Assembly (NCBI GenBank): GCA_003151335.1
Contig: PLXE01000117.1
Span: 98,064 to 162,063 of the forward strand
Origin: Acidobacteriaceae bacterium
GTDB lineage: Bacteria; Acidobacteriota; Terriglobia; Terriglobales; Acidobacteriaceae
Direction: 5' to 3'
DNA length: 64,000 nt
A program made the translations under genes and the position numbers. The notes beneath the pieces were generated by a model. The model had not been told where the DNA came from, made no database searches, and was given only the letters and a program-made list of their open reading frames with translations. Below are positions 1 to 64,000 of this stretch, piece by piece (the stretch's first letter is position 1; each line of letters starts with the position of its first letter).

Positions 1-2
1 AA

Positions 3-860
3 TTTGCGGGTCTTGGCGGCAATGTGAAGTACATCAAGCCGGTGGCCGAGTACAAGAAATTTATCCCTGTCCACAAGGGCCGCAATACCTTCGGGTTCCG
101 CGTTTTGGGCTCGTGGATCTCGGGATACGGAAGTCAGGTGGCTCCGCCCTTTGACCGCTTCTATATGGGCGGCGATACCGACGTTCGCGGCTTCGACATT
201 CGCGCCATCTCCCCGGTTGCGTTCTTCCCCAGCGCCATAACCATTCCTCTGCAGAATCCCGACGGAACCACCGTGCCCCTGGATCCGTCCAATCCGCGGC
301 GTGGGGCTTACGGGATCACCATCCCCGTGGAACAGATCATCTTTCCCGGCGGCGACACCAACCTGGTCAATAACCTGGAGTACCGCATTCCCATCATTGG
401 ACCCGTGACGGTTGCCGCCTTTGTGGATACAGGGTTCGACCTCATCTCCAATCAATCGCAACTACGGGTTGCCGGGACCCAGTTCAATCTCCTGCAAACC
501 ACTGTTTTCGGCTGCCCGTCCTTGACGTCGACCTTCACCTGTGCGGGTGGGTCAACGATTCCGTTCTCGGCAGAACTCAAGCCGGTTTCAGGCACCAATT
601 ACCAGCCGCGGATGTCAACCGGGCTGGAGTTGCAGGTGATTATGCCGGTGGTGAATGCACCCTTCCGCATCTATTACGCCTACAACCCCTTGCGCATTGA
701 CGAAACCATCGTCTCACCCTCACCCATCACCCGCGCCATGTTCCCCCCGGGAGCCGCCGGCGATTTCACCTATGCGCAAGCGGTTTCGACCTATCAGCCG
801 GGCTATCGGTTGCGTGAGCCGCGCAAGACCTTTCGCTTCACCGTCGCCACCACGTTCTAG
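3..860 (+). CDS. bamA: BamA, outer-membrane assembly factor, C-terminal part (cut by left edge)
   Basis: The reading frame is open at the left edge and only the last 285 or so residues of the beta-barrel are visible. About 55 residues in is GGDTDVRGFD, the conserved GG-x-x-x-x-RGF signature of Omp85/BamA barrels, where it lines the lumen. The protein ends in Phe (FRFTVATTF), as expected for the C-terminal beta-signal of an outer-membrane barrel. BamA folds and inserts outer-membrane proteins. The next gene, an OmpH/Skp chaperone, is its usual neighbour. An insert rich in Cys, Thr and Pro between barrel strands (around 520-560) is probably an extracellular loop. An in-frame GTG at 24 is internal and is not taken as a start. 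The remaining uncertainty is BamA versus a TamA-like Omp85 protein; the neighbours favour BamA. Confidence 0.9.
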   Translation, partial: FAGLGGNVKYIKPVAEYKKFIPVHKGRNTFGFRVLGSWISGYGSQVAPPFDRFYMGGDTDVRGFDIRAISPVAFFPSAITIPLQNPDGTTVPLDPSNPRRGAYGITIPVEQIIFPGGDTNLVNNLEYRIPIIGPVTVAAFVDTGFDLISNQSQLRVAGTQFNLLQTTVFGCPSLTSTFTCAGGSTIPFSAELKPVSGTNYQPRMSTGLELQVIMPVVNAPFRIYYAYNPLRIDETIVSPSPITRAMFPPGAAGDFTYAQAVSTYQPGYRLREPRKTFRFTVATTF

Positions 861-1246
861 CGAGACTCTGAACAGCGCGGTTATAGGGGTCTTCGCCCAC
901 GCTTCGTGAAAAATCATTCACCACCCTTCGGCTCCGCTCAGGGCTGGCTACGACCCAGAGGACACTGAGGTTGATTTCCATAGAGTTTCTCGGTGATCTC
1001 TGCGCCGCTGTGGTCATTTTTCATTCTTATAGGAGCCCCGTCCCGGATCGGTTTGACGCTGACAAGCAGGCTTCCCTATAATCTAAGGTATCCGCACCGC
1101 CGAATCTTCCGGTCGGGGCATGGGCGAGGCTGCATTCCAGCAGCCAGCTTATCTCCGGCTGTCCAGAGCAGTTCGCAGCAGGATCGCGTTCGCCGCTGGT
1201 ACATCTGAGGAATTCCCGGAGCAGTTCAAGGAGTTACATCAACCTA
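861..1246. other. Intergenic region bamA-ompH, no gene seen
   Basis: 386 bases between two co-oriented genes. Short open frames here have no plausible start or family resemblance. I see no clear terminator after bamA. The last 50 bases before ompH are rich in GGAG-like sites, including ggagcagttcaaggag about 17 bases before the start. A separate promoter for ompH is possible, but I cannot point to a convincing -35/-10 pair. Confidence 0.5.
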
Positions 1247-1984
1247 ATGAAGCGTACGCTCGCAGGCACCGCCGTGCTTGCTGTTGTTCTGACGATATCG
1301 GCACTGGCCCAAACCGGGTCGGCTGCGCCGGGTGGTGCCGCCGCCACTCCCGCCGCTCCAACCACCGCTGCCACCACAGCCACCTCCGGTGGCGTCAAAG
1401 TCGGCATTATTGACATTCAGCAGGCCATCGTAGCCACCAATGAAGGAGCGCGCGATTTCGAAGCTCTGCAGAAGAAGTTCGAACCGCGCCGCAGTGAGCT
1501 GCAGAATCTCAATACCGAAGTGGAGAACCTGAAGAAGCAGCTCAACACCCAGGGCGACAAGATGAACGAGGAAGCCCGCGCCACCCTGGTGAAGTCCATC
1601 GAGACCAAGCAGAAGAGTCTGCAGCGCTCGGCGGAGGACGCCCAGAATGAATTTCAGGCGCAGCAGAACGAGATTGCGCAGCGCATCCTGCAAAAGATGG
1701 CGCCCGTGATCGACAAGTATGCGAAGTCGAATGGTTATGGTATGCTGCTCGATTCCTCGAACCCTTGGCCGCAGGGCCCGCTCCTCTGGGCGACGGCGTC
1801 GGTGGATTTGACCAAGACCATCGTGGACGCTTACAACGCTCAATCGGGTGTTGCCCCTCCGGCTGCGGCAAAATCGGCAGGGACCGCCGCGACCAAGCCG
1901 GCCGGAACGACTCCGGCTGCGACCAAGCCGGCCGCTACCACACCAGCTGCCAAACCAGCCACGTCTGGCACGAAGCCGCAGTAG
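1247..1984 (+). CDS. OmpH/Skp-family periplasmic chaperone
   Basis: 245 residues. A Sec signal peptide spans about residues 1-22, with a hydrophobic core followed by ALAQ. An Ala/Thr/Pro linker follows, then the OmpH domain (about 50-190), starting VKVGIIDIQQAI and continuing as a long charged coiled coil with many Lys, Gln and Glu. Skp binds unfolded outer-membrane proteins in the periplasm and hands them to the Bam complex, which fits its place after bamA. The last 45 residues are a low-complexity Ala/Pro/Thr/Lys tail built on a repeated TKPA motif, longer than in typical Skp (about 160 residues). The start is an ATG preceded by a Shine-Dalgarno-like aaggag. Family assignment is firm; the role of the tail is unknown. 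Confidence 0.88.
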   Translation: MKRTLAGTAVLAVVLTISALAQTGSAAPGGAAATPAAPTTAATTATSGGVKVGIIDIQQAIVATNEGARDFEALQKKFEPRRSELQNLNTEVENLKKQLNTQGDKMNEEARATLVKSIETKQKSLQRSAEDAQNEFQAQQNEIAQRILQKMAPVIDKYAKSNGYGMLLDSSNPWPQGPLLWATASVDLTKTIVDAYNAQSGVAPPAAAKSAGTAATKPAGTTPAATKPAATTPAAKPATSGTKPQ

Positions 1985-2378
1985 CCTTCCCCGCTTCTAT
2001 GGCAAAGGCCGCTCTGGACAGAGCGGCCTCTGCTTGTTGGTTTGAATGGGCTGGCGTGCCTGCACGTTCATGTGCCGCAACAGCAGCCCACGAATTCCTC
2101 AGATCTGTGGAAAACTTTGTGGAAGACGGGCCCATACTTGCCAGAGGCCGTGTTCTTTCAGTTACTTACCCGCTCTGCCCAGCTTCTGATGCACATTCAA
2201 CCAGCAGAAAAATAAAGCAGTTAGCACATGTGTAAACATTCGGTGAATAAGTTCCCGAAAAGGCTTTTACCCTCCGGACTGTCAGAGGTTTTGCACAATT
2301 TTGCACATTTCGAGCAGGAGGTAATCGAGCGAGAATTACTGTTTGGGGAAAGCCGGAACCCCCGCGGTTTGCCTTGCG
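1985..2378. other. Intergenic region between convergent ompH and lepA
   Basis: 394 bases with no credible gene. It holds a strong hairpin just after ompH (listed separately), then a lower-GC stretch containing two copies of TTTTGCACA at 2289-2297 and 2299-2307, ten bases apart. No tRNA or small-RNA family was recognised. Confidence 0.5.
2006..2029 (+). terminator. Hairpin terminator after ompH
   Basis: A perfect 10-bp inverted repeat (aggccgctct / agagcggcct) with a 4-base loop (ggac), beginning 22 bases after the ompH stop. The sequence after it is only moderately T-rich (ctctgcttgttggttt), so it may be a weak intrinsic terminator or act from either side between the two convergent genes. 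Confidence 0.65.
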
Positions 2379-4181
<1,803 letters not shown>

Positions 4182-4260
4182 GCGAGATAGCTGAGCGCTA
4201 GCTTGATTCTACAGGAGAAAACAGGCGCCCCACGGCGCACGCGGAGTAGGATGTTTTGTC

Positions 4261-4746
4261 ATGCGCACCGTTGCCAGCGCGCTCGCGACAGCACTGTTCA
4301 CGCTGTTCGTGCCTGCCATCGTTGCAGTTGGAGTTCCGCAGACGTGGATCAGGGAGGCTGGCGTCGTCGTTGCTCCGGGAATTGCCAGTCGCATCCTCGG
4401 CAGTGCGCTGGTCGCGTTGGGAACCATCGGTTATTTCTGGTGCGCCACGCTGTTCGTCAAGGCCCAAGGCACGCCCGCGCCGGTTTTCCCAACCCAAAAG
4501 ACCGTGGTTGGCGGTCTATACCGCGTCAACCGTAATCCCATGTACACATCGGTGCTGGCGGTGGTCTTCGGACAGGCGCTGCTCTATCGCTATGGGACTC
4601 TGGCAATCTATGGCGCGGTACTGGCACTGTGCTTCCACCTGTTCATCATCTTGTATGAGGAACCTGCGCTGCGCGCGCGCTTCGACGGCGAATATGAGGA
4701 GTTCTGCCGTCGCGTGCCGCGCTGGATACCGCGGCTGCGGTCATGA
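4261..4746 (+). CDS. Isoprenylcysteine carboxyl methyltransferase-like membrane protein
   Basis: 161 residues with four hydrophobic segments. The C-terminal half has the ICMT/phospholipid-methyltransferase pattern: RVNRNPMYTSVL near residues 86-97, then a hydrophobic hairpin and EEPALRARFDGEYEEFCRRV. In this superfamily these segments form the S-adenosylmethionine pocket. Bacterial members methylate varied lipid or small-molecule acceptors, and the substrate here cannot be told from sequence; a prenylcysteine substrate is unlikely in a bacterium. The gene is divergent from lepA with 79 bases between the start codons, and maf follows 61 bases downstream on the same strand. Confidence 0.8.
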   Translation: MRTVASALATALFTLFVPAIVAVGVPQTWIREAGVVVAPGIASRILGSALVALGTIGYFWCATLFVKAQGTPAPVFPTQKTVVGGLYRVNRNPMYTSVLAVVFGQALLYRYGTLAIYGAVLALCFHLFIILYEEPALRARFDGEYEEFCRRVPRWIPRLRS

Positions 4747-4807
4747 TGGAAATTATTGAACGTGATGGGATGCTTTCGATCCCCTTCGCTGGATAGAATC
4801 AGGATGC

Positions 4808-5386
<579 letters not shown>

Positions 5387-5437
5387 CGAATTTGCAGGGA
5401 ACAAACAGAAGGCGCGACGAGCACGATCGAGAAATCA

Positions 5438-5464
5438 GAGTTCCGCGCACATCGCGAGGAACTC
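5438..5464. terminator. Inverted repeat between convergent maf and tatA
   Basis: The arms gagttcc and ggaactc enclose gcg...cgc, giving a stem of up to 10 pairs with a small bulge. It sits in the 93-base gap between two converging genes and could end transcription from both sides. There is no T-tract, so this is tentative. Confidence 0.35.
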
Positions 5465-5479
5465 GGCACAATGTCGCAA

Positions 5480-5701
5480 CTACGCCTTCTTGTCTTCAGT
5501 CGGGGTCGGGGTCGGGGTCGGGGTCGGGTTTGACGGCGGGGTTGTTGTCGCCGCGTTATGCTCGCTCATCGACGATTTGAAGTTGCGAATGCCTTCGCCC
5601 AAGCCTTTGCCCAGTTCTCCCAGCTTTTTCGGACCGAAGATGAGCAGGGCAATGGCTACGATGACCAGCAGCTCGGGCAAGCCGAGCTTTCCACCAAACA
5701 T
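5480..5701 (-). CDS. tatA: TatA/E-family twin-arginine translocase subunit
   Basis: 73 residues from the ATG at 5701, which has a good ribosome site (cggagga, 3 bases upstream). One N-terminal transmembrane helix (LPELLVIVAIALLIFGPKK) is followed by the FGPKKLGELGKGLGEGIRNF amphipathic helix that defines TatA. The tail is a five-fold Pro-Thr repeat encoded by a hexamer repeat, ending EDKKA. TatA oligomers form the size-variable passage for folded Tat substrates together with TatC, which is not in this window. A second TatA and a TatB-like gene lie at 21.6-22.1 kb. An upstream in-frame extension adds 13 residues without a ribosome site and was not used. Confidence 0.92.
   Translation of the reverse strand: MFGGKLGLPELLVIVAIALLIFGPKKLGELGKGLGEGIRNFKSSMSEHNAATTTPPSNPTPTPTPTPTEDKKA
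5499..5528 (+). repeat. (GTCGGG)5 hexamer repeat in tatA
   Basis: Five perfect tandem copies of GTCGGG within the 3' end of tatA, encoding Pro-Thr repeats on the minus strand. Consecutive G-runs on the + strand fit the pattern of a G-quadruplex. Such a repeat is prone to copy-number change, and every change would stay in frame. Confidence 0.9.
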
Positions 5702-5817
5702 AAGTCCTCCGGTCAAACAGCCCTTTTTGCGGCTAGGCAAATGGATAACGGGCTTCTGCCCAGATTCTAGGCTTTCACGCGGGTCGCGTCAAAACATCTT
5801 GCGGGGAGTTCTGCTCG

Positions 5818-6990
5818 CTATTCAATGGCCTCAATCAACCCGGCCAGCAAGGCTGCCCGGCGCGGCAATTCGGCGGCAACAATCGATTCGTGCGTGGCGT
5901 GTGCTCCCTCCCCAACTGCGCCTAAGCCGTCGAGCGTCGGAATCCCGATTCCCCCGGTGAAGTTGCCATCCGAGCCGCCCCCCACCGCAATCTCCGTTAG
6001 CGAAAAGCCCAGTTCGCGGGCAATCTTCCGTGCCAGCTCGTACAGCGCGACCACCTGTTTCGTCCGCTCCATGGGAGGGCGATTGATGCCGCCCTCGATC
6101 TCGATCCTGCATTTTGGATTCGCCGGCCGCAGTCTGCGCACCTTGCGTTCCATCACGGCGCCATCCGCTTTTTTCGCGATGCGAAGATCCACCTCGGCCA
6201 TGGCTTCCGCCGCGATGACGTTGGTGCGCGTGCCTCCGCCGACCACTCCAACGTTGAGCGTGACGCCGCGTTTCAGATCGGTCAGCCGCGAAATGGCCTG
6301 AATTTGATGCGCCAGTTCAAGAATCGCGCTCTGGCCTTTTTCAAAGTCGAGCCCCGCGTGCGCCGCCTGTCCCGTGATCTTCATGAAGAACGAACCCACG
6401 CCTTTGCGCGCCGTCTTCAGGGCGCCTCCGGGGCCGGAGGGCTCGCAAACCAGGACCGCGGCACATTGGCGCGCAATCTTCTCGGTCAGCGCGCGCGAGC
6501 TTTCGCTGCCGCCTTCTTCATCGGAAACCAGCAGCACCGTCACCGGGCGCGGCAAGCCGCCGCGGACTTCGCGCGAGGCCCAGAGGGCGAACATCATCTG
6601 CGCAATGCCGCTCTTCATGTCGAAAACACCGGGGCCGTAGAGCCGGCCTTTGTCCTCGCGCCACGGCATCGACTGAAGTGTCCCGACGTCGTATACGGTA
6701 TCGAAATGGCCAAGCAGCAGCACCGGCTTGCGGCCTTTGGCTCCGGTGAAGTCTACTTGCAGGTGGTTCCCGGCTGAGCGTTGACGATGACTTCTGACGC
6801 GACCACCCAGGCACTCGAACTCCGCGACCAGGTAAGAGCACAGCGCATCGCAAGCTTGCTTGTTCTGCGTAGGCGACTCGCGCAGCACCATCTCGCGGAC
6901 GCTCGCCACCATTTCGCTTTGCCGCGCCGTCAACCACCGCAGTACTTCACTGTGGTCCGCTTGCGGCTGCCGGCCCATCGGTTTCGCCAT
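5818..6990 (-). CDS. M20-family metallopeptidase (glutamate carboxypeptidase/CPG2-like)
   Basis: 390 residues. The di-zinc site is visible in order: LLGHFDTVYD (His95, Asp97), GVFDMKSG (bridging Asp near 124), DEEGG (catalytic and metal Glu 158-159), and near the C terminus a GGGSDGNFTGG segment with GAHATHESI carrying the last metal His. The middle is the M20 dimerisation domain (HAGLDFEKGQSAILEL and following). There is no signal peptide, so it acts in the cytoplasm, probably removing C-terminal Glu or similar residues from small peptides or folate-type conjugates. Substrate is not predictable. It lies between tatA and fabZ and is divergent from fabZ. Start: ATG at 6990 with aggag 11 bases upstream; a second ATG lies four codons later. 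Confidence 0.88.
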   Translation of the reverse strand: MAKPMGRQPQADHSEVLRWLTARQSEMVASVREMVLRESPTQNKQACDALCSYLVAEFECLGGRVRSHRQRSAGNHLQVDFTGAKGRKPVLLLGHFDTVYDVGTLQSMPWREDKGRLYGPGVFDMKSGIAQMMFALWASREVRGGLPRPVTVLLVSDEEGGSESSRALTEKIARQCAAVLVCEPSGPGGALKTARKGVGSFFMKITGQAAHAGLDFEKGQSAILELAHQIQAISRLTDLKRGVTLNVGVVGGGTRTNVIAAEAMAEVDLRIAKKADGAVMERKVRRLRPANPKCRIEIEGGINRPPMERTKQVVALYELARKIARELGFSLTEIAVGGGSDGNFTGGIGIPTLDGLGAVGEGAHATHESIVAAELPRRAALLAGLIEAIE

Positions 6991-7039
6991 ATTCGTCTGT
7001 CGCTCCTGTTCGCGGCAATCCGCTCGCCGCTCCGGAATG

Positions 7040-7045
7040 TATAAT
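7040..7045 (+). promoter_or_regulatory. Possible -10 element before fabZ
   Basis: A perfect TATAAT lies 23 bases before the chosen fabZ ATG, in the gap between divergent genes. No good -35 is present at 16-18 bases, so the promoter call is tentative. Its position argues against the GTG at 7047 as the translation start. Confidence 0.35.
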
Positions 7046-7067
7046 CGTGACTTTTACGGAACTAATA

Positions 7068-7595
7068 ATGAGTGAAGCAGTGAACCCTACGCCCGAGGGC
7101 GGTGACAATCTCACGCTCGACATTCAGGACATACTGCGTATCCTGCCGCACCGCTTTCCGTTCCTGCTGGTTGATCGCATCATCCATATCACCCGCACCA
7201 AGCGTATCGTGGCCATCAAGAACGTTACCATCAACGAACCGTTCTTTGCAGGACACTTTCCCGGCAATCCCATCATGCCCGGCGTGCTGGTGGTGGAAGC
7301 CATGGCGCAGGCCGGCGGGGTCCTGCTGTTGACCGAATTCCCCGATCGCGCCGAAAAGCTGCTGTTGTTCACCGGCATCGAGCGCGCGCGTTTCCGGCGG
7401 CCCGTGATACCCGGAGACCAGCTTCGCATCGAGGTGGACGTGTTGGCGTGGCGCGGCACCGCAGGTCGCATGCAAGGCAAAGCTTATGTGGGCGACAAGC
7501 TGGCCTGCGAAGCCATCGTCACCTGCCGCCTGTTGAACCGTCCGAAACCGGCGGAAGCTGCCCCAGAGCTGGCTCCCGCAGTCGAGCAGTCGTAA
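7068..7595 (+). CDS. fabZ: 3-hydroxyacyl-[acyl-carrier-protein] dehydratase
   Basis: 175 residues from the ATG at 7068. The hotdog-fold signature is intact: LPHRFPFLLVDRI, then NEPFFAGHFPGNPIMPGVL with catalytic His near 63, and VVEAMAQAGG with catalytic Glu near 77. FabZ dehydrates 3-hydroxyacyl-ACP in fatty-acid elongation and competes with lpxA for 3-hydroxyacyl-ACP, and the two genes are often adjacent, as here. The C-terminal 20 residues are a Pro/Ala-rich extension. An upstream GTG at 7047 would add seven residues but overlaps a likely promoter. Seven bases separate its stop from lpxA, so the genes are almost certainly co-transcribed. Confidence 0.95.
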   Translation: MSEAVNPTPEGGDNLTLDIQDILRILPHRFPFLLVDRIIHITRTKRIVAIKNVTINEPFFAGHFPGNPIMPGVLVVEAMAQAGGVLLLTEFPDRAEKLLLFTGIERARFRRPVIPGDQLRIEVDVLAWRGTAGRMQGKAYVGDKLACEAIVTCRLLNRPKPAEAAPELAPAVEQS

Positions 7596-7602
7596 CTTCC
7601 AG

Positions 7603-8379
7603 ATGAACATTCATCCGACGGCCATCGTCGATCCTTCCGCGAAGATTCCTGCATCCTGCAGCATCGGGCCCTATTGCACCGTGGGTGCCGGCGTGGAGAT
7701 GGGCGAAAACTGCGAGCTGGTTTCGCATGTCGTGTTGGGCGGTCCCAGCCGGTTCGGCAGCGACAACAAAATTTATCCTTTCGCCGTGCTGGGCATGGAC
7801 CCGCAGGACATTACCTACGCGGGAGAGCCGACACGGCTGGAAGTTGGCGACCATAACGTCATCCGCGAATATGTCACCATCACGCGCGGCACCGCGAAAG
7901 GCGGCGGCGTGACCCACATTGGCAGCCATGTGTTGATCATGGCCTACACCCACATCGGGCACGATTGCTTCATCGGCGATCACGTCATGCTGGTCAACGC
8001 TGCCACTCTTGCGGGTCACGTCACTGTCGAAGAGTGGGCGGTGGTGGGCGCGCTGTGCCCGGTACACCAGTATGTTCGTGTCGGCGCTCACGCCTACGTC
8101 GGGGGTGGGACGACCCTCACGCGCGATGTGCTGCCCTACTCCATGACCAGCGCCGAACGAGACACTCACGCGTACATGCTGAATAAAGTGGGCCTGCAGC
8201 GTCGCGGATTTTCGGGCGAGCGGATTGCCCGGCTGCATCATGCCTTCAAGGTTTTGCTGGCTTCCAAGCTGAATACGTCGCAGGCGCTGGAGCAACTGCG
8301 GTCGGAAGGCGCGCAGGGCGACGATGTGGAGGCGCTGCTGCGCTTCGTGGAATCGTCGCAACGGGGCATTATTAAGTAG
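7603..8379 (+). CDS. lpxA: UDP-N-acetylglucosamine acyltransferase
   Basis: 258 residues, close to the E. coli enzyme (262). The N-terminal two thirds is a left-handed beta-helix of hexapeptide repeats. The active-site segment MAYTHIGHDC contains the two conserved His residues (about 117 and 120), the second being the general base. The C-terminal helical domain begins near NKVGLQRRGF. LpxA transfers a 3-hydroxyacyl chain from ACP to UDP-GlcNAc, the first step of lipid A synthesis at the inner face of the cytoplasmic membrane. It stands between fabZ and lpxI in one transcription unit. Confidence 0.97.
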   Translation: MNIHPTAIVDPSAKIPASCSIGPYCTVGAGVEMGENCELVSHVVLGGPSRFGSDNKIYPFAVLGMDPQDITYAGEPTRLEVGDHNVIREYVTITRGTAKGGGVTHIGSHVLIMAYTHIGHDCFIGDHVMLVNAATLAGHVTVEEWAVVGALCPVHQYVRVGAHAYVGGGTTLTRDVLPYSMTSAERDTHAYMLNKVGLQRRGFSGERIARLHHAFKVLLASKLNTSQALEQLRSEGAQGDDVEALLRFVESSQRGIIK

Positions 8380-8400
8380 CTAAGCAAGCGGGGCTCACGC

Positions 8401-9285
8401 ATGTCGGACTCATCGCACAGAATCGGACTCATCGCAGGCAACGGCAAGTTTCCGCTGCTGGTGCTGGATGCTGCTCGCTCCCTGGGCATGCAAGTCGTCG
8501 TCGCCGCCATCAAGGAAGAGGCCTCGCCCGAAATCGAGCATCGCGGTGCGGCCGCCGTTTACTGGTTGTCCTTAGGCGAGCTATCGCGGCTCATCGACAC
8601 CTTAAAACAGGAAGGCGTTACCCGGGCGATCATGGCTGGGCAGGTCAAGCATAAACAGATCTTCAGCAGCATCAAGCCCGATTGGAAGCTGGCCAAGCTT
8701 CTGCTTTCGCTGACCACCCGCAACACCGATTCGCTGATCGGGGCAATCAGCAAAGTTCTCCAGGACGAAGGCATCACGCTGATGAATTCCACCGCGCTGC
8801 TGGAGCCCATGCTGGCCAGCGAAGGAGTTTTGACGCGGCGCGGGCCGACCGATTCCGAGCAGACCGACATCACCTATGGACGGGCGGTCGCGCACCATCT
8901 CTCGCGCTTCGACATAGGCCAGACGGTGGTGATCGCCGAAGCCGCGTGCGTTGCCGTGGAAGCCATGGAGGGCACCGACGCAACCATCCTCCGCGCCGGC
9001 GAAATCATGCAGTCACCATCACTGGGCAAAGAGCCATCGACCTTGAGCCGCGCCCTGACCGTGGTGAAGGTCGCCAAGCCGAACCAGGACATGCGCTTCG
9101 ATGTGCCGGTCGTCGGCTTGAAAACGATCGCTACCATGAAGCAAGCCGGGGCAACCTGCCTTGCGCTGGATGCTGGGCGATGCCTGTTGTTGGATCGGGA
9201 GGCCCTGCTGTCGGCGGCGAATGACGCGGGAATTTGCGTGGTCGCCGAGACGCCGGTCAGCCACATCCCTCACCACAGCGTGTAG
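8401..9285 (+). CDS. lpxI: UDP-2,3-diacylglucosamine pyrophosphatase LpxI
   Basis: 294 residues, the normal size of the DUF1009/LpxI family. The N terminus RIGLIAGNGKFPLLVLDAAR and the segment IMAGQVKHKQIF are characteristic. The C-terminal catalytic domain contains EAMEGTDATILRAGEI and PVVGLKTIATMKQAGA. LpxI hydrolyses UDP-2,3-diacylglucosamine to lipid X, replacing LpxH in alphaproteobacteria, acidobacteria and others. It starts 21 bases after lpxA with a GGGG-type ribosome site. Together with fabZ and lpxA this gives three steps around lipid A synthesis; lpxB, lpxC and lpxD are not visible. Confidence 0.95.
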   Translation: MSDSSHRIGLIAGNGKFPLLVLDAARSLGMQVVVAAIKEEASPEIEHRGAAAVYWLSLGELSRLIDTLKQEGVTRAIMAGQVKHKQIFSSIKPDWKLAKLLLSLTTRNTDSLIGAISKVLQDEGITLMNSTALLEPMLASEGVLTRRGPTDSEQTDITYGRAVAHHLSRFDIGQTVVIAEAACVAVEAMEGTDATILRAGEIMQSPSLGKEPSTLSRALTVVKVAKPNQDMRFDVPVVGLKTIATMKQAGATCLALDAGRCLLLDREALLSAANDAGICVVAETPVSHIPHHSV

Positions 9286-9355
9286 AGATTTCGCTAGTAG
9301 GCGGCGGAACAATTTCCGCGTTTTGAGCGTCCTAAATCGACGAGGAGACGTCGCT

Positions 9356-9538
9356 ATGCCTTCCAAGATACGCAAGCCCAAACCCTTCCGCGCCGCAGCG
9401 GCGGTAAAGGCTGCGGCCCGTCATGCGATCGGAACTCCCCCGCCCACGCGCACCGAGCCGGCCAGCAAAAAGCGGAAGCTCAAGCAGGACAAACACAAGC
9501 CAACCCTGAACAAGCTTCTCGACGAAGCTGGGGAATAG
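9356..9538 (+). CDS. Small basic protein of unknown function
   Basis: 60 residues starting at an ATG with a strong ribosome site (cgaggaga, 8 bases upstream). The protein is very basic, with clusters KIRKPKPF, KKRKLKQDKHK and an acidic C-terminal end (LDEAGE). There is no signal peptide or membrane helix. It begins 70 bases after lpxI on the same strand. The Ala-rich centre and the Lys/Arg clusters suggest nucleic-acid or ribosome binding, but this is only a guess. A longer in-frame reading upstream overlaps lpxI and has no ribosome site. No family is recognised. Confidence 0.6.
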   Translation: MPSKIRKPKPFRAAAAVKAAARHAIGTPPPTRTEPASKKRKLKQDKHKPTLNKLLDEAGE

Positions 9539-9556
9539 TCCTCCTCTACAATCTTG

Positions 9557-10969
9557 ATGGGAGTTCTTGCCGAAGTGATACGGCAAGTCTCCACCGGCTG
9601 TCTCTTGCGCAACCAAGCAATCATCGCGATTCTCCGAAGTAGTTGGCTGCTGGCCCTAGTTTGTATTCTGGGCCTCGGCGCGCACGCACAATCCTCATCT
9701 TCGACCCAGCAGCCCGACCAGCACGCCGGCATGAACATGCCGATGCAGGCGGACTCGATGCAGCACATGGGCCACGAGATGGATTCGGCCCGCGACTTCC
9801 TGATGCGCGAATCGTCGGGGACCGCGTTTCAGCCATCGGCTTGGCCCATGCCGATGGTGATGACCGGCGTTGGCCAGTGGCGCTTGATGTGGATGGCGCA
9901 GGCATTCCTGGTGGACACGCAGCAGACCGGCCCGTTAGGCGCTGACAAGTTTTACTCGACCAATTGGGGCATGCTTAGCGCGCTGCACCGGCTCGGCAGC
10001 GGCGACGTCATGCTTCGCACCATGCTCAGCCTGGAGCCCGCGACTGTCAGCGGCGAGTTCTATCCACTGCCGTTCCAGACTGGCGAGACCGCGTACGGCA
10101 AGCCCATCGTCAACGGCCAGCACCCGCATGACTTGGTCATGGAGTTGAGTGTGCAATACGCGCACCGGCTTGGCCAGCACGCGGTTTGGCACCTGTATTA
10201 CGCGCCGGTTGGCGACCCGGCGTTAGGGCCGGTTGCCTATCCGCATCGCGGCTCGGCGATGGAGATTCCGCAAAGCACGCTCGGCCATCATTGGGAAGAT
10301 TCGACGCACATTCTTTACAACGTGGTCACGGCGGGCATTTCGTACAAGGCGGTGCGGCTGGAGGCATCCGGCTTTCACGGCGCCGAGCCTGACGAGAATC
10401 GCTGGAACATTGACTTTGGGCCGATGAACTCCTATGCCGCGCGGCTCACCGTCACGCCGAGCGCGAGATGGCTGGCACAGGTTTCAGCCGGTCATCTTGT
10501 CCACCCGGAGGCGCTGGAGCCTGGAAACGTCATACGCACGACGGCCTCGGTGGAATACATTGTTCCGCGTCCGCACGGTAATGCGTGGGCGACGACCCTG
10601 CTGTGGGGACGCAATGGGAAGCAGGCTGTGCATTACGGCACCAACGCGGTATTGGCGGAAACGGTCGTGCCGTTCAAGGAGAAGAACTTCGTCAGTGGCC
10701 GCTACGAGTGGTCGCAGCGCGACGAATTGTTCGCGAATGATCCCGCGCTGGCGCAGCAGCTATTCGAACAAACCCGCAGCCATTGGTTCGATATCAGCGC
10801 CTATACGATTGGCTACACGCGCGACATCGGGATCTTTCACAACCTGGAGACGGGACTGGGTGCGAATGTCTCGCTGTACGGCGCGCCGGATGCTATCAAG
10901 CCGTACTACGGATACCACCCGCTGGGCGTGAATGTCTATCTGCGATTGCGGCTAAAGGAGAACCGGTAA
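9557..10969 (+). CDS. Outer-membrane protein with Met/His-rich N terminus
   Basis: About 470 residues. A signal peptide ends near AHAQ (residue 45). Then comes a Met/His-rich stretch (HAGMNMPMQADSMQHMGHEM) like the N-terminal region of copper-resistance outer-membrane proteins of the CopB/PcoB kind. The remainder alternates aromatic and polar residues (for example SYKAVRLEASGFHG and YTIGYTRDIG), fitting an outer-membrane beta-barrel, and ends YLRLRLKENR. It precedes a two-component system and an RND efflux operon, which supports a role in metal or toxic-compound handling. A copper link is inference from composition and context only. Start: ATG at 9557, without a clear ribosome site; a TTG near 9605 is an alternative. 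Confidence 0.65.
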   Translation: MGVLAEVIRQVSTGCLLRNQAIIAILRSSWLLALVCILGLGAHAQSSSSTQQPDQHAGMNMPMQADSMQHMGHEMDSARDFLMRESSGTAFQPSAWPMPMVMTGVGQWRLMWMAQAFLVDTQQTGPLGADKFYSTNWGMLSALHRLGSGDVMLRTMLSLEPATVSGEFYPLPFQTGETAYGKPIVNGQHPHDLVMELSVQYAHRLGQHAVWHLYYAPVGDPALGPVAYPHRGSAMEIPQSTLGHHWEDSTHILYNVVTAGISYKAVRLEASGFHGAEPDENRWNIDFGPMNSYAARLTVTPSARWLAQVSAGHLVHPEALEPGNVIRTTASVEYIVPRPHGNAWATTLLWGRNGKQAVHYGTNAVLAETVVPFKEKNFVSGRYEWSQRDELFANDPALAQQLFEQTRSHWFDISAYTIGYTRDIGIFHNLETGLGANVSLYGAPDAIKPYYGYHPLGVNVYLRLRLKENR

Positions 10970-10978
10970 TGCAAAACT

Positions 10979-11008
10979 AGCCGCGGATTTCACGGATGAA
11001 CACGGATA
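10979..11008 (+). repeat. Possible dispersed intergenic repeat
   Basis: The sequence ccgcggatttcacggatg followed by aacacggat has the look of the short cgcggat...aacacggat repeats scattered in intergenic regions of many soil bacteria. A weaker partial match occurs near 36515 (cgcggatgcgcaccagcgc). No function is assigned. Confidence 0.35.
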
Positions 11009-11022
11009 TCGAAAGCGAAGAG

Positions 11023-12453
11023 CTAAGAGCGAACGGCGGGTTGCTCCAGCGGCACTTCCACCACCATGCGCGTGCCTTGACCGGGCCCGCTTTGGGGAGT
11101 AATCGTCCCCCCATAGGCTTCGATCAGCGCTTTGGAGATGGCGAGACCCAAGCCGTATCCGCCGGTGTTGCGCGCGCGTGAGCTATCGCCGCGATGAAAG
11201 CGTTCGAACAGGTGGGCCAGCTCCGACTGCGGAATTCCCGGACCGTTATCTTCGACCTCGACATAGCCGCGCCGGCCATTGGAGCGCGCGCGAAGCTGCA
11301 CGTCTCCGCCGGCAGGACTGAAGCGAATGGCATTCTCCAGCAGATTGGACCAAACCAGTTCCAGATCGTCGGCATCGGCCCGCATGGGCATCGGGCCGTC
11401 ACTAACGAAATGGATGGTGACGCCGCGTTCGCGTGCCACGGGCGCAAGGTGCTCCAGCGCGCTCTCGCAGGTGGCGGCCACTTCCACCGCCTCCAGATCG
11501 CGGCGCGCACTGCCCGCTGCCCACTGTTCGGCGCGCGCCAGGCGGAGCATCGAGTGCATCAGTTGTTCCAGGCGCGCCATGTCGTCGAGCGCTTGCTCCA
11601 GTCCGGCGTGGTACTCTTCTGCGGCGCGCGGCCGTTGCAATAGCGATTGCAGCGTGGACTTCAGGATTGCCACCGGCGTCTTCAGCTCGTGAGCGGCATT
11701 AGCCAGAAATTCGCGTTGCTGAGTGAACGCGCGATGCAGTCCCTCGAGCATGGCGGTCATGGCTTGCGTGAGCGGCGCGAGTTCCGTCGTGCTCAAAGCC
11801 GCTTCGCTGGGATTCAGCTTCCAGTTGGAGGCGTTGACCAAGGCCGCGCTGGCGGCGAGTTCGGCGAGTGGGCGCAATCCTCGCCGCAGGCCCAAAACCG
11901 CAATGCCTACGGTGATCATCAACAGCAAGCCGCTGCCGGCGGCAATGTAAATGCCGGTGTGTGCGACCGCGCGGGTCATCTGGTCGGTGGGCGCGGCATA
12001 GGTCACGGTCAGCACATCGGTGGAAGGCGCATCGCCTTCGCGATCGAGCACGGGAACGTTCTCCAGCCACACCGCACGATAACGGATGCCATCCACGGTA
12101 AAGCTCGCGTGTTGCCGGTCCTTCTTCGGGACCGCCTGCAAATCCTGCGGCCAATTCGGCGACCGGGCAAGCAGGTGTCCGTCGCCAGTGGTCACCTGGT
12201 AAAGATCGGGATGTTGCTTCTCCAACGACGGAGGGACCAGATCATCCTCGAAGATCAAGGCCGGATGCTCATCTTCGGAGTAGCGCACCAGCGCGGCGAC
12301 GCTCATGGCGCGCCCATGCAGGCCGGCGTCGAATGCGTTGCGCAATTGGCGCCGCGTGAAGTACACCGACACCGAGACGATACCGATGGCCAGCAGCAAC
12401 TGCGAGATCACCACTGCTGCGATCAACCGGCGCTGAATGGAGGTCTGTCGCAT
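11023..12453 (-). CDS. Two-component sensor histidine kinase (membrane)
   Basis: 476 residues from the ATG at 12453. A first transmembrane helix (about 10-32) is followed by a periplasmic sensor of about 135 residues, a second helix (GSGLLLMITVGIAVLGLR) and a HAMP-like linker. The H-box ANAAHELKTPVAILK has the phosphorylated His at about 255. The N and G boxes (DNGPGIPQSE, GYGLGLAISKALIEAYGG) complete the ATPase. The gene starts one base after the stop of the response regulator, so they are translated together. Order (regulator then kinase) and position next to a divergent tolC-RND operon suggest that it senses an envelope stress or efflux substrate; the ligand is unknown. Confidence 0.93.
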   Translation of the reverse strand: MRQTSIQRRLIAAVVISQLLLAIGIVSVSVYFTRRQLRNAFDAGLHGRAMSVAALVRYSEDEHPALIFEDDLVPPSLEKQHPDLYQVTTGDGHLLARSPNWPQDLQAVPKKDRQHASFTVDGIRYRAVWLENVPVLDREGDAPSTDVLTVTYAAPTDQMTRAVAHTGIYIAAGSGLLLMITVGIAVLGLRRGLRPLAELAASAALVNASNWKLNPSEAALSTTELAPLTQAMTAMLEGLHRAFTQQREFLANAAHELKTPVAILKSTLQSLLQRPRAAEEYHAGLEQALDDMARLEQLMHSMLRLARAEQWAAGSARRDLEAVEVAATCESALEHLAPVARERGVTIHFVSDGPMPMRADADDLELVWSNLLENAIRFSPAGGDVQLRARSNGRRGYVEVEDNGPGIPQSELAHLFERFHRGDSSRARNTGGYGLGLAISKALIEAYGGTITPQSGPGQGTRMVVEVPLEQPAVRS

Positions 12454-12454
12454 A

Positions 12455-13126
12455 TCACCCGCGAAGCATGTATCCCTGTCCACGCAGGGTGTGAATCAGC
12501 TTGCTATCACCGCTGTCCTCAAGTTTACGACGCAAGCCGGAGACGTAAACTTCGATCACATTGCTGAACCGTTCCCAGTTGAAGTCGTACAGATGTTCGA
12601 GCAACTCGGTCTTGGGCACTACCGCACCCGGCCGGTGCGCCAGATATTCCAGAACGCGATATTCCATCGCCGTGAGGCTGACGAGTTTTCCCTTGCGGCG
12701 CACCGAGAGATCGGCCGTGTTGATCTCCAGATCGCCGACCTTCAACAGCGCCGCACTCTGTCCCTTGCCGCGCCGGATCAGAGCTTTGGCGCGCGCCAGC
12801 AGCTCTCCCAGGTCGAATGGCTTGGCAACGTAGTCGTCGGCACCAGCGTTCAACAGCGCCACGATCGATTCCTTCTCGTCGCGCGCGGTCAACACGAGCA
12901 CGGGGACAGCCGAGCCTCCGCTTCGCATGCGTTGCAGCACAGAGAGGCCGTCGAGTTTCGGCAGCATCAAGTCGAGGATCACCAGGTCGTACGGGTTTGA
13001 CTCTGCCATGAACGCGCCCTCTTCGCCGTCGAGCGCAACGTCCACCGCGTAGCCGGCGCTTTCGCGCAGACTGCGAGCGACGTTTTCCGCCAGCCGGGCC
13101 TCGTCTTCGATGATCAATACCCGCAT
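12455..13126 (-). CDS. OmpR-family response regulator
   Basis: 223 residues. The receiver domain has the acidic pocket (EDE at 7-9), phospho-acceptor Asp52 in DLVILDLMLP, and the conserved Thr and Lys (VLTARD, AKPFDLGELL). The C-terminal winged-helix domain ends SNVIEVYVSGLRRKLED...GYMLRG, typical of the OmpR/PhoB class, which binds direct repeats as dimers. It forms a two-gene operon with the kinase and is divergent from the tolC-RND operon. The 135-base gap between contains spaced TTAAG repeats that could be its site. High confidence in class; the regulon is inferred from position. Confidence 0.95.
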   Translation of the reverse strand: MRVLIIEDEARLAENVARSLRESAGYAVDVALDGEEGAFMAESNPYDLVILDLMLPKLDGLSVLQRMRSGGSAVPVLVLTARDEKESIVALLNAGADDYVAKPFDLGELLARAKALIRRGKGQSAALLKVGDLEINTADLSVRRKGKLVSLTAMEYRVLEYLAHRPGAVVPKTELLEHLYDFNWERFSNVIEVYVSGLRRKLEDSGDSKLIHTLRGQGYMLRG

Positions 13127-13150
13127 GATGCTTCTATCCTATGCCAACGC

Positions 13151-13233
13151 TAAGGCAGGGAAGCTGAAGACAGCCTTAAGGAGCCGCTGTCAACGTATTC
13201 AGCTTGCGTTAAGGTACGTTCCAGCATCTTAAG
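13151..13233 (+). promoter_or_regulatory. Spaced TTAAG repeats between response regulator and efflux operon
   Basis: TTAAG occurs at 13176-13180, 13209-13213 and 13229-13233, with a related CTAAGG at 13150-13155. Start-to-start spacings of 33 and 20 bases are about three and two helical turns, so the copies face the same side of the DNA. This fits the direct-repeat sites used by OmpR-family regulators (for instance PmrA-like half sites). The assignment is inference. Confidence 0.4.
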
Positions 13234-13261
13234 TTGAGTCCGCTGGGAGGGAGCCGTGTAC

Positions 13262-14605
13262 ATGGGCCATAAGATTGTCGCGCTCGTCGCGTGCCTATTG
13301 CTTGCCGCCGCCGCATCGCGTGCGCAAGCCCTTCCACCCACTCAGACCGCGTTGCCAGCAACGATCAATGCACAGGCCCCGGCCTCCGCGGTTTCGCTGA
13401 CGCTTGCCGACGCCCTGGCGCGGGCCAAGGCCAACAGTCCGCAATTTCAGGCGGCGCTCACTCAACTGGGGATGGCTCGCGAAGATCGCGTGCAGGCGCG
13501 GGCGGCGCTGCTGCCGGGCGTGGACTATAACAATGAGTTCATTTACACGGAGGGCAATGGCACTCCGTCTGGTCGCTTCATCGCCAACAACGGTCCGCAC
13601 GAGTACATCAGCCAGGGCGCGGTGCAGCAAGTGGTTGGACTGGGACAATTCGCAGACTACCGGCGCGCTGTCGCGGCGCAAGCGCTGGCCCGAGCCAAAG
13701 CCGAGATCGCCGCCCGCGGATTGATCGTCACCGTGGTGCGGGCATTCTACGGAGTGCTGGTTACGCAGGGCAAGACGCAGAGCACGCAGGCGGCCGCCGA
13801 CGAAGCCCAGCGCTTCCTCGACAACAGCCGCAAACTGGAGCAGGGCGGAGAAGTCGCGCACTCCGACGTAATCAAAGCGCAGATCCAGGCCAACGATCAG
13901 CAGCGCGCCTTTCAGGATGCGCAGCTCAGCGAACAGAATGCCCGGCTGAATCTCGCAGTGTTGCTGTTCCCGAATTTCTTTCAGAACTTCTCGCTGGTGG
14001 ACGATCTTGCGACCGCGCCGGTGTTGCCGCCGATTGCCGAGGTGCAACAGCTGGCGCAAAAAAACAATCCCGAGCTGAGCGCCGCGTTCGCTGCACTCGA
14101 AGCCGCCAACCACGAAGTCACGGTCGCACGCGCAGGACATTTGCCCACTCTGGTGCTCGACTACTTCTACGGCGTCGATGCAAACCACTTTGCTGTCAGC
14201 ACAGATGGCATTCGTAACCTCGGCTACTCTGCGACTGCCACTTTCAACATTCCGGTGTGGCACTGGGGCGCGATTGAAAGCAGGGTGAAACAAGCTGAGC
14301 TACAGCGCCACCAGGCGCAAGTGGAGCTAAGCGCGGCCCAGCGTCAGGCGCTCGCCGATTTGCAGTCGTTCTACGCCGAAGCCGAAACCGCGCGCGCGCA
14401 ACTGGACACATTGCACGACTCCGCCGAGCTTGCGGCCGACAGCCTGCGGCTCACCAATCTGCGTTACCAGTCGGGTGAGGCCATCGCACTGGAAGTGGTG
14501 GACGCGCAGAACACCCTGACGCAGGCGCGCAACAACTATCACGATGGCGAGGCCCGCTATCATGTGGCTATCGCCAACCTGCAGACATTGACAGGGGCGT
14601 TCTGA
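13262..14605 (+). CDS. TolC-family outer-membrane efflux protein
   Basis: 447 residues. The ATG at 13262 is chosen because gggagggag lies 8 bases upstream; a GTG two codons earlier is too close to it. A signal peptide ends at about residue 23 (AAASRAQ). The two OEP repeats are visible, each with the long helices of a TolC monomer: first from LTLADALARAKANSPQF, second from IAEVQQLAQKNNPEL. They alternate with short beta segments such as LVLDYFYGVD. The product should form the trimeric outer-membrane channel of the tripartite pump whose adaptor and RND subunit follow two and two bases downstream. Confidence 0.93.
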   Translation: MGHKIVALVACLLLAAAASRAQALPPTQTALPATINAQAPASAVSLTLADALARAKANSPQFQAALTQLGMAREDRVQARAALLPGVDYNNEFIYTEGNGTPSGRFIANNGPHEYISQGAVQQVVGLGQFADYRRAVAAQALARAKAEIAARGLIVTVVRAFYGVLVTQGKTQSTQAAADEAQRFLDNSRKLEQGGEVAHSDVIKAQIQANDQQRAFQDAQLSEQNARLNLAVLLFPNFFQNFSLVDDLATAPVLPPIAEVQQLAQKNNPELSAAFAALEAANHEVTVARAGHLPTLVLDYFYGVDANHFAVSTDGIRNLGYSATATFNIPVWHWGAIESRVKQAELQRHQAQVELSAAQRQALADLQSFYAEAETARAQLDTLHDSAELAADSLRLTNLRYQSGEAIALEVVDAQNTLTQARNNYHDGEARYHVAIANLQTLTGAF

Positions 14606-14607
14606 TC

Positions 14608-15900
14608 ATGAAAACTCAACACATTCTTAACGGCCTAGCCTCTTTACTGCCTCTCGCCCTTGTCTCGGCAATGCTGGTGTCCTGCTCCAAGAAGCCAGCG
14701 GAAATCGAACCGGTGGTCACGGTGCAGACCGCGGTTGCGCAACGCGGCGCAATTCAGCAGATCATCGGCGCCGAAGCCGTTCTGTTTCCCCGCGACCAGG
14801 CAGCCATCACTCCTAAAGTAGTCGCGCCGGTACGAACGTTTTACGTGAATCGCGGCAGCCGCGTGCATCGCGGTGAATTGCTCGCGGTGCTGGAGAACCG
14901 CGATCTGGCTGCTGCCGAGGCCGAGAACAAGGGAACGTACGAACAGGCGCAGGCGGCCTACGGGTTTGCAACCTCGTCCGCTTTGCCGGAAGAGTGGCAG
15001 AAGGCTGAACTCGATCTGAAGACGGCGAAGGAGACCTACGACGCGCAGCAGAAGGTTTACGACAGCCGCCGCGTTCTCTTCCAGCAGGGCGCTCTCCCGC
15101 GCAAGCAGCTCGACGAATCGGCGGTCGCGCTGATTCAAGCCAGGGCGCAATACGAAATGGCCGAGAAGCACCTTTCCGCTCTGCAATCGGCGGGAAAGCA
15201 GCAGCAGATGAAGGCGGCGCAGGGACAGCTTACCTCGGCCAAAGGCAAATACGAAGGCGCCGCGGCGCAGCTCGCTTACACGGATATTCGCAGCCCCATC
15301 GACGGCGTGGTCACCGATCGTCCCAGCTATCCCGGCGAGACGCCTCCGCCCGGCACTCCGCTGCTGACCATCATGGACACTTCGTCGGTGACCGCGCGCA
15401 CCCACATTCCGCAGAGCGAGGCCGCCGCGCTGAAGCCGGGCGACCCTGCGACTATCGCCGCGCCGGGCGAAGTCCGCGTGCAGGGTAAAGTCACGTTGGT
15501 GAGTCCGGCGCTCGATCCCAACAGCACTACCGTCGAAGTATGGATCGAGGCTGCAAATCGCGATGGGCGGCTGCGTCCGGGCACGACCGTCAACGTGCAA
15601 ATGGTTGCGCAAACCTTGAACGACGCCATCGTGGTGCCGCTGGCCGCGCTGCTGAAGACTCCTGAAGGCCAAACCACGGTGATGATCGTCAAGGACGATC
15701 GCGCTCATCAAGTATCGGTGGAGACGGGCATTCGCCAAGGCGATCGCGTGCAGATCGCCAAAGGCCTGAGCGGCGGCGAAGCGGTCATTGTGAGTAGCGC
15801 TTACGGTCTGCCCGACAACACGAAAGTGAAAATTGCGGAACCCGCGCCGCCGGCAAACTCCAGCAACTCCGACTCCAAGAACGGCAACGCCAAGGACTGA
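14608..15900 (+). CDS. RND efflux periplasmic adaptor (membrane fusion protein)
   Basis: 430 residues. The signal sequence ends in a lipoprotein-type site (LVSAMLVSCSKK, Cys at about 26), so the protein is probably lipid-anchored. The HlyD/AcrA layout follows: a barrel-sandwich half (VVAPVRTFYVNRGSRVHRGELLAVLEN, split here as VNRGSRVHRGELL), a long coiled-coil hairpin (residues about 100-215), the second lipoyl half with YTDIRSPIDGVVTDR, then beta-barrel and membrane-proximal domains. The last 20 residues are Asn/Ser/Lys-rich. It starts two bases after the tolC-like stop, which implies translational coupling. It bridges the RND pump and the outer-membrane channel. Confidence 0.95.
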   Translation: MKTQHILNGLASLLPLALVSAMLVSCSKKPAEIEPVVTVQTAVAQRGAIQQIIGAEAVLFPRDQAAITPKVVAPVRTFYVNRGSRVHRGELLAVLENRDLAAAEAENKGTYEQAQAAYGFATSSALPEEWQKAELDLKTAKETYDAQQKVYDSRRVLFQQGALPRKQLDESAVALIQARAQYEMAEKHLSALQSAGKQQQMKAAQGQLTSAKGKYEGAAAQLAYTDIRSPIDGVVTDRPSYPGETPPPGTPLLTIMDTSSVTARTHIPQSEAAALKPGDPATIAAPGEVRVQGKVTLVSPALDPNSTTVEVWIEAANRDGRLRPGTTVNVQMVAQTLNDAIVVPLAALLKTPEGQTTVMIVKDDRAHQVSVETGIRQGDRVQIAKGLSGGEAVIVSSAYGLPDNTKVKIAEPAPPANSSNSDSKNGNAKD

Positions 15901-15902
15901 AT

Positions 15903-18900
15903 GTGCGCATGAATTGGAAATCCATGCTCCAGCGTTTGCGCACCAGCGGCCCGGCGGACGAGCGCTATTGGTTCACTCGCTACGCGAAATCGCTGATCTT
16001 TCTCATCCTCGTTCTGGTGATGGCTGGAGCCTACCTCGCCTTCACCATTCCGATTTCGGTTTTTCCGACCACCGATTTCCCGCGCGTCGTGATCGGCATT
16101 GACAACGGGGTGATGCCGATCGACCAGATGATGGTCACCATTACGCGTCCCATCGAAGAGTCGGTAAACAGCGTGCCCGGATTGCAGCAGGTCCGCTCCA
16201 TCACCAGTCGCGGCTCGGCTGAAGTGGACCTCTTTTTCGACTGGCACATGGATATGGTTACCACGCTGCAACTGGTGGATGCGGCGCTGGGGAACATTCG
16301 CACCCGGTTGCCTTCGACCGCCGTCATTCAAACTCACCGCCTGAACTTCTCCAGCTTCCCTATCATTGGATACAGCCTTACGTCCGATACGGTGCCGCAG
16401 ACGCAGCTCTGGACGATGGCAACGTATGATCTGAAGCCGCGCCTCAATCGCCTCAATGGCGTGGCCACCGTGGTGGTGCAAGGGGGACAGGAACCGGAGT
16501 TCACCATCACTCCCGATCCTGCCAAATTGCTGGCGGCAAGTGTCACCGTCCCCGATATTCTCGACGCAGTACGGCGAACCAACCTCATCGACTCGCCTGG
16601 CCTGATGCAGGAGAACCATCAGCTTTATCTGGCTCTGGTGGACGGCCAGGTGAAAGACCCGGCGCAACTCTCGCAAATCGTAATCAAGGCGACGCCAGCC
16701 GGAATTCCCGTGCGGGTGGGCGATGTGGCCGCGGTTGCGCCCGGAGTGAAGCCGGTGTACACCATCGTGACCGCCAACGGAAAGCCCGCGGTGCTGCTCA
16801 ATATCAACCGTCAGCCCGACAGCAATACAGTGGCAGTCGCAGACGAAGTTCACGCCGAGGTTGACCGTATTCGGCGATCGCTGCCGCCGGGAATCCACAT
16901 TGAGCCCTTCTACGATCAGTCGGAGATCGTAACCGCATCCATTAAGAGCGTGCGCGACGCCATCCTGATCGGCCTGGTGCTGGCCTCGATCATCATGGTC
17001 CTGTTCTTGCGCGACTGGGGAGCTTCGGCGGTGGCGGCGGTGGTCATTCCGGTCACCGTGCTGGTTACATTCATCGCCCTCAAACTACTGGGTGAGGGTT
17101 TCAACCTGATGACGCTGGGCGGACTGGCGGCGGCCGTGGGCCTGGTGATCGATGACGCCATCGTCGTGGTCGAGAACATCACGCTGCACCGCGCCGCCGG
17201 GCAGGGACGGGTGGAAGCGATCGACAGTGCGCTAAGCGAGATCACCGCGCCCCTCATTGGTTCCACGATTACTCCCATTGTTGTTTTTCTGCCGCTGATC
17301 GCAATCGCCGGCGTGACCGGGGTGTTCTTTCGCGCCCTGGCCATCACCGTGGCCGTGTCGTTGCTGACGTCTCTCGGACTGGCGCTGACGTTGACGCCCA
17401 CCCTCAGCCAGTTTTTCATTCGCCAGAGACACCTGGACAGCGTGCCCCGCGAAGATTTCGGCGAGTGGGAAAAGGTCCTCGCCGCGGAAGAGACCGCTTT
17501 GAGTGGACGCTTCCGCGGCGTCATCGAGTTCTACGAACGCGGGCTGCGCTTCGCGCTGGATCGCCCAAGGTGGATCGCCATCTTCTCCGCAGTCTTGATT
17601 GTCGGGTCATTCTTCTGCTACAAGGCGCTCGGCTCGGACCTGTTGCCGGCGATGGACGAGGGCGGGTTCGTGCTCGACTATCTCACTCCCGCGGGCACAT
17701 CGCTGGAGGAGAGCAATCGCATGCTCAGCCACATCGAGCGCATGCTTCGGCAGGTGCCCGAGATCGAGAGTTTCTCGCGGCGCACTGGTCTGGAGCTCGG
17801 TTTGGCTGCGGTCACCGAAGCGAACCGGGGCGACTTTGCGGTGAAGCTGAAAGATAAGCGCAGCCGCAGCGTGGACGAGATCACCGAAGAGCTGCGCGCC
17901 GAAATCAACCAACAAGAACCCGCCGTCGAAGTCGAGTTCGTGCAGGTGCTGCAGGACATGATCGGCGACCTGTCAAATGCGCCCGAGCCGATCCAGATCA
18001 AGCTGTTCTCGCCCGATGCCGCGCTCTTGAGTCAATGGGCGCCGCGGATCGGCGATGCCATCGAAAAGGTGCGGGGGGTAGTGGACCTTCGGAACGGAAT
18101 TGAGAACACCATCAGCGGACCGGCCACCGTTTTCCAGGTTGATCCGACGGTGGCAGCGCGCGCGGGGTTCACCCCCGAGGAGGTGGCGATCGATGCCTCG
18201 GCAATTCTCGAAGGCGAGCCCGCGGCCACGCCCGTCATCGCGCAGGACATCGCCTACACCATTCGAGTGCGTTATCCCGACGCCAGCCGCAGCTCATTAG
18301 CTGCGATGAGCAACACACTGCTCAACAGCGCGAGTGGGCACACTGCGACCTTGGGCACACTTGCCAACATCACCCAACTGCCGGGGCAGACGGAAATTCG
18401 CCGCGAGAACCTGCAGCGCGAGGTGGCCGTCACCGCGCGCCTGGAAAAACGCGACCTCGGTAGCGGTGTCGCTGCCGTGCAGAAGGTGGTTGGCGGCCTG
18501 CATGTGCCGTCGTCCATCCGCATAATCTACGGAGGGACCTACGCGGAGCAGCAGCAATCTTTCCATGACCTGGTGCTGGTGCTGGTGCTGGCCATCCTGC
18601 TCGTATTTCTGGTGCTGCTCTTCGAATTTCGTACCCTGGCCGCGCCGCTGGCGATTCTGGCGTCGGCACTGCTTTCCACCTCGGGCGTATTTCTTGCGCT
18701 GCTCATAACTCGGATCACCTTCAACATCGCCTCGTTCATGGGGCTTATCATGGTGATCGGCATTGTGGCAAAAAATGGCATTCTGCTGCTCGACGCCGAT
18801 CAGCGCTTTCGCGCTGCCGGATACTCCGCGCGCGATGCCATGATGCAGGCAGGCCGTCGCCGTTTGCGTCCCATCGTGATGACGGCCATGGCTGCGGTCG

Positions 18901-19070
18901 CCGGCATGCTGCCCCTGGCTCTGGCGCTGGGCGCCGGTTCGCAGATGCTGCAACCGCTGGCCATCGCGGTAATCGGAGGCATCACCATTTCGATGGTGCT
19001 CTCGCTGATCATCACTCCCGCGGTTCACTTTTACCTGAGTCACGAAACCAGCCCTACAAAAGCCGATTGA
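15903..19070 (+). CDS. RND-family inner-membrane efflux transporter
   Basis: 1055 residues, the usual size. Helix 4 carries GLVIDDAIVVVEN with the paired Asp residues (417-418) of the proton relay, and helix 10 has VAKNGILLLD with the partner Lys (957). The double Asp is typical of the hydrophobe/amphiphile (HAE, AcrB/MdtB-like) branch. The CzcA/CusA metal branch has different residues here, so a drug or organic substrate is more likely than a metal. A GTG start at 15903 fits a ribosome site (aagga, 6 bases away); an ATG at 15909 is the alternative. It is the third gene of the tolC-adaptor-RND operon. The pump uses the proton gradient to expel compounds through the tripartite complex. Confidence 0.95.
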   Translation: MRMNWKSMLQRLRTSGPADERYWFTRYAKSLIFLILVLVMAGAYLAFTIPISVFPTTDFPRVVIGIDNGVMPIDQMMVTITRPIEESVNSVPGLQQVRSITSRGSAEVDLFFDWHMDMVTTLQLVDAALGNIRTRLPSTAVIQTHRLNFSSFPIIGYSLTSDTVPQTQLWTMATYDLKPRLNRLNGVATVVVQGGQEPEFTITPDPAKLLAASVTVPDILDAVRRTNLIDSPGLMQENHQLYLALVDGQVKDPAQLSQIVIKATPAGIPVRVGDVAAVAPGVKPVYTIVTANGKPAVLLNINRQPDSNTVAVADEVHAEVDRIRRSLPPGIHIEPFYDQSEIVTASIKSVRDAILIGLVLASIIMVLFLRDWGASAVAAVVIPVTVLVTFIALKLLGEGFNLMTLGGLAAAVGLVIDDAIVVVENITLHRAAGQGRVEAIDSALSEITAPLIGSTITPIVVFLPLIAIAGVTGVFFRALAITVAVSLLTSLGLALTLTPTLSQFFIRQRHLDSVPREDFGEWEKVLAAEETALSGRFRGVIEFYERGLRFALDRPRWIAIFSAVLIVGSFFCYKALGSDLLPAMDEGGFVLDYLTPAGTSLEESNRMLSHIERMLRQVPEIESFSRRTGLELGLAAVTEANRGDFAVKLKDKRSRSVDEITEELRAEINQQEPAVEVEFVQVLQDMIGDLSNAPEPIQIKLFSPDAALLSQWAPRIGDAIEKVRGVVDLRNGIENTISGPATVFQVDPTVAARAGFTPEEVAIDASAILEGEPAATPVIAQDIAYTIRVRYPDASRSSLAAMSNTLLNSASGHTATLGTLANITQLPGQTEIRRENLQREVAVTARLEKRDLGSGVAAVQKVVGGLHVPSSIRIIYGGTYAEQQQSFHDLVLVLVLAILLVFLVLLFEFRTLAAPLAILASALLSTSGVFLALLITRITFNIASFMGLIMVIGIVAKNGILLLDADQRFRAAGYSARDAMMQAGRRRLRPIVMTAMAAVAGMLPLALALGAGSQMLQPLAIAVIGGITISMVLSLIITPAVHFYLSHETSPTKAD

Positions 19071-19083
19071 AAGAGGAGAAACC

Positions 19084-20097
19084 ATGAAACGGATTTTCGC
19101 ATTGTTCCTGGCAGCCACCCTTCTGGCCGCCATCCCCGCGTTTGCACAGAAACAATTCAAAGTAGTCAATACCGTCAAGCTCGGGGGAGAAGGCGGTTGG
19201 GACTACCTCTATTACGACAAGGATGGGCAACGACTTTTCATCACGCGGGGAAGCCACGTGATGGTGGTCGATGCCAAGACCCTGAAAGTGAGCGGCGACA
19301 TTCCCGATCTCTCCGGCATTCACGGGGTCGCGCTTGCGCCGGAACTGGGCCGCGGCTTTGTCAGCAACGGCGGAGATAACACGGTTACCATCTTCGATCT
19401 GAAGACGCTCAAGAAACTGGATAGCGTGAAGGTTGGCGAGCGGCCGGACGCGATACTCTACGATCCGTTCACCAAGCACGTCTTTACCTTCAACGCCCGC
19501 AGCAAGGATTCCAGCGTGGTGGACGCCGCCAGCGGCAAGGTGGTGGGGACCGTTCCACTCGGCGGCAAGCCGGAGTTTCCCGTCAGCGACGGCAAGGGCA
19601 AGGTGTACGCCAACATTGAAGACAAGAGCGAGATCGCCGCAATCGATGCCACTAAGCTTTCTGTGTTGAATCACTGGTCAGTGAGTCCATGCCAGGAGCC
19701 CAGCGCTCTGGCGTTCGACCTAGCACATCATCGCCTCTTCGCCGGATGCGACAACAAGTTGATGGCCGTCGTGGACTCCGACACCGGCAAAGTCGTTACC
19801 ACCGTGCCGATCGGGGCGGGCGTGGATGCCGGACGCTTCAATCCCAAAACCCAGGAAGTGTTCATGTCCTGCGGCGGTGACGGAGTGCTAACCGTCATCC
19901 ACGAAGACAGCCCCGACAAGTACACGGTCACGCAGAATTTGGCCACCGCCAAGGGCGCGCGCACCATGGCGATGGACTACGCGAGCAATACGGCGTATCT
20001 GGTGACCGCGCAGCGCGAAGCCACGCCGCCTGCTCCGGGACAGAGACCGGCCATGGTCCCAGGCAGCTTTGAGCTGATTGTGGTGAAAGCGGAATAA
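19084..20097 (+). CDS. Secreted YncE-like beta-propeller (YVTN repeat) protein
   Basis: 337 residues. A signal peptide ends at about residue 20 (AIPAFAQ). Repeats of about 40 residues follow the YVTN/NHL pattern, for example VDAKTLKVSGDI, IFDLKTLKKLDSV, VDAASGKVVGTVPLGGKP and VDSDTGKVVTTVPIG, giving a seven-bladed propeller. It starts 13 bases after the RND stop with a strong site (agaggag), so it belongs to the efflux operon. YncE-like proteins are periplasmic; some bind DNA or small ligands, but function is generally unclear. A role in sensing or loading substrates of the pump is possible but unproven. Confidence 0.85.
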   Translation: MKRIFALFLAATLLAAIPAFAQKQFKVVNTVKLGGEGGWDYLYYDKDGQRLFITRGSHVMVVDAKTLKVSGDIPDLSGIHGVALAPELGRGFVSNGGDNTVTIFDLKTLKKLDSVKVGERPDAILYDPFTKHVFTFNARSKDSSVVDAASGKVVGTVPLGGKPEFPVSDGKGKVYANIEDKSEIAAIDATKLSVLNHWSVSPCQEPSALAFDLAHHRLFAGCDNKLMAVVDSDTGKVVTTVPIGAGVDAGRFNPKTQEVFMSCGGDGVLTVIHEDSPDKYTVTQNLATAKGARTMAMDYASNTAYLVTAQREATPPAPGQRPAMVPGSFELIVVKAE

Positions 20098-20101
20098 GCG
20101 A

Positions 20102-20132
20102 CTAGCAATCAGTGACTAGTGATTAGCGCCAC
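20102..20132. repeat. Imperfect ACTAG-containing repeat between convergent genes
   Basis: Contains gactagcaatcagtgactag followed by tgattagc: the unit GACTAG-x-x-ATCAGT/GATTAG occurs twice, and the second half is partly complementary to the first. It sits between two converging genes. It may be a short dispersed repeat or a weak bidirectional terminator. Confidence 0.35.
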
Positions 20133-20171
20133 TCTACGTTTGCTGGCAAGGTAAAGGAACGTCGGCTCTCT

Positions 20172-20717
20172 CTAGTGGCTCTCCTTCTTGGCGCTGGGCG
20201 GCAGCAGATTGTTCAATCGCAGATACATCGCAGCGGCGCTGTAATGGTCGGCCCAGTCTGCAGCGAGATAGATGAGCGCCGCTGCGCGAGGGCCGGTGTG
20301 TCCACCGTGGAGTTCCACCGGCTGGCCTAAGGTCGAATCATCCGCCTTGGACAGGACCTGCTCGCAGTAGGCAAACGAATCTTTCAGCGCCTTGGTCAGC
20401 ATCTCTTTGGAATCGCTCTCAGTCAGTTTCAGCTCGCGCGGCTGCTCACCTGCCACGCGCGCACACAGAGAATTGTTGGACTCGGTCACGTGCATGACCA
20501 GATGCGCGAAGCTCATCTGGGGCGGCGTCGGACGGTAGCTGTATTTGTCGGCGGGCATTTCTTCGGCGGCGCCGATCAGGTTCTTCGACTGGCGCTCTTC
20601 CATTTGCCGCACGGTGCTGACTACCGGATTGCTTGTCGCCTGGGCCGGCGCCTTGGACTGCGCGATTGCGGCGGTCGCCAGCGCCAATAACAGAGATGCA
20701 ATGGTTACGACTTTCAT
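20172..20717 (-). CDS. Secreted DinB-like protein
   Basis: 181 residues from the ATG at 20717, preceded by a ggggga ribosome site. A signal peptide ends near AIAQ (about residue 20). The rest follows the four-helix DinB/YfiT fold: an early helix with SFAHLVMHVTESNN (first His region), and a late HTGPRAAALIYLAADWADHYS with further conserved His residues. DinB-superfamily proteins bind a metal with three His and include thiol-S-transferases, but many secreted members have no known reaction. The upstream in-frame extension would put the signal peptide inside and was not used. Confidence 0.75.
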   Translation of the reverse strand: MKVVTIASLLLALATAAIAQSKAPAQATSNPVVSTVRQMEERQSKNLIGAAEEMPADKYSYRPTPPQMSFAHLVMHVTESNNSLCARVAGEQPRELKLTESDSKEMLTKALKDSFAYCEQVLSKADDSTLGQPVELHGGHTGPRAAALIYLAADWADHYSAAAMYLRLNNLLPPSAKKESH

Positions 20718-20807
20718 GTCTCCCCCACACTCACAAAAGATGGGAGAAGCATACCGCATTTAGCGGGCGGCTGTGGATTAACGTTATCCGCCACGCTGAA
20801 ATCCGTA

Positions 20808-21503
20808 TTAGGAACTAGCACCGTGCTGCATCAATCGCAGCAACTCCAGCCCCGCCTCCTCGGCGTCGCCATGTTTGAAATCCTTCTGCAGGAGAACGGT
20901 AGATGCCTTGGGCGCCAGCGATTTCAGCGCAGCTGCCGCGCTGTCCGCGGGTCGGGAAGAGCTGTCCGGACCGAGGACGATGTAGTCGACTTTCGCGGCG
21001 CTCAAAAGGGTCTTGGCGTCATGCATCCTGCACGTGGACAACACCTGGTATCCGTGGTGCTGGAGCAGAGTTCTCACAAACGCACACAGGTCAGGCGATT
21101 GGTCCACGAAGAGGACCACGGGACCGGCCTTGACGCCGCCGGGGTGGGAGAGAGCAGGCTCCTTGAGAAAGGAGACGATGGCTTCCTCTTCTGAATCGTA
21201 GATGCGGAAGATGGTAGTGAGTTTGGTCATTTGTAGCAGGTTAATGAGGAAGGGCGGGGCCGCCGCTAGACGCAAGTCGCCGCCGCGGTTTCGGGAATGC
21301 GACAGGAACCGCACCAGCAAGCCCATGCCGGTGCTGTCCACGCGGGTCACCTCGCCAGCCTGCACTACGATACGCGAAGACTCGAGCAAACCGCGGTTAA
21401 TGCAGGCTTCGAGGATGGTAATTTCTTCGCCGGTGACGATTCTCCCGGCGCACTTGATCACAAATACTCTGCCGCAGTGACGTGAATCCAGAGACAGTGA
21501 CAT
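20808..21503 (-). CDS. STAS domain fused to degenerate receiver domain
   Basis: 231 residues. Residues about 1-110 form a STAS domain of the anti-sigma-antagonist type, with DSTGMGLL and Ser57 at the usual phosphorylation position. After a Gly/Pro linker, residues about 126-225 resemble a response-regulator receiver (VVLFVDQSPDLCAFVRTLL, given in part; then VDYIVLGPDSS). The phospho-acceptor Asp after strand 3 is replaced by Gly, and the N-terminal acidic pair is reduced to one Asp, so classic phosphotransfer is unlikely. It probably acts in partner switching, with Ser/Thr phosphorylation on the STAS half. No kinase or phosphatase partner lies nearby. The next genes on this strand are two tat-like genes, 144 bases upstream. 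Confidence 0.75.
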   Translation of the reverse strand: MSLSLDSRHCGRVFVIKCAGRIVTGEEITILEACINRGLLESSRIVVQAGEVTRVDSTGMGLLVRFLSHSRNRGGDLRLAAAPPFLINLLQMTKLTTIFRIYDSEEEAIVSFLKEPALSHPGGVKAGPVVLFVDQSPDLCAFVRTLLQHHGYQVLSTCRMHDAKTLLSAAKVDYIVLGPDSSSRPADSAAAALKSLAPKASTVLLQKDFKHGDAEEAGLELLRLMQHGASS

Positions 21504-21647
21504 GCGTATCCCTTTTACCCTGAGTTGCGTGTCGTGAGACCTGTCATTTTTCGAGTACGAGAAAATTCTGTGGCAAACACTCTATCATCCCGCCAAAGGG
21601 CGCCCGACGATTTGTCGAGTTGCACATCACAGCCAGGAAGATTCGGT

Positions 21648-21905
21648 TCAGGAAGAAGGAGGGATTTGCGGCTGAGATTCGGCTTTGAGCGGCGGATTGG
21701 TAGCTGCAAGCTGATATGACTTGGCGGGCGCCTGCTTTTCCTCCAGCTCGATTTTTAGCATCTCGCTTTCGAGTTGGCGCTTGAAATCATTACTCATCTT
21801 CTGGAATTGCAGCATGTATTTGGCGATCTGCCGGGCGATCTCCGGCAACTTCTTGGGGCCGAAGATCACCAGCGCCAGCAACAGAATGAACAGAATATCG
21901 GGCAT
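21648..21905 (-). CDS. TatA/B-like translocase subunit (probably TatB-like)
   Basis: 85 residues. The N-terminal helix is short (ILFILLLALVIFGPKKLPEI), followed by an amphipathic helix with ARQIAKYMLQFQKMSNDFKR and a long polar tail (ESEMLKIELEEKQAPAK...). The extended charged helix after FGPKKLPE, with no GKGLGEG motif, is more like TatB than TatA. TatB recruits substrates to TatC. It lies 42 bases downstream of a typical tatA on the same strand, so they form a pair. No tatC is present in the window. Confidence 0.8.
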   Translation of the reverse strand: MPDILFILLLALVIFGPKKLPEIARQIAKYMLQFQKMSNDFKRQLESEMLKIELEEKQAPAKSYQLAATNPPLKAESQPQIPPSS

Positions 21906-21947
21906 GAAAAAAAGGCTTAGTCGCGCATCACGAGAAAGAAATTCCCA

Positions 21948-22130
21948 CTAAGGCTTTTTTTCTTCCGTTTTGCCGGCGGCCTCGTCTTTGGCGTTCATGG
22001 AGTCTTTGAAACTCCGGATTCCCTCACCTAAACCCTTGCCGAGTTCCGGCAGCTTCTTTGGTCCAAACACCAGCAAGGCAATGAAGAGAATCACCAGCAG
22101 GTGCATGGGCTGAAACAAATTATCGAGCAT
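21948..22130 (-). CDS. tatA: TatA/E-family translocase subunit
   Basis: 60 residues from the ATG at 22130, which has aaggag six bases upstream; a TTG two codons earlier is the alternative. A single membrane helix (MHLLVILFIALLVFGPKK) is followed by LPELGKGLGEGIRSFKDSM, the TatA signature, and a short charged tail ending EEKKP. It is clearly related to the TatA at 5.5 kb, which has the same GKGLGEGIR(N/S)FK core. It is the first gene of a tatA-tatB-like pair. Confidence 0.92.
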   Translation of the reverse strand: MLDNLFQPMHLLVILFIALLVFGPKKLPELGKGLGEGIRSFKDSMNAKDEAAGKTEEKKP

Positions 22131-22257
22131 GGACAACTCCTTCCGTAAGAATACCGTAATCCTGGAATTTCTGCTGCCCTATGCATCGCCTCACCCCGGC
22201 GTGTGAGTTCCGTCACTCGCAGTTGGCCGGCCGTCTTCCTTCTCGGCCGGCTACGCG

Positions 22258-23649
22258 CTAACGCTTAGCTGTCAGTGATGCTCGAAGATCGATGGATTGC
22301 GCGCCATCGAGAGTGATGCCGGTGGTGGGCATCGCGTTCAGGTCAGCCGAATTCGGAGCCATCAGCGACCAAACGAACAGCACCTTGTGGTGAAGGGTGG
22401 CGTAAATGACTTGCGACCAGCGCTGGGCCAACTCGTTGTTGGAGGCATGGGAAGCAACGGTCCCATGGAACACCATGAACAGATGATCGGAGATGGAGAC
22501 CAATTCATCCGAGCCGATCTCGCCAAATTCGGAGAGCACTTCCAGGCTGGCAGAGATGTTGTCCACGGCATCTTTGTCGCTGAGCGAAGACGGAATTCGC
22601 ATCACCAGGCAAGAGGGGTCGAGTGCCCGCAAGGTGATGGTGGGCCTGGCCGCCTGGCCGGCGGCGCCGCTGGGGCCATGTTGCGCGATCCGCAGCAGGG
22701 TCTTGGAGCAGGCGTGCAGAAATTCACGTTCGCGCAAGGCGACGGCGTCACGGGGCGGATCGTCGTTGGCTTCGGCGGGGAAAACGTCCCAACCCTTGGG
22801 AAACTCGTACTGCAAGCCCAGGTCGGGATTGCGGTACACCGCGCCGCTGATCCCGCCCAGCGGAATGCTCTCCAGCGCCGGCTGGGCTTTGACGGCCGCA
22901 GTAGCGAGCGACGTAGGGACTGTGGGTCCCATGTAGGGGTCGCCGTCCGGCTTCACCGGTTTGCCGTCCGCGGTAGTGAGCGTGCCGTCGTCCTGGGTGC
23001 AATAGAAATGCGCCGCGTTTATGGCGCGTTTGGACTTTCGCAGAAAGTCCTGATCGTTGGAAGCCACTAAAATCTTGAGGTTGTAGTTCTTGATCCGCGT
23101 CCAATAGAGCACGGCATAATTTTGGCCCTTATGACGCACCGAAGAATAGAAACGGCCGGTGGTTTGTACCATGTAGTCGGGAATGGGGTAACGAAGCGTC
23201 CTTCCCGGCTGGCTCCCGGAAGACGCCCAGTTGTCGAATTCCTGCTGTTGCTGCTCCGGGGTCAACGCCTCCAGTCCTGGGCGCGGCTCGATCGCGGTGA
23301 TGGTGATGGTTCCGGCATGGGTTGCATTCTCGAACTGAAGAGCCAGCAGGGCGTGCTGTCTGTCCGGCATGAGCGGCAGCATGATGAGGTGGCCCTGGGC
23401 GGCAATGGGAAGATCGAAAGCGAAGCCAAAGTAGTCGCTGGTGTAGGTCGCGTTGGAAAGGTGACCGTTTTCCGGCAGAAAAGCCTCGTCGGCTGCGTGA
23501 GGGCTGGGAGGTTTGGGGGGAGCGTCAGGATCCGGCAGCGGGCATTGCGCCTGCAGCATGGTTGCGAAACCAAGCAGCAAGACCATGGCGAACACGAACG
23601 CGTTCAGTCCACGCTTTGTGCCAAGCGCTACTGGGATACGGATGGACAT
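22258..23649 (-). CDS. Secreted protein with two copies of a PsbP/Mog1-like domain
   Basis: 463 residues. A signal peptide ends at about residue 34 (TMLQAQ), followed by a Pro-rich segment. Two similar halves follow. The first begins near residue 70 (YTSDYFGFAFDLP) and the second near 272 (YRNPDLGLQYEFPKGW). Both share a Y-x-N/D-x-x-F/L-G-F/L-x-F/Y-x-x-P opening and a later stretch of alternating hydrophobic residues, as in PsbP/Mog1-like folds. No catalytic motif is seen. The gene is monocistronic or first in the minus-strand group ahead of the tat pair. Function unknown; the domain assignment is by pattern only. Confidence 0.6.
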   Translation of the reverse strand: MSIRIPVALGTKRGLNAFVFAMVLLLGFATMLQAQCPLPDPDAPPKPPSPHAADEAFLPENGHLSNATYTSDYFGFAFDLPIAAQGHLIMLPLMPDRQHALLALQFENATHAGTITITAIEPRPGLEALTPEQQQQEFDNWASSGSQPGRTLRYPIPDYMVQTTGRFYSSVRHKGQNYAVLYWTRIKNYNLKILVASNDQDFLRKSKRAINAAHFYCTQDDGTLTTADGKPVKPDGDPYMGPTVPTSLATAAVKAQPALESIPLGGISGAVYRNPDLGLQYEFPKGWDVFPAEANDDPPRDAVALREREFLHACSKTLLRIAQHGPSGAAGQAARPTITLRALDPSCLVMRIPSSLSDKDAVDNISASLEVLSEFGEIGSDELVSISDHLFMVFHGTVASHASNNELAQRWSQVIYATLHHKVLFVWSLMAPNSADLNAMPTTGITLDGAQSIDLRASLTAKR

Positions 23650-23866
23650 TCCGGCGACCGTCCGTCCACGGGATACTCCACGGGCGGGAATTGGCTCATG
23701 ATGGCAGCATTTTCGCGGTTGTGCAAGTCAGGATCGGGGGCGGCACCCGTGCTTTGCGCGGGTGTGCCCGGAGATTGGCGCAGCGCCACTGGTCCGGGCA
23801 CAAGAAAAGCGTGGAGGCATCGCTTCTCCTCCACGCTTGGTAGATGATTTCCGGCCCGCGGCGCGG

Positions 23867-24280
23867 TTACTGGGTGCAGCTTGTGCTGACCATCTTCAAC
23901 TGCGCCACTTTTAGATCGGCGTACTTGCTCCCCACAGACTCCGACTTCTCACTCTCCGCGATCTTCGCTTCATCCGCTTGCGACCGCGGCATTTCATGTC
24001 CCGAAACGCTGACTGTGTGGTTCACATGCTCCGAGAGGTTGACCGTCTTGCTGCTCAGCTCCCACATGGTGCCGTCTTTGCCGGTAATGTAGTATCCACC
24101 TTCCTCGCCGCCTTTTTTCAGGCAACCGGTAACGGTGATCATGTGGTGAGCGCTCATGGTGTTCTGGCCCATTCCGGACTGGTTGTTCTGCATGGTGCCT
24201 TGCCCGTACAGCAGGAGCGGACAAAGGCAGAGAAACGCAACCGCAGCCAAACCGGAAAAGGATTTTGCAAAGCGTGTCAT
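23867..24280 (-). CDS. Small secreted protein, Met/Gln-rich N terminus
   Basis: 137 residues from the ATG at 24280, with aaaggag nine bases upstream. A signal peptide ends near LLLYGQ (about residue 28). A stretch rich in Met, Asn, Gln and Ser follows, then ITVTGCLKKGGEEGGYYI, a Gly/Lys-rich turn, and LSSKTVNLSEHVNHTVSVSG. This resembles small OB-like secreted domains common in acidobacteria (a Gly-Cys-Leu motif, then a hydrophobic ligand or metal segment and a VxVxG strand). No function is known. The gene is divergent from the YdcF-like gene at 24427. Confidence 0.6.
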   Translation of the reverse strand: MTRFAKSFSGLAAVAFLCLCPLLLYGQGTMQNNQSGMGQNTMSAHHMITVTGCLKKGGEEGGYYITGKDGTMWELSSKTVNLSEHVNHTVSVSGHEMPRSQADEAKIAESEKSESVGSKYADLKVAQLKMVSTSCTQ

Positions 24281-24426
24281 CGTCAGTTTCTCCTTTCGCT
24301 GAGCATAGATGCGAAAAACCACGGCGTGGGGTGTACCGGACCTTTTCGCCAGTCGCAGTACATGGCCGTAGTCTGGCGCGAATGCCCAGACGGAGTTTAT
24401 TATGCCTTCGCAGAGCGGGATTCTCC

Positions 24427-25014
24427 ATGAAATCTCTGATCGTCGCTGCGGTCCTCATTCTCATCTGCGTGCTGCTGTTTTTTCAGCCGGGCGGCTACTT
24501 GATTGTGAATGACGCGCAGAAGTCCGACGCGATCGTAGTGCTTGCGGGTGACCAGGTTGACCAGCGCTACTGGCGCGCTCTGGACCTGCTTCGTGGCGGC
24601 TACGGGCATCATCTTCTGGTGGATGCGGGCACCGGTCGGGTCTACGGCCAGTCCTATCTGGAGCTGGCAGCAAGTTTCATAGCCCGGACGGCGGGAGAAA
24701 ACGCCTCCCAAGTCAGCATTTGCACGGTCAAAGGTGACTCGACCAAGGAGGAGGCCCCGCAAGTAGGAGAATGCCTGGCGAAGTTGCAGCCGCCGCCGCA
24801 TTCGGTCGTGTTAGTGACAAGCGACTACCACACCCGGCGTGCGCTCTCCATCTTCCGCCAGCGTTTACCTCAAATTCGCTGGACCGCAGGGGCCACTCGC
24901 AATGACTTTCTATTTGGCCAGCCGTGGTGGGAAAATCGCGAATGGGCCAAAACTTATCTGACCGAATGTGAGAAGCTGCTGTGGTGGGAGCTGTGGGACC
25001 GATGGCGGGCTTGA
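24427..25014 (+). CDS. YdcF-like (DUF218) membrane-anchored protein, copy 1
   Basis: 195 residues from the ATG at 24427. An N-terminal membrane helix (LIVAAVLILICVLLFFQPGG) is followed by the DUF218 domain: DAIVVLAGDQVDQRYWRAL, then VTSDYHTRRALSIFRQRLP, the most conserved segment, and a Trp-rich end (WWENREWAKTYL, LLWWELWDRW). It is paralogous to the gene at 42648. YdcF-type proteins bind S-adenosylmethionine in E. coli, and related SanA/YdcF proteins affect envelope integrity. Members often accompany exopolysaccharide and exosortase loci, which suits its place here. The catalytic role, if any, is unknown. Confidence 0.8.
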   Translation: MKSLIVAAVLILICVLLFFQPGGYLIVNDAQKSDAIVVLAGDQVDQRYWRALDLLRGGYGHHLLVDAGTGRVYGQSYLELAASFIARTAGENASQVSICTVKGDSTKEEAPQVGECLAKLQPPPHSVVLVTSDYHTRRALSIFRQRLPQIRWTAGATRNDFLFGQPWWENREWAKTYLTECEKLLWWELWDRWRA

Positions 25015-25080
25015 CGGCGCTGCCGCCAATTGGGGTTGCGATCAAAGGACGGAGGCAGGAAGCCGGTATCCGGAACTTTC

Positions 25081-26475
25081 CTATCCAGCTTGCCGCGGAC
25101 GGATATCGTACTGCCGAATCTTGTAAAGCAGCGCCTTGTAGCTGATGTTCAACTGGGTGGCCGCCCGTTTGCGGTTCCAGGCGGTTTCTTCCAGCACTTG
25201 GGCGATGACTTCCATCTCGGCGCCATTCTTCAGATTGCGGACCATTTCTTTGAGGTCGGGCGTGGGCTGCGGCTGCTTTTCTTCCATGCGCACCACGATT
25301 CCGGTTTGGGGATCGCGGGAAGTGCCCTGCTGCAATTCGGCGATGGCGGCCGACTCATCTCCCAACACCAGGTAGCGCTTGACGAAATTTTCCAGCTCGC
25401 GGATGTTGCCGGGCCAGGGATAGTTCTCGCAAGACTGCACCAGCTGCGGAGACACGTTCAGGGGTGCGCAGGCATAGCGCTCCGCGATGTGGATCATGAA
25501 GTGGCGCAGCATCATGGGGACTTCTTCGCGCCGCTCGCGCAGCGAAGGCATGCGCAGCACGAAGCTGTTCAAGCGGTAATAAAGATCTTCGCGGAAGGCT
25601 TTTTGCGCGATCGCCTGGGGCATGTTGATATTGGTGGCCGCCAGCACCCGGACATCCACCTTGACGGTATTACGCCCGCCCAATCGCGAAAACTGGCCAT
25701 CCTGTAAAACCTGTAGCAGCTTGGCCTGCAGGGCCGAAGACATCTCTCCGATTTCATCCAGCAGCAGGGTGCCCTTGTTGCAGAGCTCAAATTTGCCGGG
25801 CTTGGACTTAACGGCGCCGGTAAAGGCCCCGGGTTCGTAACCGAATAGTTCGCTCTCCAGCAGTTCGCTGGGCATGGCGGCGCAGTTCACTTTCAAGAAA
25901 GTGCGGTGCGAACGATCGGAATACTTGTGAATCAGGTGGGCCAATACTTCCTTGCCAGTACCGCTTTCGCCCAGCAACAATACCGGGAAATCGAAGCGCG
26001 CCACCTGCATCGCCTGGGCGCGAAGCTGGCGCATTTGCTGGGTGGCGGAGAAAAAGAAGACGCCTTCGCTGACTTCAATGGCTTCGCCGGCGCCGGGACC
26101 GCCGGGCTCCATATTTTCCAGACAGAAGCGCAGCACCTCGCTCATCTCTTCCTTCTGCACCGGTTTGGAAAGGTAATCCTGGGCGCCCAGCCGCATGGCG
26201 TGCGCCACCTTGCGGGTATCGCGAACGCAGGACAGCATGACTACCTTGGTGGCGGGACGGACTTCACGGATGCGCTGCAAGGTCTCCAACCCATCGGCAC
26301 CGGGCATGACCATATCGAGCAGCACCAAATCGGGATTGGCGCGTTGCACTTTTTCGACGGCCTCGGCGCCGTTGCACGCGGTTGTGACCCGATAGGAGTC
26401 CAGTTCCAGTACCGTCTGCAGATACCGCAGCATGCTCGGCTCGTCGTCCACCACCAGGATGTGGCCTGCGCTCAT
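25081..26475 (-). CDS. Sigma-54-dependent response regulator (NtrC family)
   Basis: 464 residues. The receiver domain (about 1-120) has Asp54 in LVLLDMVMPG. The AAA+ domain (about 145-370) has Walker A GESGTGKE near 169-176, the sigma-54 contact loop GAFTGA at 216-221, Walker B LLLDEIGEM and the R-finger region (RLNSFVLRMPSLRER, split). The C-terminal Fis-type helix-turn-helix includes AWNRKRAATQLNISYKALLYK, nearly the same as in the second sigma-54 activator at 28317. The start codon overlaps the kinase stop by four bases (ATGA). It is likely to control the EPS locus, as PrsR-type regulators do in exosortase-associated loci; that role is inferred from position and HTH similarity. Confidence 0.93.
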   Translation of the reverse strand: MSAGHILVVDDEPSMLRYLQTVLELDSYRVTTACNGAEAVEKVQRANPDLVLLDMVMPGADGLETLQRIREVRPATKVVMLSCVRDTRKVAHAMRLGAQDYLSKPVQKEEMSEVLRFCLENMEPGGPGAGEAIEVSEGVFFFSATQQMRQLRAQAMQVARFDFPVLLLGESGTGKEVLAHLIHKYSDRSHRTFLKVNCAAMPSELLESELFGYEPGAFTGAVKSKPGKFELCNKGTLLLDEIGEMSSALQAKLLQVLQDGQFSRLGGRNTVKVDVRVLAATNINMPQAIAQKAFREDLYYRLNSFVLRMPSLRERREEVPMMLRHFMIHIAERYACAPLNVSPQLVQSCENYPWPGNIRELENFVKRYLVLGDESAAIAELQQGTSRDPQTGIVVRMEEKQPQPTPDLKEMVRNLKNGAEMEVIAQVLEETAWNRKRAATQLNISYKALLYKIRQYDIRPRQAG

Positions 26476-27377
26476 CGATCCTCCGCAACGCGTTTAGATG
26501 AGGGATTCAGCAAAAGCAGAAAGAAAAACTTGCTACCATTACCGGGCTCGCTCTCGACCCATATCTTCCCGCCCGCCGACTGTACCAGACGGCGCGCGAT
26601 GGCCAACCCCAGCCCATGTCCTTCCGTGCGCACTCCTTTGCGCCTGAGGCGGAAGTACTCATCAAAGACTTCCTGCTGGAATTCCGGGGCGATGCCGGGT
26701 CCGGTGTCCGACACCGAAATGCGGCAGCAATTGGGCTCATGGATGGTCTGCCGGCGGCGCTCTACCTCAGGCTGGCGCTCAATCGTCCGCCGCTCCCAGA
26801 AGTAGGGTTCCAGGTGCAACCACACCGTTCCCGACGAAGGCGTGTACTTCAGGGCGTTGTCCAGCAGGTTCGAAACCACGTGCTGCACTTTGTAGTAGTC
26901 GAAGGGGAAGCTGCGCAGCCGGTCGTCAGGCAAGAAATAGAACGCGATCACTTTGTCCTGGAAGCGCTGGGCCCAAACCTCGGCGATCTCGCGGACACAG
27001 GCGTTGATGTCACCCACCTCGTACTGCATCTCGAAGCGATCGACTTTAAGAGAAGTGTAGGTGAGCAAGTTCTGGATGAAATTGGACAGACGCACACCAT
27101 TGGCCTGCATCTCGGTGAGGACTTCAACTTGCCGTGGATTCAACGGTCCGAGCTTCTGCGCCAGCAGCAACTGCAGGTAGCCCCCCATGATGGCGAGCGG
27201 CGTTTTCAGCTCGTGAGCGGCCGAAGCCAGCGCGTCATGCTCGTCGCCGAACAGCTCCATCTTGTGCCTTATCGGCGACATCTTCGCCGATGGCATAGGA
27301 ATGGCGTTCTTCGCTTCCCTAGGCAGCGACAATGGTTTCCCCGTTTCCGCTTTCACATCCCCCGAAGTCAGTTCCAT
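26472..27377 (-). CDS. Soluble sensor histidine kinase
   Basis: 301 residues from the ATG at 27377. No membrane helix or recognisable sensor domain is present, only about 45 residues before the H-box SAAHELKTPLAIMGGYL (His at about 55). The ATPase boxes follow (NLLDNALKYTPSSG, DTGPGIAPEFQ, GHGLGLAIARRLVQSAGG). It partners the sigma-54 response regulator, whose start overlaps its stop. A cytoplasmic kinase suggests an internal signal or a partner protein as input. An upstream open frame would add 84 residues, with Cys, Arg and no ribosome site; a start at about 27284 is also possible. The N-terminal boundary is uncertain. Confidence 0.85.
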   Translation of the reverse strand: MELTSGDVKAETGKPLSLPREAKNAIPMPSAKMSPIRHKMELFGDEHDALASAAHELKTPLAIMGGYLQLLLAQKLGPLNPRQVEVLTEMQANGVRLSNFIQNLLTYTSLKVDRFEMQYEVGDINACVREIAEVWAQRFQDKVIAFYFLPDDRLRSFPFDYYKVQHVVSNLLDNALKYTPSSGTVWLHLEPYFWERRTIERQPEVERRRQTIHEPNCCRISVSDTGPGIAPEFQQEVFDEYFRLRRKGVRTEGHGLGLAIARRLVQSAGGKIWVESEPGNGSKFFFLLLLNPSSKRVAEDR

Positions 27378-27719
27378 AACGTATTCTCGACAAGAATGGC
27401 CACAGAGTTTAGCGTTGTCCAGTCCTCGGGGGATAGAGTAGAAGCACTCTACAAGGGGGAGACCTGATCTTACCGCAATCGGGCCAGTTGTCAATAAAAT
27501 TTCCCATGAATTTGCGCAATAGCGCAAGAAAGTTACCTTTTTGGGAAACGATTCGCAGTTCATGGAGGCATTCTTCTTCTCTCGAACCGCAATAGATTGC
27601 AATATGAACTGCTCGGGTGACCTGTTCATTCTTGGATATGTATAAGAAAACGAAAGGTTTCATGGGTGCGAAGTTTGGCCGTTCAGGTGCGTACTAGTAC
27701 AAGATAACAGGAGATAGAC
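27378..27719. other. Divergent regulatory gap between kinase operon and PilZ gene
   Basis: 342 bases with no convincing gene. It holds a 16-bp near-palindrome at 27512-27527 (listed separately) and lower GC than the flanking genes, as expected for a promoter region serving both directions. The PilZ gene has its own ribosome site (aacaggaga, 27706-27714). Confidence 0.5.
27512..27527. promoter_or_regulatory. Palindrome in the divergent gap (possible operator/enhancer)
   Basis: TTGCGC-AATA-GCGCAA is a perfect 6-bp inverted repeat around a 4-base spacer, about 135 bases upstream of the kinase start and 190 bases upstream of the PilZ gene. Sites of this form and distance are typical enhancer sites of Fis-type sigma-54 activators, two of which are encoded nearby. 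The assignment is inference. Confidence 0.35.
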
Positions 27720-28109
27720 GTGCGTCGAACCGCATCCGTCGCCGAGCGCCGCGACTGGGACCGGCTGCCTATCTCAATCCCATTCTTTGTTCGCGGAAGC
27801 AACGCTGACGGCGAAGAGTTCTTGGAGTTCGCTACCGCCCTGAATCTGTCTGCAGGCGGCCTGCTACTGGCAGCCCGGCGTTACCTTGAGCCCGGCACCC
27901 ACATCTCCCTGGAAATTCCTGTCACTCTGCTGAACAAGGCTAACCTCCCACGGTCCGTGTCCCTGCTGCACGCTACCGTGCTACGCTGCACCCCCGACCG
28001 GCAATACTTCCTGCTCGGCCTGCAATTCGAAGAGCCTCTGCTGGACCAGCAGCCGGGGGTGGAGGCAGCCAAGTCCCGCTCCGCAGGGAAAGAGAGTTCC
28101 TCCAAGTGA
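27720..28109 (+). CDS. PilZ-domain protein (probable c-di-GMP effector)
   Basis: 129 residues, starting at a GTG with a good ribosome site. The N-terminal RRDWDRLPISIP gives the RxxxR arm of the PilZ c-di-GMP site, and ALNLSAGGLLLAARR gives the (D/N)xSxxG motif, with Asn in place of the first Asp. The rest is the PilZ beta-barrel, ending YFLLGLQFEEP. As a stand-alone PilZ protein next to an EPS operon it would be expected to bind c-di-GMP and modulate secretion or synthesis, but the partner is not known. It is divergent from the kinase-regulator pair and precedes the sigma-54 activator. Confidence 0.85.
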   Translation: MRRTASVAERRDWDRLPISIPFFVRGSNADGEEFLEFATALNLSAGGLLLAARRYLEPGTHISLEIPVTLLNKANLPRSVSLLHATVLRCTPDRQYFLLGLQFEEPLLDQQPGVEAAKSRSAGKESSSK

Positions 28110-28252
28110 AAATATTTTCACACTCTCGAGCGCAAGATATTTCTTTTTAGCCCCTTCTGAATTATTTTCGAGACAACTCCTGCATATATAAGTTAGAGTA
28201 AATAAACCATATTAAAGACAAAGTGCGCATTGTTTTGCGGTGTGCACGAGCT

Positions 28253-28268
28253 TGGCGCAAGAAATGCA
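28253..28268 (+). promoter_or_regulatory. Candidate sigma-54 promoter before the EPS operon
   Basis: TGGCGCAAGAAATGCA matches the -24/-12 pattern TGGCAC-N5-TTGCA, with GG and GC exactly ten bases apart and two or three mismatches elsewhere. The implied transcription start near 28279 lies just upstream of the sigma-54 activator start. GG-N10-GC occurs often by chance in GC-rich DNA, so the call rests on the extra TGGC and TGCA matches and on position. Confidence 0.5.
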
Positions 28269-28316
28269 ATTCATTGGTACGCCGATATCTTCTTATTTAT
28301 GACGCGAGGACACGTG

Positions 28317-29375
28317 ATGCCATTGCTGGCAGGCTCAAACAACGAAGGCGCGCTCACGGTCCAACAGCTTCCACCCGAACCAGTGATCTTTGGCCAGACA
28401 CCCGCGATGCGCGATGTCCGGCAAAAGCTGGAGCGAGTGGCTGGCGCCAATCTTTCCGTGCTGATCTCGGGCGAAAGCGGTACCGGGAAAGACATCATCG
28501 CCAGGCTCTTGCACCTGTATTCGCCGTGGGCGAATGGCCCTTTCGTCAAGGTGAATTGTCCGGCAATTCCGGGAACCTTGCTGGAAAGCGAACTGTTCGG
28601 TTACGAAAAAGGCGCCTTCACCGGGGCCTACAATCCCAAGCCTGGCCGGGTGGAAATGGCGCACCGGGGCACTCTGTTTCTGGACGAAATCGCGGAACTG
28701 GATGCGGTGTTGCAGGCCAAGCTTCTGCAACTGCTGCAAGACGGGCAGTTCAGCCGGATTGGCGCGCAGGAAGACAAGAAGGTCGAGGTGCGGGTGGTGT
28801 GCGCTACCAACCGGGAAATACACGAGGAGATCGAGCGTGGAAACTTCCGGCCCGACCTGTTTTACCGCATAGCCACCATGACGATTCATTTGCCGCCGCT
28901 GCGCGAGCGGGCCATCGATCTGCCGGTCATCAGCGATTACCTGCTGCAGTACTACAACGAGAAGCTCAATGGCCGGGTGATGATGGTGCGCCCCGCCCTG
29001 ATGGCCAAAATGCAGCGTTATTCATGGCCGGGCAACATCCGCCAACTGGAGAACTTGATCAAGCGCTACGTGGTCATGGGCACGGAAGATGTTATCTTAA
29101 GCGAATTGCTGCAGCCCAATGAGCGCGATGCGGTCACCACGCTGATGCTGGATGGACCGGTTTCACTCAAGAAGTTGACCCGGCAGACCGTCCGCAAATT
29201 GGAAGCGCGTATTATTCTTAATGCACTTCATGCTAATAACTGGAACCGAAAGAAGGCGGCGCGCTCGCTCGATATCAGCTATCGCGCCTTGCTCTACAAG
29301 CTCAAGGAAGTAGGGATCCCGCAACGGCGCTCCAGCTCCGCGAGCAAACACGAAGAGGATGATAAGGCCGAGTAA
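28317..29375 (+). CDS. Sigma-54-dependent activator without receiver domain
   Basis: 352 residues from the ATG at 28317, with gagga seven bases upstream; an ATG six codons earlier (28299) is possible. After a short N-terminal segment comes the AAA+ domain with Walker A GESGTGKD (about 52-59), GAFTGA (99-104) and Walker [10 protein letters not shown]. The C-terminal Fis-type HTH has [21 protein letters not shown], close to that of the response regulator at 25081-26475. Lacking a sensor domain, its activity is probably set by expression level or by a partner such as the PilZ protein or the response regulator. It is the first gene of the EPS operon: the export gene starts 19 bases later. Confidence 0.92.
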
Positions 29376-29394
29376 TCCGGACCGAGGTGGAGTC

Positions 29395-30111
29395 ATGCAT
29401 TCGCAAACACGGACATTCGCAAGTCGCGCAACCTTAACCATGATCTTGCTGGTTCTGCTGGCCGCCTGGGCACACACCGCGCCAGGGCAAAACCCGAGCA
29501 GTCCCGCCAGCCCAGATAAACCCGTGATCCCGGCCAGCAACGCGGAGCCTCCCAAGGACGTGGCCAAGGCCGCGCAACCTGCGGCCGCCGACACGCTTCC
29601 CCCACGGGTTGCACAAGTCCGGCCCGACAGCTACATCATCGGCTCCGATGATACGTTGTCAATCAATGTCTGGAAAGAGCCCGAGATATCGAAGACGGTC
29701 CCGGTTCGACCCGACGGAATGATCTCGCTGCCGTTGTTGGGGGAGATCAAGGCGAAAGGGTTGACTCCGGTACAACTGGAAGACCAGATCAGCGATTCAC
29801 TGAAGAAGATTATGTCCGATCCGCAGGTGACCGTGATTGTCACGGCGGTAAATAGCCTGACCTTTAACGTCATGGGCCAGGTTAACCGGCCGGGATACTT
29901 CCCGATCACTCGCCCCCTCACGGTGCTGGATGCCATAGCGCTCTGCGGCGGCTTTAGGGATTTCGCCAAGCAGAAGAAGATCTACGTGCTTCGTACTGGC
30001 CCCGATGGGAAGCAGGAACAGCACAAGTTCAACTACAAAGAGGTCATTAAAGGCAAGAATATGGCTCAGAACATCGAGCTTCGCCCGCACGACACCTTGG
30101 TCGTCCCGTGA
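29395..30111 (+). CDS. Polysaccharide export protein (Wza/SLBB family)
   Basis: 238 residues from the ATG at 29395 (gaggtggag upstream). A signal peptide covers about residues 12-32 and is followed by a Pro/Ala/Ser-rich linker. No lipobox Cys is present, unlike Wza. The poly-export domain begins at SYIIGSDDTLSINVWKEPEI (in part: SDDTLSINVWKEPE), followed by LPLLGEIKAKGLTP and an SLBB domain (VMGQVNRPGYFPIT to PHDTLVVP). Such proteins form the periplasmic/outer-membrane conduit for exopolysaccharide. The layout matches the export protein of exosortase-associated EPS loci. It is the second gene of the operon. Confidence 0.92.
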   Translation: MHSQTRTFASRATLTMILLVLLAAWAHTAPGQNPSSPASPDKPVIPASNAEPPKDVAKAAQPAAADTLPPRVAQVRPDSYIIGSDDTLSINVWKEPEISKTVPVRPDGMISLPLLGEIKAKGLTPVQLEDQISDSLKKIMSDPQVTVIVTAVNSLTFNVMGQVNRPGYFPITRPLTVLDAIALCGGFRDFAKQKKIYVLRTGPDGKQEQHKFNYKEVIKGKNMAQNIELRPHDTLVVP

Positions 30112-30142
30112 GCGCGAAAAACGCGAAAAAGAGGAGGAGGCT

Positions 30143-31576
30143 ATGAAACGTCAACTCGGTCTGTCTCTGGTGGTTTTGGCAGTCCTAGCAGTGGCGCCGG
30201 CCTGGTCGCAAAGTGGTAGCGACCCGTCCCAGAGCGGTTCTACGGACCAGTCACAAAGCGGCTCTACGGACCAGTCGCAGAATGGTTCTACGGACCAGTC
30301 GCAGCAGTCATCCACTGGCCCCCAAGTGGCTTACACTCATCCCGAACAGCTGCCTCCGTTAACGTTGCTGAACGAAGTCACGGCGAACACCGGCATTAGG
30401 CTCAATATGACGACTGGACTGATGACCAGTTACAACTCTTATGCCGGCTCGTCCGGTAGTTACTGGCAGACCATGGGCTCGTTTACAGGCGGCGTCCACA
30501 TAACGCAGATTCGTCCCACCTTGATGTGGGATGTTATGTACAATGGCGGAACTACGCTAAGTGCCCTGTCGACGACGGGTGCTTCTACTTACACATCACT
30601 GAATCAGGACGGGGGCGCCAGAATCCTCTGGCAATTTGCCAAGCGCTGGCAGTTGGCGGTGAACGATAACTACATTTCCACCAACGACCCGTTCACCCCA
30701 TACTTGACCATTGAAGGTGTGCCCACTTTTAACAACCCCAATCCCGTCATCTACATACCTCTGGCCATCACCGAAGCGAACGTGGGTTCGGTTAATCTGA
30801 CCTATCAGATGGGCCCGCACGATAGCCTTAATTTTACGGGGGGGGAAAGCTTTCAACACTGGTTCAACAGTAACTTGTCGGCCAACAACTCGTACACGTA
30901 CTCGGGTGGGAGCAACTATCAACACGACTTCTCGGCCAGGCTCTCCGCTGGCGGCGGCTATAGCTTCACCGCTCTGGATTTCGGACATGGTTTAGCGCGC
31001 TCCGGAATTCAGGCGGTGTATGGGTTCGCCAGCTATCGTTTGAGCCCGACCATGAGCATTAGCGGGTTTGCAGGTCCGGAGTACACGGCCAGCAAGGATA
31101 TTGTTCCAACCTTCTGTTTTCCGGGTTATGGCTGCTTCGGTTATCACGCCGTGCACCAAGCCCAGTGGGCCGCAGCAGAAGGAGCGACTTTCGGCTGGAC
31201 GCGGACGCGCAACGCGGTGCGCGTCGGATTCCGGCATCAAAATTCAGATGGCGGTGGTCTCCTCGGCACGGTACGGCTCTACCAGCTTACCGCCAGTTAC
31301 CGGCGGGCACTGACCCAGCGCTGGAATTTCTCTGCCGGCATTTCGTACAACGACAGCCTGTCCATAGCATCGCAATACCACACCAACCAATTTCTTAAAA
31401 TGACGCAAGGCATGGTGAGCTTGGGTCGGAACATCTCTCAGTCGTGGAATGCAACTATGTATTACGCTGTGATTCGCGAGAGTCAGAATTACTACACACC
31501 CCAGCCATCAACTCTGGGCACGAATGGCGTCGGAATTAGGCTCCGGTACTCCTGGGGCCACTCACTTGGAAGGTGA
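30143..31576 (+). CDS. Outer-membrane beta-barrel protein of the EPS operon
   Basis: 477 residues from the ATG at 30143, with a strong site (gaggaggagg) just upstream. A signal peptide ends at about residue 23 (PAWSQ). Then a low-complexity Ser/Gln/Thr/Asp region is built from an 8-residue unit, GSTDQSQ(S/N/Q), in three copies. From about residue 80 the sequence alternates aromatic and polar residues (for example YRRALTQRWNFSAGISYND, in part) up to a final GHSLGR. This fits a 16- to 20-strand outer-membrane barrel and matches the position of the barrel protein in exosortase-type EPS loci. It may be the outer-membrane exit for the polymer, but that is inferred. Confidence 0.75.
   Translation: MKRQLGLSLVVLAVLAVAPAWSQSGSDPSQSGSTDQSQSGSTDQSQNGSTDQSQQSSTGPQVAYTHPEQLPPLTLLNEVTANTGIRLNMTTGLMTSYNSYAGSSGSYWQTMGSFTGGVHITQIRPTLMWDVMYNGGTTLSALSTTGASTYTSLNQDGGARILWQFAKRWQLAVNDNYISTNDPFTPYLTIEGVPTFNNPNPVIYIPLAITEANVGSVNLTYQMGPHDSLNFTGGESFQHWFNSNLSANNSYTYSGGSNYQHDFSARLSAGGGYSFTALDFGHGLARSGIQAVYGFASYRLSPTMSISGFAGPEYTASKDIVPTFCFPGYGCFGYHAVHQAQWAAAEGATFGWTRTRNAVRVGFRHQNSDGGGLLGTVRLYQLTASYRRALTQRWNFSAGISYNDSLSIASQYHTNQFLKMTQGMVSLGRNISQSWNATMYYAVIRESQNYYTPQPSTLGTNGVGIRLRYSWGHSLGR
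30236..30307 (+). repeat. 24-bp tandem repeat x3 in EPS barrel gene
   Basis: Three tandem units of 24 bases (30236-30259, 30260-30283, 30284-30307), with a few substitutions between units, encode GSTDQSQ plus one variable residue. The repeat lies in the linker after the signal peptide and keeps frame with any copy-number change. Confidence 0.9.
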
Positions 31577-31579
31577 TTC

Positions 31580-33142
31580 ATGATGGAAGAACTTGATGAT
31601 CAGAAGTCAATGCAGGGTGTCGAGGAATACTGGGCGATAGTGGGCCGCCGCAAGTGGTGGATTCTGGGACCGCTCTTCTTCGGATGGCTCCTTGTGTTTG
31701 CGTCAATTTGGGTCATTCCCGCCAGGTACACCTCGGAAAGCGTGGTGCTGATTGAGCCCCCCAAAGTCCCGAGTTCTCTGGTGGCGCCAAACGTTCAAGT
31801 CGACCTGGCGGACCGGGTACAGAGTGAGAGCCAGCAGGTGCTGAGCCGCACCCGCCTGCTCGACCTCATCACGAAATTTAAACTCTACCCGAGCTATGCC
31901 AATTCGCCTGACGACCAGGTAGAAAAGATGCGCGACGATGTTAAGTTCGAGTTGATCCAAGCTCCGGCGGCCAACGGAAACCAGGAACTGGTCGCGTTCA
32001 AGTTGGCCTATAAGGGCGCCGACCCGGCGAAGGCCCAACAGGTGAACGCCGCCTTGACCTCGTTCTTCGTTGACGAGAACGTGCGGGCCAGCCAGGAGCA
32101 GTCGGAAGCAACCACCCATTTCCTGGATTCGCAAGTGCGGGCGCTGGGGCAGTCGCTGGCCACCGAGGAGGCCAAGGTGCGCGCCTATGAGGCCCAGCAC
32201 GATGGATCATTGCCTCAGCAATTGCAAAGCAATCTCCAGATCCTCAACGGCATTCAATCGCAGTTACAGGCCGCGCACTCCGCCCATGAGAGGGCCTTGC
32301 AGCAGCAGACTTATCTGAACTCGGCGCAGAAACAATACGAAGCTATGGGCGATTCGGCAGAGGTGCCCAGCAGCCTCGAGAACCAACTGGAAGGCGCGCG
32401 CGCCCAATTGGCGGACCTGCAGGCCCGCTACACCGACGACCATCCCGATATCAGGAAACTGAAGGAAACCATCGCTGGTCTGGAGAAACTGAAGAAGGAA
32501 CTGGGAGCCGAGGCCAAGGAGAAACTCGAGACCAATAACGCCAGTGAGGCCCAGGTGAAGGCCATGACGCCGCGGCTGCAACTGCAGAACCAAATCAAGA
32601 TGAACAAGATGGAGATCCAAACTTCCGCCGAGCAAATCCAGCGTCTCGAACAGGCTGGTCAGATGTATCAGGCCCGCCTGAATGGGACCCCGGCCGTGGA
32701 AGCGGAGATGACCGACATGTTGCGCGATTTTGGCAATATGAAAAAGGAATATCTCGAACTGCTTTCCAAGACGCAGAACTCAGCGCTGGCCACCAGTCTG
32801 GAGAGGCAGCAACAGGGCGCACAGTTCCACGTCATCGATCCGCCCGGTTTGCCGGACAAGCCTACCTTTCCCGATCGATTCAAGTTTTCGCTGGCGGCAG
32901 TCGGCTTCGGCTTGGTGCTTGCGGTGCTGTTCGGATTTGGCTCGGAGGTCCTCGATGATCGTATCCGCTCCGAACAGGCCCTCAACGAAGCTGTCAGTTT
33001 GCCGATCTTGGTAGATATTCCGGCCCTGTCAACGCCAGCGGAAATTCGTGCTGCTCGCTGGAAGCCGTGGCTGGCGGTGGCGGCCACCGTGGTGGTGGTC
33101 ATCCTGCTTCCCTCGGGCGTGGCTTACGCCTATTTTTGGTGA
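31580..33142 (+). CDS. Wzz/GumC-type chain-length determinant protein
   Basis: 520 residues. A first membrane helix (about 28-48; ILGPLFFGWLLVFASIWVI) is followed by a Wzz domain with the usual Val-Leu-Ile-Glu-Pro-Pro start. A long periplasmic coiled coil (about 190-400) includes ARYTDDHPDIRKLKETIAGL (split), the conserved DHPDI motif of GumC-type proteins. A second helix near 435-455 is followed by a short cytoplasmic segment and a third helix at the C terminus. There is no fused kinase domain; the BY-kinase is a separate gene downstream. It should set polymer length and couple synthesis to export. It starts three bases after the barrel gene. Confidence 0.92.
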   Translation: MMEELDDQKSMQGVEEYWAIVGRRKWWILGPLFFGWLLVFASIWVIPARYTSESVVLIEPPKVPSSLVAPNVQVDLADRVQSESQQVLSRTRLLDLITKFKLYPSYANSPDDQVEKMRDDVKFELIQAPAANGNQELVAFKLAYKGADPAKAQQVNAALTSFFVDENVRASQEQSEATTHFLDSQVRALGQSLATEEAKVRAYEAQHDGSLPQQLQSNLQILNGIQSQLQAAHSAHERALQQQTYLNSAQKQYEAMGDSAEVPSSLENQLEGARAQLADLQARYTDDHPDIRKLKETIAGLEKLKKELGAEAKEKLETNNASEAQVKAMTPRLQLQNQIKMNKMEIQTSAEQIQRLEQAGQMYQARLNGTPAVEAEMTDMLRDFGNMKKEYLELLSKTQNSALATSLERQQQGAQFHVIDPPGLPDKPTFPDRFKFSLAAVGFGLVLAVLFGFGSEVLDDRIRSEQALNEAVSLPILVDIPALSTPAEIRAARWKPWLAVAATVVVVILLPSGVAYAYFW

Positions 33143-33148
33143 TCATGC

Positions 33149-34117
33149 ATGTATAAACAATTCTTCGGGTTGACGCGCAATCCCTTTGAGATTAGCCCCG
33201 ACCCGTTCTTTTACCATCCAACGCCGCGTCACAATGAAGCCCTGGCCAACCTGCACTATGGCGTAGGCCGTAGAAAGGGCTTCATCGTGATCACCGGTGA
33301 GGTGGGCACGGGCAAGACCTTGCTGGTGCGTTGCCTGCTCACCGAACTGCGCAAGAACAACATCGCTTTCGGCTACGTCTTCAATCCCTTGCTGCCGGTG
33401 GTGGAGTTTTTCCAGTACATCATGGCCGACCTGGGGCTGCCCTACGCCGGGCGCACCAAGACGGAGATGCTGCTGGACCTGAACCGTTACCTCATCCAGC
33501 GCCACGCCCGCGGCCTGATCACGGCCCTGGTGGTCGATGAGGCGCAGGCTTTGCGGCACGAACTGCTGGAGGAGATCCGGCTGTTGACCAATCTGGAAAC
33601 GTCGCAGCAGAAGTTGTTGCAGATCGTTCTCCTGGGTCAGCCGGAGCTGGAGATGATGCTGGACTCTCCCGAGCTGCGTCAACTGAAGCAGCGGGTCTCG
33701 CTGCGCTGTCAACTGCAGCCGCTGGACGAAGCCCAGACCTGCGCCTATGTGCTGTCCCGCCTGGAGCGTGCCGGCGGGCAGGCGGAGCCGCCGATTTTCG
33801 CCGACGAAGCCTTGCGCAAGCTCTATGAGTATTCCGGCGGGATTCCGCGCATCATCAACAATCTTTGTGAGAACTCCATGGTGAACGCCTTTGCCCGTGA
33901 ACAGCGGACGGTGACTCCCGAGATGATCACGGAAGTGGCCGCGGATTTCCGTCTGACGGGCCCGTCCCTGCCGGAAGAGGTCCCGCTGCCCGTGGCCGCG
34001 CCCGAGGAGAACGGCGAGAGCTTGTTGCGCTCGTTGTTCCGTCTGCTGCGCACCATGGACCACCAGACGTTAGAAACTGAAAAAGCCATACCCACCACTG
34101 TCGGGAGGAGAATTTAG
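33149..34117 (+). CDS. ExeA/GspA-like AAA ATPase of the EPS operon
   Basis: 322 residues. The N terminus YKQFFGLTRNPFEISPDPFF is the opening of the ExeA/GspA-type ATPases. Walker A is GEVGTGKT (about 50-57) and Walker B is ALVVDEAQAL (about 126-135), followed by LRLLTNLETSQQKLLQIVLLGQPEL (in part, LLGQPEL). The C-terminal segment is acidic and Pro-rich and lacks the peptidoglycan-binding domain of ExeA. Such ATPases are regular members of exosortase-associated EPS loci. It is expected at the inner face of the membrane, powering or regulating export; the exact role is not established. Six bases separate it from wzz. Confidence 0.9.
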   Translation: MYKQFFGLTRNPFEISPDPFFYHPTPRHNEALANLHYGVGRRKGFIVITGEVGTGKTLLVRCLLTELRKNNIAFGYVFNPLLPVVEFFQYIMADLGLPYAGRTKTEMLLDLNRYLIQRHARGLITALVVDEAQALRHELLEEIRLLTNLETSQQKLLQIVLLGQPELEMMLDSPELRQLKQRVSLRCQLQPLDEAQTCAYVLSRLERAGGQAEPPIFADEALRKLYEYSGGIPRIINNLCENSMVNAFAREQRTVTPEMITEVAADFRLTGPSLPEEVPLPVAAPEENGESLLRSLFRLLRTMDHQTLETEKAIPTTVGRRI

Positions 34118-34119
34118 TC

Positions 34120-35058
34120 ATGAGTCGAGTGTACGAAGCGTTACAGAAGTCCCAGGGTGAAAAGCCGAGTGCCTCGCCCTTGGTTTCAGGCGGACCAGAA
34201 GCGGCGCCTGGCGAAGCCACTGCCGTTGCCGTTGCGGCTGGCGTCCCCCTGGGCACACCCACGGATGCGAACTGGCTGAAGGTCCCTGCCGACCGCGTCC
34301 TGCACCCCACGCCCACTCCCGAGCAGCGCCTGGTAGCGCTGGCGGAGCCGAATAGTCAGGGAGCGGAGATGTTCCGGGTGCTGGCGACCCGTCTGGCGCA
34401 CATGCAGAACAAGCGGCGGCTGCAGAAGCTGCTGATCACCAGTTCGGTGGGCGACGAGGGCAAGTCGGTGGTGGCGGTCAACCTGGCTCTGACCTTGGCG
34501 CGGCGGCACAATGCGCGCACCCTGCTGATCGAAGCCGATCTCCGCCGGCCCAGCGCCAGTAATTTGCTGACCAGTTCGCCCTTGCGCGGCATTTCGGATT
34601 GGGATGCGGGCAAACTCTCGCTCGAAGATTCGCTGTACCAAATCAGCGACCTGCCGTTGTGGATCCTCTCGGCCGGCCACGGCATGGAGGAACCGCTGCC
34701 GCTTCTGGAATCGGACCGTTTCGCCAAGATGTTGGACACCATCTCGTCGAGCTTCGACTGGGTGCTACTCGATGCCACACCCATGTTGCCCATGGCCGAT
34801 GCTACCTCGCTTTCGCGCCTCTGTGATGGCGTGCTGGTGGTGGTGCGCGAAGGGTTTACCCGGCGTAAGGTCCTGGATAAGGCGCTGGAATCGATCGAGA
34901 AGTCCAAACTGCTGGGCGTGGTCTTCAACCAAGCCTCCATGTTGAACATCGATTACGACCGCTACTACGGCGGCAACCACTCATCCGGAAAGTCAAAGAA
35001 GGAAGCTAAGAAACAACCCAATAAGGAAGCGGACAAAGTAACAGCGGCGACGGCATGA
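34120..35058 (+). CDS. Bacterial tyrosine kinase of the CpsD/CapB type
   Basis: 312 residues. The N-terminal 80 residues are Pro/Ala-rich. The ATPase core has a variant Walker A (SSVGDEGKSVV, about 109-119), Walker A' LIEADLRRPS and Walker B WVLLDATPM. The C-terminal segment is Lys-rich with a small Tyr cluster, YDRYYGG (Tyr 279, 282, 283), the expected autophosphorylation site, shorter than in E. coli Wzc. It works with the separate Wzz protein (wzz at 31580), which supplies the activating membrane helix. Start two bases after the ATPase stop; its own stop overlaps the next start by four bases. Confidence 0.92.
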   Translation: MSRVYEALQKSQGEKPSASPLVSGGPEAAPGEATAVAVAAGVPLGTPTDANWLKVPADRVLHPTPTPEQRLVALAEPNSQGAEMFRVLATRLAHMQNKRRLQKLLITSSVGDEGKSVVAVNLALTLARRHNARTLLIEADLRRPSASNLLTSSPLRGISDWDAGKLSLEDSLYQISDLPLWILSAGHGMEEPLPLLESDRFAKMLDTISSSFDWVLLDATPMLPMADATSLSRLCDGVLVVVREGFTRRKVLDKALESIEKSKLLGVVFNQASMLNIDYDRYYGGNHSSGKSKKEAKKQPNKEADKVTAATA

Positions 35059-36434
35059 TTCGTCTGTTCAATGCCTATTTTCCCACCCGCACACTGTTGC
35101 TCACGGTAACCGAAGTCATCCTGGTTACTTTGGGTTTCGTGCTGGCGGTGGAATTTTGGGCAGGGACGGCCTCCGACGCCAGTATTTATCTGCTGTACGA
35201 AAACGGCTTGGGGCGGATCGGTCTGGTGGTCGCCGTCTTCCTCATCCTGATGTACTACTTCGATCTCTACGATTCGTTTGTGCTCGCCAACCGGCGAGAG
35301 GTGATCACCCGCCTGGTGGGCGTTTTAGGCTGCTCTTTCGTCGCCTTGGCGGTGCTCTACTACGTATTTCCCGAGGTCAGCCTGAGGGGCAGTACCCTGT
35401 GGATCGGGGTGGGTTTTGTCGGGGTCGCGGTTCCCGCCTGGCGCCGGCTTTTTTTTGTGCTCAATCGCTCCGCCCGTTTTTCGGAGAGGGCCATCGTTTA
35501 CGGGGACGGGCCCCTGGCAGAGCCGCTGATGGCGGAGATCGCCCATCGTGCCGAACTAGGCATTCGGGTGGTGGGTTTCGTCGGACAGAACACCCCCACG
35601 GTGCCCGGCATTCCCCTGTGTGATGGCAACATTGAGGAGTTGGTTCTGGAGCAGAACGCGCAGCGCGTCCTGGTGACCATGGGGGACCGCCGCGGCAAAC
35701 TGCAGGTGGAAGCGTTGCTCAAGCTCAAGGCCCGGGGCGTACACATCCAGGATGGACCCGAGTACTACGAGAGCGTTACCGGCAAGATTCCGTTAGAGTC
35801 CCTGCGTCTCAGTTGGCTGCTGTTCTCGCCCGGCTTTCACGTGCGCACCGCCCTGCGCATCTACAAACGCTTGTTCTCGATCATTCTCGGCTCGCTGGCC
35901 ATCCTGCTAACCTCGCCGCTGATGCTGCTGGCCGCCATCGCGATTCGTCTTGATTCGCCGGGCCCGGCGATTTTTCGCCAGCAGCGGGTGGGCGAACACG
36001 GACGGCTGTTCACGGTGTACAAATTCCGATCCATGTACGAGGGGTCGGACAAGAAGCAGTTGAAGCCGGCCGAGCATGGGGATGCGCGCGTCACCGCGGT
36101 GGGCAAGTGGCTGCGCCGCACCCGCATCGACGAATTGCCGCAATTGTTCAACATCGTCAAAGGCGATATGGCATTCGTCGGACCGCGGCCTTTCGTTCCC
36201 GAGCAGGAAGATGAGTGCGTGCAAAAGATCCCGTTCTATAAAGAGCGTTGGCTGGTGAAGCCTGGGGCGACGGGATGGGCGCAGATCAACCGTGGCTATA
36301 ACGCCACCCTGGAAGACAATCGCGAGAAACTGGCCTACGACCTGTTCTATATCAAGAACGTTTCCTTTGGACTCGACCTCTATATCATGTTTGCGACCGT
36401 CAAGATCCTGCTGCTGGGGAGGGGAGGACGATAG
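35055..36434 (+). CDS. Undecaprenyl-phosphate sugar-1-phosphate transferase (initiating enzyme)
   Basis: 459 residues. Four N-terminal membrane helices (about 10-130) are followed by a Rossmann-like cytoplasmic segment (YGDGPLAEPLM). A fifth helix near 275-300 leads to the catalytic bacterial-sugar-transferase domain, which has VGEHGRLFTVYKFRSM, then RRTRIDELPQLFNIVKGDM (split) and VGPRPFVPEQE, and ends LGRGGR. It attaches the first sugar phosphate, probably glucose- or galactose-1-phosphate, to undecaprenyl phosphate, starting each repeat unit. The organisation matches the initiating transferase of exosortase-type EPS loci. It is the last gene of the tight operon; the next gene follows after 155 bases. 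Confidence 0.94.
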   Translation: MIRLFNAYFPTRTLLLTVTEVILVTLGFVLAVEFWAGTASDASIYLLYENGLGRIGLVVAVFLILMYYFDLYDSFVLANRREVITRLVGVLGCSFVALAVLYYVFPEVSLRGSTLWIGVGFVGVAVPAWRRLFFVLNRSARFSERAIVYGDGPLAEPLMAEIAHRAELGIRVVGFVGQNTPTVPGIPLCDGNIEELVLEQNAQRVLVTMGDRRGKLQVEALLKLKARGVHIQDGPEYYESVTGKIPLESLRLSWLLFSPGFHVRTALRIYKRLFSIILGSLAILLTSPLMLLAAIAIRLDSPGPAIFRQQRVGEHGRLFTVYKFRSMYEGSDKKQLKPAEHGDARVTAVGKWLRRTRIDELPQLFNIVKGDMAFVGPRPFVPEQEDECVQKIPFYKERWLVKPGATGWAQINRGYNATLEDNREKLAYDLFYIKNVSFGLDLYIMFATVKILLLGRGGR

Positions 36435-36589
36435 TCTCCTCCACGGCGCCAGCCGGCCTCTGCGCGGGTGCGATATCCTTCAGGAACGGCTAAGCGTACC
36501 GACTAAGAACGACCGCGGATGCGCACCAGCGCGGATTTGTGCTACTCAATCTGGGCTGCGGTGTGCGAATTTAAGGAGAGGGTTCTTTT

Positions 36590-37600
36590 ATGAAGAAGGC
36601 CTTAATCACCGGCATTTCCGGCCAGGACGGCAGCTACCTTGCCGAATACCTACTGGAACTCGGATACAGCGTTTATGGCATGGTGCGCCGGGAGACGGCA
36701 ACCATGCGCTGGCTCAGCCCCATCCAGGACAAGATTGAGGTCCTCTATGGCGACATGCGCGACGCGGCCTCCCTGGAAGTCGCCTTTGCCAAGGCCTCGC
36801 CCGACGAAGTTTATAACCTTGCGGGCCAGGTTTTCGTCCCTACCAGCTGGCAAATTCCTGCCGAGACCTTCGACATCAATGTTGGCGGCCTGACGCGCCT
36901 GCTGAACATCATCGAGCGCCAGAAGCCGGATACGCGCATCTATCAGGCTTCCAGCTCAGAGATGTACGGCAATCAAAACGGCCTGCGCAATGAACAAACT
37001 GGGCTGGCGCCCACCTCGCCGTATGGAGTTTCGAAGACCGCCGCTCACCGTTTATGCGGTGTTTATCGCGAGCGCGGAATTTTCGCGGTCGGCGGCATTC
37101 TGTTTAATCATGAGTCCCCGCGCCGCGGCCCGGAGATGGTGACTCGCAAGATCACGCTGGCGGCGGCCGATTGGGCGCAGGGCAAGAAGGGCAAGCTGAA
37201 GCTGGGCAACATGCAGGCGCGGCGCGACTGGGGATTTGCCGGCGATTACGTCCGCGCCATGCACGCCATGCTGCAGCAGGAGAAGCCCAACGATTACGTC
37301 ATCGCCACCGGCGAATCGCACAGCGTTTACGAATTTGTGGTGGAAGTGCTGCAATGCCTGGATTTGGTGCCTTCCGGCCGCAACCTTGCCGAAGTGGTGA
37401 ATGAATTCGTCGAAGTGGATCCCAAGCTGTTTCGCACCGGCGAGATTCATGACCTGCGGGGCGACTCCAGCTTGGCCCGGCGCTCCTTGAACTGGAATCC
37501 CGACGTGGATTTCAAAGGCCTGGTGCGCATGATGGTCGAGTCGGATGCCTTGGGACGGGAGCAAGACCACGTCGCCAAATCGCAGTTCCTTCGCAGTTGA
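36590..37600 (+). CDS. gmd: GDP-mannose 4,6-dehydratase
   Basis: 336 residues. The Rossmann motif is ITGISGQDGSYLAEYLLELG (Gly-x-x-Gly-x-x-Gly type). The active site has SSSEMYG (Ser 121-123, Glu124) and SPYGVSK (Tyr145, Lys149), and RRGPEMVTRKI and GNMQARRDWGFAGDYV are standard for GMD. It converts GDP-mannose to GDP-4-keto-6-deoxymannose, the precursor of GDP-fucose, rhamnose, perosamine and others. No fucose synthase (wcaG), RMD or perosamine synthase lies in the window, so the final sugar is unknown. A good ribosome site (aaggagagg) precedes it. Confidence 0.95.
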   Translation: MKKALITGISGQDGSYLAEYLLELGYSVYGMVRRETATMRWLSPIQDKIEVLYGDMRDAASLEVAFAKASPDEVYNLAGQVFVPTSWQIPAETFDINVGGLTRLLNIIERQKPDTRIYQASSSEMYGNQNGLRNEQTGLAPTSPYGVSKTAAHRLCGVYRERGIFAVGGILFNHESPRRGPEMVTRKITLAAADWAQGKKGKLKLGNMQARRDWGFAGDYVRAMHAMLQQEKPNDYVIATGESHSVYEFVVEVLQCLDLVPSGRNLAEVVNEFVEVDPKLFRTGEIHDLRGDSSLARRSLNWNPDVDFKGLVRMMVESDALGREQDHVAKSQFLRS

Positions 37601-37728
37601 GAAATCGCCCGGTTTCATCTCGATGAACGATAAACCGGCGGAGCAAAGTCCCGGCCAGCGCATACTAAACTATGCATAGAATGTCCTAAACTGTGGTCGC
37701 AGAAGCAGGGAACAGCCCGAAGAGGAAT

Positions 37729-38613
37729 ATGCTTCGTTTACTATTCAGCTGGGCATGGAAATGCGCCGCAGCGCTACTGCTGTTGTTGTCGCTAGCCATA
37801 CTCAACAACAACTACTCACTACACCGGATGCCTAGCGGCGAGTTTCGCGCGCGACTGGACCGTTCTGTGGAAGCTTCTACGAACTGGATGGCTGCACACC
37901 CCGAAATCCTCGGTAACCCTGCCTTGATGTTCATGGTCGCAGACATGGAGAAGATGTCAGGTGATCCGCGTCTGCGCCAGATGGTGGACCAATACCGCCC
38001 CAGCAAATACGTAACTGACCCGCTCGGACCATTGGGCGTGTTTGGCCCCGTTTGGGCGCGCATGGTTGATCCACAGGCTCCGGTTCCAATGATCGACATG
38101 ACCCGGGCACCGGATCAGGATCTCTATGAAATGCTCTGGGACGCCTACGCCGTTGCCCCTGACAGGGTGGCGATCAGTTACGTTCAACGCGCACACATGT
38201 TCTCTCCGACGAAATATTACTGGGGTAGAAGACATCATCAACTCCTCGCGTTAGTTATGTACCGCTACTACAACGGAGGTTCCGAGGAGCTGAATAGCAC
38301 GATCAATCACTTGGCTGAGAAGATCGCAAGAGATGCGCATTTTGATTTCCGGGTAAGCGACTCTTATGTGCAGAGAAGCGCGTTCATTCTTGGTGCGGAT
38401 CGACCTGACCTCATCCGGGCGCGCTGGATAGAACGCGTCTTAGACTACCAGCGCCTGGACGGTTCGTGGGCATATTGCTGGTACGGCTGGTGTCGCGGAG
38501 TTTTCGAGTTCAGACTTGGGGATATTCCAGATCACGCTACTGTGCAGGCAGCCTGGGCCCTGTACCAGCTGAAGTATCGGTACTCGCAATGGATCGAGCA
38601 GCGCTACCAGTAG
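37729..38613 (+). CDS. Membrane-anchored protein with alpha-helical toroid-like domain, unknown
   Basis: 294 residues from the ATG at 37729; a GTG 36 bases earlier would give 306. An N-terminal membrane helix (WKCAAALLLLLSLAILN) precedes an extracytoplasmic domain rich in Trp, Tyr and Arg. It contains helical pairs (for example YVQRAHMFSPTKYYWGRRHH, split, and LALVMYRYYNGG) and a late RVLDYQRLDGSWAYCWYGWC followed by DHATVQAAWALYQLKY. The DGSW segment and the Ala-rich helix after it resemble helical-barrel proteins such as glycosidases, polysaccharide lyases and terpene cyclases, but no catalytic residues can be named. Its position after gmd in an EPS locus suggests a role at the polymer surface. 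Low-confidence function. Confidence 0.6.
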   Translation: MLRLLFSWAWKCAAALLLLLSLAILNNNYSLHRMPSGEFRARLDRSVEASTNWMAAHPEILGNPALMFMVADMEKMSGDPRLRQMVDQYRPSKYVTDPLGPLGVFGPVWARMVDPQAPVPMIDMTRAPDQDLYEMLWDAYAVAPDRVAISYVQRAHMFSPTKYYWGRRHHQLLALVMYRYYNGGSEELNSTINHLAEKIARDAHFDFRVSDSYVQRSAFILGADRPDLIRARWIERVLDYQRLDGSWAYCWYGWCRGVFEFRLGDIPDHATVQAAWALYQLKYRYSQWIEQRYQ

Positions 38614-38628
38614 TGATTAACGCCTGGG

Positions 38629-38704
38629 AAAGAAAAAAATCGTGCACTGGATTCCCTCAAGGGCAATATAGTATAGGCGTTGGCAATTAAAACGGAGATT
38701 CCAG
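38629..38704 (+). repeat. Duplicated intergenic element, copy A
   Basis: About 75 bases ending just before the GT39 start, clearly related to copy B at 40196-40270. Shared blocks include CCCTC, ATATAGT, TTGG and TAAAACGGA, in the same order and almost the same spacing. In copy A the CGGA block sits 10 bases before the ATG and may serve as the ribosome site. TATAGT could be a -10 element. Confidence 0.7.
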
Positions 38705-38708
38705 ATCA

Positions 38709-40109
38709 ATGAACTATTGGAAGATCTCGGTTAAGGGAAGTACGCGCCCAACAACGACGCTTAAAGCTCAAGCCGAAGGGGTGGACCACCCGCCCGAAAC
38801 TATGCAAGTTGAGAAAAAGGCCAGACCACTCCTTGAATATCCCGCCCTTCTCTACGGACTGATCGGTATCGTTGGATTACTGGTTCTGCTCGTTTTCGCG
38901 ATGAAGAGCGGCCTGGATACGCCTTTTGCCAGCAGCGACGCCAGGCAATATGCGGCAATCGGAGCGAGTATTGCGCACGGCAGCGGCTACAGAGATCCCG
39001 TCGGCTTCTGGCCGACGGAGCCCGCTTACGATCGCATGCCAGTCTTCCCTCTCATTTTGTCACTTGGTATGGGGATAGCTCCGAACGCGCTTGACGAGGT
39101 TGTTTTACGCCTGACGAACGTGGTTTGCCTGGCGCTCGCGGGTGTCGCCATTGGCGCGCTCTGCCGGAGGCTTGGGGTTCGCCCCGTCCTCTGCCTTGTC
39201 GGCGGTCTCTATGTTTCGTTGTCGCCTATTCTCATTCATCTGGCGCTTGAAGGCTTATCGGAGATATCGTTCATTCTGATTGTCAGCGCTGGACTGGCCT
39301 TCGCTTTTTCAGGTCCCCGCTATCTCTACCTGGCGGCGGTCCTGCTTGGCCTTGGGCCTTTGGTTCGCACAAATTTTATCCTCGTTCCCCTGGTCTTTGC
39401 CGCTCTGGCCTTGCTTTATCCCTCTGCTCGGCGGGCATTGATACCACGTGCGACGGTGAAGCGCGCGGCACTTGCTCTCTGCCTGACGCTGTTACCGGCT
39501 GCTATCTGGGTAACTCGCAATTACGCCTTAACCGGCCGTTTTCCTCTGCTGAGTTCAATCGGCGGAGAAACCTTCTATGGAGCCAATAACGAACGAGCCG
39601 CGAGCGATCTAAACTTCTGGGGCGGCTGGGTTTTTCCAGACGCCATTCCGGGGGAGACGCCCAAGGCCGTTCTGGCGAAGCGTCTCCCCAGTGATCTTGC
39701 ACTCAGCGACTACTACTACAGTCGCGGTATGGCGTGGACAAGAAATAATGTGGCCAGGTTGCCGCGGCTGGTTCTGGGAAAAATCGTGCGCGGGTTTGTC
39801 CCGATTCCGTGGGCCAATTCGCCGTCACCGCAGGAGTACATGGCGTTTTGCTCCCGGCTGGTTCTGCAAGTGCTCTTCCTGATCACGATACCTTTTTGGT
39901 GGCCTGGGATGAATCGGCAATATCTGCTTTTCTTGGCCGCGTTGGGCATTTCTCATCTCATCACGACGGTGCTGTTTTTCGGACTGGTGCGATATACTTT
40001 TTGCTTCCTCGAAGTGTTCACCGTACCGTGCGTCGGGTTTGGGATTGATCGTTGGCTGGACCGTCGCCGCCGGGCGAAAGCCAGCTTCGCCGTTGTTCTG
40101 ACCTCGTGA
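38709..40109 (+). CDS. GT39/ArnT-like membrane glycosyltransferase
   Basis: 466 residues with about ten membrane helices. After the first helix, DTPFASSDARQYAAIGASIAHGSGY (in part, SSDARQYAAIGA) gives the acidic, Asp-containing loop of PMT/ArnT-type transferases, followed by RMPVFPLILSLG. Such enzymes use a polyprenyl-phosphate sugar donor on the outer face of the membrane and add single sugars to protein, lipid A or polymer. The acceptor cannot be read from sequence. It follows the duplicated element (copy A) and has no close neighbour on the strand upstream (95 bases), so it probably has its own promoter. Confidence 0.82.
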   Translation: MNYWKISVKGSTRPTTTLKAQAEGVDHPPETMQVEKKARPLLEYPALLYGLIGIVGLLVLLVFAMKSGLDTPFASSDARQYAAIGASIAHGSGYRDPVGFWPTEPAYDRMPVFPLILSLGMGIAPNALDEVVLRLTNVVCLALAGVAIGALCRRLGVRPVLCLVGGLYVSLSPILIHLALEGLSEISFILIVSAGLAFAFSGPRYLYLAAVLLGLGPLVRTNFILVPLVFAALALLYPSARRALIPRATVKRAALALCLTLLPAAIWVTRNYALTGRFPLLSSIGGETFYGANNERAASDLNFWGGWVFPDAIPGETPKAVLAKRLPSDLALSDYYYSRGMAWTRNNVARLPRLVLGKIVRGFVPIPWANSPSPQEYMAFCSRLVLQVLFLITIPFWWPGMNRQYLLFLAALGISHLITTVLFFGLVRYTFCFLEVFTVPCVGFGIDRWLDRRRRAKASFAVVLTS

Positions 40110-40488
40110 ATTCTTCGAGGGATTTTCCGGCCGGCTTACGCAACGCTCCCACATTTCTGAAAGGGACCGAGCACACTAATCCCCTGCGTCCAGTCAAAGA
40201 AAGAATAGTGCGTTCGACTCCCTCGCAGAGTATATAGTGTGGGGTATTGGGAGCTAAAACGGAAATCTGGTTAGAGCGTCTCGGTTGGACTCGCTCTCCA
40301 CATTTGGCTCGCGACAGTGAAAACCTGCTATTGGGTAGAGTTGGACGGTAAGCGGGTCCGCGAATGAAGATCTAATCTGAGAGGGCGTTTTCATGGTTCT
40401 CCCTGCCGGCGGAGAGCCCGCAAGGTTCTGCTGACTCGTCGCAGTCCTTGCTCATTCATTTCTGACTGCACCGCAATGGAGTCTGAAT
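40110..40488. other. Intergenic region with duplicated element copy B
   Basis: 379 bases between the GT39 and GT2 genes. Copy B of the duplicated element lies near the middle (40196-40270). After it come about 220 bases with no gene, no clear terminator and no family match. The gap may be the site of a lost gene that once followed copy B as GT39 follows copy A. Confidence 0.5.
40196..40270 (+). repeat. Duplicated intergenic element, copy B
   Basis: Related to copy A at 38629-38704 over about 75 bases: the order AAAGAAA, GTGC, CCCTC, ATATAGT, TTGG, TAAAACGGA is kept. Here the element is not next to a start codon; the GT2 gene begins about 220 bases later. Confidence 0.7.
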
Positions 40489-41670
40489 TTGATACCCGTA
40501 CTCATACTTTGGTTCACTGCGATGATTGGCCTCTACATCGTCGCCGTGTACCCGATCCTGCTCAGATGCTGGCGGCGTGCGGCTCCGCCAGTGAAAAAAG
40601 ATGGGGAATTCCGTCCCACCGTTTCGGTCCTACTGGCGGTCTGTAACGGCGAAGATTTCATCCAAGAAAAACTGGAATCGCTGTTCGCACTGAAGTATCC
40701 GGCAAATTTGCTGGACGTCGTGGTGGTCTCAGACGGATCAACCGACACCACCGATGAAATCGTGGCAGGGTTTGGCGATCGCCGGGTTCGCCTGGTAAAG
40801 GTACCGCACGGTGGCAAAGCGGCGGCCCTCAACGCCGGAATGATTCACGCCTCGGGCGAGGTCGTCTTTTTTACGGATGTTCGCCAGACGCTGGATCCCG
40901 ATGCTCTTTCCAATCTGGTGGCCAATTTCGCGGATCCGTCGGTCGGAGCCGTTACCGGTGCGCCGCGTTTTCTCCATGCCAATCGCGTGGGGGAACAGGC
41001 GGACATGGATTTGTACTGGCGCTACGAACTGTGGACCAGACAGCGGCATTCGCAAATCGATTCCGTTCTGGCCACCACAGGGTGGATCTATGCGCTTCGC
41101 CGCACCTTGGCCGAGCCTGTCCCTCCGGACACGCTTACCGATGACCTAATCATACCGCTGCGGGTTCTCTTGCGGGGCTACCGGGTGATCTTTGACCCGG
41201 CAGCGATGGCTTTTGATTATGCAGAAATCCAGGGCGGAGAATTCCGCCGCAAGCTAAGGACGCTGGCTGGTCTCTGGCAAGTGTGCGTCCGTGTGCCCAA
41301 GTTGTTCACCCGTGCCAATCGAATGCGATTTCATTTCGTGTCCAACAAGGTTGCGCGTCTGGTGCTCCCCTGGGCAATCCTGTGCTTTTCTGCGGCTACA
41401 TTGGCGATCCCGGCAGGCCCGTTCCGTCTGGTTCTTCTGCTTGCCGAACTGACCGTGCTCGCCTTGGCCCTGCTCGACGGATTTCTACCCCGGCACTCTC
41501 TCCTCCGCCGCATATCCTCTCCGGCGCGAAGTTTTCTCATTGTGAATGCAGCATCGCTCTTGTCTGTAATGGTGTTTTTTGTTCGGCCAGAGACGTTGTG
41601 GCGGCCGACGCGGGTAAAAGTCGGCACTTCCCAACGGCTCCTCAACAAGCAGGCGGAACGCGGGTCGTAA
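40489..41670 (+). CDS. GT2-family membrane glycosyltransferase
   Basis: 393 residues. A TTG start is used because tggag lies seven bases upstream and it gives a complete first membrane helix (PVLILWFTAMIGLYIVAVY). The catalytic domain has TVSVLLAVCNGEDFIQEKL, DVVVVSDGSTDTTDE and FFTDVRQTLDPDAL (the Asp-x-Asp equivalent), then acceptor-side ALRRTLAEPV and TDDLIIPLRVLLRG. Two or three helices close the protein. It resembles processive GT2 enzymes in layout but lacks a clear QxxRW; a single-addition role is equally likely. Donor unknown. Confidence 0.88.
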   Translation: MIPVLILWFTAMIGLYIVAVYPILLRCWRRAAPPVKKDGEFRPTVSVLLAVCNGEDFIQEKLESLFALKYPANLLDVVVVSDGSTDTTDEIVAGFGDRRVRLVKVPHGGKAAALNAGMIHASGEVVFFTDVRQTLDPDALSNLVANFADPSVGAVTGAPRFLHANRVGEQADMDLYWRYELWTRQRHSQIDSVLATTGWIYALRRTLAEPVPPDTLTDDLIIPLRVLLRGYRVIFDPAAMAFDYAEIQGGEFRRKLRTLAGLWQVCVRVPKLFTRANRMRFHFVSNKVARLVLPWAILCFSAATLAIPAGPFRLVLLLAELTVLALALLDGFLPRHSLLRRISSPARSFLIVNAASLLSVMVFFVRPETLWRPTRVKVGTSQRLLNKQAERGS

Positions 41671-41720
41671 GCCCCTGGGTGCCGTGCAAGCGTGGTCTGC
41701 ACGCGGACTGTGGCTCGGCT

Positions 41721-41758
41721 GGAGGACCTGCGCCCGCTGCGCGACTCGATTGTCCTCC
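41721..41758. terminator. Inverted repeat between convergent GT2 and methyltransferase
   Basis: Arms ggaggac and gtcctcc enclose an inner gcgc...gcgc pair. It lies in the 93-base gap between converging genes and could be a bidirectional terminator. No T-tract, so the call is weak. Confidence 0.35.
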
Positions 41759-41763
41759 GAATG

Positions 41764-42525
41764 TCAGCTAACCAACATCCTATGGCGATCGGTGGGTTTG
41801 CGGATCCGCACTATGCCGCCCTCGACCGTGCCCACTGAGCGGAAGAACTCCAGAGTCTTATCTTCATACCATTGACGAGGGCCATAGCGATCGGGATTGG
41901 CGTTGAGCTCCAGGTGCAGGGTCCCGCCATCCCGCAGATGGGACAAAGCGTCGGTCACGAAGAACTGCCACTCCGCGACGCCCCACTCATCCGGTTGACA
42001 ATGGCGGTTGAAGCAAATCCAAAAGGCAGTAATGAGATCGAGGTCGCCTAGGGGAAGATCCATCGGGACGTAGCGCTCTATGAGTAGTGGTGAAACCAGA
42101 GCATCACAACCGAGCGCGCCCAGCAATTCGCTGTAGACGCGCTTCTCCACATCGCTGAGGATGCTGGGCGGGGCGTCAATTCCATAACACTGATGGCCGC
42201 ACGCCCGGGCAGCAGCCAGAAAATATCCCGGACCGCAGCCAATATCCAGCACTCGCAGGGGGAGAGCCTTGTGCAGGGACAGCCTTCCGATACGCGCTAC
42301 ATTGAAAGGCATCCAGAAAGTATAATCGGTATATTTAGCAGCGCAGGTGGGGTCGCGCCTCAGCACATCCTCCATTTCGCGTCCCAACCTGTGGATACGC
42401 TTCAAGTCAGTGTTGGCACTGACCCGTGCCGCCAGAGCGCCCAACTTGAGCGAACGATACTGGTAGATGCGGGCCCAGATTCGGGCAATCTCAAAAGTAC
42501 GCTTGAGAGATAACGATGATGTCAT
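41764..42525 (-). CDS. SAM-dependent methyltransferase (class I)
   Basis: 253 residues. Motif I VLDIGCGPGYFLAAARACGH (about 91-110) is followed by an acidic Asp (YGIDAPP) and later DLITAFWICFNRH and LRDGGTLHLELNANP, the usual post-motif strands. The N terminus is Arg/Lys-rich without a signal peptide. In a polysaccharide locus the likely substrate is a nucleotide-sugar or lipid-linked glycan, but this is inferred. It is divergent from the second YdcF-like gene (123 bases apart). Confidence 0.85.
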   Translation of the reverse strand: MTSSLSLKRTFEIARIWARIYQYRSLKLGALAARVSANTDLKRIHRLGREMEDVLRRDPTCAAKYTDYTFWMPFNVARIGRLSLHKALPLRVLDIGCGPGYFLAAARACGHQCYGIDAPPSILSDVEKRVYSELLGALGCDALVSPLLIERYVPMDLPLGDLDLITAFWICFNRHCQPDEWGVAEWQFFVTDALSHLRDGGTLHLELNANPDRYGPRQWYEDKTLEFFRSVGTVEGGIVRIRKPTDRHRMLVS

Positions 42526-42647
42526 AGGACTTCAGAAGTCTAGGGGCGAAAGCAGACATTACGACTTTCAAGCTTAATCCAAGCCTGACAAGTATCATAT
42601 CAATTCCGCATATTCAGGAGATTCCGGAGAAGAAACCAAATCTGCCG

Positions 42648-43241
42648 ATGAGCCCCAAACGCCTGGTGGTACTGACAATCGTTACCGTGATGGCCGTTTG
42701 GCTGCTGTCGCATGCCGTGTCCTTCCTCGTGCTGAATGATCCGCAGCCCGCAGACGTCATACTGGTTCTGGCCGGCGGCACCGATTCGCGTTACGGACAT
42801 GCGGTGGCGTTACAGAAAGAGGGATTTGCGCAAAGAATCATCTTGGATGCGGATGCTAGTCGAGACCGGTTTGGGAAGTCTGATGCGGATCTGGCGGCTG
42901 ACTTTCTGCGCAACAACGGGCCGCTGGGTTGGGAGGTCTGCCCAATTCGCGCAGATTCGACGTTTGGTGAGGCTGTCGATGTTAAGAGATGCCTGGAGCG
43001 TCAACAGGTGAATTCTGTGTTAATTGTCACCTCCGACTTTCATACGCGCAGAGCGCTCTCGATTTTTCGCAAGAGACTGCCGCAATATGAGTGGTCGGTG
43101 GCCGCTGATTCTGCCCCGTACCATAATTCTGAACAATGGTGGAGACACCGCCGTTGGGCCAAATCTGCCCTCGACGAATGGGAAAAGTATCTGTGGTGGA
43201 AGCTCGTGGATCAGTGGAGCTCAAACGTTGTGTTGAGCTGA
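42648..43241 (+). CDS. YdcF-like (DUF218) membrane-anchored protein, copy 2
   Basis: 197 residues. It is paralogous to the gene at 24427: membrane helix (VVLTIVTVMAVWLLSHAV), ADVILVLAGGTDSRYGHAV, VTSDFHTRRALSIFRKRLP and a Trp-rich end (EKYLWWKLVDQW). The DUF218 family binds S-adenosylmethionine or related nucleotides in some members and is often found in envelope and EPS loci. It lies in the sugar part of the locus, divergent from the methyltransferase. There is no strong ribosome site (ggaga is 17 bases upstream), so the start is moderately certain. Confidence 0.8.
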   Translation: MSPKRLVVLTIVTVMAVWLLSHAVSFLVLNDPQPADVILVLAGGTDSRYGHAVALQKEGFAQRIILDADASRDRFGKSDADLAADFLRNNGPLGWEVCPIRADSTFGEAVDVKRCLERQQVNSVLIVTSDFHTRRALSIFRKRLPQYEWSVAADSAPYHNSEQWWRHRRWAKSALDEWEKYLWWKLVDQWSSNVVLS

Positions 43242-43380
43242 GCGAAAGCCACCCGAGCATCGCGCTACGCCGCATCGGACACCCGATCCCAGCGCCGTCG
43301 GAGAGCCTCAATTGCCAGGGCCGCCCGGCCTGAGTGTCTTAGCGCGTGAGGACCTTCCGCAGTCCGTTTTGAAGCCCGGA

Positions 43381-43533
43381 TCACACAAAAGCGCGACTGA
43401 GAAGCACCAAGAGAATTAACAGGACAATTCCGCTGCCGAACGTGTACCAGATCAGCTTCCGTTCGATCGGAAGCAGCGGCTCGTATTCGCCTTCCATCTT
43501 GCGCAATTCATCAGCCAAGCGAGGTTCATTCAC
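43381..43533 (-). CDS. 50-residue membrane protein next to YeiH-type gene
   Basis: Encodes 50 residues from a GTG at 43533 that follows the YeiH-type gene's stop by three bases, with aggggtgag as ribosome site. The N-terminal half is charged (NEPRLADELRKMEGEYE). The C-terminal half is a single membrane helix (WYTFGSGIVLLILLVLLSR) ending AFV. Translational spacing and strand place it in one unit with the exporter, so it may be a small partner or regulatory subunit. It is too short for most gene finders. No family is recognised. Confidence 0.6.
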   Translation of the reverse strand: MNEPRLADELRKMEGEYEPLLPIERKLIWYTFGSGIVLLILLVLLSRAFV

Positions 43534-43536
43534 ATC

Positions 43537-45042
43537 TCACCCCTTCACGATCGGCGGCAGCATGCCGTGGAAAAACAACCATGAGATCAGCAGCCCGACC
43601 CAAATAATGTATCCGAACAGGCACAGAACATACACGGCAGTGAGCTTCGCGATGCCTTCCTGCCACAGTTTTCGGAAGTTGGACACAACCCCGATCGAGA
43701 AAAAGGTCATGACGAAGAAAATCGACCGGAATACATTCGCCTGTGCCATGGACGCCTTCACCTTGGGCACGAGGGTTGGAACTGCAATGCCGATGGCCAG
43801 CACGAGGAAGAAGGTGGCCACATAGCCGAGGATAAACTTGGGGAAGCGCTGCCAGATTTGACCGGCGTTGACCTGCTCGTCCTGGCGGCGCTCGATTTTC
43901 GCCGACCATATCCAAGCCAGAAGAAACGCCCAGACGCCAATGAAGATGTCGATGAATACCTTCACGGTGGTGCTGACGCCCAAAATCCAACCTGGCTCAA
44001 AGTTCAAACCTGAGGTACTCAATGCCTTAGCTCGTATGAGAGCGTCGGCAATGGCGCCGCTGGCAACTGCGGCTCCGTCAGTCTTGACCGCCAGTCCCAT
44101 CCAAGCCCCGGCAACCATGGGTTGGCGATACAGGAAGTGCTGTGCCGCGAAGGGCAGGATGAGCAACTCCACAACCGAGAACACCACGACTAGGGAGGAG
44201 ACCATCACCGGCACTACCGCCCGCGCTCGGATGGCGCTCCCGGTTGCAATGGCCGCAGACACCCCGCAAATGGATATTCCCGAGGCGAGCGGCGCCGCCC
44301 ATTCACGGCTAAATCCGAAATACCGGCGAGCGACAAAGTACACCAAAGGCCAGAAAACCAGGTAAGCGCAAACGATGGCACACAGCCCCTGGAAGAGCAT
44401 CGCTGAGGCCAGGCGCCGCTGGTCGAGTGCGGTGACACCAAGAAATCCGCCGAGTATGACAATAGCTGTTTTGATGTACAGCTCAGGACGAATGGCCTCT
44501 TTTAAGAAGTTACAAACGCGCGGCAGAAAATTGCCGATGATCAAACCGGCCAGCAGGGCGATGATGAAGCCGGATTCGTTGGTTAGATTCAGCGACCAGC
44601 CGATCTTGAGCGCCTGCCTTTTGTCCGGCGTGGCGGCGATATAAGCCCAGCTGCCAAGGAACCAACAGCAATAACTGAGAATGAAAATGATGGTAAAGCC
44701 CTGGGTGAACCGCTTGAGGTCGGCGTGGAGCGCCTTGGCTCCCGCGAGAAGCACGATCAGCAGAAAAACATAAGTTGCTCCCAGTGACAGCAAGCCGGGA
44801 ACTGCCGCGTAACCTTTCGACACTGGTGCGAGCGCCTTACCAGGAGTTGTCCATACTGACGTTGCAACCGCCCAGCCTAACAGGTCGAAACCAAAGAGCA
44901 ACGCGAGCGAGCAGACGAACATGAACAGGCCAATGCACACCGCCAGCCAATCTTCGTTGAATCCCGATCGTGCAGGCGGCGCTGCAGACGGACGCGTAGA
45001 AAGTTCCCCAGCTTGGCTTCGTGGATCAGCATGAGATGTCAT
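43537..45042 (-). CDS. YeiH/UPF0324-type putative sulfate exporter
   Basis: 501 residues with about 11-12 hydrophobic segments; longer than E. coli YeiH (about 350) by an N-terminal block of two or three helices. The core contains EWAAPLASGISICGVSAAIATGSA (in part, SGISICGVSAAIATGSAI) and NVFRSIFFVMTFFSIGVVSNF (split), patterns of the UPF0324/YeiH family, which is annotated as putative sulfate exporters on genetic grounds only. A UDP-sulfoquinovose synthase gene lies upstream on the same strand, across an 817-base gap, so a link with sulfite or sulfonate handling is plausible. No ribosome site is clear before the ATG. Confidence 0.8.
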   Translation of the reverse strand: MTSHADPRSQAGELSTRPSAAPPARSGFNEDWLAVCIGLFMFVCSLALLFGFDLLGWAVATSVWTTPGKALAPVSKGYAAVPGLLSLGATYVFLLIVLLAGAKALHADLKRFTQGFTIIFILSYCCWFLGSWAYIAATPDKRQALKIGWSLNLTNESGFIIALLAGLIIGNFLPRVCNFLKEAIRPELYIKTAIVILGGFLGVTALDQRRLASAMLFQGLCAIVCAYLVFWPLVYFVARRYFGFSREWAAPLASGISICGVSAAIATGSAIRARAVVPVMVSSLVVVFSVVELLILPFAAQHFLYRQPMVAGAWMGLAVKTDGAAVASGAIADALIRAKALSTSGLNFEPGWILGVSTTVKVFIDIFIGVWAFLLAWIWSAKIERRQDEQVNAGQIWQRFPKFILGYVATFFLVLAIGIAVPTLVPKVKASMAQANVFRSIFFVMTFFSIGVVSNFRKLWQEGIAKLTAVYVLCLFGYIIWVGLLISWLFFHGMLPPIVKG

Positions 45043-45859
45043 TCGGCGTTACCTAAGCAACTGGAACTGCACTTGTCGCTCGTCCTCCAGAGTGCGTGCA
45101 TCAGCAATCAATTCCATACTCGATTGAAATTCATGTTACAGGCACAGCCCCTGAATTGCTACCTAAAAAACTTGTTACACGTGAGTGTTCCCAAACTTGT
45201 ACGGATCTGCTTGGCCGGGCGTTCCCTCATGTGTCCTACCCCTCTTTCGATTTAACCAAAAGTAATCATTAGAAGACGCTCATTGGTCCGCTCCAAGGAG
45301 GTCGAGTGCCTAACAACCTGGTCGCAGCGCTCCGGCTCCAGTAACTCGCTTATTAGAACCGGTGATACAAGGGAGGTACCGGAGCTGACACCAACTCGAT
45401 GTTCGCAATCCAGATGTCCTTGCTTCTCCCGCGCTGCTTGCGCGTGCCAATACCATGCGCGCATTGCAGAAGCTAGGGCTTATGGATTGTTCAATTTATT
45501 TCGCACAGGTATCCACACTGTCACCATGGGCTGCTAAGACTTGTGCCCCATCACTAGAGCGACATGCAGTCGGGACCCCATCTGACCCTTGAACTCGAGT
45601 CAGTGATCTCCATCACGCTTGCGATGTCACGGTAGGGATGAAATAGCAAAAATAAATCGGTAGCGCTCGGCTGGGAGTGTCAGAGGGACTTATCTGCGGG
45701 AATTCGATGGGCTGCAGTGAGTCAGGAACATGGAGAAGGGAAAATCGTCTGGCAGAAAAGACTGCGGATGTGGATTCGGGCGACGCTCAGCCCCCAAAAA
45801 GCTGGCATTCATCTGGCGCGCGAACAAGTCCAAGAGCGCCGCCCGCTAAAGTTGTGACG
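45043..45859. other. 817-base gene-free region between sqdB and YeiH-type gene
   Basis: No convincing gene in either strand. Short open frames of up to about 120 codons have no ribosome site or family pattern. One frame at about 45390-45480 (NPDVLASPALLARANTM and following) looks protein-like for about 30 residues but is interrupted, so a decayed gene is possible. No IS ends or tRNA seen. Confidence 0.4.
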
Positions 45860-47062
45860 CTAAGCCCCCACGGCCTGACCGCTGAGGTATTCGACTTTGT
45901 GGCGCGTTCCGTCCCACCGAATCTTGGGGATCAAAACCTCCTTTTTCGCCTCGATCCGTTCCCGGTACTTCATCAGGTCGGTAAGCATGATCTTCATCTC
46001 AGCTTCGACATCGTGAGTCGGCTTGTAACCCAAATCCCGTAGGTTCTGATGGTCGGGCTTGTAGTAATGCTCTTCCATTTCCTTACGTGGGTTCTCCAGG
46101 TTGTGAATCTCGACCTTCAACCCGAGCTGCCCCGCAACGCGCCGGACCTTTTCCGCCAGTTCGGTAAGGTCGTAAACCTCTTCGAACTGGTTGAGGACGC
46201 GGTATTCACCAGGTTGGGAAGGATTTTCCAGCGCCAGGGTCAGGCACTGCATGGAGTCACGCAAGGGCAAGAAGCCCCGCTTTTGATGTCCCCGGCCGAA
46301 GGGAGTCAGCGGATGCCCAATCACTGCCTGACAACAGAAACGGTTAATCGCAGTGCCAAACGACTCGTCAAAGTCCAGCCGGGTCAGCAGCCGCTCGTCG
46401 CTGCCCATCTCGTCAATGCGGGTGCCAAACACCACCCCCTGCATCACATCGGTGGCGCGAAGCTTCCAGACCTTGCAGGCGAACATGATGTTATTTGATC
46501 CGTGCACCTTGGAGAGGTGGTAGAAGCTGCCCGGCTGCCGCGGAAACGGCATCCGGTCGCGGCGTCCGCGGTACTCAATCTCGAAGAAGCCCTCCGGAAT
46601 GTCGACGTTTGGAGTCCCGTACTCCCCCATAGTGCCCAGCTTGAGCAGGTGGGCCTCAGGCCGCAAGTCGCGAATGGCGAACATCAGGTTGAAGGTGGAA
46701 ACTACGTTGTTGACCTGCACGAAGGTAGCGTGATGCACATCGACCATGGAGTACGGAGCGGAAGGGCATTCTCCCAGATGCACCACCGCGTCCGGTTGGA
46801 ATTCCTTAAAGATGCGTTCCACCGCCGAATAATCTCGAAGGTCGGCTTCCCAAAACTTCGGCTCCAGCCCGCGCGACTCCTTCAGCGCGGCCAGCCGCTC
46901 CTTCATGGGTACAATGGGTGTTGCGCTGCACGATCCCATCTCTTCGACCCATTGCCGCCGCAGAAACAAATCCGCCCCTGCCACTTGATGTCCCCGGGCC
47001 GCAAGATATTGCGCCAGCGACCAACCGAGGTAGCCATCCATCCCTGCGATAAAAACACGCAT
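45860..47062 (-). CDS. sqdB: UDP-sulfoquinovose synthase (SqdB/Agl3-like)
   Basis: 400 residues, near the length of SqdB (about 400). The extended-SDR start is FIAGMDGYLGWSLAQYL. SqdB-specific signatures follow: LLKLGTMGEYGTPNVDIPEG (with the active-site Thr), FYHLSKVHGSNNIMFACKVW (Tyr and Lys of the catalytic triad), and ATDVMQGVVFGTRIDEM. The enzyme builds UDP-sulfoquinovose from UDP-glucose and sulfite. In plants and cyanobacteria it serves sulfolipid; in Sulfolobus the homologue (Agl3) serves surface glycoprotein sugars. In an EPS locus, surface-glycan use is likely. A ribosome site (aaggagctggag) precedes the ATG. Confidence 0.9.
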   Translation of the reverse strand: MRVFIAGMDGYLGWSLAQYLAARGHQVAGADLFLRRQWVEEMGSCSATPIVPMKERLAALKESRGLEPKFWEADLRDYSAVERIFKEFQPDAVVHLGECPSAPYSMVDVHHATFVQVNNVVSTFNLMFAIRDLRPEAHLLKLGTMGEYGTPNVDIPEGFFEIEYRGRRDRMPFPRQPGSFYHLSKVHGSNNIMFACKVWKLRATDVMQGVVFGTRIDEMGSDERLLTRLDFDESFGTAINRFCCQAVIGHPLTPFGRGHQKRGFLPLRDSMQCLTLALENPSQPGEYRVLNQFEEVYDLTELAEKVRRVAGQLGLKVEIHNLENPRKEMEEHYYKPDHQNLRDLGYKPTHDVEAEMKIMLTDLMKYRERIEAKKEVLIPKIRWDGTRHKVEYLSGQAVGA

Positions 47063-47400
47063 ATAGTTTTCTCCAGCTCCTTGAAAAGATTCCCTGAAAT
47101 TCGATAACGTACTTTCGTTCCCATGCAGTGGAGCAATCTTCGGCTGAGAAAAACCGAACTTCGCCTTCGACCGCCCTCTGCCTTTTGCGACGCAATACCG
47201 AGTGCGGCTGCAGACCCACTCAAGTGGGATTGAATGGCCAGACCGGGGTGTCCGCTACACGAAAGGAATCCTGTAACTATACCAATCTCCAAAGATCGGT
47301 GTCCACGAGATAATGTCCAACTTTGCAGCCATTTGCAACCCAGAAGCCAAAATGGGACGAGGTTCACTTTTGAAATTCGGCTAACGGGTGCGAAGCGGTT
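47063..47400. other. Intergenic region between flippase and sqdB
   Basis: 338 bases between the flippase stop and the sqdB start, both on the minus strand. Apart from the sqdB ribosome site nothing is recognised. It probably contains the sqdB promoter. Confidence 0.45.
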
Positions 47401-48927
47401 TCAAGCGTTCGCACTGCTCGTTCTTCCCAAGGCCGTCCGTAGCAAGCCTAACATCCGCTCCTTGGAAAGCATCTCCCATCCCGGCAAGCGGAACAGGTAC
47501 ATCCCGGGGAGATAGATCCCCGCAACCAACGCGCTCACCGCCGCGATGCGCGGGACCAGCAAATGAGGGCTGATGAGGTTGCGAACAGCATAAGCCGCCA
47601 GGCCGGCGACCACGGTCAATGCGGTGACCTTTGCCAGGTCCTTGTACAGGGACAAATCTTTGGCAGTCATCTCCACGGTCCGGGCGACCTTCCAACCCAT
47701 CACAATGCGCTCGGCAAACTGAGCCGCGACGGCGGCCACTGCCGCTCCCAGCATTCCGAAATGTTGAATGACCGGTGTTAACGCGAAAAACAGACACACC
47801 AGGATTGCGATTCGCGTCACCAAGATGAACCGACGCAGTCCGATATAGGCCCGGACGATGGGATCGATCAGGAACGCATTCAGTGCGAGCAACAGGATTG
47901 CCACGCAGAAGATAGGGGCGCTACGTTCATAGGCCTTCGTATAAAACAGGACAATAAGATCATGCCCTGCTACCAGCAGCAGCGCACAGGTCGGGAATTG
48001 GAGTGCGGCCAAACGGTTCACCGCGGCCGCGCTCAACCTTCGAATCTCCTCCTTGCGGTCCTGGTGCTGGAGCGCGCTGACACGCACCACCATCACCGCC
48101 GCGATGGACTCCAGGACCAGCGAGAACAAGGCAAAATCCACCCAGCCGACCGAATAGATGGCGAAGTCAGAAGGACCGAAGTAATGTCCAACAAAGTAGT
48201 TGTCCATGTATCTCTGAACCACCCAAAGCGATCCATAAATGCCAATCGGGATGGCATATGCAAGCTGCTCCCGGAAAAAGCCCCAGTCGAAATGGCCCCA
48301 GAAATGCCCGAAACGTTTGTAGAGATACCAGAAGAGGGCAACCGTCGAAAGCACCTGGGTGAGGACCGCGGCCACAAGCAGCGCCTCGACGGAGCGATAA
48401 ACCACCGCCGCGAGCGAGGTTATAACGACTTTGACTACCTGACTCCCAACCACGAAAATTGTCGAATACTTAACGTCCTGCAGCGCGGTCGGTATCAGCG
48501 TCAGCAGGCTCGAGGTTAGCGTAATCAGGCTAAGAATCCCGAGCAGCATGGCGAACGATTGCAGCTCATGAGATTTGAAGACATCGAGTACCTGGGGATA
48601 AAACACGGCTGTCAGGAGAGGAATCAGACCGGCGAAAAAATTGTAGATGAGGATATTCAGCGCGATCTGTCCGCCCTTTTCGGGATGCCGCGGCAAGAAG
48701 TAAAAAGCGCTGAGCCCAACCCCGAGGTTCGCAATACTCTGCGCCGTTCCCACCACCAGGAAGGCCTGTTTGTAAAGGCCGTACTGGGACTGGGACAGGA
48801 TGCGAACCAGCAGTATCGGAAGCCCGACGTTGAGAACAACCCCGACGAATTTCGACGCCGTCAGCCAGAATGCCTGGATCGCGAGGCGGGGTGGTTTGGT
48901 CGCCGGAGGTACCGTACTGGTTGCCAT
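47401..48927 (-). CDS. Wzx-like oligosaccharide flippase (MVF/PST superfamily)
   Basis: 508 residues with about 12-14 hydrophobic segments. It opens IQAFWLTASKFVGVVLNVGLPILLVRILS (in part, FVGVVLNVGLPILLVRILS) and QYGLYKQAFLVVGTAQSIAN, the N-terminal pattern of Wzx/RfbX-type flippases. It should move undecaprenyl-diphosphate-linked repeat units across the inner membrane for polymerisation by the Wzy-like protein at 54689. Directly upstream on the same strand is a decayed methyltransferase gene (48929-49195). Confidence 0.88.
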   Translation of the reverse strand: MATSTVPPATKPPRLAIQAFWLTASKFVGVVLNVGLPILLVRILSQSQYGLYKQAFLVVGTAQSIANLGVGLSAFYFLPRHPEKGGQIALNILIYNFFAGLIPLLTAVFYPQVLDVFKSHELQSFAMLLGILSLITLTSSLLTLIPTALQDVKYSTIFVVGSQVVKVVITSLAAVVYRSVEALLVAAVLTQVLSTVALFWYLYKRFGHFWGHFDWGFFREQLAYAIPIGIYGSLWVVQRYMDNYFVGHYFGPSDFAIYSVGWVDFALFSLVLESIAAVMVVRVSALQHQDRKEEIRRLSAAAVNRLAALQFPTCALLLVAGHDLIVLFYTKAYERSAPIFCVAILLLALNAFLIDPIVRAYIGLRRFILVTRIAILVCLFFALTPVIQHFGMLGAAVAAVAAQFAERIVMGWKVARTVEMTAKDLSLYKDLAKVTALTVVAGLAAYAVRNLISPHLLVPRIAAVSALVAGIYLPGMYLFRLPGWEMLSKERMLGLLRTALGRTSSANA

Positions 48928-48928
48928 C

Positions 48929-49195
48929 TTAGGTGATCATCTCTGCCTGCATAACCGGCGCCTTTGGAAACGAAGCAGATTTACGCGCGATGATCAGAAT
49001 GGAAGAAGCCAGAAACCCGTAACAGAGGACGACCACGCTGTTGGCGCTGCGAACGAGATATTTGTGCAGCCAGGTATCCGCGGCCTCAAACGTCGCGAAG
49101 TGTTGAACACAGCCCACGTCGAGCACGTTTTTCCCACGCACGAAGTCCGACAGGAAATCCTGGATCCTACCCGATAGCCGTTGCACTGTATACAT
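48929..49195 (-). pseudogene. Internally deleted methyltransferase remnant
   Basis: An 88-codon open frame whose first part reads as motif I of a class I methyltransferase (GKNVLDVGCVQHFATFE, then ADTWLHKYLVRSANSVV). It then jumps to CYGFLASSILIIARKSASFP, which looks like the C-terminal strand and end (YGxLxSSxLIxARK) of the same family. The central 120 or so residues are missing, so it is most likely a gene with an in-frame internal deletion and not a working enzyme. It ends two bases before the flippase start. A short functional protein cannot be excluded. Confidence 0.55.
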
Positions 49196-49402
49196 CGCAC
49201 TCGACTCCGCAGTGTGCTCCGGACACTCAAAAGGTAACGGAGGTCTGGTTTGGCTAGCTTAGCCGCACAACCGATTTCCAGCAAGCTGTGGCTGCGAGAT
49301 TCTAATCAATCCATACTCATCTGCGCCCTTCTCTTGAGATGTTCCCCTCGGTGTAAGCTTTGGGTGCAGGCGACTCTTGATCCGGTAAACTGTCTCCCAG
49401 CG

Positions 49403-50653
49403 ATGCGAGTGCTCTATCTCTCAACCCGATTCTGCTGGCCCATCACCTCGGGCGCACACTTGCGCGATTTCTACCTGGCGAGACAACTTGCCGCCAAGTC
49501 CACGCTCACCTACCTGGGCTTGGACCGCGAAATGGACGGGCCGGTGGGGAGTTCCCGACGAGAGCGCCTGGAAGCGTTGCCCGATTCCGAAATGGTACGC
49601 GTCAGGCGCCAGGCAGGTTACGGGCCCATCGATCTGGTGCGCGGCATTCTTGGCCCTACGCCGGTCAGCATTCTGAATTTCACCGCTCCGCAGATCATGG
49701 ACAAAATCGAACGCGTTCTGCGGGAGGGTCGCTTCGACATCATTCAATTTGAGGGCGTGCATTTACTGGTTTACGCGCGGCGCATCCGGCAGATCGCGGC
49801 GAACACCCCACTCATTTGTGACTGGCACAACATTGAGTCGGAAATTCAGCGCCGTTATGCCCAGACCAGCGCAAGCCCGGCGCGGCGGCTCTATGCTCGC
49901 CGAACGGCGCAGCTGTTGAAAAGGGCCGAACGCGAGGTGCTGCGACTGGCGAATGCGCACACCGTTTGCAGCGAGCGTGAGCGGCAGGTGCTTCTGGAGC
50001 AGGTTCCCGAGGCCCACATTACGGTAATACCGAATGGAGTTGATACGGCGTTCTTTGCAGCTACTAGTGCCGTCGCCGAGGGGCTACGGCAGAACGTGGT
50101 CTTTGTCGGCTCCATGGATTATCACGCCAACATTGATGCGGCCTTGTTCTTTGCCAAAGCAATCTGGCCCGGTTTGCGGGAGCGCCGGCCGGACCTGCGG
50201 TTCTTTATTGTCGGATCCAAACCTGCACCCGAAGTTGTGGAGCTTGCCAACCAGCCCGGCATCACGGTTACAGGGACCGTGGAGGACCTGCGGCCGCACT
50301 ATCGTAATGCTGTTATGGTGGTAGTCCCGGTGCGCGTCGCCAGTGGCACTCGTCTGAAAGTGCTGGAAGCAATGGCTGCGGGAGTGCCGGTGATTTCTAC
50401 CCGCTTAGGCGCCGAAGGCCTTGCCGTCACCCCCGGCAAAGACATTCTCATCGCCGATACTCCGGCGGAGATCATCGATACCGCGGCTGCGCTTCATCAG
50501 GATACCGCGGCATGGCACGAGTTGACGGCCAATGCTCTGCGCCTGGTGGAGGCGGAATATGACTGGTCAGTCATCGGAGAGAGGCTTGAAAGGGTTTACA
50601 CGGAGCTGCTCGCCAGACGCCCGGACGCGAATGTCGTCGGAGCCGAACGTTAG
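49403..50653 (+). CDS. GT4-family glycosyltransferase
   Basis: 416 residues from the ATG at 49403, giving the usual MRVLYLSTRFCWPITSGAHL start of GT4 enzymes. The acceptor half has YDIIQFEG-like FDIIQFEGVHLLVYARRI; the donor half has VVFVGSMDYHANIDA, FFIVGSKPAPEV and VVPVRVASGTRLKVLEAMAA with the conserved Glu. The C terminus is variable (LLARRPDANVVGAER). The upstream in-frame extension lacks a ribosome site. It is the first of two co-directed GT4 genes (52 bases apart). Confidence 0.9.
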   Translation: MRVLYLSTRFCWPITSGAHLRDFYLARQLAAKSTLTYLGLDREMDGPVGSSRRERLEALPDSEMVRVRRQAGYGPIDLVRGILGPTPVSILNFTAPQIMDKIERVLREGRFDIIQFEGVHLLVYARRIRQIAANTPLICDWHNIESEIQRRYAQTSASPARRLYARRTAQLLKRAEREVLRLANAHTVCSERERQVLLEQVPEAHITVIPNGVDTAFFAATSAVAEGLRQNVVFVGSMDYHANIDAALFFAKAIWPGLRERRPDLRFFIVGSKPAPEVVELANQPGITVTGTVEDLRPHYRNAVMVVVPVRVASGTRLKVLEAMAAGVPVISTRLGAEGLAVTPGKDILIADTPAEIIDTAAALHQDTAAWHELTANALRLVEAEYDWSVIGERLERVYTELLARRPDANVVGAER

Positions 50654-50705
50654 AGTGGTACGCGTCGATCAGCAGGTGGGCTCGGTTCCGGCTTAGGAGA
50701 TTACG

Positions 50706-51872
50706 GTGACCCGACAGACCATCCGGGTTCTCACACTGATTGAAAGTCCGACCGTAACCGGACCCGCGCGCAACATCATTGAGTTCGGCAAGCTCGGAGT
50801 AGTTGCTGAACCCGGTCCGCCGGCCGTAGAAACGATGGTGGTGACGTACTGGCGGGGCGCCGGCGAGAGTCCCGTCGCAGCGGCGGCCAGGAATGCCGGA
50901 CTGCCAGTGGCGACGATCTCGGAGCGCCACCGGTGGGACACCCAGGCAATACCGCAGTTGCGCCGAATTATCGCTGAGTACCGGCCCGACATCCTCGAAT
51001 CCCGTAACATCAAGTCGCATTTCCTGGTGCGAGCGCTCGGGTTGCATAGGCAGTATCCGTGGGTTGCTTGGAACCACGGATACACCGAGCGCGACTGGCT
51101 AGACCGCACCTACAGCCAGTTAGACCGCTGGTCTTTGCAAGCAGCCTTTCGAGTTGTAACCGTATGCAGGCCGTTTGCAGAAACATTGGAAAGGCGTGGC
51201 ATCGACCGGCGCAAGATCACCATCCTGCACAATTTCGTGAAGCCCTTCGTACCTGCGCCCACGGAGGACATTGAACGGCTACGGCGCAGCCTCGGCGTGC
51301 AGAACCAAGCTGTGATCCTGGCCGTAGGACGCCTTTCGTCTGAAAAAGGGCAGGCCATCCTGCTGCAGGCTGCCGCACGACTGGAGAAGATGAACGAAGC
51401 CCCCGATTTCCGAGTCGTGGTCGTAGGCGAAGGCCCCGAGAAGGAGAGCCTACTCCGCCTGACGGCACGCTTGGGGATCGGGCAGCGGATCGTGATGGAA
51501 GGCTTCCAACCGGACGTAAGACCCTATTACTGCTTGAGCACGCTGCTTGCGTTGCCTTCTTACTCCGAAGGCTCGCCGAACGTGGTACTGGAGGCAATGG
51601 CTGCCGGCCTTCCAATTGCGGCCACGGATGCGGGGGGCGTTCCCGAGATCCTGGAGGATGGTATAAGCGGTCTGCTGGTGCAACCAGGCGATCCTCAGGC
51701 CATGGCAGAGGCCATCCTGCGCATCCTCCAAGACAAGGACCTGGCGCTGAAGTTGGGAGCGGCGGCCCGCTCACGTGTGGAGGCGACGTACACACCTCAG
51801 GCCTACCGAAGGTCGCTGACTAAACTTTATCTCGCCACGCTGGAAGCGGCTTCGAAATCCCCAGCCGCCTAG
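50706..51872 (+). CDS. GT4-family glycosyltransferase
   Basis: 388 residues. GTG start at 50706 with aggag six bases upstream. The Gly-rich N terminus of most GT4s is replaced by LTLIESPTVTGPARNIIEFG. The donor domain has ILAVGRLSSEKGQAILLQAA, VVVGEGPEKESLLRL and PSYSEGSPNVVLEAMAAGLP (Glu-x7-Glu type site). Its stop overlaps the stop of the next, oppositely oriented GT4 gene by three bases. Confidence 0.9.
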   Translation: MTRQTIRVLTLIESPTVTGPARNIIEFGKLGVVAEPGPPAVETMVVTYWRGAGESPVAAAARNAGLPVATISERHRWDTQAIPQLRRIIAEYRPDILESRNIKSHFLVRALGLHRQYPWVAWNHGYTERDWLDRTYSQLDRWSLQAAFRVVTVCRPFAETLERRGIDRRKITILHNFVKPFVPAPTEDIERLRRSLGVQNQAVILAVGRLSSEKGQAILLQAAARLEKMNEAPDFRVVVVGEGPEKESLLRLTARLGIGQRIVMEGFQPDVRPYYCLSTLLALPSYSEGSPNVVLEAMAAGLPIAATDAGGVPEILEDGISGLLVQPGDPQAMAEAILRILQDKDLALKLGAAARSRVEATYTPQAYRRSLTKLYLATLEAASKSPAA

Positions 51873-53107
51873 GACGCAATCCTCGCACTCGGCTCTTTCT
51901 CCGCTTCGCTAATCCGGCCAAGAACGGTCAACTCGATGAGCTCTTTCACTTTTCGGCCCCATTCTGCCTCATTGTATTGAGCTCGCGCGATGCGCTGTCC
52001 ATTCTGACCCAGGCGTGCTCGCAGTTCAGGAGAATTCAGGAGTAGCCGGAGTTTTTCCGCCAGTTCGTCAACATTTCCGCTTTCAAAAATCAGCCCAGTT
52101 TCCCCTTCCCGAATGTAATAAGGGACCCCGCCAACTCGCGAGCCAATGACCGGCTTGCCCGCCGCCATGGCTTCCAGCACGACGCGCGGAGCGGCGTCGG
52201 TCCGCGAGCACAGGGCGTAAATGGAACAATCGGTTAAGATTTGCAACGCTTGAAGGTTGGGCCGGGCCTTCAGGATTTCTATTTGCCGACTGTCGCCGAT
52301 CATCTCCCGGATCAGGTGTTCATCTGGAAAATGGCCCAGCAGCCGGACCTTGGTGTCTGGAAACTCGGATTCGATCTTCCGAAATGCGCGGATCAGAATG
52401 TCCGCCCCCTTCAAAAACCAGGGCGCACCCATAAGCAGGACCGAACCATCACTTTCCCCGCCGTGTGGAATCCGCGACATTGCTGTGAAGCTGTGAATCA
52501 CGCAAGCGGGAATCTTTTGCAGGTTGGGGTACTTTTGCAGTTGGTTGGGATACATCAGGTGAAGCCGATCGCAGCGTAACACCAAAAACCGCAACAATAG
52601 GTCCGATACCACTCTGGCTATGCGCGTCTTAACGCTTACCCTCGCGGAGTAGTGATAAGCGTTTCCTCCGAAGGCGTTGAACCGGTAAGCATTCTCGGGC
52701 ACGTTGGGCAACCTGAGGATGAACTTGGTGCGCAATAAGCGAGACAGAATCCAGGCAACGACTCCCGACAGCCCAGCGCCGTAACTCATCGTGCAATCGA
52801 TCCGTTTTTCGCGGCCAAGCCGAAGACCCTGCTTCAGCTGGAATCGAAAAATGGCTGCTTTCTGCCGGAACGAGAGCAGTTTGTAACGCCCAGCGAGAAA
52901 AAGATGGTAAGCCAACTTTTGGTTGACCTTATGAGTCGGGAAGCAATTCTCACCGAGTTCAGCGCGCAGTGAACCCGCCTTCGCCATCCCCGTGGGAAGG
53001 AGCACATCCACGCTGATGTCTCCCCGCAGGTGGTACCACTCAGCCATGCTTGCATCGTTGGGCGGGGGAAGCAGGCCAGGAAAGACATACAAAAGATTGA
53101 TCGCCAT
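51869..53107 (-). CDS. GT4-family glycosyltransferase, tandem duplicate 1
   Basis: 412 residues, starting MAINLLYVFPGLLPPPNDAS. It is about 55-60% identical by eye to the next gene on this strand (53206-54438), with shared blocks YHLFLAGRY, LRLxNVPENAYRFN, LIRAFRKIE, HFPDEHLIREMIGDSR and EILKARPN. Donor motifs VLEAMAAGKPVIGSRVGGVP and FESGNVDELAEKL are intact. A ribosome site (ggggaga) precedes the ATG. The pair arose by tandem duplication and has diverged, so the two may add different sugars. Confidence 0.88.
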   Translation of the reverse strand: MAINLLYVFPGLLPPPNDASMAEWYHLRGDISVDVLLPTGMAKAGSLRAELGENCFPTHKVNQKLAYHLFLAGRYKLLSFRQKAAIFRFQLKQGLRLGREKRIDCTMSYGAGLSGVVAWILSRLLRTKFILRLPNVPENAYRFNAFGGNAYHYSARVSVKTRIARVVSDLLLRFLVLRCDRLHLMYPNQLQKYPNLQKIPACVIHSFTAMSRIPHGGESDGSVLLMGAPWFLKGADILIRAFRKIESEFPDTKVRLLGHFPDEHLIREMIGDSRQIEILKARPNLQALQILTDCSIYALCSRTDAAPRVVLEAMAAGKPVIGSRVGGVPYYIREGETGLIFESGNVDELAEKLRLLLNSPELRARLGQNGQRIARAQYNEAEWGRKVKELIELTVLGRISEAEKEPSARIAS

Positions 53108-53205
53108 ATCTCCCCGGTTAATTCAAAAAGTGCTCAGGGCCGAGAACAGCAAAGCGCACCTCCGAATCTGGCCTCCGCTGGTGGTACTGATAAGGAGTTG
53201 CCCTC

Positions 53206-54438
53206 TTACGATGGCACATTCGCGGTCGGCTCGCTCGTTATCGTCGTGGTGCGCCCATTAACTGCCAACTCGATCATCTCTTGCATCTTGCGTCCCCAAA
53301 CTTCCGCCGTGTACTGGGTCTTTGCCATCCGGCGGCCTGTCTGGCCCATACTTGCCCGTAACTCGGGCGAACTCAGCATGATCCTAAGCTTCTCACTCAA
53401 ATCATCCGAATTTTCGCTTTCAAAGAGAAACCCGTTTACTCCGTCTCGCACGTACTGGGGAACACCCCCCACCCGTGATCCGATAAGCGGTTTTCCAGCG
53501 GCCATACCCTCAACAAGAACGCGACCTGCGGACTCTGAGCGAGAAGCCAGCACCAGCACTGAACAGTCAGCGATGATTTTCACGGCTTCGGGATTTGGTC
53601 GCGCCTTCAGGATTTCGATTCGTCGGCTATCGCCTATCATTTCCCGTAGCAAGTGTTCGTCGGGAAAATACCCCAAAAGGCGGAGCTTCCAATTAGGGAA
53701 CTCCGGTTCAATTTTGCGGAAGGCCCGGATGAGAACATCCACACCCTTGAGATACCAGGGACCACCAACAAGCAGAATAGAGTGGTCACTGATTCCGGTG
53801 TAAGGTATCCGTGAGACCGCGGTGAACACCGGAAGAATGTTGAATGGGACCTTTTGCAGCTGCGGGTAAAGCTTCAATTGGTCGGGGTAGAGGAGATGGA
53901 GGCGATCCGAGGAAAGCACCAGAACCCGCAGTAGCACATCCGAGACCCACCTTGCCAGCCGCGTTTTCAGGTTCACTTTGGCCGAATAGTGCCAAGATTG
54001 ACCGAACTGATTGAAACGATATGCGTTTTCCGGAACATTGGCCAAGCGGATGATCAACTTGGCTCGCAACAGGCGGGAGAGAAAAAACGCGACTAACCCA
54101 GCCAATCCCCAGTTGTAACCCATTACACAGTCGAACCGCAGTCTGCGAGACAGCCGCAGGCCCTCACTCAGCTGGAACCACAGAATGGCGAATTTTTGTC
54201 GAAATGTGCCTAACTCGTATCTGCCAGCTAGAAACAGGTGATAGGTTAGGTTGTTTACCTTATAAGTGGGGTAGCTTCCGTCGCCCAAATCTCGGTGGAG
54301 GTTCTCCGGCGTTTTATCCTTAAGGGGGAGAAGCATGTCGACGGTAATATCGCCGGAGACGTGGGCCATCTCAGCAAAGGCCGGGTCCTTTGGTGGAGCA
54401 TCCATGCCGGGAAAGACATATAGCACTCGTATGGGCAT
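53206..54438 (-). CDS. GT4-family glycosyltransferase, tandem duplicate 2
   Basis: 410 residues, starting MPIRVLYVFPGMDAPPKDPA. Close paralogue of the gene at 51869-53107, with the same block order (YHLFLAGRY, NVPENAYRFN, LIRAFRKIE, GYFPDEHLLREMIGDSRR). It differs in the active-site area: duplicate 1 has SRTDAAPRVVLEAMAAGKP, this one SRSESAGRVLVEGMAAGKP, so the conserved donor-site Glu is followed by Gly. No clear ribosome site. The 98-base gap to duplicate 1 suggests one transcript. Confidence 0.88.
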   Translation of the reverse strand: MPIRVLYVFPGMDAPPKDPAFAEMAHVSGDITVDMLLPLKDKTPENLHRDLGDGSYPTYKVNNLTYHLFLAGRYELGTFRQKFAILWFQLSEGLRLSRRLRFDCVMGYNWGLAGLVAFFLSRLLRAKLIIRLANVPENAYRFNQFGQSWHYSAKVNLKTRLARWVSDVLLRVLVLSSDRLHLLYPDQLKLYPQLQKVPFNILPVFTAVSRIPYTGISDHSILLVGGPWYLKGVDVLIRAFRKIEPEFPNWKLRLLGYFPDEHLLREMIGDSRRIEILKARPNPEAVKIIADCSVLVLASRSESAGRVLVEGMAAGKPLIGSRVGGVPQYVRDGVNGFLFESENSDDLSEKLRIMLSSPELRASMGQTGRRMAKTQYTAEVWGRKMQEMIELAVNGRTTTITSEPTANVPS

Positions 54439-54688
54439 ATTTCAAAGAGCCATTCTAAACCAACAAATCTGGAAAATCCGTGTCAGGCCTGATAATCCGC
54501 GGCCCTGGATCAAGGATTTTCTCTATGCCGACCGCGCGTCAGCCCAGGCCGCGTCCCACAGCGGCCCCCGTTTGTAAATCTGCACCCGCGGCCGCCAGAA
54601 CTGCTCAGTCCCTGACCTGTCCGGCAATGTCCGCACTTACGGCAAGAATTCTCAGAGTTTTCCCTCGGTCTCCCGAGGCATTATTGAT
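54439..54688. other. Divergent gap between GT4 duplicate 2 and polymerase gene
   Basis: 250 bases; no gene. It should hold promoters for both directions. Nothing clearer was recognised. Confidence 0.4.
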
Positions 54689-56065
54689 ATGATAACGTGC
54701 ATGTCCCGTTTCCTGGATATGACCTCGGCCCCGGCGGAGTACGCAAACGACACGGACTTCGCGCCTTCTGAAACACTTGTCACCACGCCTTCGCAAGCCA
54801 CACCGCGATCAGGTTCGCAGTCTGCGCCTCCCGACCGTTTCCGGTTCTTTCAGTATGTGCTGCTGTTGTATCTGTTCTTCTACTGCAGCCGGGTCAGCGA
54901 ACTGGTCCCCGGGATGCGCTTCGCGATCATCCTCTTACCAATTCTCCTGATTGGATTATTTCTCAGCGGGCGCAGCAAGGCCATACTCGGCATGCGTTCC
55001 GGGAAGGCCTTGATTGCCTTTACCATCTGGATAGCGGCGTGCGTCCCTACCAGTCTCTGGCATACCGGCAGCCTGCGGATACTGAGAGGCAACATTATCG
55101 CGCTCCTGATTGTTGCCTTGATGGCTGCGTTCATACGGACGGTGCGCGACAGCTTCCGTCTCATGTATACCATCGGGCTCGCGATGGGGCTGGTCGCCAT
55201 CATGGGACTGATAATGGGAAGACGCGGTGGTGAGCGTCTGGGCGTTGGGGAGTCGGCGACTCTGCAGGATCCTAACTTTTTCTGTCTGTATCTTCTTGTG
55301 GGAGTTTGTTTCCTATCGTTAAGTATTTCCGTGCATAAAGGCTTCAAGCGACTACTCTCCATGGGGCTGATCGTTCTTTGCCTGGGTGCGGCGGCCCGGT
55401 CAGGGTCGAGAATGGGGCTGGTTGCGTTCGCGCTAACCGTCCTGATGTTCTTCATTTTCGGCAATATGCGGCAAAGGATTTATTTGGTGCTTGGTTGTCT
55501 CCTGCTGGTTGCTGTTGTTCCCCCGATGCTGCCACAGAGCGTGAGGAATCGCTTCATGATTCTCTTTCAGCCGGGCCAGAGCGGCACAAAGCTAGATGCC
55601 TCAGCCGCGGATTCGGCAATCGTGCGCCGCAAGCTGTTGTTCCGCAGCTTGCAATTCACCTTCGAGTACCCGTTGTTTGGAGTCGGGCCCGGCCAGTTTG
55701 TACAAGCTGAATACGACCTCGCGAGAGAGGAAAGCAGGAAAGGTATGTGGATGTATTCCCACAACGCTTATACGGAGACGTCAAGCGAGACCGGTATCAT
55801 AGGGGGTATCTTATTCGTCGTGGCGTTCCTTGGCGCTCAGGTAGGCCTACGGCGAATTCGGAAATATGGCCCGGATTTGCTGACCCGCCGGATGGCGCTG
55901 TTTACCCATCTGGCGCTCATCGTTGCGACCCTCTGTGCCTTCTTCTTGACCCTCGGCTACTCTGGGATAATCTGGGCTTTGATTGGTACGTCGGGCACTT
56001 TCCAGCTAGCCGTGGCTCGGCAGGCCAAGCTTGCCCAGGCGCACCAAGGTAACCAGGTCCGATGA
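54689..56065 (+). CDS. O-antigen polymerase/ligase-like membrane protein
   Basis: 458 residues with 10-12 hydrophobic segments. After a 50-residue polar N terminus the first helix is VLLLYLFFYCSRVS. The large periplasmic loop before the last helices carries PLFGVGPGQFVQAEYDLA and YSHNAYTETSSETGIIGGIL, the Wzy/WaaL (O-antigen ligase, PF04932-type) signature with the conserved His-Asn. It probably polymerises repeat units delivered by the flippase; a ligase role cannot be excluded. The ATG lacks a strong ribosome site; an ATG four codons later is an alternative. Confidence 0.85.
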   Translation: MITCMSRFLDMTSAPAEYANDTDFAPSETLVTTPSQATPRSGSQSAPPDRFRFFQYVLLLYLFFYCSRVSELVPGMRFAIILLPILLIGLFLSGRSKAILGMRSGKALIAFTIWIAACVPTSLWHTGSLRILRGNIIALLIVALMAAFIRTVRDSFRLMYTIGLAMGLVAIMGLIMGRRGGERLGVGESATLQDPNFFCLYLLVGVCFLSLSISVHKGFKRLLSMGLIVLCLGAAARSGSRMGLVAFALTVLMFFIFGNMRQRIYLVLGCLLLVAVVPPMLPQSVRNRFMILFQPGQSGTKLDASAADSAIVRRKLLFRSLQFTFEYPLFGVGPGQFVQAEYDLAREESRKGMWMYSHNAYTETSSETGIIGGILFVVAFLGAQVGLRRIRKYGPDLLTRRMALFTHLALIVATLCAFFLTLGYSGIIWALIGTSGTFQLAVARQAKLAQAHQGNQVR

Positions 56066-56071
56066 CTGCCG

Positions 56072-56201
56072 TTCAGTTAAATTTGCCAAAGCCACTCCCT
56101 CTCCGGCGTCATCACTCGCTGCGTAGTAGCATCACGAGCAGAGAGGGCTCGCCCCACGGTCAAGAGCGCCATTGGGAGACGCAAAGCGGGGCTTAACTGA
56201 A
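56072..56201 (+). promoter_or_regulatory. Possible structured 5' leader of the GT4 gene at 56202
   Basis: A 9-bp perfect inverted repeat, TTCAGTTAA (56072-56080) and TTAACTGAA (56193-56201), would close a structure whose 3' arm touches the ATG. Inside are CCCTCTC/GAGAGGG (56097-56103 and 56141-56147) and GCCCC/GGGGC (56151-56155 and 56188-56192). The 3' part contains GACGCAAAGC, as in the 3' half of c-di-GMP-I riboswitches, but the matching 5' half (GGCAAACC) is not present. Inverted repeats of this size arise by chance, so this is a candidate only. Confidence 0.3.
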
Positions 56202-57383
56202 ATGAAGTCGGGGAAAATTGGGGTCTCTTTGCTGGTCGATACTGTCGGTATCGACGCGGGCACGGAACGGCTGGTCGCGGAGATCGCGAAACGCATCAAT
56301 TCGAATCGCTTCGACGTACATCTTTGCTGCCTTTTCGACAGTGAACGGTTCCGGCAAATGGGCCATTGCTGCCATACGAAGCTTTTCCCCGCTCAGAGCT
56401 TCCATACTCTTGCTGGAATCCGGCAAATTGCTGCGCTGCGACGTTACCTCAGGGCGGAACAGATTGACATCGCTCATTCTTTTATGGTGAGGACCGCAAT
56501 CTTGGGCGTTGCGGCCGGTCATCGCTCCGGCTGCACATCGACGGTCACAACCCGGATGAGCATGGACTGGTACACAGCTTACAAGATCAGGCTGTTCAGG
56601 TACTATCTGAATCCTCGAACCACCCGCGTGATGGCCAATTCTGAAGCGATTAAACAAGTTGCCTCAAAAATGGAATCACTGGATCCAGCCCGGATTGACG
56701 TGATGTACCAGGGAGTGGACACCCACCGATTCACCCCATATTGCGAGACTCCATCGGTCCATAGCTCCGCAGCAAGTCTGGGCGTACCCGCAGGCGCTCC
56801 CGTGGTCGGCATAGTCGCCAATTATCGGCCCGTCAAAGACCTAGCGCTGTTTCTTCGGGCCGCTAAATTCGTCGCCGACAAGGTCCCCCGCGCGGCCTTT
56901 CTGCTCGTGGGTAAAGGTGAATCGCGGGCCGAACTCGCGGACTTGGCGCGCCAGTTGAATATCGCCGATTCCGTGTTCTTCACCGACGGTGAAGGAGATG
57001 TGCGGGACCATCTCGCAAGCATGTCCATTGCTTGTCTGTCGTCCATCAGCGAAGGATTTTCCAACGCGATTCTGGAATACATGGCCTGTGGTCTGCCCGT
57101 GGTGGCCACGGCAGTGGGCGGCAATGGCGAGGCGATTGTGGACGGGCAAACCGGCTACCTCGTCGGGAAACGCACGCCCGAGGCATTTGCTGCTCCGATT
57201 GTCCGCCTTTTGCAGAACGAGGACCTCCGGCGCAAGATGGGGTCGAATTCTCTGATGCGGGCCAGAGGGCTGTTTTCTATGGATGGCTTTGTTGTACGGC
57301 TTGAACAATACTACGAGCAGTTGGTCAATCGAAGAGTAGCTACGACTCACAATCTCGGCACGCCGACAGCGGTAAACTCCTAG
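56202..57383 (+). CDS. GT4-family glycosyltransferase
   Basis: 393 residues from the ATG at 56202; a TTG ten codons earlier is possible but lacks a ribosome site. N terminus IGVSLLVDTVGIDAGTERLV. The acceptor half has IDIAHSFMVRTAILGV; the donor half has VGIVANYRPVKDLALFLRAA, FLLVGKGESRAELADLA and SISEGFSNAILEYMACGLPV, with GTs' conserved Glu (SEGFSNAILE). It follows the polymerase gene by 136 bases, the gap holding the possible structured leader. It faces the acetyltransferase gene tail-to-tail, 10 bases apart. Confidence 0.9.
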   Translation: MKSGKIGVSLLVDTVGIDAGTERLVAEIAKRINSNRFDVHLCCLFDSERFRQMGHCCHTKLFPAQSFHTLAGIRQIAALRRYLRAEQIDIAHSFMVRTAILGVAAGHRSGCTSTVTTRMSMDWYTAYKIRLFRYYLNPRTTRVMANSEAIKQVASKMESLDPARIDVMYQGVDTHRFTPYCETPSVHSSAASLGVPAGAPVVGIVANYRPVKDLALFLRAAKFVADKVPRAAFLLVGKGESRAELADLARQLNIADSVFFTDGEGDVRDHLASMSIACLSSISEGFSNAILEYMACGLPVVATAVGGNGEAIVDGQTGYLVGKRTPEAFAAPIVRLLQNEDLRRKMGSNSLMRARGLFSMDGFVVRLEQYYEQLVNRRVATTHNLGTPTAVNS

Positions 57384-57393
57384 GGTTCGGAAT

Positions 57394-57981
57394 TTACTCC
57401 ACGGAGGCTACCGAGGCGGCCTTAATGGCGCGCGCAGGATTACCCACCGCAACAACTCCATCCTCGACGGGATGAACCACAACCGCACCCGCACCTATCG
57501 TGGTGCGCGCACCGACCGGAGCCATGATGATCGCAGATGCGCCAATCCAGCAGTCTGGCCCGATATCAATTGTTTGAAACTCGCTTTCTGAAGCCCCGCC
57601 AATGTTACCTGATGCATCCCTTGGGTGCTGGCGTCGTCCGCTGAGGATCTGGACGTGCGATGCGATTTGCGTGCGATCACCAATTCTGCAGCTACCCAAG
57701 ACACAATAAGAGCCGATGTAGACGGATTGCCCTACCGCAGCGCTCGGATGCGCAAAAAAAGAGCCGAATGAAATCCGGCTTTCCAGCGAGCATTGCTCCA
57801 GGGTCAATTTGTAGAACGCAAGCCGCAAGTAATCGCCGGGCAGCCCGGGAGATATAGCACACGCCTGTGCGCCGAATGAGAACATCCGGCCGAAGCGACC
57901 AAACCCCGCGATCAGGGCCCAGGGCAGCGCAAAAACCATGGCCACTCCAATGGCCAATAACTTGAGGTATCGCTTGATCAT
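57394..57981 (-). CDS. Hexapeptide-repeat acyltransferase (LbH family)
   Basis: 195 residues from the ATG at 57981. An N-terminal membrane or membrane-associated helix (LLAIGVAMVFALPWALIAGF) is followed by a left-handed beta-helix with hexapeptide repeats (for example VYIGSYCVLG, TQIASHVQIL) and a loop containing SGRRQHPRD. The C-terminal turns (IGPDCWIGASAIIMAPVGAR, IGAGAVVVHPVEDGVVAVGNP) are as in NodL/WbbJ-type acetyltransferases. The His in the RRQH loop fits the catalytic His of this group. It likely O-acetylates a sugar of the polymer or its precursor. An upstream TTG at 57999 would add six residues. Confidence 0.85.
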   Translation of the reverse strand: MIKRYLKLLAIGVAMVFALPWALIAGFGRFGRMFSFGAQACAISPGLPGDYLRLAFYKLTLEQCSLESRISFGSFFAHPSAAVGQSVYIGSYCVLGSCRIGDRTQIASHVQILSGRRQHPRDASGNIGGASESEFQTIDIGPDCWIGASAIIMAPVGARTTIGAGAVVVHPVEDGVVAVGNPARAIKAASVASVE

Positions 57982-58094
57982 GGCTGAGATGCCCTGCAAT
58001 CACCCATGAGTCCACAGAAATTTCGTCCGGCGCTAAATACGATATACGACTCTAACACGTTAGTGATCGGTCGGATCGCATCGTGCTTCATGGC

Positions 58095-60980
58095 TTACGG
58101 GGATCCGGTAAGGAATGTCCAATCACGCACCGTGCCACCCGGACGGTTCGTCTGGGCGACATTGCCGGCATCGTCAACACCCTTGGTGGCGAAATGGTAG
58201 GTAGCGTTGGGGCGCAAGCCGGTCAAGACAACTGTATTGATGTAAGAAAGCCGGCAAACGGCGGGGTTGACCGTAGTCGCGCATCCCGCGTTGCAGGCGG
58301 AAACGCTGCTGCACGACTTACTTACGCCCTTGGCAGTCGATCCGTACGAGTTCGAAAGTCCGTACAAAACCTCCGCCGAGGCCAATTGCTCGTAGGTGCT
58401 CCAAGCAATGGTAGCCGCCGTTCCCTTTACAGTCACAGGCGTCACGCCGGTTAAGGGATCGGCGGTGGTGCTGTTCCCCTCCTGCGGCCGTGGGATCGGC
58501 GGCACGGTGTCAGGGAAAGGCGCTTTGTTTCCAGACGGCTTATTCCTTTCCGGAAAAGTGCTGGGGATATAGCCCGCCTGAGTGCGCCAACCGATGTAGT
58601 CAAAGGTCCATTTGAAGATCTGGCCGAAGTCTTTTCCCGCGAACCAAAATCCTGCCGTAGGAGAAATACCCGCATCGAAGCAAGCATCTCCTTCCTTCAG
58701 GTAGGCATTGTCGTCGGAGATATTCCAATACCACGCATAGGCGCCACAAACCAGATTGTTAAGCTCGACGTAACTATCGTTATCGTTAGAACTGTCATGC
58801 GGGATATCTAGGCCGTTGTAGTAGAACGCATCATGACCAGCACTCTTCGCTGCCCACAATTTCGACCACATGAAGTCGAGCGTTGCCTTTACGACAATCG
58901 GAATTCTCTGATCTTGCTGCTGTCCCATCGCGCCCTGCCATTCATAATATTCGATCAAGGCTTCCATATCGACTCCGAGGATGAAACTGCGCCAGATCGG
59001 ACCGATTGGATAAGTTTGCGGATGGGTCGCCGTGCCATATTCCCGCCCCGAAGGATCGTAGTTGATATTCTGGTCCAGGTTTCCCAACAGGGAGTCGACA
59101 TAGCGTCTGGTCTGAAGAGAGTCTTGTGGGGTCTGGTTGCTTGTTACTTGCCACTTTGCGACAGCAGCCTCCAGCATGTACGCCGTCATCCGAGCGCCGG
59201 TAGATGCATCTATGGGATACAACTGATAGAGCGTATTTCCCGCTTTGCCACCTCCAGGGGGTTCATAGCTTCCAAAGTTGATAGCCGCTTGCCGGGCGGC
59301 TTCATCTCCGGTGCGGAAGTAATACATTGCGGCACCGTTTGGGAAGAGGTTCCACTCCCGCAGCAGTCCGCCAGGCCAAACCGTGCCCGCAGCTCCGACG
59401 CCGGCGAAAAAGTTCCAGTAGGACTGCTGACACAGAATCGCGCAGTGTTGGTAGTAAGCTTGCGCATTGGGGTATCGCTGACCCTTCGGTTCAGTACTCG
59501 CACCTGAGGGTGTTGACCAACCTTTAAGACCAGCGTAGTCGGACAATGTCAGAAAGTTCCTGCCGTTGTCATAATTGTAGCAATTCGAATTGGCACTCGC
59601 CGCACCATAAACGCCATTCTCGAAATAGCCTGTGCTGTTGAAGTAATCTCCACCGGGTCTGGGAGGGGAAGTCTGTGGCCCACCTGTGCAAGCGACCGGC
59701 CCCCAAGATTGAATTCGCTTCTCCCAGGTGTAATCTTTTCCGGAAGGGCAGGTCTTGCTGGTCGCTAGATAGCATGGAATGGCTGGACAGGTTCCCGAGG
59801 CCAGGCAGGATGGATGGCTCACCGTAAAGGTTGCAGTCGGTCGTACCGTGAAAATATAGGTGACGGTGAAAGGCTGACCGATGTTCTCCCCAACGTTCTG
59901 GCCCTGCAGAGGCTGGAAAGTTGCCGACACCTGATATTGGCCAGCAGGAGTGCTACCGCGGCCGCAATTATCGGTCCCGTGGCCGTTGCAGTTCGTCCTG
60001 ATACGAACCGCGTACTGATCCATGGCTGTCTGAAAATTTCCGCCATAACACCAGTCACGTCTATGCCAGCCGTCGACCTTATAGTTGGCGTATTCGGTCG
60101 CCGGATTGTTGATGTATTGGTCGGTGCAGAGGAATGTCGCGTCCATATCGAACAGCGTCCCGTCTTGGACGTCCGTGCAGTTAGATTTGCATGGATTACC
60201 CCCCGCGTCCTTCAACTTGACGAACCGGACGCTCGACCAGGGCATGTACATAGACTTGGACAAGGGGCCGCTGGTAAGTACCGCTTGCAGACCAACCAGC
60301 AAATCGTGTCCCTGGTAGACGTTTTGCGGTCCATAGGTCCAAATAGCCCAATTCGAACCGCCTGACAGATTGGGCGAGGGAGAGTTGAATATAAAGGCCT
60401 TGCAGTTTCCTTTGCAGGTCCCGTTGGCGAGGGACGGGCCCCCGGTCGTGGACCACTTGCCAGAGTTTTTGTCCTGTGAAGCCACATAGAAGAAATGGGC
60501 GCCCTTGCTGGCAAATTCGCTTCCCGCGGCTGGTGTCCCCTGATAGCTTGGAGAAAGATGGTCAATGTGGACCGAGTGGTTCTTGGCAAAACCCGCACCG
60601 CAGCCGTCATTTCCTGCGACGTCGCCGTAGACGTGACGCTCGGGAGCCAGGTTTCTATCCCGCATCAAGACAACCACGGAAGAACTGCAATGCTCGGTCG
60701 TCCACTTTACATCAACGTACGCGCCTGAAGTTCCTGAGGCCAGGCCACCAGCCGCTACCGCCGGAGTGCTGCCCATCGCGGAACCGGGGGTCTGCCAGGC
60801 GCCGCTCGCGGCATTGCCACACTGAACATCTTTCGGCTGATCGGGACCGATCGAGCCGAAGGCCGCGGAGCCCACTAGCAGAAACAGGAGTGACACCCAA
60901 GGTGGCAGTAGCGCCTGAAATGGCCGCCTTTTCGGGGGACCAGTTAGTATCTGGCGACGATTGTCCATGAAAGCCATCAT
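58095..60980 (-). CDS. Large secreted Cys-rich protein with toroid-like core and FnIII-like end
   Basis: 961 residues from the ATG at 60980 (further ATGs at 60977 and 60968 are alternatives). A signal peptide (ALLPPWVSLLFLLVGSAAFG) ends near residue 45. Next is an FnIII-like module (about 75-170), a Cys-rich region with CKGNC, CKSNC and CNGHGTDNC, and a helical core (about 500-800) with GGLLREWNLFPNGAAMYYF, TGARMTAYMLEAAVAKWQV and RSFILGVDMEALIEYYEWQ (helix pairs of an alpha/alpha toroid). The last 120 residues form a second FnIII-like domain (TIAWSTYEQLASAEVLYGLS, TYHFATKGVDDAGN). Toroid plus FnIII is common in polysaccharide lyases and glycosidases, but no catalytic residues are identified. 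Confidence 0.75.
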   Translation of the reverse strand: MMAFMDNRRQILTGPPKRRPFQALLPPWVSLLFLLVGSAAFGSIGPDQPKDVQCGNAASGAWQTPGSAMGSTPAVAAGGLASGTSGAYVDVKWTTEHCSSSVVVLMRDRNLAPERHVYGDVAGNDGCGAGFAKNHSVHIDHLSPSYQGTPAAGSEFASKGAHFFYVASQDKNSGKWSTTGGPSLANGTCKGNCKAFIFNSPSPNLSGGSNWAIWTYGPQNVYQGHDLLVGLQAVLTSGPLSKSMYMPWSSVRFVKLKDAGGNPCKSNCTDVQDGTLFDMDATFLCTDQYINNPATEYANYKVDGWHRRDWCYGGNFQTAMDQYAVRIRTNCNGHGTDNCGRGSTPAGQYQVSATFQPLQGQNVGENIGQPFTVTYIFTVRPTATFTVSHPSCLASGTCPAIPCYLATSKTCPSGKDYTWEKRIQSWGPVACTGGPQTSPPRPGGDYFNSTGYFENGVYGAASANSNCYNYDNGRNFLTLSDYAGLKGWSTPSGASTEPKGQRYPNAQAYYQHCAILCQQSYWNFFAGVGAAGTVWPGGLLREWNLFPNGAAMYYFRTGDEAARQAAINFGSYEPPGGGKAGNTLYQLYPIDASTGARMTAYMLEAAVAKWQVTSNQTPQDSLQTRRYVDSLLGNLDQNINYDPSGREYGTATHPQTYPIGPIWRSFILGVDMEALIEYYEWQGAMGQQQDQRIPIVVKATLDFMWSKLWAAKSAGHDAFYYNGLDIPHDSSNDNDSYVELNNLVCGAYAWYWNISDDNAYLKEGDACFDAGISPTAGFWFAGKDFGQIFKWTFDYIGWRTQAGYIPSTFPERNKPSGNKAPFPDTVPPIPRPQEGNSTTADPLTGVTPVTVKGTAATIAWSTYEQLASAEVLYGLSNSYGSTAKGVSKSCSSVSACNAGCATTVNPAVCRLSYINTVVLTGLRPNATYHFATKGVDDAGNVAQTNRPGGTVRDWTFLTGSP

Positions 60981-60986
60981 ACCCAC

Positions 60987-61504
60987 TTCGTCACCGGAAC
61001 TCGAGCCGGAGTTTCCGTTCTAGCTCCCAACAGCCCCACACGATATGCACCACGAGGGCGTCGAGCGCACCATTCTTTCTTTGGCTGGGCCCAGGCCCGA
61101 CGCGGATCCTGTGGTTGAACTCCCTCGGTTGAGGAAATCCGCGATTGGCCACCTGCCGCTGAATGAATTTCCCAACTCAAACAGCCGCCTGTCCTTGAAG
61201 GTTATCCGCAGATGCTGAAGCGGCGGCGAAAACGCGCTTCTGTCAACAAATGGTTGATCGCATAGCCTGTTGGAAATCAGTATGACGCCCACCTTAGTAA
61301 CGGCTAGCCTAGTTACTTTAGTGCTCACTAGGGGTACATTATCCTTTCCGTGGCCACGCCAAGCAATGTATTTTTTCTTGTGCCATGGAACGCAGCGCCC
61401 TCGTACGTCCGAGGGGATCATGCTCCGTCGAGCGTCGAGAGCGAGTCCTGGCTTACCAGGGTGGGATCAGGGAAGCCACGCGAAGGCTCCCCCCAGGAGA
61501 TTGA
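60987..61504. other. Divergent gap between the two large secreted-protein genes
   Basis: About 520 bases with no gene I can support. It contains an imperfect palindrome at 61296-61317 (agtaac-ggctagcc-ta-gttact) and lower GC than the left half of the window. The gap must carry promoters for both large genes, but no -35/-10 pair is convincing. Confidence 0.4.
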
Positions 61505-61747
61505 ATGAATCGAAGATTGTCCCGTGCTGTTGCTTTTTTCCACGGTCGTCCCTCGATTTTCACGGCAATTACGTTCTATGGGTTATTGACCTTCTCGCTA
61601 CCGTCATCCACGGCACCCGATATCCGAACCAGATCACAACATCCACATCGGAACAGCAACCCAGACACATGGGTGTTATTTGGAAGAACCCCGGGTACAG
61701 CGACGGCTCAGACGGGATCGTCACAGCACAAAGGTAATCCCGGTTAA
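61505..61747 (+). CDS. Possible small secreted protein before the large partial gene
   Basis: 80 residues. The ATG has aggag six bases upstream. Residues about 1-37 could be a signal peptide (Arg-rich start, then IFTAITFYGLLTFSL). The rest is polar, rich in Pro, Thr and His, without recognisable domains. The gene would end 22 bases before the large partial gene. It is included at low confidence because the ribosome site and signal-like start are better than chance frames in this gap; a non-coding leader is equally possible. Confidence 0.3.
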   Translation: MNRRLSRAVAFFHGRPSIFTAITFYGLLTFSLPSSTAPDIRTRSQHPHRNSNPDTWVLFGRTPGTATAQTGSSQHKGNPG

Positions 61748-61769
61748 ATCGAAGGAAGGGTATTGTCCA

Positions 61770-64000
61770 ATGCATCGACTAGCATTCTTCATAGCATGTG
61801 CGGTAATCAGTTCAGTTGCATTTGCACAGCAGAACCCCGACCTCAAGGTCGGGGCAAACATGTACAACCTTGGTTTCGGCAGCGCTTCGCAAACCTGTTT
61901 TGACGGCTCTCACGACACGAAAAATGGCTGCGTCAGCAAGTGGATCGCCAGCAATATCTATCTTTCAAATTCTGCCAACTCACCCGTTTGCGTAGCCACC
62001 TCTTCAACTGTCTGCATCGGAGGAGAAGCCCCCGTCTCCGTGCCCTCCTTACAGGACATGTATTGGATTCGGGACGCGGTGGGTGTAACTCAGTACGAAA
62101 AGGCGATTCTCCACTTCACGCGGGACACCGGATTTATGAACGCTACTGGATTGCTCGGCATGGATCAGTTTGACTGGTTTGAGCAGACCTACGGGTTGAC
62201 CCAGGGGCTGTCCTACTACGTTCCGAGAGAGGCCGCCAATGGCGTTCTCCTCTATCACGGCTCGACGCTGGTCTCGGACCTGACGCAATGGGCCTATGGC
62301 GGAGCGGTTAGGACCGTGACTTACGGCGGGGGAGTGTTCACCGTCACCGGAATAGGCGCGGAAAACTTCAACAACATCACAGCGGGCAAGACGATTACTC
62401 TGACCGGATTCACTTCAGCCACGTTCTTAAACGGGAAGAGGGCAACCGTGACGGCGAACGGCGGCACTACAAGCGCGCCCACCATTACCTTCTCGCTGAC
62501 ATGCTCCTCGAATTGCACTGGGACAAACGAAACGGGATATTTGGCGAACGCTCAAACTATTCCTTCTGGCGATACCCTGTACATCGGCTTTATGGAGCCG
62601 TTTGACCAGATCAACGTGCGCCTGGCTACGCCGCGAGCTGCGGGATCGGTTACCTACCAGTACAGCAAGGGATCTGGCGCGTGGGGCGATTTAACCACTG
62701 CGTCGAACTGGGATGACCGAACGGCTGGCCTGACTTCCGGGCTAGCATCTACGCCGATCAGCTTTTACCCACCGACTGATTGGGCGCAAGACGTGGTGAA
62801 CGGTTCACGCTCTAAGTTCTGGGTGCGAATCGCCGTCTCCGGTGCAACTACTGCTCCAGTCATCTTCAACCTGCGCGGCGATAACCTGCACTCAATGCTA
62901 AACAGCACCGGACAATGTGGGGGGGTCACGAATTGCCTATTGCGCGGCTGGAGTGCGTCGGCCTATGCGTCCTCCACGGCGTGCGCTGGCTCTCCTTGCG
63001 TGGTCGCTGGTGGTTATGAATACAACCCCAACCCGCCAACAACGTCATCGGCGCGGTTTGTTTACCAAGGGCGGACTGGTGGTTACGGTGGGTACAACAA
63101 CGAGGTGTGGCTGAACCCCTCGACCGTGGATACCGGCACCGGCGAACCGCTTGCTGGCGAGGTAATCCCTTATCTATGGGCGTCGGCATTAAATGCCTTT
63201 GGCGTCAATATCAGTACAATCAATGGATCCATCCTAGACAACGGCGCCTCGCACAGCTATATGTATCCGGCATGGAACCCCAACAACACTGACCTTCTGT
63301 GTGCTCCGAGTTGTCACGAAGCCAGTGGAAACTCAGACTTTGACAATTATTGGGCCACTGCCTTTGCGGTCAGCACCGCCATCTTCCACGCCAATTATGG
63401 CAGTGCGTTCCTGGCAACAGCCAATGTCACCGCTAACTGGCCGACGACTTTGGGGACCATCGGGCCATCCCTTGGCCTCACATGGCTGGAGAATCCCCTG
63501 CTAGTGACCGCGGGCGGCAATTTTAACGGGTCGACCGTTACCGCCCAAAATACGTTCGACTTGGGGCTGCATGGCATTCCGGTTTCTGTCGCGGAGGTTG
63601 ATTCCAACAAGGCCGGTTTCTGCGACACGATGTACTCGCCGTGCATTCCGTTTGTGTGGAACCGCGGGGCGCGCGGCTCCATGATTGCTCTGGGAAATCA
63701 CTATCTGTTCGGCAATCCGCACACCGTCCTGACCTACTCGGTCACGGGCATGAGCATCTATAACTTTGCCGATCAGTATTACTACTTTGTGGATGCGACG
63801 ACGCTAACTGCGCCCATCTCGCGGGGCGTTTTTCCCGCACCCTACGCGCTCCACGTCGCCAGCACGGCTCCCCTGGTGGCGATGCCAAGTGCAAGTTGTT
63901 TACTGCCTGGTTGCGGGGGCACCGATAACCCCTTTGCGGGAAGCATCTTTGTTCGCATCTGCCCGACGACAAGCACCTGTCAAGAAGGCGATGTTTTTCA
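61770..64000 (+). CDS. Large secreted Cys-containing protein (cut by right edge)
   Basis: An uninterrupted frame of 743 codons from the ATG at 61770 to the window end, so the C terminus is missing. A signal peptide (LAFFIACAVISSVAFAQ) comes first. The protein is rich in Gly, Thr, Asn, Ser and aromatic residues with spaced Cys pairs. A likely beta-sandwich module lies at about 265-370 (SGDTLYIGFMEPFDQINVRL to FWVRIAVSG), like domains of adhesins and tail fibres. The ribosome site gaaggaaggg lies upstream. It is divergent from the other large secreted protein, which shares the Cys-pair style (CSSNC). No enzymatic motif seen. Adhesin, S-layer-like or matrix protein are possibilities. Confidence 0.8.
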   Translation, partial: MHRLAFFIACAVISSVAFAQQNPDLKVGANMYNLGFGSASQTCFDGSHDTKNGCVSKWIASNIYLSNSANSPVCVATSSTVCIGGEAPVSVPSLQDMYWIRDAVGVTQYEKAILHFTRDTGFMNATGLLGMDQFDWFEQTYGLTQGLSYYVPREAANGVLLYHGSTLVSDLTQWAYGGAVRTVTYGGGVFTVTGIGAENFNNITAGKTITLTGFTSATFLNGKRATVTANGGTTSAPTITFSLTCSSNCTGTNETGYLANAQTIPSGDTLYIGFMEPFDQINVRLATPRAAGSVTYQYSKGSGAWGDLTTASNWDDRTAGLTSGLASTPISFYPPTDWAQDVVNGSRSKFWVRIAVSGATTAPVIFNLRGDNLHSMLNSTGQCGGVTNCLLRGWSASAYASSTACAGSPCVVAGGYEYNPNPPTTSSARFVYQGRTGGYGGYNNEVWLNPSTVDTGTGEPLAGEVIPYLWASALNAFGVNISTINGSILDNGASHSYMYPAWNPNNTDLLCAPSCHEASGNSDFDNYWATAFAVSTAIFHANYGSAFLATANVTANWPTTLGTIGPSLGLTWLENPLLVTAGGNFNGSTVTAQNTFDLGLHGIPVSVAEVDSNKAGFCDTMYSPCIPFVWNRGARGSMIALGNHYLFGNPHTVLTYSVTGMSIYNFADQYYYFVDATTLTAPISRGVFPAPYALHVASTAPLVAMPSASCLLPGCGGTDNPFAGSIFVRICPTTSTCQEGDVF

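Follow-up and report, generated by a model that had tools for sequence, protein, structure and literature searches.

Acidobacteriota abound in acid soils and in peat; to our knowledge little is known of the polymers made by acidobacterial EPS loci or of the enzymes that process them. In a 64,000-nucleotide stretch of DNA from an Acidobacteriaceae bacterium (hereafter the window; the genome containing it amounts to 4.65 Mb), two large genes lie head-to-head next to the genes of one such locus, and the question raised is what the two presumably secreted proteins, here called P1 and P2, do for the polymer made by their neighbours. The explanation we tentatively prefer, and would put a little short of an even chance, is that P1 is a secreted enzyme, a lyase or a hydrolase, that would cut the EPS made by the adjacent genes in the manner of AlgL.

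The divergent genes and the locus around them

The genes that define the region, with their putative export signals, are the following.

58095..60986, minus strand: P1, putatively secreted, 963 aa from a GTG or 961 aa from the ATG at 60980 two codons on (stop included)
60855..60986, minus strand: signal-peptide-like N-terminus of P1, about residues 1-44, ...SLLFLLVGSAAFG (from hydropathy; extent judged by eye)
61770..64000 and past the window end, plus strand: P2, putatively secreted, with 743 of its 966 aa inside the window
61770..61829, plus strand: signal-peptide-like N-terminus of P2, MHRLAFFIACAVISSVAFAQ (from hydropathy; extent judged by eye)
57394..57999, minus strand, as P1: hexapeptide-repeat acyltransferase downstream of P1, the same neighbour being present in two relatives

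The open frames bear out the initial annotation, made from the letters of the window, which described a P1 of 961 residues and a P2 of at least 743, each with a signal peptide. Both frames have a hydrophobic start, that of P2 continues to the window end, and the Cys pairs described at the same time are all present, CKGNC (residues 191-195) and CKSNC (266-270) in P1 and CSSNC (245-249) in P2. As judged by hydropathy only, the best hydrophobic 12-mer has a KD value of 2.3 near the start of P1 and of 2.4 in P2, which begins MHRLAFF and whose full gene of 966 aa lies at L002:2833-5730, in the stretch of its own genome past the window. P1 holds 25 cysteines and P2 27; ten pairs of neighbouring cysteines in P2 are at most seven residues apart, a spacing that would fit local disulfide loops. 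A PEP-CTERM anchor was found in neither protein, P1 ending in ...WTFLTGSP with no such Pfam or NCBIfam match, and P2 in ...LMKAPVTH with no Pfam match for the full protein and no NCBIfam match for the part in the window.

The two genes are 783 bp apart. In codon comparisons P1 showed dN values of 0.12-0.13 and dS values of 0.83-0.85 against its two orthologs, and P2 showed pN values of 0.26-0.27 against its own, with a pS of 0.73 that is near saturation. Both genes are under purifying selection, and P2 evolves faster than P1.

Pfam scans of the ten genes at 29359-57999 identified Poly_export, sugar transferase, flippase-type and O-antigen ligase-type proteins, two glycosyltransferases, an AAA protein and a hexapeptide-repeat protein, and left two genes without a match. 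The XrtA/PEP-CTERM EPS models of NCBIfam give matches below their cut-offs to the genes for the ATPase, the chain-length protein, the sugar transferase and two glycosyltransferases; a match above the cut-off was obtained in the locus with TIGR03025, the model for EPS sugar transferases in general. From P1 to the acyltransferase the gap is 95 bp to the TTG of the latter (113 bp to its first ATG), with 94 and 114 bp in the relatives, and since the two genes share a strand and the short gap is kept, these data suggest that they are on one transcript.

The initial annotation put the pair at the EPS locus edge. For the genome itself this only reflects where the window ends, as more sugar-nucleotide and glycan genes lie past P2, among them a PF01408 oxidoreductase, a PF00483 nucleotidyl transferase and, as judged by eye, epimerase/dehydratase genes and a glycosyltransferase, and the pair is located inside a glycan gene region. 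In two relatives the placement holds: no gene past P2 matched the locus, and the pair ends the shared block. Both relatives (G008 and G002) keep the order P1, hexapeptide acyltransferase, glycosyltransferase and ligase genes, further glycosyltransferases, flippase and epimerase, G002 with additional genes inserted after the acyltransferase, and both have a second P1-family gene at or past the far end of the EPS block. The glycan region downstream of P2 also contains a transposase-like gene (L002:15867-17120) and a large serine-recombinase-like gene (L002:18499-19971), both recognized by eye, a possible sign of gene traffic.

Two further genes of the region touch on the composition of the polymer.

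45863-47062, minus strand: UDP-sulfoquinovose-synthase-like gene in the EPS block
43540-45042, minus strand: Cons_hypoth698 gene nearby

The first scores 552 bits (cut-off 575) and is 97% kept in the two relatives, and the second is weakly related to the YeiH putative sulfate exporters. Another synthase-like copy is found elsewhere in the genome on a different contig (477 bits), and at least one strong sulfoquinovose-synthase match was obtained in each of the nine genus genomes; the EPS might bear a sulfosugar. At 51869-54438 two neighbouring genes for glycosyltransferases of 412 and 410 aa appear similar by eye and have one counterpart per related locus, perhaps reflecting a tandem duplication.

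Predicted fold and conservation of P1

Structure prediction had been proposed for both proteins. It gave a toroid model for P1, and for P2, of which the window contains 743 aa, an unusable model with a pLDDT of 26.7, from a four-row alignment that had the complete L043 ortholog as its first row. The P1 model, built on an 18-row alignment, divides the protein as follows.

60441..60764, minus strand: N-terminal FnIII-like domain, residues 75-182 (model; limits from our reading of the strands)
59832..60395, minus strand: second beta-sandwich, residues 198-385 (model; limits from our reading of the strands)
58575..59726, minus strand: (alpha/alpha) toroid, residues 421-804, the presumed catalytic domain (model, structural comparison and alignment)
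58107..58445, minus strand: C-terminal FnIII-like domain, residues 848-960 (model and Pfam)

With a mean pLDDT of 60.6, a pTM of 0.65 and 325 of 963 residues below 50, the order FnIII, beta-sandwich, (alpha/alpha)-toroid, FnIII is predicted at moderate confidence, which counts against the enzyme reading. The model agrees with the helical toroid-like core and FnIII-like ends noted in the initial annotation, and Pfam places PF16656 (Pur_ac_phosph_N) at residues 851-934 (E 2.4e-10), so that the accompanying statement that P1 matches no nameable family fails for the C-terminus. The toroid is without a Pfam match, and no NCBIfam model matches any part of P1. PF16656 was matched in 18 of 18 P1-family members at E up to 1, and this FnIII-like module is all that P1 shares with the purple acid phosphatases; no phosphatase domain was found beside it, which leaves P1 outside that group.

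When the model was aligned with 996 chains, the closest solved fold was the PL27 lyase 5no8 (Z 17.9, rmsd 4.0, 297 residues aligned at 9% identity), followed by complement C5 toroids with Z up to 15.9 and GH76 at 14.9. The predicted likeness to PL27 exceeds the best Z of 14 that the structure-comparison tool notes as typical for five mostly helical models, but it proves no function. Complement and alpha-2-macroglobulin toroids, which are non-enzymes, have the same fold, and the Z values they reach count against the enzyme reading. With Foldseek the first eight matches of the P1 model were complement/A2M-type chains with low TM scores, and PL27 was not among the best 50 matches listed.

A passage of PMC8377490 describes the PL27 enzyme BACCELL_00875 (PDB 5no8) as having an (alpha/alpha)6 barrel that is preceded by an N-terminal beta-sandwich. 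In its predicted fold P1 likewise has a beta-sandwich and then an (alpha/alpha) barrel, a likeness at the level of the fold, whereas P1 has extra FnIII domains and sits in an EPS-making locus, and PL27 itself is characterised by rhamnose-glucuronate lyase activity and the catalytic residues that go with it. Searches of PDB chains with the P1-family profiles A2 and A6 (E up to 10) matched no solved toroid enzyme, neither 5no8 nor an alginate lyase, and because this sequence test failed, P1 is not filed as PL27. Nor is it filed as an AlgL-type lyase or as GH127, whose catalytic domain (PF07944) is weakly matched in 3 of the 18 family members (best E 0.0024) and not in P1 itself at E up to 10.

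Across the 18 aligned sequences, some of which are near copies, 36 positions of the toroid region (residues 398-830) are invariant, among them Y472, D473, R476, R599, Y603, N743, Q789 and D796. The even toroid helices, presumed to be the inner ones, have a mean conservation of 0.63 against 0.52 for the odd helices (p 8e-4) and carry 22 of the 32 helix-borne invariants, with 10 on the odd; polar residues (R, D, N, Q and Y) are among the invariants on the presumed inner helices. Such conservation is expected for an active site, but equally for a packed core, and it does not peak uniformly where the presumed inner helices start, which counts against the enzyme reading.

These observations have to be weighed against the alternative, which we regard as unlikely, that P1 has no catalytic role and serves in the matrix or in adhesion, its toroid and FnIII domains binding and cross-linking EPS and cell surface. 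A binding protein would be in keeping with the non-enzymatic toroids that match nearly as well, with the three beta domains that flank the toroid, and with the long stem of 1.46 changes per column on which P1 and its two orthologs sit in the family tree, a branch length because of which the function of P1 may have drifted. The invariant positions themselves, some of the aligned sequences being near copies, include polar residues on helices presumed to be inner and resemble an active site more than a scaffold, and we retain the enzyme as the preferred reading.

Distribution of the P1 family and its linkage to EPS genes

P1-family genes are present in six of the nine genus genomes. A close ortholog (78-80% identity) is shared by the genome of the window and two others, the remaining matches in the genus showing 30-38% identity except for one 36-residue piece at 53%. 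A scan of a genome-contig collection returned 17 loci from nine named isolates, all Acidobacteriota by title, and several P1-family loci come from palsa and bog isolates; relatives were neither confirmed in viral contigs nor found in plasmids. In the family-wide search a profile of the whole of P1 matched 27 of 398 genomes, six of them genus genomes matched over the toroid and the other 21 matched solely at the FnIII-like ends, and for this reason a toroid-only profile was built. At E up to 1e-5 it matched 14 of 399 class genomes including its own, 11 of them from one other family, and in the phylum draw its own genome only (1 of 396). The P1 toroid family has no name; all members seen here come from Acidobacteriota, and the family is not named in the titles or abstract openings of the literature searched, a scope outside which most subscription papers lie.

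For the quantification of EPS linkage 14 proteins of the locus (13 in the window and one beyond) served as markers, and blastp matches to them were counted per stretch. Control stretches were the starts of arbitrarily numbered contigs from the same genomes, with a median of 15.9 kb compared to 18.0 kb for the toroid stretches, and 5 of the 60 were wholly masked. Outside the family of the window, one stretch was taken per contig, from 12 contigs first and then from the remaining five; loci sharing a genome are not independent, and at one of the 17 loci (L105) the toroid match contains a stop and no toroid frame was picked. At least two markers were found at 6 of the first 12 loci and at 8 of all 17, against 0 of 40 controls (Fisher p 1.5e-5), and comparison with the controls of 12 kb or more (0 of 24) gave p 2.5e-4. 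The corresponding marker densities were 9.3 and 0.56 per 100 kb. Co-occurrence with EPS genes elsewhere, a point raised in the initial annotation, is thus present for the P1 family at part of the loci.

Within the genus, the loci of P1 orthologs and second paralogs all had at least two markers (4 of 4), but these four lie on two contigs with the very block that supplied the markers, while none of the loci of further P1 paralogs (0 of 8, some on contigs of just 3-9 kb) and none of the genus controls (0 of 20) reached two. The null result for the further paralogs, the 9 of 17 other-family loci that fail the two-marker test, and the frames next to two of the further-paralog loci that by eye resemble TonB-dependent receptors are all counted against an enzyme acting on the producer's own EPS. 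EPS linkage is real for part of the P1 family, not for all of it. On the family tree, which excludes L105, L156, L157 and copies of loci already included, the EPS-linked members occupy several separate positions, with 7 label changes of which at least 5 are forced, the shuffled mean being 10.9. The earlier proposal of a polysaccharide-modifying enzyme accordingly has on its side the toroid fold with a lyase as its best match and the enrichment at other-family loci, and against it the further genus paralogs.

The same paralogs bear on another reading, to which we assign a rather low probability, that P1 is an enzyme scavenging foreign (plant or fungal) glycans and came to lie beside EPS genes by chance or gene traffic. 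It would account for paralogs next to TonB-receptor-like frames or EPS-unrelated genes, for their failure in the marker test and for the weak GH127 similarity in a few members. It does not sit well with the marker enrichment in other families of the class, nor with a position conserved in three genomes, in all of which the acyltransferase is the neighbour.

Some loci deserve mention in their own right. Two different toroid genes are present at each of three EPS-linked loci of another family (L106, L109 and L111), as on both related genus contigs. The G007 locus L046, with zero markers, has three P1-family frames, two of them overlapping, and lies near glycan-type genes for a UDP-GlcNAc 2-epimerase, an MBOAT protein and a weakly GDSL-like protein. 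In one relative a 620-aa secreted-looking protein without a Pfam match is encoded beside P2 (L043:2586-4445, minus strand), and a 27% homolog of it is found near the P1 paralogs of another genome (L046:19377-21365, plus strand).

P2, and a putative role for the pair

Two stretches of P2 stand out in the comparisons.

62301..62564, plus strand: beta-type segment, residues 178-265 (profile match)
63237..63491, plus strand: stretch from D490 (ILDN) to E574 (WLEN), the acidic residues being kept in 3 of 3 orthologs

Orthologs of P2 occur in three of the nine genus genomes, one of them holding a two-base N run and hence read as two frames. Among 349 class genomes, a draw without the two ortholog-bearing genus genomes, P2 found its own gene and two short weak matches, and no relatives were confirmed in the genome-contig collection or found in plasmids. 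Of the loci examined, residues 178-265 are the sole segment matching beyond the genus orthologs, with a weak resemblance to part of one larger protein from another genome of the family (E 3.9e-4). The full protein and its pieces gave no Pfam match above chance (one ortholog has a chance-level AIDA match, E 0.16), the window part has no NCBIfam match and P2 no PDB sequence match, in line with the earlier failure to name a family for it. Some proteins of 800-1100 aa encoded close to P1 paralogs were considered as relatives and rejected, the P2 profile matching them no better than E 0.3; those by L047, L055 and L051 are TonB-dependent-receptor-like by eye, and a 957-aa protein at L046 was ruled out by profile comparison. 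GHL15 (PF14885), the one hydrolase family tried, was rejected as the identity of P2 with no match in its own genome, and a 607-aa gene between P2 and P1 of one relative has no match in the window at E 1e-3.

P2 is a genus-restricted orphan for which a matrix protein and a hydrolase are both possible. We nevertheless find it improbable that the true partner enzyme of the locus is P2, as a glycoside hydrolase of TIM-barrel-like fold that also has beta domains. This would have to rely on the signal-peptide-like start and on the strand-like ILDN and WLEN, which by their pattern may be motifs of such a hydrolase and whose D490 and E574 are kept in all three orthologs, against the failed family and PDB searches and the low pLDDT of the model.

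The P1 ortholog, P2 and the flippase-type gene (at least 92% identity) are found in the same three of nine genus genomes, in all of which P1 and P2 are head-to-head and the acyltransferase gene follows P1, and three other genus genomes have the flippase at 56-60% and no P1 ortholog. That P1 and P2 belong together with the EPS, as initially proposed, is supported within one genus only.

If P1 is a polymer-cutting enzyme, as we tentatively prefer, it would be exported via Sec and act in the periplasm or on the cell surface, its putative substrate being the polysaccharide of the surrounding XrtA/PEP-CTERM-type EPS locus. The toroid would hold the chain at a site made by the alternate, presumed inner helices and cut it there; a Tyr/Arg/Asn set would serve for beta-elimination, or Asp residues for hydrolysis. 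The FnIII and beta-sandwich domains on either side may tether the enzyme to the glycan or to the surface. By analogy with AlgL and alginate, the task could be trimming, length control or the removal of stray polymer. The acyltransferase, whose gene directly follows P1, may modify the same polymer, and P2 would be the second secreted protein of the locus, either glycan-active or part of the matrix. Polysaccharide lyases need uronic acid in their substrate, and the absence of a uronic-acid-making enzyme among the family-scan matches on the locus, from scans not aimed at one, is counted against a lyase.

AlgL belongs to PL5. A passage of PMC8829089 describes it as clearing periplasmic alginate during the synthesis of the polymer, and a section heading there names it an (alpha/alpha)5 toroid. 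P1 resembles AlgL as a predicted toroid encoded among polymer-biosynthesis genes and is unlike it in its additional beta domains. Toroid enzymes encoded together with EPS genes are known as a kind, and the P1 toroid family itself is without a name. It is conceivable, although we hold it as short of probable, that the P1 toroid founds a new secreted polysaccharide-cleaving family in Terriglobia EPS clusters, sometimes with two members per locus, which would act on the producer's own polymer, P2 being an unrelated, genus-specific second secreted glycan protein. The invariant positions and the marker-linked loci make the claim for P1 testable with one purified protein, and if it is true, an enzyme of these loci that cuts the polymer would provide a handle on EPS structure and turnover.
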